Assembly (NCBI RefSeq): GCF_018448935.1
Contig: NZ_RCWC01000010.1
Location: 62,001-126,000 of the forward strand
Length of the DNA stretch: 64,000 nucleotides
Reading direction: 5' to 3'
Origin: Photorhabdus noenieputensis
Lineage (GTDB): Bacteria; Pseudomonadota; Gammaproteobacteria; Enterobacterales; Enterobacteriaceae
In this document: positions 1 to 64,000 of the stretch, piece after piece
Layout: each line of letters begins with the position of its first letter
Numbering within the stretch: the first letter of the stretch is position 1
Notes under the pieces: generated by a model
What the model was told of the DNA's origin: nothing
The model's input: the letters and a program-made list of their open reading frames with translations, nothing else
Database searches by the model: none
Made by a program: the position numbers and the translations under genes

Positions 1-37
1 TATAAAGTTTCAATACGTTGAAATTTTAGGAAAATCT

Positions 38-493
38 ATGCCATTTAAAATAGAGAATCTCGGATATGGCGAAGCGCATATCTCAGATTTTGAGGTGTCT
101 GGCGTGGAATATACCTTGATTATAATGGAGATTATTTCAAAGGGAGATTCTTCTGTCGTTTTGCCTGAAAATTATAGCTTCGATCTAAACAATTTTTTTG
201 AAGTTTCATTTGATGCAAAACACAATTTACACAATAACACGCTATTTGAGAGGTATCCTACAAATAACCATTATCAGATGATAGGGATTATGTACGCAGT
301 TGAAAGGCTGATTAATGAGCACTATAATGCGGTCAGCTCTAGTGGATACATTTTACTAGCCGCAGATGAGCGACTAAACAGAGTCTATAAGCGGTATATT
401 AATCGATTTGTAACACAAAACGGCTTTACCATGATAGATAAGTTAGATCCAAATGGGAGGGGTTATGTCATACACACATCACGAACAAGCTGA
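38..493 (+). CDS. Hypothetical protein, 151 aa
   Basis: I do not recognise this 151-residue protein. The ATG follows a TAGGAAA ribosome binding site. It has no signal peptide and no membrane segment; it is a mixed alpha/beta-looking soluble protein with an acidic N-terminal half and a basic C-terminal stretch around residues 108-125. It overlaps the next small gene by 29 bases, so the two are probably translated together and end at one shared terminator. Placement directly before a mazEF pair suggests an accessory patch. It could be phage-derived or part of an uncharacterised two-gene module, but nothing in the sequence decides that. Confidence 0.6.
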   Translation: MPFKIENLGYGEAHISDFEVSGVEYTLIIMEIISKGDSSVVLPENYSFDLNNFFEVSFDAKHNLHNNTLFERYPTNNHYQMIGIMYAVERLINEHYNAVSSSGYILLAADERLNRVYKRYINRFVTQNGFTMIDKLDPNGRGYVIHTSRTS

Positions 494-635
494 AAAAGAA
501 AAGCTTGAGCTCGAAAAAGCAGTAGCTAAAAAAGCTGAACGTATGAGAGCTGCTTACAGCGCCCTAAAAAAATCCGAAAGAGAAGGTACTGTTCAGTATC
601 TCAATGGAAAAAGAAACTGGTACGTAGTCCGATAA
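465..635 (+). CDS. Small hypothetical protein, 56 aa
   Basis: This short, highly charged protein is unrecognised. Its N-terminal two thirds are a Lys/Glu/Ala-rich predicted helix, followed by a YLNGKRNWYVV tail. I choose the ATG at 465 rather than 453 because GGGAGG sits just before it at the right spacing. It starts inside the 3' end of the upstream gene in another frame, which implies translational coupling. A small basic helical partner after a larger soluble protein is compatible with a toxin-antitoxin or phage accessory pair, but this is only inference from the layout. Confidence 0.55.
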   Translation: MSYTHHEQAEKEKLELEKAVAKKAERMRAAYSALKKSEREGTVQYLNGKRNWYVVR

Positions 636-641
636 ACACTT

Positions 642-668
642 AAAGGGAGCTTTTCGCTCCTTTTTTCT
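642..668 (+). terminator. Rho-independent terminator
   Basis: GGAGC (646-650) pairs with GCTCC (656-660). The stem is extended by a G-T wobble and A-T pairs, has a 5-nt loop, and is followed by six T. It closes the two-gene unit ending at 635. Confidence 0.8.
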
Positions 669-707
669 TCATAACTAAAACCTAACACCCTAGATAATGA
701 CTTTCTT

Positions 708-743
708 TTGTATCTACTTAGTAGATACTCATACGGTTATAAT
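708..743 (+). promoter_or_regulatory. mazEF promoter with palindromic operator
   Basis: A perfect inverted repeat, GTATCTAC-TTA-GTAGATAC, lies at 710-728. A consensus TATAAT -10 box follows at 738-743, with no good -35. A further half-like motif (GTATACTTACTAGAC) lies just downstream. Toxin-antitoxin operons of the MazEF type are autorepressed by the antitoxin or the complex, so the palindrome over the promoter is the likely operator. The operator role is inferred; the palindrome and -10 are seen directly. Confidence 0.65.
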
Positions 744-786
744 GTATACTTACTAGACATGAAGAAACATTTATGGAGGCATAGAC

Positions 787-1035
787 ATGCGCACTCAAGC
801 AGTTTTGCAAAAATGGGGAAACAGTATTGCTCTACGATTATCGGGAAATCTGAAAACGATACCTAATCTTGAAGCGGGTGATATCGTAAACATTAACATC
901 AGTGAAGAAGGATTAGTTATTCAAAAAGCCGTCAAGAAACGGTTAACCGAGTCTGATTTATTAAATGGCTTATCCGCTTACACTGCGCATGCTGATGAAC
1001 TGGCAGCTCCGAATCACAAGGAACTCAATTACTGA
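787..1035 (+). CDS. mazE: MazE/PemI-family antitoxin
   Basis: This 82-residue protein has the AbrB/MazE-type swapped-hairpin DNA-binding domain at its N-terminus (KWGNSIALRL, about residues 9-18; LEAGDIVNI, about 29-37). A short flexible acidic C-terminal tail would wrap the toxin. TGGAGG precedes the ATG. The stop overlaps the start of the toxin gene (TGATG), the usual coupling in these operons. The protein should neutralise the downstream endoribonuclease and repress the operon at the palindrome around 710-728. It could equally be named chpS or pemI; the family call is firm, the exact subfamily is not. Confidence 0.88.
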   Translation: MRTQAVLQKWGNSIALRLSGNLKTIPNLEAGDIVNINISEEGLVIQKAVKKRLTESDLLNGLSAYTAHADELAAPNHKELNY

Positions 1036-1394
1036 TGTTTGTTCCTAAACGTGGAGATATTTGCTGGCTTGATTTCGAACCAACAAAAGGCAAAGAAATT
1101 GGCAAATATCGCCCAACACTCATATTATCGCATGAAACCTATAACCGACTAACTGGATTAGTTATCTGTTGTCCTATTAGCACCAGTATCAGAGGAGCAC
1201 CTACAGAAGTACCTGTTACTAATCTGGAACAACCTTGCATAGTAGCAACAACTTTGATCCAAACTCTAGATTGGCGGCAACGCAAAGTAAAATTCATCAC
1301 TGCGTCAGAACCTGGACTCCACGATGAAGTTCTGTTAAAACTCATTCCTCTCATTGGTGGCGAACATTTGCTTTCCTGCCTCCCTTACGAATAA
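1035..1394 (+). CDS. mazF: MazF/PemK-family mRNA interferase toxin
   Basis: This 119-residue protein matches the CcdB/PemK fold family. It begins with the conserved G-D-I-x-W segment (GDICWLDFEPTKG), then has a YRPTLILS strand and the TGLVICCPI motif, which lie in the RNA-binding face of MazF proteins. The family is a sequence-specific endoribonuclease that cleaves mRNA when antitoxin is lost. The usual V-L-A-D-Q segment is replaced by a VATTLIQTLDWR run, so specificity may differ from E. coli MazF. It is near full family length and co-translated with mazE. It converges on uraA. Confidence 0.88.
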   Translation: MFVPKRGDICWLDFEPTKGKEIGKYRPTLILSHETYNRLTGLVICCPISTSIRGAPTEVPVTNLEQPCIVATTLIQTLDWRQRKVKFITASEPGLHDEVLLKLIPLIGGEHLLSCLPYE

Positions 1395-1471
1395 AATAAT
1401 GACCATCATCCCCGCCTCTTAATAATGAAAACTACCCAAAGCGGGGAAATCAGCCCAAGTTTATTGCTCTG

Positions 1472-2764
1472 TTATTTACCGTGCTTAACAGACTCAACGG
1501 AAGATTCAATATATCGTTCTTCGGGACGGAAAACAGTAACCAGACGGAAAATCAAACTCATACCGATACCAACAATCGTTGCCAGCGCCATGCCTTTAAG
1601 TTCAGCAACACCGATATTAATTTTCGCCCCACTAACGCCGATGATAAGAATCACGGAAGTCAGGATAAGATTTTGTGCTTTGTTGTAATCCACCTTGGAA
1701 TCAATCAACACCCGAATACCTGATGCACCAATCACTCCATAAAGCAACAGCGAGACACCGCCCATGACCGGAACCGGCACAGCCTGAATTGCCGCCGCCA
1801 GTTTACCGACACAGGAGAGCAAAATCGCCAGTATCGCAGCGCCGCCAATAACCCAGGTACTGTAAACCTTGGTAATTGCCATGACACCAATATTCTCACC
1901 ATAAGTCGTATTCGGTGTTGCACCAAAGAAACCGGAAATCACGGTTGATAACCCATTGGCGAACATAGAACGATGCAACCCCGGCTCTTTTAACAAATCT
2001 TTCTTCACAATATTCGCCGTTACCACTAAGTGACCAACATGCTCAGCGATAACAACCAACGCCGCAGGCAAGATCGTCATAATAGCGAACCATTCAAAAC
2101 GTGGTGTATAAAAAGTTGGCAATGCGAACCACGGCGCTTCACGTACCGGTGTCAGGTCAACTACCCCCATCAGGAATGCCAACGCATAACCTACCAATAC
2201 GCCAATTAGAATTGGGATGATAGCCAGGAATCCACGGAACATCACTGAACCAAGGACAGTTACCGCCAGCGTTACCAGAGAAATTGTCAATGTTGTTGGA
2301 TCAATTTCAGTACCTTCCGCCGGACGCAAACCCGCCATATCAGCCGCAACACCCGCAAGTTCCAGACCGATAACAGCAACAATCGCCCCCATTGCCGCAG
2401 GCGGGAACAGCGCATTAATCCAACTTCGCCCTGCGACCTTGACAATCAGTGAAACCAGACAAAACAACACACCGCATAGAATAAACCCTCCCAGAGCCAA
2501 CTCATATCCCAGAGGCAACAACAATAAGACCGGTGAAATAAAAGCAAAACTCGATCCCAAATATGCCGGAACCTTTCCCTTACAAATCACCAGATACAAC
2601 AATGTACCGATACCGTTAAACAGCAAAATTGTCGCCGGGTTGACTTTAAACAAAATCGGCACCAATACCGTCGCACCAAACATAGCAAAAAGATGTTGGA
2701 AGCTGAGTGGAATGGTCTGTAAAAAAGGAGGCCGCTCATCTACTCCAATCGTACGACGGGTCAT
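1472..2764 (-). CDS. uraA: Uracil:proton symporter UraA
   Basis: This 430-residue inner-membrane transporter of the NCS2 (nucleobase:cation symporter-2) family imports uracil for salvage by Upp. About 14 hydrophobic segments are visible. The substrate-site region AEHVGHLVVTANIV (around residue 240) and the segment TPNTTYGENIGV (around 290) hold the two glutamates used in E. coli UraA, and the protein aligns with E. coli UraA along its length. It lies 69 bases downstream of upp on the same strand, as in E. coli, with a terminator hairpin between them that probably lowers uraA expression. The C-terminal tail is the least conserved part. Confidence 0.96.
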   Translation of the reverse strand: MTRRTIGVDERPPFLQTIPLSFQHLFAMFGATVLVPILFKVNPATILLFNGIGTLLYLVICKGKVPAYLGSSFAFISPVLLLLPLGYELALGGFILCGVLFCLVSLIVKVAGRSWINALFPPAAMGAIVAVIGLELAGVAADMAGLRPAEGTEIDPTTLTISLVTLAVTVLGSVMFRGFLAIIPILIGVLVGYALAFLMGVVDLTPVREAPWFALPTFYTPRFEWFAIMTILPAALVVIAEHVGHLVVTANIVKKDLLKEPGLHRSMFANGLSTVISGFFGATPNTTYGENIGVMAITKVYSTWVIGGAAILAILLSCVGKLAAAIQAVPVPVMGGVSLLLYGVIGASGIRVLIDSKVDYNKAQNLILTSVILIIGVSGAKINIGVAELKGMALATIVGIGMSLIFRLVTVFRPEERYIESSVESVKHGK

Positions 2765-2800
2765 CTTAATTTATCCTCTTAATATTCTTGCGTTAGAACC

Positions 2801-2826
2801 AAAAAAAAGCCGACTCAAAAGTCGGC
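2801..2826 (-). terminator. Intergenic terminator/attenuator between upp and uraA
   Basis: On the minus strand GCCGAC (2826-2821) pairs with GTCGGC (2814-2809) around a 6-nt loop and runs straight into eight T. Because upp and uraA are co-directional and only 69 bases apart, partial termination here would make uraA transcription sub-stoichiometric to upp. Attenuation is inferred; the hairpin is clear. Confidence 0.8.
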
Positions 2827-2833
2827 CAACTTA

Positions 2834-3460
2834 TTATTTCGTACCAAATATCTTATCGCCTGCATCCCCCAGGCCAGGCACAATGTATCCCTGTTCATTG
2901 AGCCTCTCATCAATAGACGCTGTATACAGTTCCACATCAGGATGGGCTTTTTCCAACGCGGCAATACCTTCAGGAGCAGCGACCAAAACCAGAACTTTAA
3001 TTGACTGGCAGCCGGCTTTTTTCAGCAAATCGATAGTTGCAATCATGGAGCCACCGGTTGCCAACATAGGGTCAACCACCAGCGCCATACGTTCATCAAT
3101 ATTGGAGGCCAGTTTCTGAAAATAAGGGACAGGTTCTAAGGTTTCTTCATTACGATAAACCCCTACGACGCTGATCCGGGCACTGGGAACATTCTCCAGT
3201 ACACCATCCATCATCCCCAACCCTGCACGCAGAATAGGTACGACAGTTATTTTTTTACCTTTAATCTGCTCAACTGCCACTGGACCACACCAGCCATCAA
3301 TAGTGACTTTCTCAGTTTCTAAATCAGCAGTTGCTTCATAAGTCAGAAGGCTTCCAACTTCTGCGGCCAGTTCACGAAAGCGTTTGGTGCTGATATCATG
3401 CGCTCGCATCAGGCCGAGTTTATGTTTAACAAGTGGGTGATTCACCTCAACGATCTTCAT
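2834..3460 (-). CDS. upp: Uracil phosphoribosyltransferase
   Basis: This cytosolic enzyme converts uracil and PRPP to UMP in pyrimidine salvage. The 208-residue length equals the E. coli enzyme. The PRPP loop is visible as [10 protein letters not shown] (about residues 130-139), and the uracil-binding C-terminal region [12 protein letters not shown] is intact. It begins the upp-uraA unit and is divergent from purM, the same arrangement as in E. coli. The start is supported by AGGAGAGG just upstream of the ATG. Confidence 0.97.
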
Positions 3461-3605
3461 GGACCTCTCCTACTGTATGTCATGTCGCCAGCAGACAAAA
3501 AAACCGCGAGATTATACCCTCTTTTACCCATAACACCACTACCAATCCGTTGATTTTCATCAAACATAGCCCTACTAGCGAGAATTCCGATCCTAAACAA
3601 GGGTC

Positions 3606-3621
3606 TCGCAAACGTTTGCTT
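3606..3621 (+). promoter_or_regulatory. PurR operator (pur box) before purMN
   Basis: The sequence TCGCAAACGTTTGCTT is a near-perfect match to the enterobacterial PurR consensus ACGCAAACGTTTGCGT, with its central palindrome GCAAACGTTTGC intact. It lies 65-80 bases before the purM start in the upp/purM intergenic region, so purine-dependent repression of purMN is expected. Confidence 0.9.
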
Positions 3622-3685
3622 AGACTGTTAGAATTGTTACTATTCTGTCTTAATTTATCAAACGCAACCGCCTTGGGGGCTTCGA

Positions 3686-4726
3686 GTGACCAACAAAACC
3701 TCTCTTAGTTATAAAGATGCTGGTGTCGATATTGACGCCGGTAATGCCTTAGTCAACCGTATTAAAGGTGTTGTAAAACAGACCCGTCGCCCAGAAGTTA
3801 TGGGTGGTTTAGGCGGGTTTGGCGCTTTATGTGCATTACCACAAAAATACCGCGAACCAATTTTGGTTTCTGGTACTGATGGCGTCGGCACCAAGTTACG
3901 TCTGGCAATGGATCTCAAACGCCATGACACCATCGGCATTGACTTAGTTGCAATGTGCGTTAATGACTTGGTTGTTCAAGGTGCAGAACCCCTGTTTTTC
4001 CTCGATTACTATGCAACCGGGAAACTGGATGTTGATACTGCCGCCAGCGTTATCACCGGTATCGCGGAAGGCTGCCAATTATCCGGCTGTGCTCTGGTTG
4101 GCGGAGAAACCGCAGAAATGCCGGGGATGTACCACGGTGAAGATTATGATGTTGCCGGTTTCTGCGTTGGCGTGGTTGAAAAATCAGAAATCATCGATGG
4201 CAGTAAAGTTCAGGCGGGTGATGCCTTGATTGCCCTCGCTGCCAGTGGTCCTCACTCAAACGGCTATTCTCTGATACGCAAAATTCTGGCCGTCAGCAAC
4301 ACAGATCCAGAAGCAACCGAGCTTGAAGGTAAATCGCTGGCAGATCACCTACTCGCGCCGACAAAAATTTATGTGAAATCCCTTTTATCCTTGATTGAAC
4401 ACGTTGATGTTCACGCTATTGCTCATCTAACCGGTGGCGGTTTCTGGGAAAATATTCCGCGTGTCCTGCCTGAAAATACCCAAGCACAGATTAACGAATC
4501 CAGTTGGCAATGGCCGGCCATATTTAACTGGCTGCAACAGACAGGCAATGTCAGCCATCATGAAATGTACCGTACATTCAATTGTGGTGTCGGGATGGTG
4601 ATTGCATTACCACCAACAGCCGTTGAACAGGCGATTGAATTACTCACTGCCGCCGGTGAGAAGGCCTGGCATATCGGCTCTATCGCGACACTAAAAGAGG
4701 GTGAACAACAGGTTGTCATGCAATGA
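3686..4726 (+). CDS. purM: Phosphoribosylformylglycinamidine cyclo-ligase (AIR synthetase)
   Basis: PurM carries out the fifth step of de novo purine synthesis: ATP-dependent ring closure of FGAM to aminoimidazole ribonucleotide. The 346 residues match the family length. The signature [12 protein letters not shown] (near residue 60) and the [11 protein letters not shown] segment of the ATP-binding region are present. Translation starts at GTG, giving the conserved [17 protein letters not shown]-terminus. A PurR box lies upstream. The stop codon overlaps the start of purN by 4 bases (ATGA), so the two are translationally coupled, as in E. coli. Confidence 0.97.
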
Positions 4727-5361
4727 AAAATATCGTTGTACTCATCTCTGGCAGCGGCAGCAATCTCCAGGCGGTGATTGACGCCTGCCAGCAGAACAGA
4801 ATCAATGGGCAAGTTTGCGCAGTATTTAGTAATACAGCAAATGCTTACGGTCTGTTACGTGCCAAACAGGCGGATATTCCCGCTCATGTTGTTAGCCCCA
4901 AAAACTATGCAGATCGTCAGACTTATGATGAAGCGCTGAAGCACGCCATTGATCAATATCAACCAGATTTGGTGGTCCTCGCGGGTTATATGCGTATTCT
5001 GACGCCAGATTTTGTTCAGCACTACCTTGGCCGCTTGTTAAACATTCACCCTTCTCTGTTACCAAAATATCCTGGTCTGCATACTCACCGCAAAGCGATA
5101 GAAAATGGTGATACAGAACACGGCACTTCCGTCCACTTTGTAACAGAAGAGTTGGATGGCGGTCCGGTGATCTTGCAAGCTAAAGTTCCTATTTTTGCCG
5201 GTGATCAGGAAAATGAGGTTGTTAAACGGGTTCAGACTCAGGAACACAGCATCTATCCGTTAGTTATCAACTGGTTTGTTGAAGAGCGCCTAAGTATGGT
5301 TAATGGCAAAGCGTATCTGGATGGAAAGATCCTCCCTCCAGAAGGCTATGCCGCAGAATAA
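4723..5361 (+). CDS. purN: Phosphoribosylglycinamide formyltransferase (GART)
   Basis: PurN transfers the formyl group from 10-formyltetrahydrofolate to GAR, the third step of purine synthesis. The 212-residue protein has the SGSGSNLQA phosphate-binding loop at residues 8-16. The catalytic Asn and His lie in [14 protein letters not shown], and the conserved Asp in ELDGGPVI; all three catalytic positions are kept. It is the second gene of the PurR-controlled purMN pair. An ERIC element starts 8 bases after the stop codon. Confidence 0.97.
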
Positions 5362-5368
5362 TCTATTT

Positions 5369-5487
5369 ATACCCTATGGATTTCAAGATGGATCGCGGTG
5401 GCAAGGGAGCGAATCCCTGGGAGCATAGATAACTATGTGACCGGGGTGTGCAGCCAACAAAGAGGCAACTTGAAAGATGACGGGTAT
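5369..5487 (+). repeat. ERIC (enterobacterial repetitive intergenic consensus) element, copy 1
   Basis: This is about 119 bp bounded by ATACCC...GGGTAT inverted ends. It contains the ERIC core features GCGAATCCC, GGGAGC, TGACCGGGGTG and GCAGCCAAC, and ends in TTGAAAGATGACGGGTAT. It closely matches two other copies in this window. It separates purN from speG, and its RNA can fold into a long hairpin. Copy 1 is slightly shorter than copy 2 (the GAGCGA part after GGGGTG is missing). Confidence 0.9.
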
Positions 5488-5581
5488 ATTAACGGCTAAT
5501 TACAGTGCTGTGGTAACATACCCGGCACTGCGAACTATTATTAATTATGTCCCTTTTTTACTAAAAACACTGAGGTGTCAA

Positions 5582-6151
5582 ATGTCTGGTGGTTCTCATA
5601 CTCCACCTGTTAGGTTACGTCCCCTTGAGCGGGAAGATCTCCCTTTTGTCCATCAATTAGATAACAATGCCAGCGTCATGCGTTACTGGTTCGAAGAACC
5701 TTATGAAGCTTTCGTTGAACTATGCGATCTCTATGACAAACATATTCACGACCAGAGCGAACGCCGGTTTATTATCGAAGGTTCTGACGCTAAAGCTGGT
5801 TTAGTTGAATTAGTCGAAATCGACTATATCCACCGCCGGTCAGAATTTCAGATTATTATCGATCCCGCATATCAGGGCCAAGGTCATGCAACCAAAGCGG
5901 CAAAACTAGCAATGGAATATGCATTTTCCGTACTTAATCTGTATAAACTCTACCTGATTGTTGATAAAGAGAACGCCAAAGCCATTCATATCTATAGTAA
6001 GCTAGGTTTCTACACTGAGGGCGAATTAATAGACGAATTTTTTATTAATGGCAGTTACCGCACCGCTATTCGTATGTGCGTTTTCCAACATCAATATTTT
6101 GCATCCAAGGAAGATGAAAAAATGCGTCAGCCATTACAGACAAAAATATAG
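5582..6151 (+). CDS. speG: Spermidine N1-acetyltransferase
   Basis: SpeG is a GNAT-family enzyme that acetylates spermidine/spermine with acetyl-CoA to limit polyamine toxicity. The open frame extends upstream into the ERIC repeat, but the ATG at 5582 has a GAGGTG binding site and gives the expected N-terminus ([19 protein letters not shown]). The GNAT acetyl-CoA loop is visible as [11 protein letters not shown] (about residues 99-109), and the N-x-x-A-I-H-I-Y-x-K-L-G-F segment (about 132-144) is typical. At 189 residues it is only slightly longer than E. coli SpeG. It is transcribed towards ppk. Confidence 0.92.
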
Positions 6152-6215
6152 CGACAAGCGACGCCCTGTCGTATTCAAAGTTTTAATACTTTTACCTTAT
6201 ACACCTGGAGTAACA

Positions 6216-8285
6216 ATGTCCCAAGACAGGCTCTATACCGAGAAAGAACTCAGTTGGTTATCATTCAACGAACGTGTGCTTCAAGAAGCAGCGGATAAGA
6301 GCAATCCATTAATAGAGCGGATGCGGTTCCTTGGTATTTACTCCAATAATCTGGATGAATTTTACAAAGTCCGTTTTGCTGATGTGAAACGGCGGATATT
6401 AATTAATGAAGAACGAGGATCGGCCACCAGCGCTCGAAATGTACTGAAAAAAATTCAGGCTAAAGTGGCCAAAACCGATCAAGAATTTGATGTGCTCTAT
6501 AATGAGTTACTACTAGAAATCGCTCGTAATCAAATATTTCTAATCAATGAACGACAAATTTCACCAAATCAACAAATCTGGTTACGCCAATATTTTCGTC
6601 AACATCTGCGGCCACACACTACACCAATCTTAATCAATCCAGAAACCAACCTGGTTGAATTTCTGAAAGATGACTACACTTATCTGGCAGTTGAAATTGT
6701 CCACGGCCAGAACATTCAATATGCACTATTGGAAATTCCGTCAGATAAGGTACCACGTTTTGTTAACTTGCCGCCTGAAATGCCACACCGCCGCAAGTCA
6801 ATGATCCTGCTAGACAATATTATGCGTTATTGTCTTGATGAAATTTTTAAAGGCTTTTTCGATTATGATTCACTGAACGCCTATTCAATGAAAATGACCC
6901 GTGATTCTGAATATGATTTAGCAACAGAGATGGAATCAAGCTTGCTCGAACTAATGTCATCCACGTTGAAACAACGGCTGACAGCGGAACCAGTAAGATT
7001 CGTTTATCAGCGAGAAATGCCAGATGAAATGGTGGAATTACTGCGTAGCAAACTTGGCTTATCAAATGATGACTCAGTGATTGCTGGCGGACGCTATCAC
7101 AATTTTAAAGATTTCATTAAATTCCCCAATGAGGGGAAGAGAAATCTACTCAACAAACCTTTGCCGAGATTACGACATACCTGGTTTGATAATTTCCGCA
7201 ATGGTTTTGATGCGATTCGTGAACAAGATGTGCTGCTCTATTATCCCTATCACACCTTTGAACATGTGCTGGAATTATTGCGTCAGGCTTCTTTCGATCC
7301 AAGTGTCCTTTCCATCAAGATCAATATCTATCGAGTAGCAAAAGACTCCCGTATTATTGATTCTATGATCCATGCGGCCCATAACGGTAAAAAAGTGACC
7401 GTTGTGGTTGAATTACAGGCCCGATTTGATGAAGAAGCCAATATTCATTGGGCCAAACGGCTAACCGAAGCGGGTGTACATGTTATTTTCTCTGCACCGG
7501 GGCTAAAAATTCACGCAAAGCTGTTCCTTATTTCCCGTCTGGAAGGTGAAGAAATTGTTCGCTATGCCCATATTGGTACGGGTAATTTCAATGAAAAAAC
7601 AGCTCGCCTCTACACCGACTATTCCTTGCTGACAGCCAATCCGCAAATTACTAACGAAGTGCGCCGGGTATTCAACTTCATTGAAAATCCCTACCGTCCG
7701 GTTAAATTTGAAAACCTGATGGTTTCGCCACAAAATTCCCGCGCGATGCTTAACCAGCTTATTTCACAGGAAATTGCCAACGCCCAAGCAAATAAGCCCG
7801 CAGGCATTACGTTAAAGATTAATAATCTGGTTGATAAAGAGCTGGTGGACCGCTTATACGACGCTTCAGAAGCGGGGGTAAAAATACGTCTACTGATACG
7901 CGGTATGTGTTCACTGGTGCCCAATCAGCCAGGGTTTAGCGAAAATATTCAGATCATCAGTATCGTTGACCGTTTCCTCGAACATGACCGGGTTTACGTA
8001 TTCACTAATGACGGGGATGAAAAAGTCTTTCTTTCATCTGCCGATTGGATGACCCGTAATATCGACTATCGAATTGAAGTTGCGGTTTGCCTACTCGATC
8101 CACAATTAAAACAACGGGTACTGGATATTCTCGAATTACAATTCAATGATACGGTAAAAGCCCGCTACGTTGATAAAGAACTGAACAATAGTTATGTGCC
8201 ACGAGGTAACAAGCGGAAAATCCGGGCACAACTGGCTATTTATGACTATATAAAAGCCCTCGAACAACCTGAACCAAGAGCTTAA
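6216..8285 (+). CDS. ppk: Polyphosphate kinase 1
   Basis: PPK1 polymerises the gamma-phosphate of ATP into inorganic polyphosphate at the inner membrane. From the ATG at 6216, which has a CTGGAG binding site, the protein is 689 residues, against 688 in E. coli; the longer open frame from 6048 overlaps speG and is not used. The autophosphorylated histidine lies in KIHAKLFL at about residue 433, and the N-terminal [19 protein letters not shown] is the family signature. ppx follows after 3 bases, forming the usual ppk-ppx operon of opposing activities. Confidence 0.97.
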
Positions 8286-8288
8286 TCT

Positions 8289-9821
8289 ATGCCGCTAACA
8301 CACGACAAGCCAACACCCAGACCAATAGAAATTGCGGCTATTGATCTGGGTTCAAACAGTTTTCATATGATTATTGCACGAATTGTTAACGATGCATTTC
8401 AGATCTTGGGCCGCTTAAAACAACGCGTCCAGCTTGCCGACGGCCTTGACCACAACAATCAATTAAGCGAAGAAGCAATGGCACGCGGTTTGGCCTGTCT
8501 GGCGCTATTTGCTGAACGATTACAAGGCTTCTCCGCTGATAATGTTTGTCTGGTGGGCACTCACAGTCTACGTGAAGCCAGTAATGCAAAAGAATTTATC
8601 GAACGTGCCAAAGACGTTATCCCCTACCCAATTGAAATTATTTCTGGCCACGAAGAAGCTCGTCTAATCTATATGGGGGTAGAACATACGCAACCAGAAA
8701 AAGACCGTAAACTGGTAATTGATATTGGCGGCGGCTCCACTGAACTGGTGATTGGTGAAAACTTTGAACCATTATTAGTAGAAAGCCGCCGAATGGGATG
8801 CATTAGTTTCGCCCACCAATTTTTTCCCGATGACGAAATTAGTGCAGAAAAATTCCGCAGAGCGCGGCTTCAAGCGGCGCAAAAACTAGAAAATCTCTCA
8901 TGGCAGTACCGCATCACAGGCTGGAACTCAGCACTTGGCGCATCAGGAACAATTAAAGCGGTGTATGAAGTACTAGTCGCAATGGGAGAAAAAGACGGAT
9001 TAATCACCCCTGAACGATTGGAGATATTAGTCAAAGAAATACTCAAATTCAAAAAGTTAAAAGCCTTTGACCTACCTGGATTATCAGACGATCGTAAACA
9101 TTTTTTTATCCCTGGCTTGGCTATCTTATGCGGTATATTCGATGCCTTGCACATAAAAACGCTACAACTCTCAGACGGTGCGCTACGTGAAGGTGTTTTG
9201 TATGAAATGGAAGGCCGTTTCCGTCATCAAGATATTCGCCAGAGAACAGCCAAGAGCTTAGCTGAACACTATAATATCGACAGAGAACAGGCCAAGCGCG
9301 TACTTAATACGACTGAAACACTTTACCAACAATGGGCAATGCAGAATCCCAAACTGGTGCAACCTCAACTCGAAGCGATTTTACACTGGGCAGCAATGCT
9401 ACATGAAGTTGGATTAAGTATTAACTTAAGCGGATTACAACGACACTCTGCCTATATTCTGCAAAACACCAACTTACCCGGCTTTAATCAGGAACAACAA
9501 TTACTACTGGCAACCTTGGTTCGCTGTCATCGTAAAACAATAAAACTGGATGATTTACCACGATTCAATTTGTTCAAAAAAAAACAGTATCTGCCACTAA
9601 TTCAAATCCTACGTCTGGCGACGTTACTCAATAATCAGCGACAATCCACAACCATTCCTGAATCACTCAGACTGGTTACTGATGATAGTCATTGGGCGCT
9701 CTACCTGCCTTACAATTATTTATCAGAAAACACCCTGATGCAGCTTGATCTGGAAAAAGAGCAAGGTTACTGGCATAACGTTACGGGTTGGCAACTAGAA
9801 ATAGCCGAGGAATCAATATAA
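8289..9821 (+). CDS. ppx: Exopolyphosphatase
   Basis: Ppx degrades polyphosphate processively from its ends and, in the same family, hydrolyses pppGpp. The 510-residue protein has the actin-like ATPase phosphate-1 motif [16 protein letters not shown] (about residues 16-31) and phosphate-2 motif [12 protein letters not shown] (about 145-156). A C-terminal HD-like region includes [10 protein letters not shown]. It follows ppk by 3 bases in the same operon, so synthesis and breakdown of polyphosphate are co-expressed. The length is close to E. coli Ppx (513). Confidence 0.97.
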
Positions 9822-9833
9822 CGATTTCAGACC

Positions 9834-9995
9834 ATGAAAAAAAAGAAGCGATCTCAAATAACTAAACTGATTTTACTTATTAGCTTTCTCATTTTATTTG
9901 GCCGTTTCATTTACTCATCCATAGCGGCATTAGAACATCATCAGCAAAATAAAAAGGTCATAATAGAGAAAAGTGAAAATCATCAAATGAAATAA
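9834..9995 (+). CDS. yfgG: Small membrane protein YfgG
   Basis: This 53-residue protein consists of a basic start (MKKKKRSQITK), one transmembrane segment (about residues 12-28) and a charged tail. The core LLISFLILFGRFIYSS is very close to the corresponding stretch of E. coli YfgG, which also sits directly after ppx. The start is 12 bases after the ppx stop, so it is probably the third gene of the ppk-ppx transcript. YfgG has been linked in E. coli to metal stress, but its biochemical role is not settled. Recognition rests on both sequence and position. Confidence 0.85.
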   Translation: MKKKKRSQITKLILLISFLILFGRFIYSSIAALEHHQQNKKVIIEKSENHQMK

Positions 9996-10040
9996 TCAAC
10001 TTAGCACTGATCATCATTAATCAGTATCATTACCTCACTG

Positions 10041-10063
10041 TTTCCCCGAAAAATTCGGGGAAA
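10041..10063. repeat. Inverted repeat after yfgG
   Basis: TTTCCCCGAA (10041-10050) and TTCGGGGAAA (10054-10063) form a perfect 10-bp stem with a 3-nt loop. No T-run follows on either strand, so it may act as an mRNA-stabilising 3' end for ppk-ppx-yfgG rather than as a classical terminator. Confidence 0.6.
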
Positions 10064-10070
10064 CAAACTG

Positions 10071-10148
10071 TCATAATTTCAAAAGAATAACCCCCGCTAT
10101 TATTACCACAATGCCAATCCACTGAATTCGGCTCAACCGCTCTCCGCG
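10071..10148 (-). pseudogene. C-terminal remnant of a DMT/EamA-type transporter
   Basis: Read on the minus strand, the last 26 codons before a TGA encode RGERLSRIQWIGIVVIIAGV followed by ILLKL. This is the typical last helix of EamA/drug-metabolite transporters (L-x-E-x-L-x-x-x-Q-W-I-G-I-x-L-I-x-x-G-V). The gene is cut off by the hairpin that starts at 10149, and no upstream part is present in frame. It is a broken end, not a functional gene. Confidence 0.55.
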
Positions 10149-10912
10149 ACTAAACAACCACCTACTAAAGTAGGTGGTTGTTTAGTTTTTGATGAACTTT
10201 TACTTTTCGATGAAACAGTAAAAGGTGTTTTTTTAAACCCTGCGGAGATGAAATAAGGGGTATCAGCATCTATCCTGATATCATTTACCATCCCCTCACC
10301 ACGATAAAAAACAAATGCATCAGCGACAAATGGATAAACTCTTTCCGATTCTGGTGATATAAAACTTTTAATATCACAAACAAAGTCCACTAAGTATTTG
10401 ACCATATTAATCCCAGAGGTCATGAAAATCTGTTGAGCCGCTCTGGCACCCGCTATGCGTAAATTGATTTCAACTAATACAGGCCCATGAGAGGTATAAA
10501 TAAATTCTACATTTATTGCGCCACCTCGTAATCCCAAAACAGTTATCCACTCTTTAATAAGCTTACAAACCATTATAAACTCAAATTCAGGCAGCTCAGC
10601 AGGATGAGATAAACCTATCATACACAGGTCATCATCAGGAAAAACAAAAATTCTATTGATACCAATTACATGCCATTCATCATAACTATAAATTAATTCC
10701 GCGCCATAAAAATTTCCTTGCAGGAACTCTTCTATCAAGAACTCCTCATTAACTTTACCGAGCATTGACATTGTGCCATTAGATGAAATTTCTGAAATCA
10801 CATAGTGGTAATCATCTAGAGATTTACAAAATAGTAGAATAAACAATGCAGCGATTATGAGATAAAAATAAGATTTTTTATTTTCATTACTTAACATCAA
10901 ATTGAAATTCAA
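10133..10912 (-). pseudogene. ATP-grasp domain fragment with chimeric ends
   Basis: This open frame of 259 codons contains the C-terminal half of an ATP-grasp ligase: EFLIEEFLQGNFYGAELI, then RGGAINVEFIY, GPVLVEINLRIAGAR and a segment typical of the lid and C-terminal part. The E-x-N metal-binding pair (VEINLR) is kept. Complete members have about 400 residues, and the pre-ATP-grasp region and glycine-rich loop are missing. The first ~25 residues form one hydrophobic helix foreign to the family, and they overlap the end of a Crp-family tail. The last ~14 residues are read through a perfect hairpin. It is most likely a decayed gene; the original ligase substrate cannot be told. Confidence 0.6.
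10149..10186. repeat. Perfect 17-bp palindromic hairpin
   Basis: ACTAAACAACCACCTAC (10149-10165) is exactly complementary to GTAGGTGGTTGTTTAGT (10170-10186) around TAAA, and a run of T follows at 10186-10190. On the plus strand it could terminate transcription. It sits exactly at the junction between the DMT remnant and the ATP-grasp fragment. It looks like a REP-type or insertion-sequence-end (IS200/IS605-like) hairpin, but that origin is inferred. Confidence 0.75.
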
Positions 10913-11063
10913 TATCTTTCTTTAAAAAATCATAATCAATAATTTCAATTCTCTTATTCTTTGATACAATTACTCCTTTTCCATTCAAACTCTTAATAAC
11001 TCTATTTAATTGCCTGACTGAAACACCTAAAACAGATATTAAATAGCAAGTTAGGATAAGCAA
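10887..11063 (-). pseudogene. C-terminal tail of a Crp/FNR-family regulator
   Basis: On the minus strand an open stretch of 58 codons encodes VLGVSVRQLNRVIKSLNGKG and continues with VIVSKNKRIEIIDYDFLKK, then stops. This is the helix-turn-helix and wing of Crp-family regulators (G-V-S-x-R-x-L-x-R-x-I-K-x-L-x-x-K-G-x-I). A TGA lies immediately upstream in frame, so the cyclic-nucleotide-binding domain is absent. It overlaps the start of the ATP-grasp fragment. Probably a gene remnant. Confidence 0.5.
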
Positions 11064-11446
11064 TCAACGTTATTTATTCGCTTTACCTCTTTCAAGCTAT
11101 ATGTAAATACAAGTAAAAAAATATATTTATATTGATTATATTTTACATACATTTTATAACCAATCTAAATACTCTCAAAAATTAGGAGATACAATCTAAC
11201 AACCGCAAAGGAAATGAAGGTAACAAAGGCAGCATCATTTGCATAATTTCTGGAGCCGTCTCGAAAAAACTGACAAAAAACGCCTTAATTTACCTTAAAA
11301 AGTGCTTCCTTGACATATTTTCCACATTTTCTCCATTTTTTAGCCTATCCTCACTGTCTAAACTAATAACATGTGATTAAACCGATATTTCAGTCGGACA
11401 TAATCAAGCAATACCCTAGCCTTGTGTTTGAGAGAATGTCGAAGAA
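11064..11446. other. Intergenic region before mdtA
   Basis: AT-rich DNA of about 380 bases with no gene I can support. The right part (11310-11400) holds the mdtA regulatory region with a TTGACA motif at 11310-11315 and a BaeR-box-like element. Confidence 0.5.
11326..11344 (+). promoter_or_regulatory. Candidate BaeR box before mdtA
   Basis: ATTTTCTCCATTTTTTAGC keeps the strongly conserved left half (TTTTCTCCAT) of the BaeR recognition element TTTTTCTCCATDATTGGC; the right half is weak. It lies about 100 bases before mdtA, whose operon encodes BaeSR itself, so autoregulation is plausible. Confidence 0.5.
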
Positions 11447-12664
11447 ATGAATCAAGAAATGAATCAAAAGAATAAACGCCGTACCCTCCTTTTCCGTGTA
11501 GCACTGGTCTCTGTTGCCATCGCTGCCGCTATATTTTTCTGGTACCAACTTAAAATCCCTCAACAACCCAGTCCATCTGATCACCCCTCTGGTTTAAGGC
11601 ATCCCCCGTTACCCCCAGTACAGGTTGCCACAGCAAAAGAGCAGGCAGTCCCTCGCTTTCTAACTGGGCTTGGCACCATTCAGGCAGCCAATACCGCCAC
11701 GGTAACCAGCCGGGTTGAAGGTCAGCTTATCGCTTTGCATTTCCAGGAAGGTCAACAAATTACACAAGGGGATTTACTGGCAGAAATTGATCCACGTCCT
11801 TTTCAAGTTCAGTTAGCACAAGCCAAAGGCCAACTTGCTAAAGATGAAGCAATATTGGCGAATGCCCGCCAAGATCTCAATCGCTACCAGAAATTGGCAA
11901 ATACTCACCTGATTTCCCAACAAGAAATGGATAATCAACGTGCACTTGTCCGCCAACACGAGGCCAGTCTGAAAGTTGATCAAGCAGCAATTGATAGCGT
12001 AAAACTTCAACTCACTTACAGTCGTATTACGGCCCCTATTTCCGGTAAAGTGGGTTTGAAACAGATCGATGTAGGGAATTTTATCTCCAGTGGCAACAAC
12101 TCTCCTATTGTGGTTATCACCCAAACCGATCCGGTAGATGTGCTATTTTCACTCCCTGAAAACGATATCAATGCTGTTTTGCAAGCTCAGAAAGCGAATC
12201 ATGACGTCGTTGTCAGTGCCTGGGATCGTAATAACCAGCAACAACTTGCCGAAGGAAAACTGTTGAGCATTGATAATCAAATTGATGCCGCTACCGGCAC
12301 AATTAAGCTGAAAGCCCGTTTTTCCAATCAAGATAGCACCTTATTCCCAAATCAGTTTGTTAATGTCCATATAAAAGTCGATACACTGGAAAACGCAGTG
12401 GTGATCCCAAATGCTGCCCTGCAAATGGGTAATGAAGGGAATTTTGTCTGGATGTTAGGCAAAGAAAATAAAGTCAGTAAACATCTGGTCACGGTCAAAT
12501 TGCAGGATACAAAACGTGTTGTTATCAGTACTGGCTTGGCAGCAGGTGATAAAGTGGTCACTGATGGCATCGATCGCCTGACAGACGGCGCTAAGGTGGA
12601 TATTGTTACCCCGATGGTAAATAAACCTCAGCCACAAAAACACGACAAAACGGAGAACTCCTGA
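11447..12664 (+). CDS. mdtA: Multidrug efflux periplasmic adaptor MdtA
   Basis: MdtA is the membrane-fusion (HlyD/AcrA-like) protein joining the MdtBC inner-membrane pump to an outer-membrane channel such as TolC. The 405-residue protein has an N-terminal membrane anchor (about residues 14-31), then the lipoyl-like half [20 protein letters not shown], a coiled-coil hairpin region and the second half with [18 protein letters not shown]. It aligns along most of its length with E. coli MdtA (415). It starts the mdtABC-baeSR operon, and its stop overlaps the mdtB start (TGATG). Confidence 0.95.
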
Positions 12665-15600
12665 TGCAGGTAAGTTCCCCAACCCCAGGAGGCGGGCCAT
12701 CACGCCTGTTCATCTTGCGACCTGTTGCCACCACGCTGTTTATGGCAGCAATCTTGCTGGCAGGCATTATTGGCTATCGCATGTTGCCCGTGTCTGCGCT
12801 ACCGGAAGTGGACTACCCCACCATTCAGGTTGTCACACTCTACCCCGGCGCAAGCCCTGATGTGATGACTTCCACAGTCACCGCACCACTGGAACACCAA
12901 CTCGGGCAGATGTCCGGTCTTAAACAGATGGCATCCCAAAGTTCCGGCGGGGCTTCCGTTATCACATTGCAATTCCAATTGACTTTGCCGTTAGATGTCG
13001 CCGAACAAGAAGTACAGGCGGCCATTAATGCCGCCAGTAATTTACTGCCAAATGACCTTCCTTACCCTCCCATTTATAGTAAGGTTAACCCCGCTGATCC
13101 GCCTATTTTAATGCTGGCAGTCACCTCCGATGCAATGCCAATGACACAGATTCAAGATATGGTGGCAACCCGTATCGCTCAGAAAATCTCGCAGGTCAAC
13201 GGTGTAGGGCTGGTGACACTCGCCGGTGGTCAGCGACCAGCAGTCAGAGTGAAACTAAACGCTCAAGCGGTCGCCGCACAGGGATTGGATAGCGAAACGA
13301 TCCGTACTGCAATCAACAATGCTAACGTTAATTCCGCCAAAGGCAGCCTTGATGGTCCGACTCGCTCTGTCACGCTTTCGGCCAACGATCAAATGAAGTC
13401 AGTAAGTGATTACCGCAAACTGATCATTGCCTATAAAAATGGCTCACCGGTACGGTTACAAGATGTCGCAACCATTGAGCAAGGCGCTGAAAACACCAAA
13501 CTAGGCGCATGGTCAAATAACAAGCAAGCCATTGTGATTAATGTTCAGCGCCAGCCCGGTGCCAATGTCATTGAAACTACAGATAAAATTCGTCAGATGT
13601 TGCCGGAACTCATCAGCAGCTTGCCAAAATTTGTCGATATGAAAATCCTGACTGACCGCACGACAACCATTCGTGCTTCTGTGAAAGATGTTCAGTTTGA
13701 GCTGTTACTGGCAATTGCACTGGTTGTTATGGTGATTTACCTGTTTTTACGTAACGGTATTGCAACACTCATCCCCAGTATCGCCGTTCCTCTTTCACTG
13801 ATTGGTACATTCGCAGTGATGTATTTCTGCGGCTTTTCCGTCAATAACCTGACCCTAATGGCACTCACCATTGCTACCGGTTTTGTCGTAGACGATGCCA
13901 TTGTGGTCATTGAAAATATCTCTCGTTATATAGAACAAGGCGAGAAACCGATGGCAGCAGCATTAAAAGGTGCGGGTGAAATCGGTTTTACCATTATCTC
14001 CCTGACTTTTTCTTTGATTGCGGTGCTAATCCCGCTGCTTTTTATGGGCGATATCGTTGGCCGCCTGTTTCGTGAGTTTGCGATTACCCTGGCCGTGGCA
14101 ATTCTGATTTCAGCCATTGTCTCACTGACATTAACCCCCATGATGTGCGCTCGAATACTGAAACCGGAATCACAGATAAAACACAATCGTTTTGAACAAA
14201 CCAGTGAACGCTTTTTTGAACAAATAATTGCCGGTTATGCCGTATGGCTAAAAAGAGCACTGAACCACCCGTGGATCACATTTGGCATCGCCCTAAGTAC
14301 ATTAGCGCTCACTGCCCTGCTCTATCTGATGATTCCAAAAGGATTTTTTCCATCGCAAGATAATGGGCTGATTCAGGGAACACTAGAAGCGCCGCAATCC
14401 ATTTCTTTTACTGCAATGGTGGATAAACAACAGCAAGTCTCATCTTTATTACTACAAGACCCGGCAGTAGAAAATATCACCACCTTTGTCGGTGTTGATG
14501 GCAGTAACCCAACATTGAATAACGGGCGACTGCAAATCACACTAAAACCACTGAATCAGCGTGATGATAGAATCGTTGACATTATTCCGCGTTTGCAGGA
14601 AAAAGTTACCGCTATACCCGGCATAAAGCTCTATCTGCAACCGATGCAGGATTTAACGATTGACACTCAGGTTACCCGTACCCAATACCAATTCACTTTG
14701 CAGGCAACCTCTCTGGATGAATTAAGTATCTGGGTGCCAAAATTGTTGGCTGAACTAAAGCAGAAAGCAGAACTAGTTGATATCAGCAGTGATTGGCAAG
14801 ATCAGGGACTAATCGCTTACGTTAAAGTAGACCGAGACACTGCCAGCCGATTAGGTATCTCAATGGCCGCTATAGATAACGCACTCTACAACGCATTCGG
14901 CCAGCGGCTAATTTCAACCATTTATACCCAGGCTAATCAGTATCGGATCATCTTGGAACATGATATGACATCGACTCCAGGGCTGGCAGCATTTGACAAC
15001 ATCCGCCTGAACGGAACTGACGGCCATGTCGTACCTCTCAAGGCTATTGCGACTCTTGAACAAAAATTTGGTCCACTGGCAATCAATCATCTCGCTCAAT
15101 TTCCCTCAGCAACATTTTCTTTCAACGTTGCCAAGGATGCTTCTCTCGAACAGGCGGTCAATGCTGTTAGTGATGCGGCACAATTGATCAAAATGCCCAA
15201 AGACATTTCCACCCAATTCCAAGGAACAACACTGGCATTTGAAAGCGCACTGGGCAATACATTGTGGCTAATCGCGGCTGCCATTATCGCGATGTATATC
15301 GTGCTAGGCATACTGTATGAAAGCTTTATCCATCCGGTGACAATCCTCTCCACGTTGCCGACAGCGGGAGTGGGTGCACTATTGGCGCTGATGATGGCAG
15401 GTCACGAACTAGATGTCATCGCGATCATTGGCATTATCTTGTTGATAGGTATTGTGAAAAAAAATGCCATCATGATGATCGATTTTGCGCTGGCGGCAGA
15501 ACGTGAACAGGGATTATCACCTTACGAAGCCATTTATCAAGCCTGTTTATTGCGTTTCCGCCCGATTCTGATGACCACAATGGCAGCATTACTTGGGGCA

Positions 15601-15810
15601 CTTCCCTTGATGCTCAGCACCGGTGTAGGCGCTGAATTACGCCGGCCGCTGGGCATCTGTATGGTCGGTGGATTGATTATGAGCCAGATCCTGACGTTGT
15701 TTACTACGCCGGTGATCTATTTACTGTTTGACCGATTGGCACATTATCGCCGCAATCGTCGGTTCTCAGTCCCAGACACTTCATCTATTGACCATCAGGA
15801 GCCGCGGTGA
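12664..15810 (+). CDS. mdtB: RND multidrug efflux pump subunit MdtB
   Basis: MdtB is one of two different RND proteins that form the heterotrimeric MdtB2C proton-driven pump, exporting novobiocin, bile salts and other compounds in E. coli. The 1048-residue protein begins with the short cytosolic N-terminus and the [19 protein letters not shown] helix. It has the [13 protein letters not shown] motif in TM4 (about residue 405) and two large periplasmic loops. The N-terminus is slightly longer than in E. coli. It is coupled to mdtA and overlaps mdtC by 4 bases. Confidence 0.96.
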
Positions 15811-18800
15811 AATTTTTTGCCTTATTTATCCAACGTCCTGTTGCCACCACGCTATTGAGTTTAGCCATAACCCTATGCGGGGTATTAGGATTTACCTTGT
15901 TGCCGGTTTCTCCTTTACCACAAGTAGATTTTCCGGTGATCTCCGTTTACGCCTCATTACCGGGTGCCTCACCAGAGACAATGGCCTCATCTGTCGCGAC
16001 GCCACTGGAGCACGCCTTAGGTCGAATTGCTGGAGTCAATGAAATGACCTCCAGTAGTTCCCTTGGCAATACCGATATCACACTGGAATTTGACCTCAAT
16101 CGTGATATTAACAGTGCAGCCCGGGATGTGCAGGCAGCACTGAGTGCCGCTCAAAGTCTGTTGCCTTCCGGTATGCCTAGCCGACCGCAATATTACAAAG
16201 TCAACCCGTCTGACGCCCCGATTATGATCCTCACATTGACTTCTGATACCTATAATCAGGGACAACTTTATGATTTTGCTTCTACTCAACTGGCTCAGAA
16301 AATCGCCCAAGTTGAAGGCGTCAGTGAAGTCTCCGTTGGCGGCAGTTCATTACCCGCAGTCAGAGTTGAATTGAACCCTGGTGCCCTGTTTCATCAGGGA
16401 GTTTCGCTAGATGCGGTACGCAAAGCTATCAGCAATGCCAATGTTCGCCGTCCACAAGGATATATGGATTCCGATCAGCAACACTGGCAAGTTCAAACTA
16501 ACGATGAGCTAAAAACAGCCGAAAACTATCGCCCGATCATCGTTCACTACAACAATGGTTCACCGGTACGATTGCAGGATGTAGCAAATGTAAAAGATTC
16601 CGTTCAGAATGTCAGAGCTGCCGGAATGTCTGGCGGTGAACCGGCTATTTTGTTGATCATTCGCCGTGAGGCCGGCGCGAATATTATTGCCACAGTAAAC
16701 CGTATCCGTGAACAATTGCCTGCATTACGTGAATCTATTCCCGCGAGTATTCAACTTAAAGTTTCTCAAGATCGCACCCCAACTATTCGTGCTTCATTAG
16801 CAGAAGTAGAACGTGCATTGGTGATTGCTATCGGGTTAGTCATTCTGGTGGTGTTTCTGTTTTTGCGTTCTGGTCGCGCAACATTGATCCCTGCCATCGC
16901 GGTACCGGTTTCACTCATTGGCACCTTTACCGCTATGTATCTGTGCGGTTTCAGTTTGAACAATCTTTCCTTAATGGCTCTGACAGTCGCCACAGGATTT
17001 GTGGTGGATGATGCAATTGTGGTACTGGAGAATATTTCCCGCCACCTTGAAGCAGGTATAAAACCCATGCAAGCGGCACTACGAGGTGTCCGAGAAGTGG
17101 GTTTTACAGTCCTCTCGATGAGTATTTCGTTGGTAGCAGTCTTTATCCCACTTCTGCTCATGGATGGATTAGTTGGTCGGCTATTCCGTGAATTTGCCAT
17201 TACCTTAACCACCTCAATCGGTATTTCATTATTGGTTTCTCTGACGCTGACGCCGATGATGTGCGCCCATTTACTAAAATCTCAGCTTCCCAAAGCACAA
17301 AAGAAAATACGGGGATTCGGTAAAGTTTTACTGAAAATTCAACAATCTTACGGGCGCTCCCTGATGTGGGTTCTTAATCATAGCCGTTGGGTATTGTTAA
17401 TTTTGACCGGCATCATTGCCTTAAATATTTGGCTCTATATCAATATCCCCAAAACTTTCTTCCCGGAGCAAGATACCGGTCGGTTGCTAGGGTTTGTTCG
17501 GGCAGATCAAAGTATCTCTTTCCAATCCATGCGTGAAAAAATGAAAAATTTCATACAGGCAATCAATGCAGATCCTACCGTAGACAGCGTTATCGGTTTT
17601 ACCGGTGGTGGGCGGGTAAATAATGGCTTTATATTTATCTCTCTAAAACCATTAAAAGAGCGTTCAGAAAGTGCTGAACAGGTTATTTCACGCCTGAGAA
17701 TTAAACTTGCCAATGAACCGGGGGCAAATCTGTATCTCATTCCAGTACAGGATATTAGGGCTGGCGGTCGCCAAGCTAATGCTAGCTATCAATTTACATT
17801 GCTGGCAGATGACCTGAATGATCTTCGCAAATGGGAACCTGTTATCCGTAAAGCATTAGGGCAATTGCCCCAACTGACCGACGTGAATTCGGATAAAGAG
17901 GATAAAGGGGCTGAAATGGCAATAATCTATGACCGCGATACCATGTCTCGTCTGGGGATTAATGTCAGTGAAGCCAATAGTCTACTGAATAATGCTTTTG
18001 GTCAGCGACAAATATCCACCACTTATCAACCACTTAATCAATACAAGGTTGTGATGGAAGTTGCACCAGAATATACGCAAGATGTCAGCGCACTGGAAAA
18101 AATGTTTGTGATTAATAATCAAGGAAAAGCCATTCCGCTCTCCTATTTTGCCCATTGGCAACCAGCGAACGCGCCGCTAAGTGTCAATCATCAAGGGCTT
18201 TCTGCTGCTTCAACCATTGCTTTTAATGTACCGGAAGGCTATACCCTCTCTGATGCTGTCAATGCGATTGAAAAAACCATGACTGAACTCAGTGTACCCT
18301 CAACGGTTCGCGGCACTTTTGCTGGTACCGCCCAGATTTTCCAGGAAACCCAGAAATCCCAATTATTTTTGATTCTGGCCGCCATTATTACCGTCTATCT
18401 GGTGCTAGGGATATTGTATGAAAGTTATATCCATCCACTAACCATTCTCTCTACCCTGCCTTCTGCCGGCATTGGTGCCCTACTGGCATTAGAACTGTTT
18501 GACACACCATTCAGCTTGATAGCGTTAATAGGCATCATGTTATTAATTGGTATCGTGAAAAAGAACGCCATTATTATGGTGGATTTTGCTATTGAAGCTC
18601 AGCGTAACGGTAATATCCGCGCCCGTGATGCGATATTCCAAGCCAGCCTGTTACGTTTCCGTCCGATTCTGATGACCACACTGGCCGCCTTGTTTGGTGC
18701 CTTGCCACTGGTTTTGAGTAATGGCGACGGCGCGGAATTACGCCAACCGTTAGGAATAACCATTGTAGGTGGTTTGGTCATGAGCCAGCTTTTAACGCTA

Positions 18801-18893
18801 TATACCACACCCGTGGTCTATCTCTGTTTTGATCGACTAAGGGAAAAGTGGCAACAACGGCGTACCGCCAGACAAGTTATGGAGCCATCATGA
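15807..18893 (+). CDS. mdtC: RND multidrug efflux pump subunit MdtC
   Basis: This is the second RND subunit of the MdtABC pump, 1028 residues (1025 in E. coli). It opens with [18 protein letters not shown], and the TM4 motif [17 protein letters not shown] is intact, giving the proton-relay aspartates. Translation starts at GTG within GTGA overlapping the mdtB stop. The stop overlaps baeS (ATGA); no mdtD transporter gene lies between, unlike in E. coli. The strong similarity to mdtB throughout reflects the duplication that created the pair. Confidence 0.96.
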
Positions 18894-20278
18894 AACTAGG
18901 CATCAGTGGTAAACTGTTTATGGCCATCTTCGCCACTTGTATGCTGGTAGTCGTCACCATGCACTGGGGCGTAAGAAGCAGCTTCCAGCATGGTTTTATT
19001 GGTTATATAAAACAAAATATCCAGTTACGTACCGCTATGTTAGCCGAAGCACTGGCTGAACAATATCAACAATATGGTAGCTGGAAATTCTTAAAGAAGA
19101 ATGACCGGATAATTTTTCAAATCATTCGCACCATTGAACAAACCAGTAAAAGCTACCAAGGTCCACCACCTCGCGGATGGCGAACTCAATTTTGGGTGGT
19201 GGACAGTGACATGAAACTACTGGTTGGTCATGAAGGTAGAATCCCGGCAGAGACCTATCGCAAACCGATCCTCTATCATCATCAAGTCGTTGGCTGGGTC
19301 ATTGTCAGCACATCAGATAAAATTACCCGTCAAGCTGATATCAGTTTTGATCGCCAACAACAACTGACAAGTTGGATCATTGCCGGTTTATCTATCTTGC
19401 TGGCAATCATAGCCACACTATTATTATCCCGTGGTATGTTAAAACCCGTTAAACGTTTGGTTGAAGGAACGCATAAACTGGCAGCAGGCGATTTCAGTGC
19501 CCGAGTCACACCATCAAGTAAAGATGAAATTGGTCAGCTTTCCCACAATTTTAACCAGCTCGCCGGTACCTTGGAAAAAAACGAACAGATGCGTCGCGAT
19601 TACATGGCAGACATTTCCCATGAACTGCGCACTCCCCTTTCTATATTGCGCGGTGAATTGGAGGCATTACAGGATGGTGTGCATAAACCCACCCCAGAAA
19701 CACTCAATTCGTTATTAGCTGAAATTACCACATTGACCAAACTGGTTGATGATCTACACCAACTATCTTTATCCGATCGCGGGGCACTGGCATACCGGAA
19801 AGAACTTATCAATATCAGTGAGTTAATTCAGGCTGCTACCGCATCTTATCGTGGACGTTTCCTTGATAAGCAAATCCAAATAGATATCAAACTTCCTGAA
19901 ACCATGATGGTATTTGCTGACCCAAGCAGATTGACTCAGCTATTTCATAATTTACTGGAAAACAGTCTTCGCTATACCGCTGATAATGGAAAATTAATCG
20001 TTAAAGGTTGTTCTAACGATAACCACTTCATTATGAATTGGGAAGACAGTAAGCCCGGCCTGTCACCAGAGCAATGCCAACGGGTTTTTGAACGATTCTA
20101 CCGTAGTGAATCCTCACGAAACCGTGCCAGTGGTGGATCAGGGCTTGGGTTAGCTATTTGCTATAACATAGTTGAAGCACATAGCGGTACAATCCATGCA
20201 GAACCCTCATCTTTAGGTGGCCTGAGAATTATCGTAGAATTGCCGCTAACTAAATCCCTCGACGGCGAAACGTTATGA
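18890..20278 (+). CDS. baeS: Envelope-stress sensor histidine kinase BaeS
   Basis: BaeS senses envelope stress (indole, flavonoids, metals, spheroplasting in E. coli) and phosphorylates BaeR. From the ATG at 18890 it has 462 residues. There is an N-terminal membrane helix (about 8-26), a periplasmic sensor including [12 protein letters not shown], a second helix (about 160-182), a HAMP domain, the H-box [13 protein letters not shown], an N-box ([10 protein letters not shown]) and the ATP lid [11 protein letters not shown]. The frame is open 42 bases further upstream, but that start would lie deep in mdtC. It is translationally coupled to mdtC and baeR. Confidence 0.95.
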
Positions 20279-20979
20279 GTACGGAATTTGAACAATATAC
20301 TGTTTTGATTGTTGAAGATGAGCCAAAGCTTGGTCAGTTGCTAGTTGATTACCTGCGGGCGGCTGATTACAAAACCCAATGGCTATTGCGGGGTGATGAA
20401 GCTGTCTCCCATGTCCAACAACACAATCCAGATATTATTTTGCTAGATCTGATGCTTCCAGGCTGCGATGGTATATCTATCTGTCGGGACATTCGCCGCT
20501 TCTCTGACGTACCAATTATTATGGTTACCGCCAAAACAGAAGAAATTGACCGTTTACTTGGATTGGAAATCGGGGCAGATGATTATATTTGTAAACCTTA
20601 TAGTCCGCGTGAAATTGTCGCGCGAGTTAAAACGATTCTTCGTCGCTGTTACCGACCACAAGATATTGTTAAGCAAAGCGATCTGCAAATTGACGAGGCC
20701 TGTTTTCAAGCACGTTACTGCGATAAAATATTGGATTTGACCCCAGTTGAATTCCGGTTATTAAAAACGATGGCAAGTCGCCCAGGGCAAGTATTTTCCC
20801 GCGATAAGCTACTGAATAATCTGTATGACGATCACCGAATCGTGACAGACCGTACTATTGACAGCCACATTAAAAATTTACGCCGTAAATTGGAACAATT
20901 GGACAACAGTAAAACATTCATTCGTTCTATTTATGGACTTGGTTACCGATGGGAAGCAGATATATGCCGTTTGTTATAA
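20275..20979 (+). CDS. baeR: Response regulator BaeR
   Basis: BaeR is an OmpR/PhoB-class transcription activator of mdtABC and spy-type envelope genes. The 234-residue protein has the receiver domain with [11 protein letters not shown] at the acidic pocket, the phospho-acceptor Asp in ILLDLMLPG, the conserved Lys in DDYICKPYS, and a C-terminal winged helix (about 135-230) ending [11 protein letters not shown]. It overlaps baeS by 4 bases. Together with the BaeR-box-like element before mdtA this suggests a self-activating operon. Confidence 0.95.
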
Positions 20980-21075
20980 CTGTCACACTTTAACTGAATT
21001 AAATTTCTCTCAACCTTTCACCGGTCAGAAATTCAGCTATATTAAAAATACTTACTTTAATTGGAGGAATTTCTT

Positions 21076-21420
21076 ATGGCTATAGGTCATTATGATCTTA
21101 AAAGAACAAAAAACAAGCAGTATTACTTCAATTTAAAAGCATCAAATGGTGAAGTTATCCTTACCAGTGAGATGTACACCACCAAGGCAGCAGCGAATAA
21201 AGGAATTCGTTCTGTCCAAGCAAATTCACCGGCAGAAAAAAACTTCGAAATCAGAGAAAACAAATCTGGCAAGTCCTATTTCGTGCTGAAAGCGAGAAAC
21301 TATCAAGTTATCGGCATCAGCGAATCTTTCGATAACGAAGTCGCGGTCAAAAAAGGCATTCAATCTGCGATTAAACATGGTTCTAGCGACAATGTTCGAG
21401 ATCTGACAAAGTCAGAATGA
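21076..21420 (+). CDS. yegP: YegP-family DUF1508 protein
   Basis: This 114-residue soluble protein is made of two tandem DUF1508 repeats, roughly residues 11-58 and 62-108. Each has the pattern F-x-L-K-A-x-N-x-x-V-I-x-x-S-E followed by a K-x-A-x-x-x-G-I-x-S turn. I use the ATG at 21076, which has GGAGG at 21063-21067. Position after baeR and before yegQ is as in E. coli. No enzymatic function is established; expression of this family often rises under stress. A clear terminator follows. Confidence 0.92.
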   Translation: MAIGHYDLKRTKNKQYYFNLKASNGEVILTSEMYTTKAAANKGIRSVQANSPAEKNFEIRENKSGKSYFVLKARNYQVIGISESFDNEVAVKKGIQSAIKHGSSDNVRDLTKSE

Positions 21421-21442
21421 TATTTTTTCATAATAAACCGCA

Positions 21443-21484
21443 CCTTATCAGTTGAAAGTTACTGTCAATTGATAAGGCGCTTTT
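21443..21484 (+). terminator. Terminator after yegP
   Basis: CCTTATCAGTTGA (21443-21455) pairs with TCAATTGATAAGG (21465-21477), one G-T wobble, 9-nt loop, followed by CGCTTTTC. It ends the mdtABC-baeSR-yegP unit or the yegP transcript. Confidence 0.75.
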
Positions 21485-21618
21485 CATCGATCAATAGAAC
21501 CGAACATTTCATGCTAATAAATTTGTATCCCCAACAAATTAAGCGTTAGAATCCCCCGCCTTATCCTTACTTTTTATAGTGAAAACTAATCTCAACTCAA
21601 ATCGAGAATTTTTTAACC

Positions 21619-22995
21619 ATGTTTACTCCAGAATTACTCTCCCCTGCCGGTTCGCTGAAAAATATGCGCTATGCTTTTGCCTATGGCGCAGACGCTGTAT
21701 ATGCTGGTCAACCACGTTACAGCCTGCGCGTTCGTAATAATGAATTTAATCACGAAAACCTGGCACTCGGCATTAAAGAAGCTCATGAGCTTGGTAAACG
21801 CTTTTACGTTGTGGTCAATATTGCTCCTCACAATGCCAAACTGAAAACTTTTATCCGTGATCTAAAACCAGTCATTGATATGGGACCAGACGCTCTCATT
21901 ATGTCTGATCCCGGACTGATCATGATGGTTCGTGAAGCTTTTCCTGACATGGAAATTCATCTTTCCGTTCAAGCTAACGCGGTTAACTGGGCAACAGTAA
22001 AATTTTGGCAACAAATGGGGCTGAGGCGGGTCATTCTTTCCCGTGAGCTTTCTCTGGATGAAATTAACGAGATTCACCAGCAGGTTCCCGATATGGAACT
22101 GGAAGTTTTCGTACATGGTGCATTGTGTATGGCCTATTCTGGCCGTTGCCTGTTGTCCGGCTACATTAATAAACGAGATCCCAATCAGGGAACCTGCACT
22201 AATGCCTGCCGTTGGGAATATCATGTCCAAGAAGGCAAAGAGGATGATATCGGCAATATTGTGCATATGCATGAACCTATACCGACAAAAAATATCGAGC
22301 CAACATTGGGAAAAGGCACACCAACAGATAAAGTATTTACGTTCGAAGAAGCAAAACGCCCTGGTGAATATATGTCAGCTTTCGAAGATGAGCATGGTAC
22401 TTATATCATGAATTCTAAGGATTTACGCGCAGTTGAGCATGTTGAGCGATTAACTAAAATGGGCGTTCACTCTTTGAAAATCGAAGGACGGACAAAATCC
22501 TTCTATTATTGTGCTCGCACAGCACAAGTTTACCGCCGAGCCATTGATGATGCCGTTGCAGGAAAACCTTTTGATCCAACTCTGCTAACAACGTTAGAAG
22601 GACTCGCTCACCGCGGCTACACCGAAGGATTTTTACGCCGTCATACTCATGATGCTTATCAGACTTATGAATACGGTTATTCGGTATCCGATACGCAACA
22701 ATTTGTTGGTGAATTTACAGGTGAACGAGTCAATGGATTAGCTGAAGTTGCTGTAAAGAATAAATTCATGATCGGAGATCATCTCGAATTAATGACGCCA
22801 TCAGGCAATATCCAGTTTACATTGGAAGCAATGCAGGATAAAAAAGGCCAACCAATGGAAGTTGCGCCTGGGGATGGGTATATTGTCTATTTACCAATGC
22901 CTAAACAAATTGATATTAATTATGCCTTATTAATACGTAATCTAAATGGTATTAATTCTCAATATGCTCAAACGAACCGAGACTCAGACAAATAA
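21619..22995 (+). CDS. trhP: tRNA 5-hydroxyuridine modification protein TrhP (YegQ), U32 family
   Basis: This 458-residue U32-family protein has an N-terminal TIM-barrel-like domain beginning ELLSPAGSLKNMRYAFAYGA. The family signature around EVFVHGALCMAYSGRCLLS (about residues 160-178) is present, and NACRW carries a further conserved cysteine of the iron-sulfur-linked U32 enzymes. In E. coli YegQ/TrhP supports prephenate-dependent hydroxylation of U34 in tRNA. It was formerly called a collagenase-like peptidase, and protease activity is not expected. It lies between yegP and the CyaR small RNA, as in E. coli. Confidence 0.93.
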   Translation: MFTPELLSPAGSLKNMRYAFAYGADAVYAGQPRYSLRVRNNEFNHENLALGIKEAHELGKRFYVVVNIAPHNAKLKTFIRDLKPVIDMGPDALIMSDPGLIMMVREAFPDMEIHLSVQANAVNWATVKFWQQMGLRRVILSRELSLDEINEIHQQVPDMELEVFVHGALCMAYSGRCLLSGYINKRDPNQGTCTNACRWEYHVQEGKEDDIGNIVHMHEPIPTKNIEPTLGKGTPTDKVFTFEEAKRPGEYMSAFEDEHGTYIMNSKDLRAVEHVERLTKMGVHSLKIEGRTKSFYYCARTAQVYRRAIDDAVAGKPFDPTLLTTLEGLAHRGYTEGFLRRHTHDAYQTYEYGYSVSDTQQFVGEFTGERVNGLAEVAVKNKFMIGDHLELMTPSGNIQFTLEAMQDKKGQPMEVAPGDGYIVYLPMPKQIDINYALLIRNLNGINSQYAQTNRDSDK

Positions 22996-23031
22996 TCATC
23001 AATATCCCCTCTTTATGATGATATATTTCTT

Positions 23032-23053
23032 TTTTTAGAAACAGATCACATCA
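23032..23053 (+). promoter_or_regulatory. Candidate CRP site of the cyaR promoter
   Basis: A perfect TCACA half site (23046-23050) faces a weaker TTAGA half (23035-23039) with the correct 6-base spacing. The centre is about 41 bases before the inferred cyaR start, the class II position. A TAGTAT -10 box lies at 23072-23077. CRP-cAMP activation of cyaR is known in E. coli. Confidence 0.6.
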
Positions 23054-23082
23054 ATACTATTTTATTTACCGTAGTATTGCTG

Positions 23083-23174
23083 GCGAAAAATAAAAAATTA
23101 AAAAAGTTTTACAGTAAGACTAGGAACCACCTCCTTGGCCGGCTCAATCTCCCTTGAGCTGGCCTTTTCTTTTT
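23083..23174 (+). ncRNA. cyaR: CyaR small regulatory RNA
   Basis: The core AGGAACCACCTCCTT (23122-23136) matches E. coli CyaR, except that E. coli continues AG and this copy GG. It is followed by the terminator stem GGCCGGCTCAA/TTGAGCTGGCC (23137-23147, 23154-23164) with the identical loop TCTCCC, and a T-rich tail. In E. coli the stem sequence differs but the loop is the same, so there is compensatory change. The 5' end GCGAAAAATAAAA resembles GCTGAAAAACATAA. It sits right after yegQ, as in E. coli. CyaR is an Hfq-dependent riboregulator acting on ompX, nadE, luxS and other mRNAs there; targets here are inferred. Confidence 0.9.
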
Positions 23175-23175
23175 T

Positions 23176-25197
23176 CCTCCCAGAAATAAAATCAACAAGT
23201 TACAAAATTCATTTACATGATTAATTAAATAGATAAATTTAACTATTAAATCGATGAATATTTATATTAATCTGTTTCTTATACCTACATCTTAATAAGA
23301 GAATATTTCTACTTATTGAAATATCACACTATCTAAAGAAATGTAATTAAAATTTTCCACTGTTCAACAATTCAGGAAACTCATCATATTTAGACCAAAT
23401 ATTATACAATTTGATAGAATTAATCAGGTGAAAATTATGAGAACAGATAATTACAATTTACTTATTGTTAAAACTATTAGTTCAACATTTAGCTGACTAT
23501 ACCAACTTAACAACCAAAAATGGATTTTGATTTATATACCCACAATATGAACAAGGGGAAAATAGCCAAACCACCCCAGAACTGATAAACAACAGCGCAG
23601 TACATGTTGCGCTCCTATAAAGATGAAATTTAATCCCACGATAGGAGCTACTCAGTAAACCAAAAAACTATAAAAACGCATTTTTACACCAGATCAACAT
23701 GAAAAATATCATCTAACAATAACATCAGGAGAAATTAGCTTAGCGAGTAACAGCAATAGACATTCAACCTTCATCTATCAAGCTCTCAACCTGTATCAAT
23801 AGATCCAATAACTTTATAAAACATCGTTTGTAAACAAGTTACTACAGAAGAAATGTAATAAGAAACTACTCTTGGCAAATGGAATAAACCGAAATGTCAC
23901 TATTGACACTAAAAACATGAGAAATTTTCCATCTGTGATAACATCAAATTATATTGATGTGTTTTCTAATCAGTTAATTAATTGATGAGTACAAGGCAAA
24001 ACTAAAAATTTAGCATAATTATTATTTTATATTATTATTACTTTTACGAAAGAATAAATAACTATATTGACTGTTGCTTACAGGATTATGTAGATAAAAA
24101 ACATTGATGCCAAAAATGGTTATTTATCATATATAATACCGCAACTTGGTTATAAATAAACTGACAAAATATAAAATTATTCACATGAATAATTAAAATC
24201 AATTAAATCTATATCAATAGAGAAATAAAAACATGAAAAAAATAACCTTACAAAATTCATGAAATAATAGAAAAACATATTATATCTTCGTGGAAAATTC
24301 ATATAATAAAATAACCAGTTTAGCTATAAAAAGAGAAAAATATAAAGAATGACTTTATTTTTCGGTTGATTAAATTAGGAAGGAAACACAATAACTCAAT
24401 ATTAATCAATGAGTTATTTATTGAAAATAATAAATCCATATTAGTTTTTTCTCTAAAAGCATCCAATAATCTTATCGATCCCATCCAACAACATTGTAAT
24501 ATTATAAATCAATAAAAAACAATAATGAAAAAATTCACTCTTGCAAAAATAAAAATCCGCCAACATAGATAAAAACCCACAATAACAAAATTATTTCTTT
24601 TTTTTGATATTAACAAAGAAAAACAGTTAAATTTATAACCTAAAATCTATAGAGATAAAAAACGCTCAAATAAATAATAAATTTTTCCAAAATTTCGCAG
24701 AAAAAATTACATATAACCAAGCCATGATAAAAACATTTAATTTTTGAATAATAGAACCCAAGAAAACATTAACAAAATCAATAAAGAAGAGCAATTTAAC
24801 TATGTTTAACTATATTTAACCACATTTAACCATATTGATATTTAAATTTATCAATACTAAATCAATATCGATGTTATAAATACAGTAAATAATTTATTCT
24901 TTATCAGTATTAAATCTCATACACCTATTTATCTTATCCTAGAAAATTGTTTGTTAGCAAACGATAAGAATTACGAGAATACATAATCCAGCACATAAAG
25001 ATCTTATGCTTTCGCCTCCATATTCCTTAAAGGAATGGTAATGTCATTTTTTCGCTAAATAGCCACTTTTCAGGTAATAAAATTCTCTTTAACCTCCCAC
25101 CTGAAGCGATCCACTACCACTTCCCTCTCAATACAACTTGTTATCCTAAAAAGGATAAATGACAATCAATAGCATCTTTTCATAACTGGAGTAAAAC
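23176..25197. other. 2-kb AT-rich region without recognisable genes
   Basis: No open frame above 60 codons and no familiar domain is visible on either strand between cyaR and fbaB. The region is very AT-rich with many A and T runs. It contains an 8-bp inverted repeat GCTCCTAT/ATAGGAGC (23611-23618, 23641-23648), next to AGCGCA/TGCGCT (23594-23599, 23608-23613), and a short 10-base periodic repeat near 24800. The last 250 bases should contain the fbaB promoter; a Cra-like half match TGAAGCGATCCA lies at 25102-25113, which is weak. Confidence 0.6.
24795..24834 (+). repeat. Four tandem 10-bp TTTAAC repeats
   Basis: TTTAAC recurs exactly every 10 bases at 24795, 24805, 24815 and 24825, separated by TATG, TATA, CACA and followed by CATA. 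This helical-phase repetition in AT-rich DNA suggests bent DNA or phased protein binding, though chance duplication is possible. Confidence 0.7.
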
Positions 25198-26247
25198 ATG
25201 ACTGATATCGCTAAGTTGTTGGGCAAAGATGCGGACAGTTTATTGCAACATCGTTGTAGTACCATTCCGAGTGAAAATCTCTATCTGCCAGGTTCCGATT
25301 TTGTTGACCGCGTAATGATCGACAATAACCGACCCAATACGGTTCTGCGCTCCATGCAAACATTGTTAAATCATGGTCGTCTTGGAGGCACTGGTTATTT
25401 ATCTATTTTGCCGGTGGATCAAGGCGTAGAACATTCTGCCGCCGCCTCTTTTGCAGCAAACCCACTCTATTTCGATCCAAAAAATATCGTTGAACTGGCT
25501 ATTGAAGCCGGCTGTAACTGTGTTGCCTCTACTTATGGCGTGTTATCCGCTGTTTCTCGTCGTTATGCTCATAAGATCCCATTTCTGGTTAAACTGAACC
25601 ACAATGAAACACTAAGCTATCCCGCTCAATATGATCAAACTTTATATGCCAGTGTTGAACAAGCATTTGAGATGGGTGCCGTTGCCGTTGGCGCAACGAT
25701 TTACTTTGGCTCTATTGAATCACGGCGTCAAATTGAGGAAATTTCAGCCGCCTTTAAACGGGCACATGAATTAGGCATGGTAACCGTATTGTGGGCCTAT
25801 CTACGTAATTCTGACTTCAAAAAAGAGGGAGTAGATTATCACTCCAGTGCGGACCTAACAGGTCAGGCTAACCATTTGGCCGTCACTATCGGTGCCGATA
25901 TCGTTAAACAGAAAATGGCCGAAAATAATGGCGGCTATACTGCAATTGGTTTTGGTCATACTGATAAACGTGTTTACACTCATTTGACTAGCGATCATCC
26001 TATCGATCTGGTCCGTTATCAGCTAGCTAACTGCTACATGGGCCGCGCCGGTATGATTAACTCAGGTGGTGCATCCGGTAATAATGATTTGAGTGACTCA
26101 GTTCGCACCGCTGTCATTAATAAACGCGCAGGCGGTATGGGGCTAATCCTCGGTCGTAAAGCGTTCAAAAAATCCATGAAAGAGGGTATTGAACTGATTA
26201 ATGCGGTTCAAGATGTCTATCTAGATAAACAAGTGACTATCGCGTAA
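25198..26247 (+). CDS. fbaB: Fructose-bisphosphate aldolase class I (DhnA type)
   Basis: FbaB cleaves fructose 1,6-bisphosphate to dihydroxyacetone phosphate and glyceraldehyde 3-phosphate by a Schiff-base mechanism, mainly in gluconeogenic growth. The 349-residue protein aligns with E. coli FbaB (350). It begins with the expected [16 protein letters not shown], has the [10 protein letters not shown] segment near residue 71, and has the Schiff-base lysine region around [19 protein letters not shown] precedes the ATG. It stands alone after the 2-kb gene desert and converges on thiD. An E. coli neighbour of yegQ in broad order, so the synteny is partly kept. Confidence 0.95.
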
Positions 26248-26391
26248 ATAAAGCTTGTCGCCGGTGATAATGAGTAGATAGTAAGTGTCGCTGCCAACGT
26301 TGAGTTATACTACTCTCACAGCGTAAACACCTTACTCTTCTTACTCATCATCACTTTCTCACCAAATCCCAAAAACACCAATCAGCTATTC

Positions 26392-27192
26392 TCACCACCA
26401 CTGATGAAAATGGTGCACAGGTCCAATGCCTTTTCCTACATCTAACAAGTCCGCCTGTTCTAACGCCGCCTGGAGGTATGATTTGGCAACAGGCAGGGTT
26501 GTCTGCCAATTCGAGTAACGAGGACGCAAAGCAGCCAATGCAGCGGAGAGCGTACACCCTGTACCATGTGTATGACGCGTATTGATTCTGGGCGCAGTAA
26601 AACGCCATTCTCCCTCAACAGTAAACAGCCAATCAGGGCTTTCATGTTCTGCAAGGTGCCCGCCTTTCAGTAAAACGGCTTCACATCCTAACGATAATAA
26701 TTCACGCCCTTGTTTTTGCATGTCTATTTCGGTTTTTGCTACAGAGCATTTCAATATCGCTGCGGCTTCCGGCAAATTTGGGGTAATCAACGAAACCTTC
26801 GGTAATAATCGTTCAACAACCTCGGAAACCGCTTCCGGCACGAGCAACGGATCGCCACTTTTCGCAATCATTACCGTATCCAATACAACATAAGGGACGG
26901 AATAACGACTTATTGCGTCGGCAACAACGGCAACGTTGGCTGCATTAGATAACATGCCTATCTTAGCGCTATCAATTCTGATATCTGACAACACAGATTC
27001 AAGCTGTGCCGCAACAAAAGTGGGATCGATATCATAAACAGATTGCACACCACAGGTATTTTGCGCCACAAGCGCAGTCATTACTGTAGTGCCATAAGCA
27101 CCAAGTGCAGAGAAAGTTTTTAGGTCAGCTTGAATGCCAGCACCACCACTAGGATCAGTACCGGCAATTGTCAGTGAATTAATTCTTATCAT
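26392..27192 (-). CDS. thiD: Hydroxymethylpyrimidine/phosphomethylpyrimidine kinase
   Basis: ThiD phosphorylates HMP and HMP-phosphate for thiamine diphosphate synthesis. I start at the ATG giving MIRINSLTIAGTDPSGGAG, the family N-terminus, with AAGGGG upstream; an ATG 21 bases earlier lies before that site. The 266 residues equal the E. coli length. The anion-hole motif NTRHTHGTGCTLSAALAA and the conserved LITPNLPEAA are present, as is the C-terminal GKGIGPVHHFHQWW. thiM is not adjacent; thiD is a single gene preceded by a TPP riboswitch, so it should be switched off by thiamine diphosphate. Confidence 0.96.
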   Translation of the reverse strand: MIRINSLTIAGTDPSGGAGIQADLKTFSALGAYGTTVMTALVAQNTCGVQSVYDIDPTFVAAQLESVLSDIRIDSAKIGMLSNAANVAVVADAISRYSVPYVVLDTVMIAKSGDPLLVPEAVSEVVERLLPKVSLITPNLPEAAAILKCSVAKTEIDMQKQGRELLSLGCEAVLLKGGHLAEHESPDWLFTVEGEWRFTAPRINTRHTHGTGCTLSAALAALRPRYSNWQTTLPVAKSYLQAALEQADLLDVGKGIGPVHHFHQWW

Positions 27193-27244
27193 AGTGCCCC
27201 TTCCAACCAGCAAAAGAAGAGCAAGTATCAGGAAAAGACACCAT

Positions 27245-27318
27245 GACTTCCCTACGCTGGCATTATCCAGATCAGGTATTACGGGTTCATCTCAGCTCAG
27301 TAAAGAACGCCCCGAGTC
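27245..27318 (-). promoter_or_regulatory. TPP (THI-box) riboswitch controlling thiD
   Basis: On the minus strand the sequence starts with ACTCGGGGCG, then has CTGAGATGAACCCG, TACCTGATCTGGATAATGCC and ends AGCGTAGGGAAGT. These are the P1, J, pyrimidine-sensor (CTGAGA) and pyrophosphate-sensor (CTGATCTGG...GCGTAGGGAA) parts of the TPP aptamer. It lies about 50 bases before the thiD ATG. The short distance and the AAGGGG site nearby fit translational control. Confidence 0.95.
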
Positions 27319-27439
27319 AAAACAAAAACACCCTATCAGAAAACCAACAGGGTGATATCGGTATGTCATTGTTGCCAGTAAAAAAACCAATCAGACAACA
27401 AATTTACTTCGTCAATCCAAAATGATCGACAAAAAGAAG

Positions 27440-27649
27440 TTATGCTGTAGTGACGTTTGCCGCAGAAGGACCTTTCTGACCGTCCTGAATTTCAAACTCA
27501 ACTTTTTGGCCTTCCGCCAGAGTTTTAAAACCTTCGCTCTGAATAGCGCTAAAATGTACAAACACATCTTTGCTACCATCAGCAGGAGTAATAAAACCAA
27601 AACCTTTTGATTCGTTGAACCACTTTACAGTACCAGTGATTTTTGCCAT
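27440..27649 (-). CDS. cspE: Cold-shock-like protein (CspE/CspC type)
   Basis: This 69-residue protein is a single OB-fold cold-shock domain with the RNP1 motif SKGFGFITP (about residues 14-22) and RNP2 DVFVHFSAI (about 28-36). It binds single-stranded RNA/DNA and acts as an RNA chaperone and antiterminator. The ATG at 27649 follows AAAGGA; the open frame further upstream is just 5' leader. Proximity to pagP (as in E. coli, where cspE neighbours crcA/pagP) favours CspE over CspC, but the protein sequence alone does not decide between paralogues. Confidence 0.9.
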
Positions 27650-28249
27650 TTTAAGAATTTCCTTTGGATCACTTAATTCTAATTCGCCGTTTCGGCGCAA
27701 CATAAAAACTAGAGCAAGTTACTGCTATTAACAGAACCGTATAACAGAACCGTACCTCGTTTACCCGAACGATTTATCACATATTCTTAATATGATGGCA
27801 AGCCATTTTTTATCAGCTATGGAGCTAACGCACATATTTAAAATTCTTAACAACATTATTGTTTAACATAGCTGCAAAAATTTGAAAATCCAAGGTTATC
27901 CTAATTAGCTTACAGTTTATCCACTCAACAAAACCCCACATAACATAAATAATACTAATTTATTTTGCCTATCTTATTATTAGATTTTTTATATCTATAG
28001 TATGTTCATAGAGACCAATCTCTACTGTTTGGGTGAAAGAAAAAGTCAACACATTCCCAATATTAGTCAACTAAAATATCAGTATTAAATATACCCAGTT
28101 AATACCTATCACATCTTAATATTAATTTTTCGTTTAACTTTTATTGAAAATAGCAAGAGTAGAATTCCTGAATTTAGATGTTTGTCATATTTTACGTGAT
28201 GCACAGGATCTTCCCAATTTATGTCGTCGGGAAATTGGAGCAATAAATA
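27650..28249. other. Divergent cspE/pagP intergenic region
   Basis: About 600 bases with no gene I can support. The left part is the cspE 5' leader and promoter; the right part carries the candidate PhoP-controlled promoter of pagP. Confidence 0.5.
28131..28165 (+). promoter_or_regulatory. Candidate PhoP-activated promoter of pagP
   Basis: CGTTTA (28131-28136), 5 bases, then TATTGA (28142-28147) resembles the PhoP direct repeat (T/G)GTTTA-N5-(T/G)GTTTA, matching 5/6 and 4/6. A TAGAAT -10 box begins 12 bases later (28160-28165), the spacing typical of PhoP-dependent promoters. pagP is a classical PhoP target in Salmonella, and PhoPQ is encoded in this window. Confidence 0.5.
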
Positions 28250-28873
28250 ATGAAGTTTAATTTAACCGCAGCCTATACCCTATCAGCTACTCTTTTAGTC
28301 TCATCTGGAACAGTGTTTGCAGCAACGGCAGATACCGCTAATAAGTCATTAGCAACGACTGAATCTCATACACCAATCGGTGGTAGCAACAATTCAGGTA
28401 GTTTATGGGAAAAATTCAACAATAATATCGCCCTCACTTGGGATGCACCCAACAATGAACTTTATCTGCCGGTAATTACTTGGCATAACAGACATACCTA
28501 CGATAAAGAGAAAATCGATAGATATAATGAGCGGCCTTGGGGTTTCGGCTATGGGAAATATCGTTACGACGAGGACAATGATTGGCATTCCCTTTATGCA
28601 ATGGCTTTTATGGATTCTCATAACCGTTTGGAACCGATCGTTGGCTATGGATTCCAGAAAATGTGGATACCCGGTAAGTTAGATGGTTTTCGAATGGGAA
28701 TTGGTTTCACTTTAAGCGTTACAGCTCGTCACGATTATTATTATGTCCCTATTCCACTCCCATTACCGTTATTCTCCATAGAATACGATCGGTTATCGCT
28801 GCAAGGGACATATATTCCCGGCACATATAATAATGGTAACGTCCTCTTCGCCTGGCTACGTTGGCAATGGTAA
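28250..28873 (+). CDS. pagP: Lipid A palmitoyltransferase PagP
   Basis: PagP is an outer-membrane beta-barrel enzyme that moves palmitate from phospholipids to lipid A, strengthening the outer membrane against cationic peptides. The 207-residue precursor has a signal peptide (cleavage likely after VFAA, near residue 26). An amphipathic helix region (SLWEKFNNN) follows, then barrel strands with the catalytic residues: His in ITWHNRHTYD and the Asp-Ser pair in MAFMDSHNR. It ends in the aromatic FAWLRWQW typical of barrel proteins. A low-complexity Thr/Asn/Ser stretch after the signal makes it slightly longer than the E. coli protein (186). Confidence 0.93.
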   Translation: MKFNLTAAYTLSATLLVSSGTVFAATADTANKSLATTESHTPIGGSNNSGSLWEKFNNNIALTWDAPNNELYLPVITWHNRHTYDKEKIDRYNERPWGFGYGKYRYDEDNDWHSLYAMAFMDSHNRLEPIVGYGFQKMWIPGKLDGFRMGIGFTLSVTARHDYYYVPIPLPLPLFSIEYDRLSLQGTYIPGTYNNGNVLFAWLRWQW

Positions 28874-28877
28874 CGGG

Positions 28878-28920
28878 ATAAAAAATACCAGGCTGTGTAA
28901 TATCAGCCTGGTATCTTTAT
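28878..28920. terminator. Bidirectional terminator between pagP and the permease gene
   Basis: ATACCAGGCTG (28885-28895) and CAGCCTGGTAT (28904-28914) form an 11-bp perfect stem. A run of A precedes it (T on the minus strand), and CTTTAT follows on the plus strand, so it can serve both convergent genes, best the minus-strand one. Confidence 0.85.
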
Positions 28921-28940
28921 AGCGATAACCCAGATATATG

Positions 28941-30320
28941 TTATCCCTGCTCCTGTGCTCTCATTTTATCACGGCGGGAACGAGACATTAAAAACCCGAT
29001 CCATAACACTCCCACCCAGAATGGCATCAAGATGACTGAAATACGGATGCTATCCATCATCAAAATAATGACAAGTATAAAGGCAAGGAAAGCCAGACAC
29101 AGATAATTACCGAATGGATACCAGAATGCCTTAAATGATGGCTCTATTCCCTGTTTAACTTTTTCCGCCCGGAATTTTAAATGCGCCGTACAGATCATGA
29201 CCCAATTAATCACCAACGTTGTTACCACCAGTGCCATCAATAATTCAAATGCTTTACCCGGCATTACATAATTAATCAATACACCAATGGACGTTGCCAA
29301 AGCAGACATGACAATGGCTCTGATAGGCACACCACTCTCATTAACTTTTTTCAGCATCCCAGGAGCATTGCCTTGCTTTGCTAAACCGTACAACATCCGG
29401 CTATTACAATACACACCGCTGTTATAAACGGATAGTGCGGCAGTTAGGACAACAACATTCAGAACGTTAGCCACCCAGAAACTATCCAGGTTGTGAAAAA
29501 TCATAACAAATGGGCTTTCACCTTCAACGACATTACCCCACGGATAAAGCGACAACAACACGGTCAAAGAGCCGATATAGAAAATCAATATCCTGTATAC
29601 CACCTGATTGGTGGCCTTAGGAATGCTGATACGCGGATTTTCCGCTTCTGCTGCGGTAATACCCACCAGTTCCAATCCACCAAAAGAGAACATAATCACA
29701 GCCATTGCCATGATTAGGCTGGTGATGCCATTAGGCATAAAGCCGCCATGTTGCCAAAGGTTAGTAATGCTGGCCTGAGGTCCGCCATTTCCGCTAACTA
29801 ACAAGTAAGCGCCAAACACAATCATACAAATAATAGCGGTCACTTTAATGATGGAAAACCAAAATTCTGTTTCACCATACAATCGGACATTAATTAAATT
29901 TACTGTATTGATTAAGACAAAGAAGATGGTTGCAGAAACCCAGGTTGGAATATCAGGCCACCAGTAGTGGATATACATTCCCACAGCCGTTAATTCAGCC
30001 ATACCGACCAGAGTAAACATCGCCCAGTAATTCCAACCTGATAAAAATCCGGGAAAATCCCCCCAATATTTATACGCAAAATGACTAAACGACCCCGCTA
30101 CAGGCTCCTCGACCACCATCTCTCCTAGCTGACGCATAATCAGAAATGCAATAAAGCCTGCGATAGCGTATCCTAAAATTACGGAGGGACCTGCCATTTT
30201 TATGGTTTGTGCAATACCGAGAAATAACCCAGTCCCGACAGCCCCCCCTAAAGCAATAAGTTGAATATGCCGGTTTTTTAAACCGCGTTTAAGTGTTGAC
30301 CGCTGCGATTGTCCTGCCAT
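28941..30320 (-). CDS. pheP: Aromatic amino acid permease (PheP/AroP family)
   Basis: This 459-residue APC-superfamily transporter has 12 predicted helices. Its start LKRGLKNRHIQLIALGGAVG and the EEPVAGSFSHFAYKYWG segment are shared with E. coli AroP and PheP. Regions such as GWNYWAMFTLVGMAELTA, NLINVRLYGETEFWF, PFVMIFHNLDS and YPFGNYLC are closer to PheP, so phenylalanine is the best guess; tyrosine/tryptophan uptake through an AroP-like range is the alternative. I use the ATG at 30320, which follows AGAGGAC, rather than one 18 bases upstream. A strong hairpin terminates it downstream. Phenylalanine import would feed aromatic secondary metabolism typical of Photorhabdus. Confidence 0.85.
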   Translation of the reverse strand: MAGQSQRSTLKRGLKNRHIQLIALGGAVGTGLFLGIAQTIKMAGPSVILGYAIAGFIAFLIMRQLGEMVVEEPVAGSFSHFAYKYWGDFPGFLSGWNYWAMFTLVGMAELTAVGMYIHYWWPDIPTWVSATIFFVLINTVNLINVRLYGETEFWFSIIKVTAIICMIVFGAYLLVSGNGGPQASITNLWQHGGFMPNGITSLIMAMAVIMFSFGGLELVGITAAEAENPRISIPKATNQVVYRILIFYIGSLTVLLSLYPWGNVVEGESPFVMIFHNLDSFWVANVLNVVVLTAALSVYNSGVYCNSRMLYGLAKQGNAPGMLKKVNESGVPIRAIVMSALATSIGVLINYVMPGKAFELLMALVVTTLVINWVMICTAHLKFRAEKVKQGIEPSFKAFWYPFGNYLCLAFLAFILVIILMMDSIRISVILMPFWVGVLWIGFLMSRSRRDKMRAQEQG

Positions 30321-30489
30321 CTTGTCCTCTTGATGCAACTTCTATCTTGTTATTAGTGGGAAAACAACCGCTTCCCATTATCTGCTTTATTCAAAGCAAA
30401 CAAAACACTAGCTTTAACGGGTGGATATTGAAGATATATGTTAGCACAGATATACGACGGGAAAATGGCTGATGAGTATCAGCAACTAA

Positions 30490-30633
30490 TCAGAAAGGCA
30501 GATATCGAGTCACCGAACAAATACCTGAATCAAACTTTTCCCCTTGATCACAATAGCTATCCAAAGCTAACAGGTACAAGAACAGACATATTCCAAGTAA
30601 TGCTAAGATTGCAATGGTTTTTTTTATGTCCAA
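30490..30633 (-). CDS. mgrB: PhoQ inhibitor peptide MgrB
   Basis: A 47-codon frame starting at TTG encodes a small inner-membrane protein: a short N-terminus, one transmembrane helix (about residues 6-24) and a periplasmic tail CDQGEKFDSGIC plus SVTRYLPF. It aligns with E. coli MgrB (47 residues) without gaps, and Cys16, Cys28 and Cys39 all coincide, as do CDQ, F34 and SGIC. AAGGAAA lies 6 bases before the TTG; no in-frame ATG is available, so ATG-only gene callers miss it. MgrB binds PhoQ and represses its kinase; the periplasmic cysteines make it redox-sensitive. phoPQ is 18 kb away. It is a strong match for such a short protein. Confidence 0.9.
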   Translation of the reverse strand: MDIKKTIAILALLGICLFLYLLALDSYCDQGEKFDSGICSVTRYLPF

Positions 30634-30688
30634 TTCTATTTCCTTTAAGTTCGGTTAGAACGCAATACGTTAAGAATAAAGTTGGAAA

Positions 30689-30712
30689 ATGATATTTTAC
30701 AACAATGAAACA
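30689..30712 (-). promoter_or_regulatory. Candidate PhoP half site and -10 before mgrB
   Basis: On the minus strand TGTTTC (30712-30707) matches a PhoP hexamer in 5 of 6 bases and lies 12 bases before TATCAT (30694-30689), a fair -10. A second hexamer-like TGTAAA follows TGTTTC after 5 bases. The expected upstream hexamer is weak, so this is a tentative call based on mgrB being a known PhoP target. Confidence 0.35.
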
Positions 30713-30947
30713 AGAAAAATATTCATCCTGTGCTTTCATTGCGAAAAAATCGTACCAGCAACAGTATGCATGCTAACAACATATCAGAACACGTTTAAAC
30801 AAATACTAACTATGTGGATTCTATTCACTATAACAAAAAAATCAATTGTCACATTCAGTTACAATCAAATCGTTATGTCAAGGCTTTGTCATCTTTAGAA
30901 AAAGTTGTGTATACTTCCTTTCATTTTCAACCAGAACAAAATTGTTA

Positions 30948-31331
30948 ATGCCACAGGATAATCACTTAGCACTTGTATGCGCTCTCAGCAAATGGATTGA
31001 GAATCACCTTGGCCGGGTAATCCACCTGGAAGAGCTGGCAACTTACTCCGGTTACTCGCTTTGGCACATGCAGAAAATATTCAAGGAAGTCACCGGAATT
31101 TCTCTTGGCAAATATATCCGCCAGCGACGCTTGGCCGGCGCTGTTCATCTTTTAAGAAACAGCTCTTTGCCTATTTTTGATATCGCCTTAGATTTCGGCT
31201 TCGGCTCTCAGTCTCATTTCACTTACATGTTCCGCAAAGAATATGGCATAACGCCCTATGATTTCCGGCAGAATCCAGATATTGAGCTCGAAGTTAAGCT
31301 ACCTCTGCATTTCGCTACCAATTGTTCGTGA
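30948..31331 (+). CDS. AraC-family regulator, MarA/RamA/SoxS-like
   Basis: This 127-residue protein consists only of the AraC-type DNA-binding domain, the size of MarA (127-129) and SoxS. Two helix-turn-helix units are visible: IHLEELATYSGYSLWHMQKI (about residues 24-43) and LPIFDIALDFGFGSQSHFTY (about 73-92), with FRKEYGITPYDFR closing the fold. I use the ATG at 30948; the open frame upstream has no supporting site. Such regulators act as monomers on mar/sox boxes of efflux and porin genes. It could be RamA, MarA or SoxS; the sequence does not decide. mgrB and yddG flank it. Confidence 0.85.
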   Translation: MPQDNHLALVCALSKWIENHLGRVIHLEELATYSGYSLWHMQKIFKEVTGISLGKYIRQRRLAGAVHLLRNSSLPIFDIALDFGFGSQSHFTYMFRKEYGITPYDFRQNPDIELEVKLPLHFATNCS

Positions 31332-31373
31332 CACGATAATCAGAGAACGTTGAAACAGGCAATTATCCAACCA

Positions 31374-31529
31374 ATGCAGCCGTGCTTTCCGGTGAAAGAC
31401 AAAGAGCTTCAACCTTTGTGTTCTGATTTTTTATTTGATGCCAGACACAATATTTCCCTTAACAAGGCTCTCTGGGTTTCATGGTTAGATGGACAGAGAG
31501 CTCTGCTAGCGGCACTAGGTTTCCGTTAA
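31374..31529 (+). CDS. Possible small ORF downstream of the MarA-like gene, 51 aa
   Basis: An open frame of 51 codons follows 42 bases after the AraC-family stop and lies in the same frame, with no stop between. The peptide contains DFLFDARHNISLNKALWVSW and ends RALLAALGFR. I do not recognise it. No convincing ribosome binding site precedes the ATG. It may be the remains of a C-terminal extension, a separate small gene, or chance. Confidence 0.25.
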   Translation: MQPCFPVKDKELQPLCSDFLFDARHNISLNKALWVSWLDGQRALLAALGFR

Positions 31530-31605
31530 CATAAATTTGAAAAACGGATAAACCTGATGCTAGTATCTTTGATATTTCATCCCTAATATCTTCATCTAAC
31601 GGCTA

Positions 31606-32511
31606 TCATCTGGCTTTAGTCGCTAACCAACAAACAATTGATCCTATGGTAACCATTAGCACTCCTTGCCAAAATGAAAAAGAGAGTGCCGTGCTAAGAA
31701 ACAATGATGAAAAAGCGGTAGAGATGATCGGCGTGAAATAAGACAATGTAGCCAGTAATGCAACATGTCCCCTGATGATCGCAACGGTCCAAGCTGCATT
31801 CGCCACTCCCATAACCGCACCGGCAAACAATAATATGCTGACACTACGCAGATTTATCACCATTTCAGGAGGAGATGTAAAAAAATATTGAATCCATAAT
31901 GCAAAAGCCGTCAGGATAAAAAATAACGACATGCCATTCTTACCTGCCGCCATTATTTTTGTAATGTTACAATACATCGCCCAAATAATTGCTCCCGCAA
32001 AAGCCAGCCCATAGCTTAACGGATTGCTCTGGATATTTCCTACCATCTGTCTGAGTGACCAGCCATTATCACCACTCATCACCCAACCGATCCCCAGAAT
32101 AGACAATAATAAACCAGGATATAACCACCAGTTCACTTTCTGCTTATTAATCATCACTGTGAGTAAAACAGTAAAACCTGGCCATAGGTAGTTAACCATA
32201 CCCAACTCAATTGCTTGAGCACGATTATTAGCAAAGCCTAATGCAAGTGATAAACAGATTTCATAACTGACAAACAATAGACTGCCAAGCCACAAATAGA
32301 TTCTGGGGAAAGCGCTGACTTTTGGAAAGCCAATTAGCAGAATCAGAAAAATTGATCCAACAGTATAAATCAGCGCTGCGCCACCTACAGGCCCAAAATC
32401 TTCACTTACACTTCTTATCAATCCAACGATTGTACTCCACAACACAATCGCCAATATTCCATACAGAGTTGCTTTGTGTTGTTCGATCCTTGTTTTCACA
32501 GCTATTCCCAT
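31606..32511 (-). CDS. yddG: Aromatic amino acid exporter YddG (DMT family)
   Basis: This is a 301-residue, ten-helix EamA/DMT transporter. It matches E. coli YddG along its length: KATLYGILAIVLWSTIVGLI, GSLLFVSYEICLSLALGFA, AIELGMVNYLWPG, NPLSYGLAFAGAIIWAMYC and the end SFWQGVLMVTIGSIVCWLAT. YddG exports phenylalanine, tyrosine and tryptophan, and also methyl viologen in Salmonella. The first residues are uncertain because a GTG four codons downstream could also start. Its neighbourhood, with an aromatic importer nearby, suggests local control of aromatic amino acid flux; that is inference. Confidence 0.92.
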   Translation of the reverse strand: MGIAVKTRIEQHKATLYGILAIVLWSTIVGLIRSVSEDFGPVGGAALIYTVGSIFLILLIGFPKVSAFPRIYLWLGSLLFVSYEICLSLALGFANNRAQAIELGMVNYLWPGFTVLLTVMINKQKVNWWLYPGLLLSILGIGWVMSGDNGWSLRQMVGNIQSNPLSYGLAFAGAIIWAMYCNITKIMAAGKNGMSLFFILTAFALWIQYFFTSPPEMVINLRSVSILLFAGAVMGVANAAWTVAIIRGHVALLATLSYFTPIISTAFSSLFLSTALSFSFWQGVLMVTIGSIVCWLATKAR

Positions 32512-32519
32512 ATTTATTC

Positions 32520-33014
32520 TTATTCTAGTTCTCTGTCATACTGAATCAAATAAATCAGTACCAGAATGATAGTGACAAAAAAATGGAAAGCATTAGATAC
32601 GCCGTTCCACTGTGTGGACATCCACATCCCAAACCATTCACCACCAATTGACATGAACGCCACCTGCCAAGTCAAGAACCCCAAGGTCAGGCCAGCTATC
32701 GCAATAGTCTTCTTTTTATTAAAGACAGCAGCGTTAGATTTTAAATTCACCAGTAAATGAATACCACCAATCCAACATAACACTGCCGTTAAAGTTTCTA
32801 AAGAAATAATAACGATATAACCAATGTGGTGTAGCACCGGTGAATGAATTGCACGATAGGTAATAGTTGCATCTGGGAAAATGGTATCCATCATTAATAC
32901 ATGCTGTACAAATGCGAAATTAGTCGCATAGTCTGTGATATTGCCAAAAGCAGCTAATGTAGCAAACAAAGCTACTGCAAAAATCATCAAGGTTTTAGAT
33001 AAGCGGATAATCAT
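32520..33014 (-). CDS. DUF2165 family small membrane protein
   Basis: This 164-residue protein has four predicted transmembrane helices (about residues 7-25, 67-90, 105-124, 140-158). It has the family pattern around NITDYATNFAFVQHVLMMDT and GEWFGMWMSTQWNG, matching the DUF2165 group of predicted small integral membrane proteins. No function is known. It is 8 bases upstream of yddG on the same strand, so both are probably on one transcript with this gene first. A role in transport alongside YddG is possible but unproven. Confidence 0.8.
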   Translation of the reverse strand: MIIRLSKTLMIFAVALFATLAAFGNITDYATNFAFVQHVLMMDTIFPDATITYRAIHSPVLHHIGYIVIISLETLTAVLCWIGGIHLLVNLKSNAAVFNKKKTIAIAGLTLGFLTWQVAFMSIGGEWFGMWMSTQWNGVSNAFHFFVTIILVLIYLIQYDRELE

Positions 33015-33228
33015 TTGTCAAGTCCCCACATAATGGTTTAAACACCCAAAAGATCATAAAGGATAAAAACTATCATATAATTTAACAATCATCACCTTAT
33101 TTCCACATATTTAATCATAAAATTACTTTTAAAATATTCTCATCTAATATCTGATTTATATTTTTCTGTTCATACTATCGTTAGATCAGTTATTATCTGT
33201 CCCATTGTTATTTACCTGACGATTATTT

Positions 33229-33657
33229 ATGGACGATTCTCTAGTTAGTTCAATAAAAAGCTATTTCAGCCAAAAATTGAGTAGAAAAGATTATATTATT
33301 AGCTTTATTAAAATAACCGTTATTTTAGGAATATTGATCTTTCTCTCAAGTTATCTAGCAGAAAACAATTACGCAGCGCACATGAAATATGAGTTATCCG
33401 TGTGGTTGTATATGATCTCTATTGGCCTATGGGCAATGTGCTCCTTCGCTACGGTTTACTATTTAATCATGAAAACAGCTTACAGATTCAATGACATGGG
33501 GCTATATGGCTGGCTAATCTCTATTTTTATCTACCTGTGCAGTGTGTTACCAAACTACTTTCCCGACAAAATAATAATGTATTCACCCTTTATCAGCCTA
33601 ATTGGGATTATCCTGGCATTTATTCTGCCAAAAAGGAGAAACAATAATAAAAAATAA
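33229..33657 (+). CDS. DUF805-like inner-membrane protein
   Basis: This 142-residue protein has four hydrophobic segments (about 26-44, 57-80, 95-110, 118-134). The central motif YRFNDMGLYGW resembles the R-x-x-D-x-G-x-x-G-W signature of DUF805 (YhaH/YhaI-type) proteins. The N-terminus SSIKSYFSQKLSRKDY also fits that family. The function is unknown. It is divergent from the DUF2165-yddG pair and is followed by an ERIC element. The family call rests on the motif, so it is moderate. Confidence 0.65.
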   Translation: MDDSLVSSIKSYFSQKLSRKDYIISFIKITVILGILIFLSSYLAENNYAAHMKYELSVWLYMISIGLWAMCSFATVYYLIMKTAYRFNDMGLYGWLISIFIYLCSVLPNYFPDKIIMYSPFISLIGIILAFILPKRRNNNKK

Positions 33658-33746
33658 TATTTTCTCCATATCGCAAAAATTTCATTTAATCTGACTATTA
33701 CTTAAGATAGTAATAGTCATTATAAAATAAAGCGACGATTATTTAT

Positions 33747-33883
33747 ATACACCCTATGGATTTCAAGATGCATCGCGACGGCAAGGGAGTGAATCCCCGG
33801 GAGCATAGATAATATAGATAACGATGTGACCGGGGTGAGCGAGTGCAGCCAACAAAGAGGCAACTTGAAAGATGACGGGTATA
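33747..33883 (+). repeat. ERIC element, copy 2
   Basis: About 137 bp with the same termini (CACCCTATGGATTTC ... GATGACGGGTATA) as copy 1. It has the full core GTGAATCCCCGGGAGC and TGACCGGGGTGAGCGAG. It carries a short duplication (ATAGATAATATAGATAAC) in the central hairpin relative to copy 1. Confidence 0.92.
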
Positions 33884-34146
33884 CACTGAATATTTTATTA
33901 CTTAGCCATAACCTTACTTCTTTCTCTATAGGAATAATAATGAAAGCCACCTAATGTTAAAACAGTGATAACAGGAAAGATGTGATCAACAACTGTCGAG
34001 GTAAGGCTGTTATTACAGGTTAAAACAAAGTGAAGAAAAGTTCGAAGAATAGATTATGAAAATCTATGGAATTAATGGGAGGAATCATGCCATAAAGGTC
34101 CCTCTGATAAAGTCCTTTCTATGGCACGATCTACTACAAATCAAAA

Positions 34147-34968
34147 CTATTTTTTATATTTCTCAACCAGAGCCAGAGCTATCGACTCAGTTTGTGCATC
34201 AGGATTACCACTGATATCATCTGGCCTGAAATGCATCTGGAATGCACTAATTGTTTTACGGGTTTCTTCATCAAGCCCACCAGTTTGTGGAATGGTGTAG
34301 CCATATTTAGCCAGTGTCTTCTGAATTAACTCAACAGAAGCACCATCATTCCATTTTCTACCCGCCATGTACTTTTCAACGGTTGCATCGTCAGGCCATG
34401 CGCCGATACCTTGCTCAGCCAGACTCTTCCAAGGGAAAAGTTTGCCTGGATCATATTTTCTCAAAGGTGCAATATCACTGTGACCAACGACATTAATAGG
34501 TTCAATGCCATAACGTTGGATAATATCTTTCGCCAAACGCGTTAATAGATCGATCTGCTGCTTATTAAACGGATACCACTCTTTCTCAAGTAGCATTTCC
34601 GTAAATCCTTTATTAACAATTTCAATGCCAATCGAAGTGTCATTCAAGTCCTTCCGACCATTCCATCCACTGACACCAGCATGCCATGCTCTCTTATCTT
34701 CAGGAACCAGTTGCAGAATAACAGGCTTTCCTCTCGCATAATTCGGTAACGATGGGATCAAATAATGAGCACTAACACCGCCCTGAGTGAGTATACGTAA
34801 AGAATCTTTATCATCGACAGCCGTATAGTGGAACACCAAAAACCTTACCCTGTCGTTTTGCCCTTGTGAAGGAAAAGAGCTATCAACTTTATAAGTGCCC
34901 CGATCTTCCAAGCTGGAACACCCCGCCAATAGCATAAACAAGCCAACTAATATGATCTTCTTAATCAT
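34147..34968 (-). CDS. amiD: N-acetylmuramoyl-L-alanine amidase AmiD (lipoprotein)
   Basis: AmiD is an outer-membrane-anchored zinc amidase that cleaves anhydro-muropeptides and intact peptidoglycan. From the ATG at 34968 (AGGGAA upstream) the 273-residue precursor has a lipoprotein signal ending in LLAGC, with Cys at about residue 16. The Amidase_2 domain carries its zinc ligands: His in LVFHYTAVDD, His in NVVGHSDIAP and Asp in RKYDPGKLFPW. A C-terminal PGRP-type peptidoglycan-binding helix bundle follows (about 205-265, KYGYTIPQTGGLDEETRKTI). E. coli AmiD has 276 residues. An imperfect inverted repeat (TGCCATAAAGG/CCTTTCTATGGCA, about 34088-34125) lies just beyond its stop. Confidence 0.92.
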   Translation of the reverse strand: MIKKIILVGLFMLLAGCSSLEDRGTYKVDSSFPSQGQNDRVRFLVFHYTAVDDKDSLRILTQGGVSAHYLIPSLPNYARGKPVILQLVPEDKRAWHAGVSGWNGRKDLNDTSIGIEIVNKGFTEMLLEKEWYPFNKQQIDLLTRLAKDIIQRYGIEPINVVGHSDIAPLRKYDPGKLFPWKSLAEQGIGAWPDDATVEKYMAGRKWNDGASVELIQKTLAKYGYTIPQTGGLDEETRKTISAFQMHFRPDDISGNPDAQTESIALALVEKYKK

Positions 34969-35216
34969 TTCCCTGTCCCACCTATTAATTGAAAGCAAGA
35001 TAATAACACAAAGAAATCAAATGAATACAAAATAAAATTTATGTTTTACATGATTTTTTTATAAAACTACCGGTTTTGCTCTCGACATAGAGCACAAGCA
35101 AAGATGCCTTATTCCCATAACTTAGATGGAAATAAGGCAAGAATAACAAATGAAACGTGAAAGGCTATCAGCCGCTATGCTGTTAAATAGTATTAACTAT
35201 ACTTTGCTCCAGCATT

Positions 35217-36689
35217 TCACTTGTGGCCAGCCGTTTGGTTCGATTGGGCAAGATTTGCTGTTTCTTCCCAAATACCCACTTCGACCTTTTTCTGAATCTC
35301 AGGATACTGATTGATATCAAATATCGGTAACTTACCGACACGTCTCTGTTGGTTGTAATCTTTTGCGAGTTTAAATGCGACGCCAGAAAGCAACAAAATA
35401 GCGACCAGATTGGTAATTGCCATCAATGCCATAGACAAATCAGCCATTTTCCAAACTAAAGGCAATTCAGCCAACGAACCAAACATTACCATACCCAACG
35501 CCGCCAGACGTAAGATCACTAAACCGGCAGTATGATTACGTTCAAGGAATACGATATTGCTTTCGGCATAAGCATAATTTGCAATGATTGATGTGAATGC
35601 GAAAAAGAAGATAGCCAGTGCAATAAATTCAGATCCCCAATCACCGACAGCGGAAGACAATGCACGCTGAGTCAATTCTATTCCACTTATTCCTGAAATA
35701 TTGCCGTCAAGCACCCCTGATGACAGGATGATAACGGCAGTAGCACTACAGATAACCAGAGTATCCATAAAGACACCTAGCATTTGCACATAACCCTGAG
35801 ATGCCGGATGAGGAGGATATGGAGAAGCAGCAGCAGCAGCATTGGGTGCTGAGCCCATCCCTGCTTCATTTGAAAACAGCCCGCGCTGAACACCTTGTGT
35901 CATTGCCTGTGCAACACCATAACCAACGGTACCTGCAACAGCTTCCTGCAAACCGAATGCGCTTTTGAAAATTAGTGCAAACACTTCCGGCATTCGTTCA
36001 AAGTTATGCCCGACGACCCAGAATGCCAAAATCAGATAAGCTATCGCCATGAAAGGGACAACCAACTCTGCAACCCGAGCAATAGAGCGTAAGCCACCGA
36101 AAATAATGACCCCACTAAAAATCACCAAACCGATGCCGACATACAAGGGATTGAAATCAAATGCGAAAGCAGCAGCCTGAACAATGGAATTTGCCTGAAC
36201 AGCATTAAATACCAGACCAAAAGCAATAATAAGGAATATGGAGAACAGAATGCCCATCCAGCGTACTCCAAGCCCCTTTTCCATGTAGTAGGCCGGACCA
36301 CCACGGTAATTCCCCTTATCGTCTTTTGTCTTGTACAGCTGGGCAAGTGTACTCTCAATAAAAGAGGTTGCCATCCCAATCAGAGCAACTATCCACATCC
36401 AAAAAATGGCACCAGGCCCACCAGCCGTTAAAGCAATTGCCACGCCGGTAAGGTTACCAGTACCAACCCGTGCAGCTAAGCTAGTACATAGAGCCTGGAA
36501 TGATGAAATACCTGCGCTGTCAGATTTTTTACTGTTTTTCAATACTGAAAACATGTGCCCAAAATGGCGGATCTGTATAAAACCTGTACGTATAGTGAAA
36601 TAAATACCAGCCCCAAGAAGAAGATAAATCAACACGGAGCCCCAAAGGATACTGTTAAAAAAGCCAATTAGTTCCGTCAAGATAGTCAA
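35217..36689 (-). CDS. alsT: Sodium:alanine symporter, AGCS family (AlsT/YaaJ-like)
   Basis: This 490-residue transporter has about 11 hydrophobic helices. It carries AGCS signatures: GAGIYFTIRTGFIQIRHFGHM near the N-terminus, LAARVGTGNLTGVAIAL (sodium/substrate site, about residues 71-87) and QRGLFSNEAGMGSAPNAAA (about 270-288). The family imports alanine or glycine with sodium. The C-terminal tail after residue 450 is hydrophilic and variable. It is a single gene with a long AT-rich upstream region. Family membership is sure; substrate is inferred. Confidence 0.9.
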   Translation of the reverse strand: MTILTELIGFFNSILWGSVLIYLLLGAGIYFTIRTGFIQIRHFGHMFSVLKNSKKSDSAGISSFQALCTSLAARVGTGNLTGVAIALTAGGPGAIFWMWIVALIGMATSFIESTLAQLYKTKDDKGNYRGGPAYYMEKGLGVRWMGILFSIFLIIAFGLVFNAVQANSIVQAAAFAFDFNPLYVGIGLVIFSGVIIFGGLRSIARVAELVVPFMAIAYLILAFWVVGHNFERMPEVFALIFKSAFGLQEAVAGTVGYGVAQAMTQGVQRGLFSNEAGMGSAPNAAAAASPYPPHPASQGYVQMLGVFMDTLVICSATAVIILSSGVLDGNISGISGIELTQRALSSAVGDWGSEFIALAIFFFAFTSIIANYAYAESNIVFLERNHTAGLVILRLAALGMVMFGSLAELPLVWKMADLSMALMAITNLVAILLLSGVAFKLAKDYNQQRRVGKLPIFDINQYPEIQKKVEVGIWEETANLAQSNQTAGHK

Positions 36690-37008
36690 GATATTTTTCC
36701 CCTTAAATTAGTAAACCCAGTCTGACCATAAGATCGTATCCGGCAGAATTCATTGCGCTTAATATGCCTTTATAATTAACAAGTAACGCAATGCTGTATA
36801 AAGAAACACAGAGATACTGGTCAGGAAAACGCTATGAATGTAACACAAGTTTGAAATTAATGTGTAATGTTTACTGACCTTTTTACATTATCCATCAGAT
36901 TAAATGAATGTTTGGTGTACTGTTTTTGACTGATAGCTAATAGATATGTCATTCAATCGCCTATTGCCCGTCAGCCACTTTATACACTTTTGGCTCTGCC
37001 TCCTATCT

Positions 37009-37041
37009 GTGATTCACAACAAGCAGTGATTCACAACAAGC
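37009..37041 (+). repeat. Direct repeat of GTGATTCACAACAAGC
   Basis: The 16-mer GTGATTCACAACAAGC occurs at 37009-37024 and again at 37026-37041, separated by one A. A looser CACACAATA repeat follows (about 37074-37100). Probably a slippage duplication; no function is visible. Confidence 0.8.
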
Positions 37042-37673
37042 TACATATATGGAACCCACTACTATAATCATCACACAATATAGCCCCCACACAATAGCCA
37101 TTACACAAGTAAAAGAAGTTCTAACAATGGCCGTTTGTTAATTAAATCAACAACCAATTAATATCAAGAAAAAAAATTCAAAAATAAGATATTGTGATTA
37201 ATTTTGTGAGCAGATTATCAGCTTTAACAAAAAAATCATCACTGATTTAGAAAATTTCGCATAGTGACACTTGTCACATAAAACATTAAAAATCAAAAAG
37301 ATAAAAAACTCATTTATCAGATAACAATGAAATACCAACACATACACTCAATGTCGGAAATATCATCCCAATAAATAACATAACATGCAAAAAACTAATA
37401 AAAATCTCAGCCTATATCTGACATTTATCTATAAGCTTCCTCAATCACAAGAATAAATGATATTTTTCTCTTAGCTATTTGTGTTAAGTTATCATCAACA
37501 TTAAAAAGTTTTTAACGAATGTTACGCACTTCTTCATCTAATTATGACGAAGACATTTACGCTTACTTTTCTATTCTCTGAATACCTTCAAATATATATC
37601 TAATCACTCCTATTACTCTATTTTCTATAAGATGATTGCCCAATATTTCCGCAGGCAAATTGAAATAAAATGA

Positions 37674-37904
37674 TCATAAAATCGACATAATAAAATCCTT
37701 TTTTATAAAAAATCGAGGGGTACTCTGATTGCCTTTTGGCAGCAAATAACGTTTATTCGGCAAGTTCTCCAATCGTGCCAGTACAGATTTGATCAACCGC
37801 CAGATAGACTGAACATTTAATAAAGTTTGTAGAAAATTTACCGCATGAACAACAGAATTTAAGTAAAACCGGGTACACTGTAAAATAAAGTCATTACAAT
37901 GGTA
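37674..37904 (-). pseudogene. Unrecognised C-terminal ORF remnant
   Basis: The minus strand is open for 76 codons after a TGA but has no start codon near its beginning. The peptide includes FILQCTRFYLNSVVHAVNFL and RLIKSVLARLENLPNKRYLL, then KGNQSTPR. Its composition is protein-like and it resembles the tail of a longer protein such as a transposase, but I cannot name the family. Confidence 0.3.
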
Positions 37905-38061
37905 TCACCAATTTAAATTTCCCTAAGACTGGACACTACGAATACAGGTGTCTTGGGTAAATCACAAAAATGCAAAACTCAACTTTGGCAATTCACCGTG
38001 ATAGCCAGTAGCGATAGTTCGACCCTCCATTTTGTTACAACAACTCGTCCGTTGAATACCT

Positions 38062-38186
38062 ATACCCGTCATCTTTCAAGTCGCCTCTTTGTTGGCTGCA
38101 CTCGCTCACCACAATCACATAGTTTGCTATGCTCCCGGGGACTCACTCCCTTGCCGTCGCGATATATCTTGAAATCTATAGGGTAT
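38062..38186 (-). repeat. ERIC element, copy 3 (reverse)
   Basis: The reverse complement of copies 1 and 2: ATACCCGTCATCTTTCAAG at the left end and AAATCTATAGGGTAT at the right end, with GTTGGCTGCACTCGCTCACC inside. About 125 bp. The core differs in several bases, so it is an older or diverged copy. Confidence 0.9.
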
Positions 38187-38541
38187 ATAAGCATCAAAAT
38201 TCTCCCAAACAGACCGCTACATGATTAATCACCTCTTCATTAGGCTATAAAAACAGCAAACTGACTCCAACCATGCATAGTTAAAATCAACTTTTGTTTT
38301 ACATTTGCCAAACATTGTGTTTTAATTTCCATAAAATATTATTTCATTTTGAAACTATTTTATAAAAAATGTGAAAAAACTTCTCTTATATGCAACATAA
38401 AACTGGATCTTTTATTATCTACTGCTAATATTTTCATTTGTTATCTTTTACAAAAAAAATATGTTTATGAAGTTAATATTGTATAAATATCTCACTTTTA
38501 TTCTAAATGCATAATTTAAACAATATACGTTGAGGTTATGA

Positions 38542-38727
38542 ATGATGTTAAGAAGAAAAAGGAAGAATCCCACTGATAACAATTTACCTATAAGAGTCTA
38601 TCGTGGGAGATCTAAATATGAATATCACCCTCCATCAGGGGGTTCAATATCCATTTGTTGTTTAAGTTCACCACTGTCTGTCGTTTGGGAGGAATATGAA
38701 AAAGTTCTTAATAAGGAAAAACAATAA
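38542..38727 (+). pseudogene. Phage-type tyrosine integrase N-terminal fragment
   Basis: This 61-codon frame (MMLRRKRKNPTDNNLPIRVY, then RGRSKYEYHPPSGGSISICC) resembles the N-terminal arm-binding domain of tyrosine integrases of the type starting R-K-R-K-x-P-x-x-x-x-x-P-x-R-V-Y-x-G-x-S-x-Y-E-x-H-P. It then stops, and no core-binding or catalytic domain follows. GAGG precedes the start. A terminator lies 54 bases downstream. It is either a truncated integrase or a stand-alone small DNA-binding protein; it marks a former mobile element beside an accessory region. Confidence 0.55.
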
Positions 38728-38780
38728 CTAGATAATAACACTTCAAATATTATACAGTAAGTACTTTATTTACAGTTATA

Positions 38781-38816
38781 AAACCAGCGGGAGAACAAAC
38801 TCCCGTTAGCGGTTTT
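38781..38816 (+). terminator. Terminator after the integrase fragment
   Basis: CGGGAG (38788-38793) pairs with CTCCCG (38800-38805); outer AAACC/GGTTT pairs extend the stem, and a T-run ends it at 38812-38816. Confidence 0.75.
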
Positions 38817-39113
38817 TGCCTAAATACACACACAATAAAGATTTTTACACGCGATTAAATTAACTATCCAGTTTTAACTTCTTACATCTACTTATCACTC
38901 ATCAAACCAAGCTGATCAGCCAATTCTTTCTCAAGGTAGGTATCTTAAGTCCTCGACTCTGGTTGGTATGAAAACTTTCATTAAGTGTTGGAAAAAAATG
39001 GTCAAATATTTGCCAGAAATTCGCAATTCTCTACAAATTTAGAAAATTGCAAATTGCATTTTAATCAGTACTAACACAAGCAGAGCCCTAAAAAGCCCTT
39101 TCCCTTAATAAGA

Positions 39114-40007
39114 TCAACAAACATCGCTGTACAAATTTACAACTCTTTCTTCAAACCGAGCAAGTTCCCCTGTTAACGGGACATCAAGCCTAAGCATATA
39201 CGTCACCAGCTTAGGAATACCACCAGCGAATGGTCTTATGGCTATATCGCAATGCCGAGTCAAATTGAGCTGTGACTCTCCCGCCACACCAATCCCATAT
39301 CCAGCAGCCACCAAAGTTAACAAAAGGTCAAAACTGGCAACCTTTTCGGATATACATGGCGCTAACTTTGCATTTTGGAATATAGACAGCACTGGCTCCA
39401 AACATCCCTCATATGCCTCCTGACCACAGATGATCAGTGGATAGCGCGAAAGTTCATCCAACGGCACTGCTTTGTACGCCAAAAGCGGATGCCTGACAGG
39501 AATAGCCGCCACCAATGAATCATACCAAGCTGGCATAGCAATGATGCCATCGCCTGCTGCCGTAGATTGAGCAAATCCCACATCAAAAAGGTTGTCACGT
39601 AATCCGTTCATGTGTTGAGCTAGAGGTATCTCGTGTAAGCGAATGTCCATCCCCGGCTCGTCCTCACGGCATTTTGTTAATAATTCGGCTAACTTGGGTG
39701 GTGTAACGCCATCGGATAAAGCAATACGAAGCTGACTATGGAATCCAGCCGAAACTGCTTTCACACTATCACGAACCTGACCAAGTACGGAAAAGATACG
39801 AGGAGCCTGCTCCAGTAAAATTTCCCCCGCACGTGTGAGCCGGATATTCCTTGTGGTACGCACGAATAACATCGTACCAAGATCAGCTTCCAACTTTTTA
39901 ATTATCCTTGATAGCGGTGATTGTTCTATATGCAGGCGCTCCGCAGCTCTAGCGAAATGTAATTCTTCTGCTACTGCCACAAAGCACCGTAAATGTCGTA
40001 ACTTCAT
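39114..40007 (-). CDS. LysR-family transcriptional regulator
   Basis: This 297-residue protein has the LysR winged helix at the N-terminus (MKLRHLRCFVAVAEELHFAR, helix-turn-helix about residues 18-37, with AAERLHIEQSPLSRIIKKLE). A two-lobe effector domain follows from about residue 90 (LRIALSDGVTPPKLAELL). The class resembles BenM/CatM/CynR-type regulators, but the ligand cannot be told. It is on the opposite strand to the folE-like/PTPS pair and separated from it by 690 bases, so control of that pair is possible rather than proven. Confidence 0.88.
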   Translation of the reverse strand: MKLRHLRCFVAVAEELHFARAAERLHIEQSPLSRIIKKLEADLGTMLFVRTTRNIRLTRAGEILLEQAPRIFSVLGQVRDSVKAVSAGFHSQLRIALSDGVTPPKLAELLTKCREDEPGMDIRLHEIPLAQHMNGLRDNLFDVGFAQSTAAGDGIIAMPAWYDSLVAAIPVRHPLLAYKAVPLDELSRYPLIICGQEAYEGCLEPVLSIFQNAKLAPCISEKVASFDLLLTLVAAGYGIGVAGESQLNLTRHCDIAIRPFAGGIPKLVTYMLRLDVPLTGELARFEERVVNLYSDVC

Positions 40008-40697
40008 ATATATGTAACCTCAATCTTTCGCTAAACAGACTTATGCCTATTCTTTCTGAACGCGCCTTATTTGTTCTTTCAGATCATCTAAATACACATT
40101 CAGTTTTAGTTAGTATTGTCCCGTAGGTTAGATCAGGGGCGACATCTCCCACATTCTCAATTCCGAATTACATAAAACCTCCTTTTAATAAATACGAGAT
40201 AACCAGTCACTTGGTAAGATTTGCCTAGTATTGAAAGAAAAACAGCATCTAATGGTGGTGAAATAGTTCACCATCTGGATGCCGACCCTCAATTCATTAA
40301 TCCATCTAATCAATTATCGCAAAACTGTACGTCAATACATTCACAATAACAATAAGTCTGCTCATTCTTTCTTTAGCTACTTCCTAGAAAGATAGGTATT
40401 AAATATTCATATCAAGAAATTAAAAGAAGCCTAAATAACGGTACAACATATCTAACTTATATGCGCGATTTCACAACTCAACTAAGTGGAACTGAAAAAC
40501 ACGAATTCCAATATCAGCTCACCCAATTAAGACTTAAAAGGTCTTAAAGATGACTGCAAAGGTCATGATACCCGTTACTATTTTATTTAGGATTCAGATA
40601 GTAAGGGGCTAAATACTGGTGATCCGTTAAACAGCAATGTGCATTTTTCTAAACGGATCATAACGAACCATTTAGTGACAATAACGAGGTGCCTACT
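40008..40697. other. Intergenic region between the LysR gene and the folE-like gene
   Basis: About 690 bases with no complete gene. One start-less open stretch (40377-40547) looks like decayed coding sequence. Promoters for the divergent genes must lie here, but no clear -35/-10 pair or known riboswitch (including preQ1) is seen. Confidence 0.5.
40377..40547 (+). pseudogene. Start-less open frame, possible gene remnant
   Basis: The frame is open for 56 codons after a TAG, encoding IKYSYQEIKRSLNNGTTYLT, then YMRDFTTQLSGTEKHEFQYQ and LTQLRLKRS before TAA. The composition is protein-like, and the preceding bases in another frame (SAHSFFSYFLER) could be an earlier part joined by a frameshift. 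The family is unknown. Confidence 0.25.
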
Positions 40698-41393
40698 GTG
40701 GAACCAAGAGATTTGGAAATTTCTACACATGGGTTTGCAGATGGAATATCTATGCAATTAGCAAAAAAACGCGCATTACATGGACCCAATGAGACTCTGA
40801 CCAAAACAGAACTTAACCTTATCATCGATAAAGCTGCTATATCATTCGGAGAATTCCTGACCGCTCTTGGCGTAGACTGGCAAAATGATCCTAACTCAAA
40901 AGACACGCCGAGACGTGTTGCGAAAGCTTATGTACTTGACCTATGGAAAGGTCGATACAAACCAATGGGACCGATCACTACATTTCCGGCAGATAACTAC
41001 GATGGCATTGTATTCGACGGCTGGATCGCTCTCGACTCTATGTGCTCTCACCATCATCAAGCAATCAGGGGCTATGTTCACGTTGCCTATATGCCAAGTC
41101 AACATGGCCGTGTCCTTGGCCTGTCAAAACTAAATCGAATCGTCGAACATTTTGGCAGACGTGGACTCATACAAGAACGACTAACAGCAACAATCCACAA
41201 TGCCATAAACCAAGTCTGCGAAAGGAATCAAGGCGTCGCAGTATTGATCGATGCATCACACAACTGTGTAAGTTGCAGAGGTGTACGCCACCAGAAAAGC
41301 CGGATGAAGACACAAATGTTCTCAGGTGTATTCACCGATGCTAATTCACCTGCTAAGCAAGAGTTCTATGAATTGATTAGAGGTATCGCATGA
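40698..41393 (+). CDS. folE: GTP cyclohydrolase I-like protein (second FolE)
   Basis: The 231-residue protein belongs to the GTP cyclohydrolase I family, which makes 7,8-dihydroneopterin triphosphate from GTP. The zinc motif MCSHHHQAIRG (Cys-His-His) and the second Cys in HNCVSCRGVRHQ are present, as is the substrate helix GLSKLNRIVEHFGRR and the QERLT segment. The N-terminal half matches the family (ISFGEFLTALGVDW ... DTPRRVAKAY). GTG starts are at 40689 and 40698; the latter fits GAGG at 40686-40689. The stop overlaps the next gene (ATGA). Divergence from housekeeping FolE suggests an accessory copy for a special pterin or deazaguanine product. Confidence 0.85.
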   Translation: MEPRDLEISTHGFADGISMQLAKKRALHGPNETLTKTELNLIIDKAAISFGEFLTALGVDWQNDPNSKDTPRRVAKAYVLDLWKGRYKPMGPITTFPADNYDGIVFDGWIALDSMCSHHHQAIRGYVHVAYMPSQHGRVLGLSKLNRIVEHFGRRGLIQERLTATIHNAINQVCERNQGVAVLIDASHNCVSCRGVRHQKSRMKTQMFSGVFTDANSPAKQEFYELIRGIA

Positions 41394-41950
41394 CAATTCA
41401 ATATATTACGCGCAAAGGTTCTTTTGACTCCGCTCATCGTGTCATGAACGAGAGGGTGAAATGCTTCAATATCCACGGACACACTTATCTGTATGAACTA
41501 ACTTTCTCTTTTGAACAGATGCAGCCAATTGGATACGCGATAGATTTCAAAGAGATAAAGCGTATCGGCGCAGCATGGATTGATGAGTATTTGGATCACG
41601 CCTCAATCCTTAATCCCAAGGATGCAAATTTTATATCCGCTGTTCATGCCACGCGCAGTAAATTCAGACTCATGAGCCTAAATCGTAGTGGAGAGTACTG
41701 CAATCCAACCGTTGAGAATATTGCAAAAGAGATATTCCTCACTATGGAAGTTCTTTTTAGTGAATGGGATAACCTCAAAATTCACCACGTCAGACTCTAT
41801 GAAACCCCTAATTGTTTCACAGATTGCAATGCCGATTCAATTCATGAAGAGGAACGCAGCGCATTTCTCAGCCAACGGTTCGAAGAACTGAAAGCTTATT
41901 CACAAACAATGGGTCGGTTTGAATATGACTCAAGAAATATTATTACATAA
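41390..41950 (+). CDS. 6-pyruvoyl-tetrahydropterin synthase/QueD-family protein
   Basis: This 186-residue protein has the zinc and catalytic motifs of the PTPS/QueD fold: His in GSFDSAHRV, the Cys-x-x-x-His-x-His motif in CFNIHGHTYLYEL (about residues 25-37), and a C-terminal EIHHVRLYET-like segment (LKIHHVRLYETPNC). The fold uses dihydroneopterin triphosphate made by GTP cyclohydrolase I, encoded just upstream and translationally coupled by ATGA. It is much longer than E. coli QueD (121), with an insertion around residues 75-105 and a C-terminal extension, so the product (6-carboxy-tetrahydropterin, 6-pyruvoyl-tetrahydropterin or other) is open. No queE or queC lies nearby. Confidence 0.82.
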   Translation: MTIQYITRKGSFDSAHRVMNERVKCFNIHGHTYLYELTFSFEQMQPIGYAIDFKEIKRIGAAWIDEYLDHASILNPKDANFISAVHATRSKFRLMSLNRSGEYCNPTVENIAKEIFLTMEVLFSEWDNLKIHHVRLYETPNCFTDCNADSIHEEERSAFLSQRFEELKAYSQTMGRFEYDSRNIIT

Positions 41951-42157
41951 GATTCCACTTATAGACGCTTATCTTATAAAGCAATAAACCACAGTGAATG
42001 GGTGTAACGAAGACTTACCAATATAAACAACGATATCTTACGGCCAACAACCTTGTTATCGATGAACTGGAAGATACCGTAGCCAAAAAGCAATGAAACA
42101 GAGGAAAAATAACAAATGAAAGAATAAGTTAGCAGTAACTTGCAATAAGGTTGCAAG

Positions 42158-42553
42158 TTACTGGATAACAGCCGCCGCTTTAAAAATATATTCTTTGAAT
42201 AGCAACGCCAGCGCCGCGGCAACAATAAACCATTGAAGTCGATCAAATTTACCTTCAAGTTTATCAAAACGTTTATCTATAGATTCAAAACGCTTATCCA
42301 TAACATCGAAACGTTTATCTATAGATTCGAAGCGCCTATCTATTAATTCGAATCTCTTCTCAACAGATTCAAAGCGTTTATCAATAGATTCGAAACACTT
42401 ATCAAGTGACGCAAAGTTAGCCTCAGCCTCACGGCGCAGATTATCCACGCTTTCCTGAGTTGCAAGATGCTGCATATTCTGCCCGCGATGCAAGAGAGCA
42501 TTTAACACATCACTCGTACTAAACTCTATTTTTTTATCATCTGAGCTACTCAT
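42158..42553 (-). CDS. Heptad-repeat coiled-coil protein with C-terminal membrane anchor
   Basis: This 131-residue protein has a polar N-terminus, then eight or nine consecutive seven-residue units of the type R-F-E-S-I-D-K (about residues 46-105). It ends with one membrane helix (WFIVAAALALLFKEYIF). The repeats imply a long parallel coiled coil projecting from the membrane, and the DNA is correspondingly repetitive. It resembles DUF1640- or Bdr-like coiled-coil proteins in architecture only. The function is unknown. The repeats make length variation between strains likely. Confidence 0.75.
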   Translation of the reverse strand: MSSSDDKKIEFSTSDVLNALLHRGQNMQHLATQESVDNLRREAEANFASLDKCFESIDKRFESVEKRFELIDRRFESIDKRFDVMDKRFESIDKRFDKLEGKFDRLQWFIVAAALALLFKEYIFKAAAVIQ

Positions 42554-42820
42554 CTTTTACCCCCTCTCCCTATCAGACAGAACGAATATTAACCCCAGTA
42601 TACACTCTGCTATATGTGACTTGCAAAATTTCACGCTTAATAAAACAACAATATATACCTTAAATCATTGAGATTTTCCAATTAAGACCATAAAGCATAA
42701 AAAGGTAAAAATAACAGGTAATTACCTGAAAATAGAATGAAACTAAAAAGCATGACGTAAAGTAAGTACGTTTATTGCCACTATTTTTGAGAATTTTACA
42801 GCAAAAACCTCTGTAAACTC

Positions 42821-42851
42821 AGAAAACCCCACGGCAGCATTAGCTACCGTG
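42821..42851 (-). terminator. Terminator of icd
   Basis: On the minus strand CACGGTAGC (42851-42843) pairs with GCTGCCGTG (42838-42830), one mismatch, 4-nt loop, followed by GGTTTTCT. It ends icd, 22 bases after its stop. Confidence 0.8.
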
Positions 42852-42872
42852 AAGTTTTCGCAAGATGACAGA

Positions 42873-44126
42873 TTACATATGCTGGATAATCGCGTCACCA
42901 AATTCGCTACATTTCAGCAATTTAGCGCCTTCCATCAGACGTTCGAAATCATAAGTCACGGTCTTCGCGGCAATCGCGCCTTCCATACCTTTAACAATCA
43001 GATCTGCGGCTTCTGTCCACCCCATGTGACGCAACATCATCTCAGCGGAAAGGATCACAGAACCTGGATTCACCTTATCCTGACCGGCATATTTAGGTGC
43101 TGTACCATGAGTTGCTTCAAACAGAGCACATTCATCACCGATGTTTGCTCCCGGAGCGATACCGATACCCCCCACCTGAGCAGCCAGCGCATCAGAAATG
43201 TAGTCACCATTCAGGTTCATACAGGCGATAACATCATATTCAGCAGGACGCAGCAGAATCTGTTGTAAAAACGCATCTGCGATGACATCTTTGACAATGA
43301 TCTCTTTACCGTTTTTCGGATTCTTAATTTTCACCCAAGGGCCGCCATCCAACAGTTCACCGCCGAACTCTTCACGAGCAAGCTGGTAACCCCAGTCTTT
43401 GAAAGCACCCTCGGTGAACTTCATAATGTTGCCTTTGTGAACCAGAGTGACAGATTCACGGTCATTATCAATGGCATATTCGATGGCAGCACGAACTAAG
43501 CGTTTAGTACCCTCTTCAGAACAGGGTTTCACACCGATACCACATTGCTGTGGGAAACGGATTTTATTTACGCCCATCTCTTCTTGCAGGAATTTGATCA
43601 CTTTATCCGCTTCGGCAGACCCCGCTTTCCATTCAATACCGGCGTAAATATCTTCTGCGTTTTCACGGAAAATAACCATGTCAGTCAATTCAGGTTGTTT
43701 AACCGGACTTGGCGTACCCTGGTAGTAACGAACAGGACGAAGGCAGACATACAGATCTAGTTGCTGACGCAATGCTACGTTCAGAGAACGAATACCGCCC
43801 CCAACCGGCGTCGTCAGAGGACCTTTAATGGCTACGCGATATTCACGGATCAGATCCAATGTTTCATCCGGCAACCAAACATCTTTACCGTATACATGGG
43901 TAGATTTTTCACCGGTGTAGATTTCCATCCAGGAAATTTTACGCTCACCCTGATAGGCTTTCTGAACCGCTGCATCGACTACTTTCAACATTGCAGGGGT
44001 AACATCGACACCAATCCCATCCCCTTCGATATAAGGGATGACCGGGTTATTCGGAACAACCAGTTTACCTTTAGCGTCGACTGTTATTTTTTTACCTTCC
44101 GCCGGAATAACTACTTTGCTTTCCAT
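42873..44126 (-). CDS. icd: Isocitrate dehydrogenase (NADP+)
   Basis: Icd oxidatively decarboxylates isocitrate to 2-oxoglutarate in the TCA cycle. The 417 residues match E. coli (416). The phosphorylatable serine of the AceK switch is in [20 protein letters not shown] (about residue 113-114), and the metal/substrate region [18 protein letters not shown] is intact. AGGAGAGG lies before the ATG. It is divergent from rluE, as in E. coli. In E. coli the icd 3' end is the attachment site of lambdoid elements; here the flank contains accessory remnants but no visible repeat of the icd end. Confidence 0.97.
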
Positions 44127-44265
44127 TAACCTCTCCTTTCAAGTAAGCGTAATACCTTGTTAATTTTTTGTAAGGGACGTGTCAATACTACTTGAATATT
44201 CTGCGAACGCCAATTGATAGCAGACTAATGTATAATACCCCTTCCATTTTATGCAGTGATCTATA

Positions 44266-44895
44266 ATGACAAATTTCACCATTAAAAAACACAGACTTAA
44301 CCGATTCAGCCAAAGAAAAATATCACATTCTGCCAAAAAACCAACCGCACCTCGTCGAGTGTTGATATTTAACAAACCTTACGATGTTTTACCCCAGTTC
44401 ACTGATGAAATGGGCAGAACAACACTAAAAGACTTTATCCCGTTCCCAAATGTGTATGCTGCCGGGCGTTTAGACCGTGACAGTGAAGGATTATTAATTC
44501 TGACCAATGACGGCAAACTTCAAGCACAGCTCACCCAACCAAATAAGAAAACAGCCAAAGTTTATTATGTGCAAGTTGAAGGCATTCCAGATGAAGCTTC
44601 TCTCGATAAGTTACGCAATGGCATCATATTAAAGGATGGGCCTACCCTACCCGCAGGTGCCGAGTTAGTTCATGAACCAACATGGCTTTGGCGTCGCCAG
44701 CCACCAATTCGTGAACGTAAAAATATTCCAGTAAGCTGGTTAAAAATAACACTTTATGAAGGCCGAAATCGTCAAGTGCGCAGAATGACAGCACATATCG
44801 GTTTCCCCACACTTCGGCTAATTCGTTTTAGTATGGGAAACTTGCAATTAGGCAAGATGCAACCCGGTGAATGGAAGGAGATCAATTTTGTTTAG
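44266..44895 (+). CDS. rluE: 23S rRNA pseudouridine(2457) synthase RluE
   Basis: RluE converts U2457 of 23S rRNA to pseudouridine. The 209-residue protein has a basic N-terminal extension and the catalytic aspartate motif [19 protein letters not shown] (about residues 65-83). The RsuA-family motifs [13 protein letters not shown] and [20 protein letters not shown] are present. It has no S4 domain, as expected for RluE. Its end overlaps the nudJ start by 8 bases. It leads the rluE-nudJ-mnmA-hflD-purB cluster, the same order as E. coli. Confidence 0.95.
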
Positions 44896-45337
44896 CCCCC
44901 ACGTCACAGTTGCCTGTGTTGTCCATGCCCAGAATAAATTCCTGGTCGTTGAAGAGACAATCAATGGCAAAACATTATGGAATCAACCCGCTGGTCATCT
45001 TGAGGCTGATGAAACATTGTTACAAGCGGCGGAACGCGAATTATGGGAAGAGACCGGCATTCAGGCTAAACCACAAGCACTACTGAAAGTTCATCAGTGG
45101 GTTGCACCAGACGGTACCCCCTTTATCCGTTTTCTGTTTCTGGTTGAAGTGGAACAACAAACTGTAGCCAATCCACAAGACCGTGATATTGACTGTTGCC
45201 ATTGGGTTACAGCCGAACAAATATTCAGTAGTCATTGTCTTCGTTCTCCACTCGTCGCAGAAAGTATCCGCTGTTACCTGCAAAACGAAAAATATCCTCT
45301 CACCCTATTGGATAGTTATGTTTCTCCGTTTATTTAA
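44888..45337 (+). CDS. nudJ: Nudix phosphatase NudJ (HMP-PP phosphatase)
   Basis: NudJ hydrolyses hydroxymethylpyrimidine pyrophosphate and other nucleoside di- and triphosphates. The Nudix box G-x5-E-x7-R-E-U-x-E-E-x-G-U is seen in [20 protein letters not shown] (about residues 37-56, then TGI). I start at TTG (44888) because AAGGAG lies 7 bases before it and the resulting N-terminus [20 protein letters not shown] aligns with E. coli NudJ; the open frame from 44867 (GTG) would start before that site. The product has 149 residues (153 in E. coli). It overlaps rluE by 8 bases. Confidence 0.92.
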
Positions 45338-45421
45338 TGACAAAACAGTAATACGTTTGATGCACCCCTGTCTGCAACGTGTTAAAGTACGGCGCTTGTT
45401 TTTTTCTCCAGTGAGATTCCC

Positions 45422-46525
45422 ATGTCAGATAACAGCCAGAAAAAAGTCATTGTCGGCATGTCCGGCGGTGTAGATTCCTCCGTTTCCGCCTATTTGCTAC
45501 AACAGCAAGGCTATCAAGTGGCTGGCTTGTTCATGAAGAATTGGGAAGAGGACGATGATGAAGAGTACTGTTCAGCCGCGACTGATCTGGCTGATGCCCA
45601 ATCCGTTTGCGATAAGTTGGGCATCGAACTTCATACCGTCAATTTTGCTGCCGAATATTGGGACAATGTTTTCGAGCATTTTCTCTCTGAATATCGCGCG
45701 GGCAGAACGCCTAACCCAGATATTCTATGCAACAAAGAAATTAAGTTTAAGGCATTTCTGGAATTCGCTGCTGAGGATTTAGGCGCGGATTACATCGCAA
45801 CAGGTCATTATGTCCGTCGCAAAGATATTAACGGTAAAAGCCAATTATTGCGTGGGCTGGATAACAATAAAGACCAAAGCTATTTCTTATACACTCTGAG
45901 CCACCAGCAAATTGCTCAAAGCCTATTTCCTATCGGTGAACTGGAAAAACCGGAGGTTCGTCGTATCGCCGAAAAAATCGGTCTGGTGACGGCAAAGAAA
46001 AAAGATTCCACCGGTATCTGTTTTATTGGTGAGCGCAAATTCCGTGATTTCCTTGGCCGTTATTTACCTGCCAAACCGGGCCCGATTATGACTGTAGATG
46101 GAGAAGCCCTCGGTGAACATCAAGGGCTGATGTACCACACGTTGGGCCAACGTAAAGGTTTAGGCATCGGTGGTACGAAAGAGGGCAGCGAAGAGCCGTG
46201 GTATGTCATAGATAAAGATGTCCAGAACAATATCCTGATCGTGGCTCAGGGGCATGAACACCCTCGTTTAATGTCTACCGGCCTTATCGCTCAGCAACTT
46301 CATTGGGTTGACAGAGAGACATTAACTGAAAAAATCCATTGCGTCGTCAAAACACGTTATCGTCAGCAGGATATTCCTTGCACTGTCACCCCCATAAACG
46401 AAGATAAAATTGAAGTCCGTTTTGCTAACCCTGTCGCCGCAGTCACCCCCGGCCAATCAGCCGTCTTTTATCAGGGTGAAGTTTGTCTTGGCGGCAGCGT
46501 GATTGAACAACGTTTGCAGGAGTAA
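45422..46525 (+). CDS. mnmA: tRNA 2-thiouridine(34) synthase MnmA
   Basis: MnmA is the ATP-dependent thiolase that puts sulfur on U34 of tRNA for Lys, Glu and Gln, using a persulfide from the Tus relay. The 367-residue protein has the PP-loop motif [14 protein letters not shown] (about residues 13-26). The two catalytic cysteines lie in [12 protein letters not shown] (about residue 102) and [10 protein letters not shown] (about 199), and both are kept. The length equals E. coli within one residue. hflD begins 2 bases after the stop, so the two are likely co-transcribed. Confidence 0.97.
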
Positions 46526-46527
46526 TT

Positions 46528-48548
<2,021 letters not shown>

Positions 48549-48556
48549 TTTATATT

Positions 48557-48585
48557 CAACAGACGGATAAAACATCCGTCTGTTG
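48557..48585. terminator. Hairpin terminator after purB
   Basis: CAACAGACGGAT (48557-48568) pairs perfectly with ATCCGTCTGTTG (48574-48585) around a 5-nt AAAAC loop. The T-run is poor, so it may also stabilise the mRNA. Confidence 0.75.
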
Positions 48586-48790
48586 CTATCCTTATATAAA
48601 CCAATCCCAAACATACTTTAAAGTTATATTCTCTATTTCTACTTAACGTCTTGCTGTTACAGATCCATGTATCTAACATGTTCAGCCAGAACCATTGCAT
48701 TGAATTTTTTACCGGCAGTTTTGTCTATATAACAGTCCGAATGAATTGATTATTACAATACTGCCTGCTGGAGTTGAGAAGGACTATTCC

Positions 48791-49459
48791 ATGCGGATAT
48801 TGATCGTTGAAGACAACATGTTACTGCGTCACCATTTAACGGTACAGCTTCGTGATACCGGTCATCTAGTTGATGCTGCGGCAAACGCCAAAGAAGCCGA
48901 TTATTACCTGGTCGAGAGCGAACCCGATATTGCCATTGTTGATCTTGGTTTGCCCGGAGAAGATGGGCTGAGTTTGATCCGCCGCTGGCGCCAAAGAGAT
49001 GAAAAACTCCCCATTCTTGTTCTGACCGCCCGCGAAAGCTGGCAAGAAAAAGTCACGGTTCTTGATGCAGGAGCGGATGATTATGTTACCAAACCCTTTC
49101 ATCTTGAAGAAATTATTGCCCGTATGCAGGCACTCCTACGCCGTAATAATGGGCTGGTTTCTCAGATTATTGAATTTCCACCTTTCAAAATTGATCTGTC
49201 ACGTAAGGAATTAACAGTTTATGGTGGGAACGTCAAACTAACAGCGTTTGAATACCGAATCATTGAAATACTGATGTGTAATAGCGACAAAGTTGTCACT
49301 AAAGAGTCATTAATGCGCCAATTATATCCCGATGCTGAACTGCGCGAAGGCCACTCCATCGATGTTTTAATCGGCCGCTTAAGGAAGAAAATATTAGATA
49401 TCTGGCCCTATGAAGCTATCGTAACTGTTCGTGGTCAGGGCTATCGCTTTGATGTGTAA
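48791..49459 (+). CDS. phoP: Response regulator PhoP
   Basis: PhoP is the OmpR-class regulator of magnesium, acid and antimicrobial-peptide responses, needed for virulence in many enterobacteria. The 222-residue protein has the receiver with [11 protein letters not shown], the phospho-acceptor Asp in [12 protein letters not shown], the conserved Lys in [11 protein letters not shown], and a C-terminal winged helix ending [11 protein letters not shown] use the ATG at 48791, which gives the E. coli-like MRILIVEDN; 45 bases of the open frame upstream are ignored. The 3' end overlaps the phoQ start by 8 bases. Known targets elsewhere include pagP and mgrB, both in this window. Confidence 0.96.
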
Positions 49460-50942
49460 AACTTTCATAGGTAAAAAAGTGCTTAAGCACAAAAAGCAGC
49501 CTTTCTCACTGCGTACCCGGTTTTTAATGGCAACTGCTGCGGTTATTCTTGCCCTTACCATGTCTTACGGCATTGTTGCCATTGTCGGTTATCTGGTCAG
49601 TTTTGATAAAACTGCTTATACACTGCTACGCAGTCAGAGTAACCTATTTTTTAGCCTTGCTCAGTGGAATAATAATAAGCTGGATATCTCAGTACCCCCT
49701 AATTTCACACTGAATAACCCATCATTAGTTCTGATTTATAACAACAAAGGCACCATCCTCTGGCGCCAACGCCATATCCCAAAAGTCGAAAACTCTATTC
49801 CTAGCGAATGGTTAAAAGAAGACGGCTTATATGAGCTGGGTACTGACTTAAAAAGCAGTCGTGACTTGCTAAAAAACTCGGCCAACACACAAGGGCAATT
49901 AGGTAAACTTGATGCACTTGACGAAAATGAAGATAACGAACTAACCCACTCCGTTTCCGTCAACAGATACAGCGCAACAGCTCATTTACCAGCATTAACT
50001 ATTGTAGTCATCGATACCATCCCACAAGATTTACAAAAAGCGATTATGGTGTGGGAATGGTTCGGTTATGTCTTGATTGCCAATCTTATTCTGGTTATCC
50101 CATTGATCTGGCTGGCGGCACATTGGAGCTTACGGCCAATTAAATCGCTTATTCATCAGATCAGTTCGTTAGAAAAAGGTGAACGGGAAAAACTGGATGA
50201 AAATCCACCGACAGAGTTACGGGGGCTAGTTCGCAACCTCAATGTGTTGCTCAATAATGAACGTAACCGCTATACCAAATACCGGACAACACTCGCTGAT
50301 CTAACACACAGCTTGAAAACACCACTGGCTGTTTTGCAATCAACTCTCCGTTCTTTACGTGACAGTAAACAAATGACTATTCAGCAGGCAGAACCTATCA
50401 TGCTGGAACAAATTGGCCGTATTTCTCAGCAGATAGGCTATTATCTACATCGAGCCAGTATGCGCAGTGAACATAGCGCCATTATGCGGAAAGTTTCTTC
50501 TATTCCTGCTTTACTGGATAGCCTGTGTAGCGCTTTAACAAAAGTCTATCAGCGTAAAGGGGTCAGTCTCACGTTAGATGTCTCACCGGAGATCACCTGG
50601 CTTGGTGAGAAAAATGACTTTATGGAAGTCATGGGTAATGTGCTGGAAAACGCCTGTAAATATTGTCTTAAATTTGTTGAGATCTCTGTGGCAATCGATC
50701 ATGATTCGGTCATTATTATTGTCGATGACGATGGTCCTGGAGTGCCAATTGAAAAACGAGAAATGATTTTCCAGCGAGGCCAACGTGTTGATACTTTGAA
50801 GCCCGGTCAAGGGCTAGGATTGTCAATTGCTTCTGAAATTATCGAACAATATAAAGGTGATATCAGTATCAGTGACAGCCCACTTGGTGGTGCCAGAATT
50901 TGCGTTATATTCCGATGCCAGCAAATTAATGATGACGATTAG
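49452..50942 (+). CDS. phoQ: Sensor histidine kinase PhoQ
   Basis: PhoQ senses low divalent cations, acidity and cationic peptides in the periplasm and controls PhoP. It has an N-terminal membrane helix, a periplasmic sensor domain with an acidic cluster ([17 protein letters not shown], about residues 155-171), and a second helix (about 200-222). The cytosolic part has HAMP, H-box [15 protein letters not shown]-box [13 protein letters not shown] and G-box [12 protein letters not shown]. From ATG 49452 it has 496 residues. A GTG at 49479, with AGG upstream, would give 487, closer to E. coli (486), so the exact start is open. MgrB, its inhibitor, is encoded at 30.5 kb. Confidence 0.95.
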
Positions 50943-51025
50943 TTAAATATGCCAATGCAGTCTGATACTGGATGCAACTATTCGTTATAATACCCTGAAA
51001 TTCACTTCACACTCAGGATGTCACT

Positions 51026-52147
51026 ATGGACTATCAGTTGAATCTGGACTGGCAGGCATTTTTGCATAATCATTGGCAAAAACGGCCTTTACTGATTAAA
51101 CAAGGCTTCCGTCAATTCATTGATCCTCTTACTCCCGATGAATTAGCGGGTCTGGCTATGGAAAATGAAGTTGACTGCCGCCTGGTCAGCCAGAAAAATG
51201 GCCGTTGGGATGTCTCTCATGGTCCATTCGAAAGTTACGATCATTTAGGTGAAAAAGAGTGGTCACTGCTAGTACAGGCGGTTAATCACTGGCACCATCC
51301 TTCCGCCGCATTAATGCAACCATTCCGCGTATTATCTGACTGGCGGATAGACGATCTGATGGTGTCCTTCTCCGTTCCCGGTGGTGGTGTTGGTCCGCAT
51401 CTAGACCAATACGATGTGTTTATCATTCAAGGAATGGGTCGCCGTCGCTGGCGCATCGGGGAAAAGCTACCAATGGAACAGCGCTGCCCTCACCCCGATC
51501 TATTACAGGTCGATCCCTTTAATGCCATTATTGACGAAGAGATGGAGCCAGGCGATATTCTCTATATCCCACCTGGATTTCCGCACGAAGGTTATGCCAT
51601 CGAAGAGTCACTAAATTATTCGGTTGGTTTCCGCGCCCCCAATTCCCGTGAGCTTTTCAGTAGTTTCGCCGATTATGTGCTGGCTAATGATTTAGGCAGC
51701 TACCGCTATAGCGATCCTGCTCTGACTTTCCGTGAAAATCCGGCACTGGTCCAGCCGCATGAACTATCAGCGCTACATACCATGATGAACGAGTTATTGG
51801 CACAACCTGACACTTTCCAGCAATGGTTTGGTGAATTTATCTCTCAGTCACGGCATGAACTTGATATTGCTCCACCAGAACCACCTTATGAAAGTGATGA
51901 AATTTATGAATTAATGAAACAAGGTGAAAATCTCCACCGCCTTAACGGATTACGGGTTATCAGGGTTGGTGATCAATGCTTTGTTAACGGTGAATTAATA
52001 GATACACCTCATATTAAAGCGGCTGATGTTCTTTGCCACTATTATGAAATTAATGCAGAAATGCTTGGTGAAGCGATAGACGATGTGCGTTTTATCAGAC
52101 TACTCACTGCATTAGTCAATAGTGGTTACTGGTATTTTAATGATTGA
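51026..52147 (+). CDS. roxA: 50S ribosomal protein L16 3-hydroxylase RoxA (YcfD)
   Basis: RoxA is a JmjC-type Fe(II)/2-oxoglutarate oxygenase that hydroxylates an arginine of ribosomal protein L16. The 373-residue length equals E. coli YcfD. The metal motif His-x-Asp is visible in GVGPHLDQYDVFIIQG (about residues 120-135), and the distal His lies in the PPGFPHEGYAI segment (about 181-191). The C-terminal winged-helix region (RRHELDIAPPEPPY to the end) is present. It follows phoQ after 83 bases and converges on pepT, as in E. coli. Confidence 0.95.
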   Translation: MDYQLNLDWQAFLHNHWQKRPLLIKQGFRQFIDPLTPDELAGLAMENEVDCRLVSQKNGRWDVSHGPFESYDHLGEKEWSLLVQAVNHWHHPSAALMQPFRVLSDWRIDDLMVSFSVPGGGVGPHLDQYDVFIIQGMGRRRWRIGEKLPMEQRCPHPDLLQVDPFNAIIDEEMEPGDILYIPPGFPHEGYAIEESLNYSVGFRAPNSRELFSSFADYVLANDLGSYRYSDPALTFRENPALVQPHELSALHTMMNELLAQPDTFQQWFGEFISQSRHELDIAPPEPPYESDEIYELMKQGENLHRLNGLRVIRVGDQCFVNGELIDTPHIKAADVLCHYYEINAEMLGEAIDDVRFIRLLTALVNSGYWYFND

Positions 52148-52394
52148 TACCTCGCCTAAAAAGGTTAATTTCATTAAATATTTAATATAGCTATCAAAGG
52201 CCATTAATTCTGTTCAGAGTCTAAGACCATTATTAATTCACTGCCTGTGACCTGCTCTCCCCACTAAATCACAAGTGATTATAGTGGGGACTTCTTAAGT
52301 TCGCTTCGCCCTCAATTAGCATTCAAGAGCGAGAATTCCGCAGAGTTTGTTAAGAATTTGTAATACTAGAGTTTGTCATTAATAACTGATCAAG

Positions 52395-53660
52395 TTAATT
52401 AACGCTGCAAAATCCCTGACTTATTTCCGACTTTTTAGACAATAATGCGGTTAATTCAGCAATACGCATGACAACACTTACAGCCTGTTCCATTCCTTCC
52501 AACGAAACAAATTCATGTTTGCCGTGATAATTATACCCTCCCATAAATATATTCGGACAAGGTAAACCACGGAATGACAATTGTGCGCCATTAGTACCAC
52601 CACGAGTAGGTTTAATAACGGGTTCAATATTACAATCCAGCATTGCCTGTTTGGCAATCTCAATAACATGCGGATATTTGATAACTTCATCATGCATATT
52701 GTAATAATTATCATCGATAGTCAGTTCGATATAACAACCAGGATGCAACCCCTCACCGACTTTTTCAGCAATTTTAATCATCTTCTTTTTGCGCTCCTCG
52801 AAGTTATTCCGATCAAAATCACGAATGATATAGTGCATTTCAGCACGCTCAACCGTGCCTTTAATACGTTGCAAATGATAGAAACCTTCATATCCATCGG
52901 TATGTTCCGGTGTTTCTTCCGATGGCAATGCCTGATGAATATGGATTGCCAACGATAAGGCATTGATCATCACATTTTTAGCATTACCAGAGTGAACATT
53001 ATTGCCAACAATCTTAACGGTCACTACCGCTGCATTGAAGTTTTCAAATGCCAGTTCACCTACACCACCACCATCTACGGTGTATGCCCACTCAGCATTA
53101 AATGTATTTATATCGAAATAGCGTGCCCCCTTACCTATCTCCTCATCAGGTGTAAACGCAATCCGAATATCACCATGTAAGGTATTGCTATTTTTCAGGC
53201 GAACCATTGCAGTAATGATTTCGGCAATACCCGCTTTATCATCAGCGCCAAGCAGCGTTTTCCCATCGGTGGTAATCAGTGTTTTCCCCAACATGTTATG
53301 CAAGACAGGAAACATAACCGGCGATAACACTTCATTACCCACCCCCAGAGCAATCTCACCACCTCGATAATTTTCCAACATTTGTGGACTTACATTTTTT
53401 CCAGAGAAATCAGGTGAAGTGTCAAGGTGAGCAATAAAACCGATAGCAGGTACAGGCCAAGATGTATTGGCAGGTAATGTTGCCATAACACAACCATGAG
53501 CATCCTGTACCACATTGGAAAAACCTAATTCGATCAGCTCCTGTTTCAGCGCATTAGCGAGTTCGAGCTGTCCATGACTGCTGGGAATAGTCTTCGCTGA
53601 CGGCTTTGATTGAGTATCAAAAGATATGTATTTAAAAAAACGTTCTAGTAATCTGTCCAT
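52395..53660 (-). CDS. pepT: Tripeptidase PepT (aminotripeptidase)
   Basis: PepT is a cytosolic zinc M20-family peptidase that releases the N-terminal residue from tripeptides, and in enterobacteria it is induced anaerobically. The metal ligands are seen in [11 protein letters not shown] (His), [14 protein letters not shown] (Asp) and [14 protein letters not shown] (Glu), with a later ligand Asp in [14 protein letters not shown] and His in [15 protein letters not shown]. The 421-residue product has a ~12-residue C-terminal extension relative to E. coli (408). It is transcribed away from cobB, as a separate unit. Confidence 0.95.
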
Positions 53661-53715
53661 TATTCTCTTCCCCCAGGGATTTTGTTACCCATTATGAGGA
53701 AGAGAAACACAATAA

Positions 53716-54567
53716 TTATTGCGTCAAATCAGCTTTAAATTCTTTAATACTATCAATTAACCTTCTGGCATACTCATCTACTATCTTACTGGCTGGCCCA
53801 TAATGCTTTTCATCAAATAAACTTTCTACCTGACTCGGTTCTAAGTTCAGCTCCACCGTGTGCGCCCCTGCCAGTTTAGCTTCATGTACAAATCCAGCCG
53901 CAGGATAAACATGGCCAGAGGTACCGATAGCGATAAAAATATCTGCCTGGGCCAGTGCAGAGTAAATCTGTTCCATCTCCAAAGGCATTTCACCAAACCA
54001 AACAACATGTGGACGCAATGGAGAGGGGAACTGACAACAATGGCAGCGTTCATCTGTCGTCAAATCGTCTGTCCACTCAAACACTTGCCCAGATTGGCAA
54101 CAACGAATTTTGAACAACTCACCATGCATATGCACCGTGCGGTGGCTACCCGCCCGCTCATGAAGATTATCGATATTCTGAGTAATCAACAAAAAATTAT
54201 CGCCAAGCTCATGCTCCAGCGCTGCTAAAGCATAATGCGCTGCGTTCGGTTTTATTTCTGATTGCTGAAGTTGATGACGCCGAGCATTATAAAATGCCTG
54301 CACCAATTCTGGATCTTTCTGAAAACCCTCAGGTGTAGCAACATCTTCCACCCGATGTTCTTCCCACAACCCATCAGAGGAGCGGAAAGTCCGAATACCC
54401 GATTCGGCCGAAATACCAGCCCCCGTCAATACCACGATGTAAGGTTTTTTCATATTAAGCGCCAATCGATTATCCCTATAAAAAATCCGGCTACGAAATC
54501 TCTGCTGTCTCAAACGCTTAACCTTACGAAGCCGGCCAAGCCGACTAAGCCGACGACGAATTCGCAT
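53716..54567 (-). CDS. cobB: NAD-dependent protein deacylase CobB (sirtuin)
   Basis: CobB removes acetyl and succinyl groups from lysines, for example of acetyl-CoA synthetase, using NAD+. The 283-residue protein has the arginine-rich N-terminal extension of the long CobB form ([20 protein letters not shown]), then [20 protein letters not shown] (NAD site), FYNARRHQL (desuccinylase Tyr/Arg), [12 protein letters not shown] and the catalytic His in VHMHGEL. The zinc site lies in IRCCQSG and [11 protein letters not shown] start at the ATG 54567, where GAAGGAAG precedes it. It is 92 bases upstream of lolE's end on the same strand; no nagK gene is between them, unlike in E. coli. Confidence 0.95.
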
Positions 54568-54659
54568 ACTGACTTCCTTCAAGATTTCTTAAATACTGGT
54601 TAGGTTTCTGTTTTTTACACCATAACGCTTTTGGTTAGCTCATGCCAATAATAGATTAA

Positions 54660-55907
54660 TTATTTCCCACTTAAAATTCGTGCCGGATCAAGTCTACTTG
54701 CCCGTCTTGCCGGATACCAACTAGCTAATAAACTCAGAATCAGAGCCGTCGCCAGAACATACAGAACATCCATGCCATGTAACTCCGATGGCAGGAAATC
54801 AATGAAGTAAACATCACCGGAAAGAAATTGATGCCCGATCAACTTTTCCAATCCATGAATAAGCGCTGTCAGATTCAGTGATGCCAACACACCGGCTACA
54901 GCACCGGCAATACTGCCTGTCATACCCGCCAGTAACCCATACCAGAGAAAAACTGCTCTAATTTGCCTATCTTTAGCACCGAGGGTTCGCAGGATAGCAA
55001 TATCACTACTTTTATCTTTTACCGCCATAATCAAGGTAGAAACGATATTAAAACACGCTACACCAATCACCAAAATCATCGCCAGATACATAATGCTACG
55101 TACCATCTGAATATCATGATACATGTAGCCATAATTTCTCATCCAACTGCTGATATAGACATATTCCTGTGATGCTTCCCCGGCCGACCTTACCCGCTGA
55201 TCAGCGGCAAATACATCATCAACCTTGATCGCAATGCCCGTAATCCCCCGCCCATAATCCAAATATTGTTGCGCATCAGCCAAAGGAATCAGAGCCAGAC
55301 TATGATCAAGCAAGCCGCTCAATTGAAAAATTCCGCTCACCTGTAAACGAATTCGTTTCGGTTGCAACAATTTCATCTCAGGATCATTGTTCGGGATCAT
55401 AACAGTCAGCCAGTCACCCTGCTTAACCTTCAAGGCATTAGCAACTCCTTGCCCCAGAATGACCTGTTGATGACCAGCCTGAAAATTTTGCCAGGCATTA
55501 TCCTGTACAAATTGTGGTAATGAGCTGACCTGAACCTCGGAGGCTAAATCAACCCCTTTCACCTGAACCGCATGTAAGCTGGTACCTTTTTCCATCAATC
55601 CAGTGAAAGTAATATAAGGTGAAGCAGCAACCACGCCGGATGTGTTTTTTACCCGTTCCAATGCAGGTTGCCACTGTTCAAAAGGCTGATGAACCGTATA
55701 GATTTCACCATGAGGAACAACAGAGAGGATGCGGTTTCTCAATTCTCGTTCAAAACCATTCATGGCACTCAGACCAATAATGAGAACAGCGACACCAAGC
55801 ATAATCCCTAACGTAGAAATCACAGAAATCAGAGATACCATACCGCCGCGGCGACGCCCGCGACTAAATCGCAAGGCAGTGACCAAAGAGAGAGGCAAAT
55901 TCGCCAT
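54660..55907 (-). CDS. lolE: Lipoprotein-releasing ABC transporter permease LolE
   Basis: LolE is one of the two membrane subunits of LolCDE, which extracts outer-membrane lipoproteins from the inner membrane and passes them to LolA. The 415-residue protein has one N-terminal helix (about residues 26-47), a large periplasmic domain and three C-terminal helices (about 271-400). The FtsX-type ending [15 protein letters not shown] is present. Its ATG overlaps the lolD stop, so LolC, LolD and LolE are translationally coupled. The tail is essential and well conserved. Confidence 0.96.
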
Positions 55908-56611
55908 TACAACGCCCCCGCCAGGGTCAATTTATCCTGTAAATAACCATCACGCATCTCCACCTGACGATTTAATCTGCCGGCGAGATTCAAATCATGG
56001 GTGACGACCAGAAATGCCGTGCCTTGCTGTCGGTTAAGCTCGCCCAGTAATGCAAAGATGCTATCTGCATTACGCAAATCGAGGTTACCGGTAGGTTCAT
56101 CCGCTAAAACCAAAGAAGGCTCATTAACCAACGCTCTGGCAATTGCCACACGCTGGCGTTCACCTCCAGATAATTCTGATGGGCGATGATAAGCTCGCTT
56201 TTCCAGACCAACAGCCGCCAGCATTTCTACTGCTTTCTTCTGTGCTTGACTACGATTTTTACCGCCGATCAACAGCGGCATAGCGACATTCTCTATCGCG
56301 TTAAAATCTGGCAACAGATGGTGAAATTGATAAATAAAGCCCAATTCATGATTGCGCAGTTCTGCCCTAGCTCCAGAGGACATTTTATTCAAAGAGTGCC
56401 CTTTAAACAGGACTTCACCAGAAGTCGGCGTATCCAACCCACCAAGCAAATGCAGCAGCGTACTCTTACCTGAGCCGGAACTTCCCACAATCGCCATCAT
56501 TTCACTCTGATTGATAGCAAAAGTGACATTTTTCAGCACTTCGGTCAGTACTTGCCCTTCCTGATATTTTTTACACAGATTATTACACAACAATAGTGGT
56601 TGATTATTCAT
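55907..56611 (-). CDS. lolD: Lipoprotein-releasing ABC transporter ATPase LolD
   Basis: LolD powers LolCDE. The 234-residue protein has Walker [17 protein letters not shown] (about residues 44-59), the Q-loop in [15 protein letters not shown], the signature [17 protein letters not shown] (LSGGE, about 147-151), Walker [10 protein letters not shown] and the H-loop His in [12 protein letters not shown] use the ATG at 56611 ([16 protein letters not shown]), which overlaps the lolC stop by 8 bases; the open frame further upstream is within lolC. The subunit also matches the MacB-type ATPase group, but the lolCDE context decides. Confidence 0.96.
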
Positions 56612-57806
56612 AACGCAAAGCCTCAGCAGGTTGGACGGCAGCAGCACGCCAGGAAGGATATAACGTAGACAATAGGGCAATCACCATCGCTGAAATTGCG
56701 ATTGTAGCAACCTGTAGCGGTTCAATGGCAACAGGCAGCTCAACACCTGAGGTCAACAGGCCAATCAGCGGCATTAAGTTATTAAGCTGACTGGAAAGCA
56801 GAACACCAAGCCCAGTTCCCAGTAAAGTGCCGATGATCCCGGCTCCTGCTCCCTGGATCATAAAAATCGCCATCACCTGACGCCGTACCAATCCCTGTGT
56901 TTGCAAAATTGCCACTTCTCCCTGCTTTTCCATGACCAGCAAACCAAGGGAAGTAATGATATTGAATGCAGCCACAGCAATAATCAGGCTTAACAATAAG
57001 CCCATCATGTTTTTTTCCATCCTAACCGCTTGGAAAAACTCACCTTTACGTTCGCGCCAATCTTTCCACAACAACCCTTCTGGCAAGGTTTGTAAGCTCA
57101 AACGATCTACCGTCAATGGTTCTGAAAGATAGAGACGCCAGCCAGTAATGTGACCTGGCGGATAGCGCATCAGACGAGCTGCATCTTGCTGATTCACCAG
57201 AATCTGTGTGCCATCGACTTCGCTATTTGATGTAAAAGTACCAATAACAGTAAATAGACGCTGACTAGGAATACGCCCCATTGGCGTCAACTGACTTGCA
57301 CCAGGCACCATCAGACGAATGCGATCACCACGTTTTACACCAAGCTCCCCGGCTAGTCTTTCGCCCAAAATAGCATTGTAGCTACCGGGCGCAAGTTGAT
57401 GACGATAAGCACCGATCAAATATTCAGCCAACGGCTCATATTCATCAGAAGTAATGCCCAACATCACACCGACACCGACATTCCGGGCGCTTTGCAATAC
57501 CACATCCCCCGTCACCAATGGTGTAATCCTGTTAACCTGCTTTAGATCCGCAAGTTCACTGACAGGATGCGCTTTTGGGTCTAGCGAACCCTTTACCGAC
57601 GTCACAACCGCCTGTGGCATAAAGCCAAGAATACTGGTTTCCAATGAACGCTCAAAACCGTTCATCACAGACAATACTGTAATTAATGCAGCAACCCCGA
57701 GAGTAATACCAATTGCTGATAGCCATGAAACAAACCGACCAAATTTGTCAGCCGCCCGGCCACGCATATACCGCAAACCTATAAATAATGAGACAGATTG
57801 AAACAT
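56604..57806 (-). CDS. lolC: Lipoprotein-releasing ABC transporter permease LolC
   Basis: LolC is the second membrane subunit of LolCDE and recruits the periplasmic chaperone LolA. The 400-residue protein starts [20 protein letters not shown], has its first helix at about 22-46, a periplasmic domain and three C-terminal helices with [16 protein letters not shown] at the end. It is homologous to LolE at the same fold. It is first in the lolC-lolD-lolE order and divergent from mfd, with 198 bases between the two starts. Confidence 0.96.
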
Positions 57807-58004
57807 GAAATCTGTTACGCCCCTGTTGCCAAAGCAAAGTGTTCGGGGATAATAAAGGGTAGTTATATTTTATGGAACCACCAACACCCAGATTCTGTGG
57901 TTTTTTTATTTTCTCTCAACCAGCCTGCGTGTTTACTCGAAGACCATATGTGCGTCGAAAGCCCGTTGGGAATGGACTGAATCATAGAGAACACATTTAC
58001 GCTT

Positions 58005-61000
58005 ATGTCCTCAAAATATCGTTATGAACTTCCTGAACGCCGCGGTGATAACCGTCAATTAGGCCGACTTATTGGTGCCGCTTGCGCTGTAGAGTGTGCT
58101 GAGATTATCGAACGCCATCAAGGGCCTGTCGTACTGATAACCAAAGACATGCAAAACGCCCTACGTCTGCATGATGAAATCCATCAGTTTACCGACTGCC
58201 CGGTTGATCTTCTTTCCGATTGGGAGACACTGCCGTATGACAGCTTTTCGCCCCATCAGGAAATCATTTCCAACCGCCTATCTACACTTTACCGTCTACC
58301 GACGATGACCAAAGGTGTTTTAATCCTGCCGATAAATACCTTAATGCAACGAGTTTGCCCTCATGAGTACCTTAACGGACATGCACTGGTTATGCATAAA
58401 GGTCAGAGACTCTCGCGGGACAAACTCCGTGCTGAATTAGAACAGGCTGGCTACCGTAGTGTCGAACAAGTTCTTGAACATGGCGAATTTGCTACTCGTG
58501 GCGCACTGCTCGATCTTTTTCCAATGGGAAGCGAGCATCCTTATCGTATTGATTTCTTTGATGATGAAATCGATAGCTTACGCATTTTCGATGTTGACAG
58601 CCAACGCACACTAACTGAAGTTAAACAAATCAACCTACTGCCCGCTCATGAATTCCCAACAGATAAAGAGACGATTGAACTGTTTCGCAGCCAGTGGCGA
58701 GAACGTTTTGAAGTCCGTCGTGACAGTGAACATATTTATCAGCAAGTCAGTAAAGGTACGTTACCGGCAGGGATAGAATACTGGCAACCGTTGTTTTTCA
58801 GCCATCCCCTGCCTGCATTGTTTGATTACCTACCCGATAACACCCTGATTCTTAGCCAAGAAATTAACAATGCCGCTGAACGTTTCTGGCAAGATATTCA
58901 ACAGCGCTTCGAGAGCCGTAAAATTGATCCAATGCGCCCTCTCTTACCCCCAGAAGAACTTTGGCTTCCGGCGGATAAATTATTTTCAGCACTAAAAAAC
59001 TGGCCCCGCATTCAACTTAAAGCGGAAGAGTTGAGCAAAAAAACGAGTCACGTAAATCTTGATTATCAATTACTACCTGATCTCTCCGTGGTTGCGCAAA
59101 ATAAGGCACCGCTGGATAAGCTTCGCCGTTTCCTGGAACAATTCAGTGGCCGCGTAATTTTCTCCGTCGAGAGCGCAGGACGAAAAGAGACATTACAAGA
59201 ATTATTGTCACGAATAAAGATTAAACCAATTAAAATCAATAAATTAAATCAGGCGCAGCAATCAGGTCATTTTTTGATGATTGGTGCCTCTGAACATGGT
59301 TTTATCGATACAAAGAATGAAGTTGCTCTAATCTGTGAAAGTGACATGCTCGGTGAGCGTGTTGTTCGCCGCCGTCAAGACACCCGCCGCACGATTAATA
59401 CCGATACCCTGATCCGTAACCTTGCTGAATTACGCCCTAATCAGCCGGTGGTCCATTTGGAGCATGGCGTTGGCCGCTATCAGGGATTAACCACGCTAGA
59501 AGCAGGTGGTATCCAAGCTGAATATTTGATCCTAAGTTATGCTGGCGATGACAAACTCTATGTTCCGGTATCTTCCCTGCATCTAATCAGCCGCTACGCA
59601 GGTGGTGCTGATGAAAATGCCCCATTACATAAATTGGGCGGAGAAGCATGGAACAAAGCTCGCCAGAAAGCAGCCGAAAAAGTGCGCGATGTGGCCGCGG
59701 AACTGCTTGATATTTATGCTCACCGCGCCGTAAAACCCGGATTTGCTTTTAAACATGATTGGGAACAATACCAACTGTTCTGTCAGAGCTTTCCATTTGA
59801 AACGACCCCAGATCAGGAACAGGCGATTAACGCAGTTCTGAATGATATGTGTCAACCCATAGCAATGGATCGCTTAATTTGCGGTGATGTAGGATTTGGC
59901 AAAACCGAAGTTGCAATGCGCTCCGCATTTCTGGCAGTCCATAATGACAAGCAGGTGGCGGTCTTGGTTCCGACAACCCTACTGGCTCAACAACACTTTG
60001 ATAATTTCCGCGACCGCTTTGCTAATTGGCCTGTACGTATTGAGATGATATCCCGCTTCCGCAGCGCCAAAGAACAGCAACAAGTCGTTGAAATGGCAGC
60101 CGAAGGTAAAGTCGATATTATTATTGGCACGCATAAACTGCTACAAAGCGACCTACGTTGGAAAGACCTTGGTTTGTTAATTGTCGATGAAGAGCACCGA
60201 TTTGGTGTTCGCCACAAAGAGCAGATCAAAGCCATGCGTGCTGACGTCGATATTCTGACCCTCACCGCAACCCCTATTCCACGAACGCTTAATATGGCAA
60301 TGAGCAGTATGCGGGATCTGTCAATTATTTCGACCCCACCCGCTCGTCGTCTGGCAGTCAAAACCTTCGTGCGCGAATATGACAACCTAGTGGTGCGAGA
60401 AGCCATACTGCGTGAAGTTTTGCGCGGTGGTCAAGTCTACTACCTCTATAACGACGTTGAAAATATTGAGAAAGCGAAACTGCGTCTCGAAGAGTTAGTA
60501 CCAGAGGCTCGGTTCACAATTGGTCATGGGCAGATGCGTGAACGGGATTTGGAACGGGTGATGACTGATTTTCATCATCAACGATTTAATGTTCTGATTT
60601 GTACCACAATTATTGAGACAGGCATCGACATTCCGAGCGCCAATACCATTATTATCGAACGGGCCGACCATTTTGGCCTAGCCCAATTGCATCAATTGCG
60701 TGGACGTGTCGGACGTTCTCACCATCAGGCTTATGCTTACCTGTTAACACCACACCCGAAAGCAATGACCACCGATGCACACAAACGTCTGGAAGCCATC
60801 GCTTCCCTTGAAGATTTAGGTGCCGGCTTTGCACTAGCAACTCACGACCTTGAAATCCGTGGAGCCGGCGAACTCCTTGGTGAAGAACAGAGTGGTCAGA
60901 TGACAACTATCGGCTTCACTCTCTATATGGAGATGTTGGAAAGTGCTGTCAATGCACTAAAAGCAGGCCGTAAACCTTCACTTGAAGACTTGGCCAATAG

Positions 61001-61451
61001 CCAAACTGACGTTGAATTGCGGATGCCTATTTTGCTACCCGATGACTATATTCCTGATGTCAATATGCGTTTATCTTTTTATAAACGCATTGCCAGCGCC
61101 AAAGATGAATCAGAATTAACAGAATTGAAGGTTGAATTGATAGATCGGTTCGGCACATTACCTAATCCGGGGCACCATTTATTACAATCAGCAGCCATTC
61201 GCCTGTCAGCCCAGAAATTAGGTATTAAACGAATAGAAGCCCATGAAAAAGGTGGATTCATCGAGTTTAGTGAAAAACATAAAGTTGATCCAACTTATCT
61301 TATCGGCCTGTTACAGAAACAGCCTGAAATTTACCGATTGGATGGCCCCGCTAAACTTAAATTCATCATAAATCTGAACGAAAGAATGGCACGTCTGGAA
61401 TTCATTCAACAATTACTTGAGACTTTTGAACACCATCAAATCTGTCCTTAA
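58005..61451 (+). CDS. mfd: Transcription-repair coupling factor Mfd
   Basis: Mfd removes stalled RNA polymerase from DNA lesions and recruits UvrA. The 1148 residues equal E. coli. In order: UvrB-like module (YRYELPERRGDNRQLGRLIG at the start, SDWETLPYDSFSPHQEIISN), RNA polymerase-interaction domain with the FxLxHGVGR-type stretch VVHLEHGVGRYQGL, and a RecG-like translocase with Walker A ICGDVGFGKTEVAMRSAF (about 625-642), DEEHRFGVRHKE, TATPIPRTLNMA and QLRGRVGRSHHQAY. A C-terminal TRCF domain follows. It is a stand-alone gene followed by a hairpin terminator. Confidence 0.97.
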   Translation: MSSKYRYELPERRGDNRQLGRLIGAACAVECAEIIERHQGPVVLITKDMQNALRLHDEIHQFTDCPVDLLSDWETLPYDSFSPHQEIISNRLSTLYRLPTMTKGVLILPINTLMQRVCPHEYLNGHALVMHKGQRLSRDKLRAELEQAGYRSVEQVLEHGEFATRGALLDLFPMGSEHPYRIDFFDDEIDSLRIFDVDSQRTLTEVKQINLLPAHEFPTDKETIELFRSQWRERFEVRRDSEHIYQQVSKGTLPAGIEYWQPLFFSHPLPALFDYLPDNTLILSQEINNAAERFWQDIQQRFESRKIDPMRPLLPPEELWLPADKLFSALKNWPRIQLKAEELSKKTSHVNLDYQLLPDLSVVAQNKAPLDKLRRFLEQFSGRVIFSVESAGRKETLQELLSRIKIKPIKINKLNQAQQSGHFLMIGASEHGFIDTKNEVALICESDMLGERVVRRRQDTRRTINTDTLIRNLAELRPNQPVVHLEHGVGRYQGLTTLEAGGIQAEYLILSYAGDDKLYVPVSSLHLISRYAGGADENAPLHKLGGEAWNKARQKAAEKVRDVAAELLDIYAHRAVKPGFAFKHDWEQYQLFCQSFPFETTPDQEQAINAVLNDMCQPIAMDRLICGDVGFGKTEVAMRSAFLAVHNDKQVAVLVPTTLLAQQHFDNFRDRFANWPVRIEMISRFRSAKEQQQVVEMAAEGKVDIIIGTHKLLQSDLRWKDLGLLIVDEEHRFGVRHKEQIKAMRADVDILTLTATPIPRTLNMAMSSMRDLSIISTPPARRLAVKTFVREYDNLVVREAILREVLRGGQVYYLYNDVENIEKAKLRLEELVPEARFTIGHGQMRERDLERVMTDFHHQRFNVLICTTIIETGIDIPSANTIIIERADHFGLAQLHQLRGRVGRSHHQAYAYLLTPHPKAMTTDAHKRLEAIASLEDLGAGFALATHDLEIRGAGELLGEEQSGQMTTIGFTLYMEMLESAVNALKAGRKPSLEDLANSQTDVELRMPILLPDDYIPDVNMRLSFYKRIASAKDESELTELKVELIDRFGTLPNPGHHLLQSAAIRLSAQKLGIKRIEAHEKGGFIEFSEKHKVDPTYLIGLLQKQPEIYRLDGPAKLKFIINLNERMARLEFIQQLLETFEHHQICP

Positions 61452-61460
61452 GTCATTTTC

Positions 61461-61497
61461 ACTTCCCCTATGACTGATTGCCAGTCTATGGGGAAGT
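61461..61497 (+). terminator. Terminator after mfd
   Basis: ACTTCCCC and GACTG at 61461-61476 pair with CAGTC and GGGGAAGT at 61482-61497, with a 3-nt internal mismatch. The stem is long and GC-rich; the T-run is weak. Confidence 0.7.
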
Positions 61498-62177
61498 ACT
61501 GCAATTTAATTCACATTACATAACTCCTTTTTTCTACGTAACCCCATAAAAATAGAGACCAATATTCATTTGTACTATTGAATAATTATGCTGTGATTTA
61601 TTCATTAATATTTATTCTGAGATAACAATCATATGACAATATCCATATGAAATGAAGATGACTAACCTGATTGGATTAAGGGAAAACTTTATTTACGAAA
61701 AAGAATAACTAGATATGGTCATAATCGTAATAATAGTCTTTATTATCAATCTCATGCGGTAATTTACTTTAATAATATCCTCTTCCATTAAAATCATAAT
61801 TTTTTCTTATGCAAAAATCACATCATATAATTATTAAAAATATATTAATAGAGAAAAAATGCCTTATCTATCTTATTCAAAATCAATTTCAGAAAGAAAT
61901 GACCAATATAAAATTAGCCTCAACCTCATTTCACATCGTTCATTTAACTTTAAATGGTATCTAATTAAAGTGATCGTACCAGTTGACAAGTGTTTTAATA
62001 ACCCTATTAAACGGTGCATTAATGTAACAATCAATCAAATATATTGACTAATTATATAAATCACATTCAAACATATTGTTTATTATTAAATAGATTATTA
62101 GATATTCTTAAATATTATATTATCTTTTAATTGCATTATCTTACACTTCGCCTATACCAATTAGTTGAACCGCTATT
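61498..62177. other. AT-rich leader between mfd and isnA
   Basis: About 680 bases without a supported gene; a 62-codon frame at 61859-62047 has a poor start and protein-unlike composition. This region must hold the isnAB promoter and its regulatory sites. Confidence 0.5.
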
Positions 62178-62198
62178 TATCTATTTTAAAAATAGATA
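62178..62198. promoter_or_regulatory. 21-bp palindrome before isnA
   Basis: TATCTATTTT-A-AAAATAGATA is a perfect inverted repeat with a single central base, 33 bases before the isnA start. It could be an operator for a dimeric regulator or an RNA hairpin in the isnA leader. The function is unknown. Confidence 0.55.
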
Positions 62199-62230
62199 TA
62201 TTTGCAACAAATATATGAGAAATCGCAATT

Positions 62231-63208
62231 ATGCAAATTACCACTGCTAATAACATTACTTCCGAGAATATTTCCACTAATAATATTTCTATGCAGATTC
62301 TGCGTGAGTTATTGCAATATCGCAGACTCCTTACTGACTCAGGGAGGGATTCGGCTCAAGAAGAAGAGATTGTTAAAACTGTACAATTGCCAAGAATTGA
62401 ACAATTTATCAAGAACAAAAAACCTATCGAATTTATTTTACCCGCATTCCCAACAAAATCACCAAACATAAACAAAGTGCTTGGTACTGCTCCCGATATG
62501 GCAGAACGTTTATCTTTAATTTTTCTTAATTCTCTTTGCCAGCGTATCCAACTTTATTATCCGCCTGGTGCCCGCATTATTATTTGCTCTGATGGGCATG
62601 TTTTTGGTGATCTGATTCGTGTCAATGATACAGTTATCAGCCAATATCATGAAGATATTAAACAATTACTTCATGAAGTGGGTGCTATCAATTTAAGTAC
62701 ATTTAACCTTAATGACGATAAAGAACTCTGCGAACATAGTGATGATTTCAATTTACAGAGACATCTGTTAGTCAAACATTATGCCCGCTCGGAAGAATCT
62801 ATCAAAGACGAACTGTTGCAAAACAATGATGGATTACAATTATATCGTGCGGTCACCCGCTTCTTATATGAAGACAGCTTATTACCCGGCTATACTGGCT
62901 CAAACAATGCCCTACAAAAAGATGCCAAACAAAGGGCCATCGGCGTTATTCAACGAAGTTGGGCGTGGGGGAGTTTATTAGATACTCATTTTCCAAAAGC
63001 CATACGTTTATCTATTCATCCTCAGCCAGCAAATAGTATTAAACTTGGTATTCATATGATGCCAACCCGGGATGATTGGTTAACCCCTTGGCACGGTGTC
63101 GCAGCCAATGTAAATGGACAATTCATACTTATGAAACACAAAGAAGTCCAGATGATGGGTGGAAAGCTAGTTAACATTCATGGAAAACCCAGTCACTATG
63201 TGATTTAA
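62231..63208 (+). CDS. isnA: Isonitrile synthase IsnA (PvcA/DIT1 family)
   Basis: IsnA turns the amino group of an aromatic amino acid (tyrosine in the rhabduscin pathway) into an isonitrile, using ribulose 5-phosphate as carbon donor. The 325-residue protein matches the DIT1/PvcA family: FILPAFPTKSPNINKVLGTA (about residues 73-92), ARIIICSDGHVFGDLI, and SIHPQPANSIKLGIHM with the late P-W-H-G-V-A motif. The preceding 20 residues are Asn/Thr-rich and poorly conserved, so a start at the internal Met (residue 21) is possible. isnB follows after 30 bases. Rhabduscin blocks insect phenoloxidase. The glycosyltransferase that completes it is not in this window. Confidence 0.93.
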   Translation: MQITTANNITSENISTNNISMQILRELLQYRRLLTDSGRDSAQEEEIVKTVQLPRIEQFIKNKKPIEFILPAFPTKSPNINKVLGTAPDMAERLSLIFLNSLCQRIQLYYPPGARIIICSDGHVFGDLIRVNDTVISQYHEDIKQLLHEVGAINLSTFNLNDDKELCEHSDDFNLQRHLLVKHYARSEESIKDELLQNNDGLQLYRAVTRFLYEDSLLPGYTGSNNALQKDAKQRAIGVIQRSWAWGSLLDTHFPKAIRLSIHPQPANSIKLGIHMMPTRDDWLTPWHGVAANVNGQFILMKHKEVQMMGGKLVNIHGKPSHYVI

Positions 63209-63238
63209 AGAGAAATTATAATTTAAAGGAAAATAACG

Positions 63239-64000
63239 ATGACAGAATTAAATAACTTTCAGACAGAAGAGATAACTCCTTTTGGTTTAGAAATTACGCC
63301 TCAATATTCCGATCAACATATTGATACATTATCAGTGGAGCAACTGAAAGAACTAACTAGAAAACACCATCTGCTTATATTACGTGGTTTCAGATCTGAC
63401 TTATCTGATCACGAAAAATATGAAGAATATGCCCGTCATTGGGGAGAAATAATGATGTGGCCGTTTGGTGCTATTTTGGATGTTCGTGAACACCAAGATG
63501 CTACCGATCACGTTTTTGATAACAGCTATATGCCGTTGCACTGGGATGGCATGTATAAACCAACAATTCCCGAATTTATAATGTTCCATTGTGCCCACGC
63601 CCCCGAAAGTGACCAAGGGGGCAGAACAACCTTTGTCAATACTCGTCGTGTTGTAGCTAATGCGACTCAACAGCAATTAGAACAGTGGAAAAATATATCG
63701 ATTACTTATCGCATTAATAAAGTCACTCACTATGGTGGGGAAGTTCACTCTCCTCTACTGGAAGAACATCCGGACAGAAACGGATTCGTTATCAGATATA
63801 ACGAGCCAGCAATAGATGGAGAAAAATTCCTGAATAAACATGCTATTGAATACCATAATATCAGCCCTGATCAAGTAGCGGAATTTCAGCAAGATTTTAT
63901 CAATATATTATATGATAAGCGCCATTTATATGCTCATACATGGAAAAAAGGCGATCTGGTGATTGTGGATAATTTCTCTCTGCTACATGGACGTGAAGGA
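63239..64000 (+). CDS. isnB: Fe(II)/2-oxoglutarate oxygenase IsnB, partial (3' end beyond window)
   Basis: The window holds the first 254 codons of the IsnB/PvcB oxygenase of the TauD fold. It desaturates the isonitrile amino acid and drives its decarboxylation to the vinyl isonitrile. Metal ligands are visible: His-x-Asp in LHWDGMYKP (about residue 101-103) and the distal His in VDNFSLLHGRE at the end. AAAGGA precedes the ATG. It is co-directional with isnA, 30 bases downstream, and clearly in one operon. The final C-terminal strands lie outside the window, so the gene is cut only by the window edge. Confidence 0.93.
   Translation, partial: MTELNNFQTEEITPFGLEITPQYSDQHIDTLSVEQLKELTRKHHLLILRGFRSDLSDHEKYEEYARHWGEIMMWPFGAILDVREHQDATDHVFDNSYMPLHWDGMYKPTIPEFIMFHCAHAPESDQGGRTTFVNTRRVVANATQQQLEQWKNISITYRINKVTHYGGEVHSPLLEEHPDRNGFVIRYNEPAIDGEKFLNKHAIEYHNISPDQVAEFQQDFINILYDKRHLYAHTWKKGDLVIVDNFSLLHGREG

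What the first reader, a model, noticed from the sequence alone, without database searches (positions are those of the whole stretch)
30490..30633. Hidden mgrB gene with a TTG start
A 47-residue frame aligns gap-free with MgrB, the inhibitor of PhoQ, sharing all three cysteines (16, 28, 39) and CDQ/SGIC. It is easily missed because it starts at TTG and an unrelated ORF covers the other strand. It completes a PhoP-PhoQ-MgrB control circuit in this genome.
Basis: partly seen in the sequence, partly recalled or inferred. Interest (0 to 1): 0.8.

Follow-up and report, generated by a model that had tools for sequence, protein, structure and literature searches.

The report
Photorhabdus mgrB gene, already known
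The short reading frame is a genuine mgrB gene, encoding a small membrane protein that restrains the PhoQ sensor; it is ordinary and was already reported in this genus, and its unusual TTG start fits a gene that seldom begins with ATG.

Summary
Window 30490-30633 (minus strand) is a 47-codon frame with a TTG start and a well-placed ribosome-binding site. It matches MgrB far above curated cut-offs (Pfam 69.7 bits against 27; NCBIfam 73.6 against 40). The genus is Photorhabdus. mgrB is in 12 of 12 held genomes of the genus, with TTG in all 24 loci examined (14 distinct leaders); dN/dS is 0.018/0.186. phoP and phoQ lie 18 kb away in the same window. Two modest additions. At the homologous start codon, 118 of 135 genomes have GTG or TTG and one has ATG. 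And a PhoP-box-like element with the half-sites of E. coli mgrB ends 162 nt before the TTG, against 47-59 nt in the 46 other genera where the pattern was found. The antisense ORF has no family match and has in-frame stops in 2 of 12 genomes.

The parts
30490..30633 (-). mgrB, 47 codons, TTG start at 30633
   Evidence: Pfam PF13998 69.7 bits (cut-off 27), NCBIfam NF007635 73.6 bits (cut-off 40); 12 of 12 genus genomes; mean dN 0.018, dS 0.186 over 66 pairs
30641..30645 (-). Shine-Dalgarno-like AAGGA, 7 nt before the TTG
   Evidence: sequence; AAGGA lies 7-8 nt before the TTG in all 12 genus genomes listed
30796..30812 (-). PhoP-box-like TAGTTA-GTATT-TGTTTA, followed after 12 nt by TATGTT, a -10-like hexamer by my reading
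   Evidence: both half-sites identical to those upstream of E. coli mgrB; not significant in this sequence taken alone (57 of 200 shuffles score as well)
30634..30795 (-). 162-nt interval between the PhoP-box-like element and the TTG (47-59 nt in the 46 other genera where the pattern was found)
   Evidence: no Rfam match in 30300-31000; evidence for an RNA structure inconclusive
48791..49459 (+). phoP (ATG at 48791)
   Evidence: NCBIfam NF008078 416.9 bits, cut-off 336; start codon
49431..50942 (+). phoQ; the first listed start is GTG, the true start is probably further in
   Evidence: NCBIfam NF008077 866.6 bits, cut-off 497; PF08918 PhoQ sensor domain E 7.4e-88, the only match in the genome
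30438..30692 (+). antisense open frame, most likely not a gene
   Evidence: no Pfam or NCBIfam match; in-frame stops in 2 of 12 genus genomes

Best explanation
This is the Photorhabdus ortholog of mgrB. It makes a 47-residue single-pass inner-membrane protein with a short cytoplasmic N-terminus and a periplasmic tail carrying the C28/C39 pair. Active PhoP turns the gene on through an upstream PhoP box. MgrB then binds PhoQ through its transmembrane and periplasmic parts and lowers PhoQ kinase output, closing a negative feedback loop. Translation starts at a TTG with a good Shine-Dalgarno sequence, in keeping with the GTG or TTG found at this codon in most mgrB genes surveyed. Shown here: identity, conservation, the TTG as the only conserved start codon, co-occurrence with phoPQ, and a PhoP-box-like element. 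Inferred from orthologs: PhoQ inhibition, PhoP control and membrane topology.
For: Profile matches above curated cut-offs. Present in 12 of 12 genus genomes. Purifying selection, dN/dS about 0.1, with 14 of 22 variable columns at third codon positions. TTG in all 24 Photorhabdus loci. AraC-type gene, mgrB, permease, pagP and csp gene in the same order in 12 of 12 named Photorhabdus loci. phoP and phoQ in the same window. PhoP-box half-sites identical to E. coli mgrB. The same kind of element stands 47-59 nt before mgrB in 46 of 65 genera. P. laumondii MgrB was among the orthologs tested in E. coli, of which most inhibited PhoQ efficiently (PMC8404706; passages and sections seen).
Against: Seven positions that matter, or may matter, in E. 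coli MgrB (PMC8404706) differ here: K2 and K3 are D2 and I3 (with K4, K5 next), W20 is Y20, Q22 is L22, F24 is L24, D31 is G31 and W47 is F47. Y20 occurs in orthologs that inhibit strongly. The PhoP-box-like site is not significant in this sequence taken alone (57 of 200 shuffles); a scan of the whole window shows no excess of such sites (36 against 31.3 expected). Among 14 distinct leaders, 9 score 10 or 11 of 12 at this place; 3 score 9 of 12 there; in 1 the best score lies elsewhere; in P. asymbiotica an insert pushes the site to the edge of the 300 nt scanned. A 2017 study of the P. luminescens PhoP regulon does not contain 'mgrB' in its main text and reports no conserved PhoP box at the two promoters it discusses, though PhoP bound one of them directly (PMC5333078, passages).
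Confidence: 0.96

Rival explanations
1. The frame is an mgrB relic or a divergent copy that no longer restrains PhoQ.
For: Seven positions that matter or may matter in E. coli MgrB differ; identity to an E. coli-like ortholog is only 11 of 47.
Against: dN/dS about 0.1 and no broken copy in 12 of 12 genomes; both periplasmic cysteines, F34 and G37 are kept; P. laumondii MgrB is not among the orthologs named as weaker in the text seen (the figure was not seen).
Confidence: 0.03
2. The antisense 84-aa ORF is the real gene and the MgrB frame is a by-product.
For: It is longer and has an ATG start; it has no internal stop in 10 of 12 genus genomes.
Against: No family match, in-frame stops in 2 of 12 genomes, and substitutions that favour the MgrB frame.
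Confidence: 0.005
3. MgrB starts elsewhere than at the TTG.
For: Some Photorhabdus have a further in-frame TTG five codons upstream (G008).
Against: In this genome the TTG at 30633 is the only ATG, GTG or TTG between the upstream stop and the transmembrane part; it is conserved in all 24 Photorhabdus loci and has the Shine-Dalgarno spacing.
Confidence: 0.03

Closest known systems
MgrB of Photorhabdus luminescens subsp. laumondii TTO1 (PMC2789325; P. laumondii MgrB tested in E. coli in PMC8404706)
   Same: Same genus, same gene.
   Different: A different genome; the published alignments were not seen, only text and legends.
MgrB of Escherichia coli
   Same: 47 residues, C16, C28, C39, CDQ, F34 and G37; non-ATG start (GTG in E. 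coli); upstream half-sites TAGTTA and TGTTTA.
   Different: 11 of 47 residues identical with an E. coli-like ortholog; K2/K3, W20, D31 and W47 replaced; different neighbours (yobH-mgrB-yebO in E. coli); PhoP-box-like element 162 instead of 50 nt before the start.

Membership tests
MgrB (PF13998 / NF007635) | Score above the curated cut-off of the family model | tested here: met
   69.7 against 27 bits; 73.6 against 40 bits, positions 1-47 of 47
MgrB (PF13998 / NF007635) | Two periplasmic cysteines C28 and C39, needed for activity in E. coli | tested here: met
   Present, and the same in all 12 genus genomes
MgrB (PF13998 / NF007635) | Other residues needed for full activity in E. coli (K2/K3, W20, F24, D31, F34, G37, W47) | tested here: inconclusive
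   F34 and G37 kept; W20 is Y as in strongly active orthologs; K2/K3, F24, D31 and W47 differ
MgrB (PF13998 / NF007635) | phoP and phoQ in the same genome | tested here: met
   Both in the window
MgrB (PF13998 / NF007635) | PhoP-controlled promoter | tested here: inconclusive
   PhoP-box-like element with E. coli mgrB half-sites, not significant alone; no binding or expression data
MgrB (PF13998 / NF007635) | Inhibition of PhoQ | not testable with these tools
   A P. laumondii ortholog was tested in E. coli (PMC8404706)

The most novel reading that the evidence does not exclude
mgrB is held to a low translation rate across the family by a non-ATG start under selection. In Photorhabdus the dose is set further by a promoter moved about 110 nt upstream, giving a long leader. 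A low, noisy supply of MgrB would then help to set the small fraction of cells with high PhoPQ output that has been described in P. luminescens.
Probability: 0.12. Interest if true: 0.55.

Novelty: already known. Interest (0 to 1): 0.2.

Why it matters
It confirms that PhoPQ in Photorhabdus has its small-protein brake. A 2017 study traced a peptide-resistant, virulent minority of P. luminescens cells to PhoPQ, and 'mgrB' does not occur in its main text (PMC5333078, passages), so the brake may be a missing piece there. It also shows that gene finding for mgrB should not ask for ATG, since 118 of 135 genomes have GTG or TTG at the homologous start codon.

Tried and rejected
RNA structure in the leader: left open, not claimed. 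The hairpin predicted around the Shine-Dalgarno and TTG pairs in 99.4% of cells, but 60 of 500 shuffles do as well, and fold z-scores are -1.41 and -0.99 for two window stretches and from -1.56 to +0.12 for four relatives. Against that, the whole RNAalifold structure of the 12-sequence alignment (50 pairs) beats all 500 shuffles on paired cells, double changes and covariation score. But five of its seven pairs with double changes are in one helix that starts between the PhoP-box-like site and the -10-like hexamer, upstream of any transcript that promoter would make; the structure was derived from the same alignment, and the tool warns that relatedness alone can give such results. Rfam gives no match.

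Generic PhoP-box consensus in the window: 36 matches against 31.3 expected. The pattern is the published (T/G)GTTTA repeat with 5 nt between (PMC8355897, passages). A sigma-70 scan of 30200-31000 gave 3 sites against 2.7 expected.

Selection on the start codon: not shown. ATG stands at the homologous mgrB codon in 1 of 135 genomes, while phoP starts with ATG in 29 of 30 control loci, the other not parsed by my pattern; these 30 were the best-scoring of 112 genomes with a match. But A/G choice at ordinary conserved codons is lopsided too (CAG 54, CAA 8 of 65 genera), so ancestry and base bias are not excluded.

Synteny with E. coli: the neighbours differ.

A slip that I mended: the AraC-type query was taken out of frame; one search repeats it in frame (93.7-100% identity in 12 of 12 loci).

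Full report
What is there. The minus strand of 30490-30633 encodes LDIKKTIAILALLGICLFLYLLALDSYCDQGEKFDSGICSVTRYLPF and a stop. The first codon is TTG, and AAGGA lies 7 nt before it. Pfam MgrB matches with 69.7 bits (cut-off 27) and the NCBIfam equivalog model with 73.6 bits (cut-off 40) over all 47 positions. It is the only MgrB match in the genome.

Which organism. The window lies in a 5.36-Mb genome of 233 contigs. The genus is therefore Photorhabdus; the species was not determined.

Conservation. All 12 held genomes of the genus carry the gene. They hold 11 distinct coding sequences and 8 distinct proteins; mean dN is 0.018 and mean dS 0.186 over 66 pairs, and 14 of 22 variable columns are third codon positions. 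The start is TTG in all 12 and in the 12 named loci. My locating pattern contained the TTG, but all 24 loci had been found by other means and none was lost. The 24 loci hold 14 distinct leaders. The AraC-type gene, mgrB, permease, pagP and csp gene occur in this order in all 12 named loci.

The circuit. PhoP is at 48791-49459 and PhoQ within 49431-50942, both above equivalog cut-offs, about 18 kb from mgrB.

Start codons across the family. Of 295 genomes of the family, 138 have an MgrB match. Three with internal stops or a partial match were left out, which leaves 135 genomes in 65 genera. At the codon homologous to the E. coli start (27 residues before C28, else 28, else 26) 91 have GTG, 27 TTG, 1 ATG and 16 none of these. 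By genus: 41 only GTG, 15 only TTG, 2 both, 1 ATG and GTG, 6 none. E. coli is annotated with GTG, and a Klebsiella paper numbers mgrB from its GTG start codon (PMC6054975, one passage). I cannot show that the homologous codon is the real start everywhere. 29 of 135 genomes have an in-frame ATG 22-40 codons before C28: three have one directly before the GTG, six have one two codons further in and nothing at the homologous place, and most of the others lie upstream. In 49 of 65 genera no sampled genome has one. The phoP control gave ATG in 29 of 30 loci, the last not parsed; the 30 are the best-scoring ones. Whether selection keeps ATG away is only suggested, because A/G choice elsewhere in the gene is lopsided too.

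Promoter. Upstream of E. coli mgrB stands TAGTTA-N5-TGTTTA, then 12 nt, then TAGTTT. The window has TAGTTA-N5-TGTTTA, then 12 nt, then TATGTT. A pattern that I wrote after seeing such sites, NNGT[T/G]A-N5-NGTTTA, was applied to 25,020 nt upstream of the 135 genes. It gave 89 matches: 87 end 47-59 nt before the start (87 genomes, 46 genera) and 2 end at 162 nt, both in Photorhabdus (G000 and G009); the third Photorhabdus genome of the survey, G008, has no match. 100 of the 135 stretches reach only about 147 nt upstream, so distant elements could be missed there. Of 14 distinct Photorhabdus leaders, 9 score 10 or 11 of 12 at this place. In this window's sequence alone 57 of 200 shuffles score as well, and the window as a whole shows no excess of such sites. 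The case rests on the E. coli match, the spacing and the cross-genus position.

Literature. PMC2789325 (passages and section 9) reports the P. luminescens subsp. laumondii TTO1 homolog, says mgrB is frequently missed in annotation, and found phoP and phoQ in every genome with a candidate mgrB. PMC8404706 (passages, part 1 of section 8, and section 12) tested P. laumondii MgrB on E. coli PhoQ; it is not among the orthologs named as weaker or stronger in the text seen, and the figure was not seen. PMC5333078 (passages) describes PhoPQ-driven heterogeneity in P. luminescens; 'mgrB' does not occur in its main text. Searches for mgrB with 'TTG start' and with 'non-ATG' and 'start codon' found no paper in the held library, and with 'GTG start codon' one.

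Verdict. The gene is an already known ortholog in this genus. The GTG or TTG starts across the family and the displaced PhoP-box-like element are modest additions.

Noticed in passing
L034 and L013 (P. asymbiotica leader); L026 and L003: A repeat of about 120 nt resembling ERIC (name recalled) lies in the mgrB leader of P. asymbiotica, its end 43 nt before the start, and directly upstream of the PhoP-box-like site in L026/L003. A core motif of it also occurs in the window at 33826-33841 and 38103-38118 (0.01 expected).
   Followed up: partly
survey genomes of genera g49, g60, g140: No ATG, GTG or TTG at the homologous mgrB start; open frames of 76-103 codons, and in the first genome of each genus the best PhoP-box-like site ends 115 nt upstream.
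   Followed up: no
   Followed up: no
window 28250-28873 and 27440-27703: pagP, a lipid A palmitoyltransferase gene, next to a cspC/cspE-type gene, close to mgrB.
   Followed up: no
window 28941-30338: Amino acid permease closest to AroP and PheP but below both curated cut-offs (729.5 against 848; 711.4 against 851).
   Followed up: no
window 30948-31331: SoxS/Rob/MarA-like AraC-family regulator, divergent from mgrB, below the cut-offs of the NCBIfam models listed; 93.7-100% identical in 12 named Photorhabdus loci.
   Followed up: partly
mgrB leader, alignment A2: The predicted consensus RNA structure shows more double changes than shuffles, five of the seven pairs in a helix that overlaps the presumed promoter; unexplained.
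   Followed up: partly
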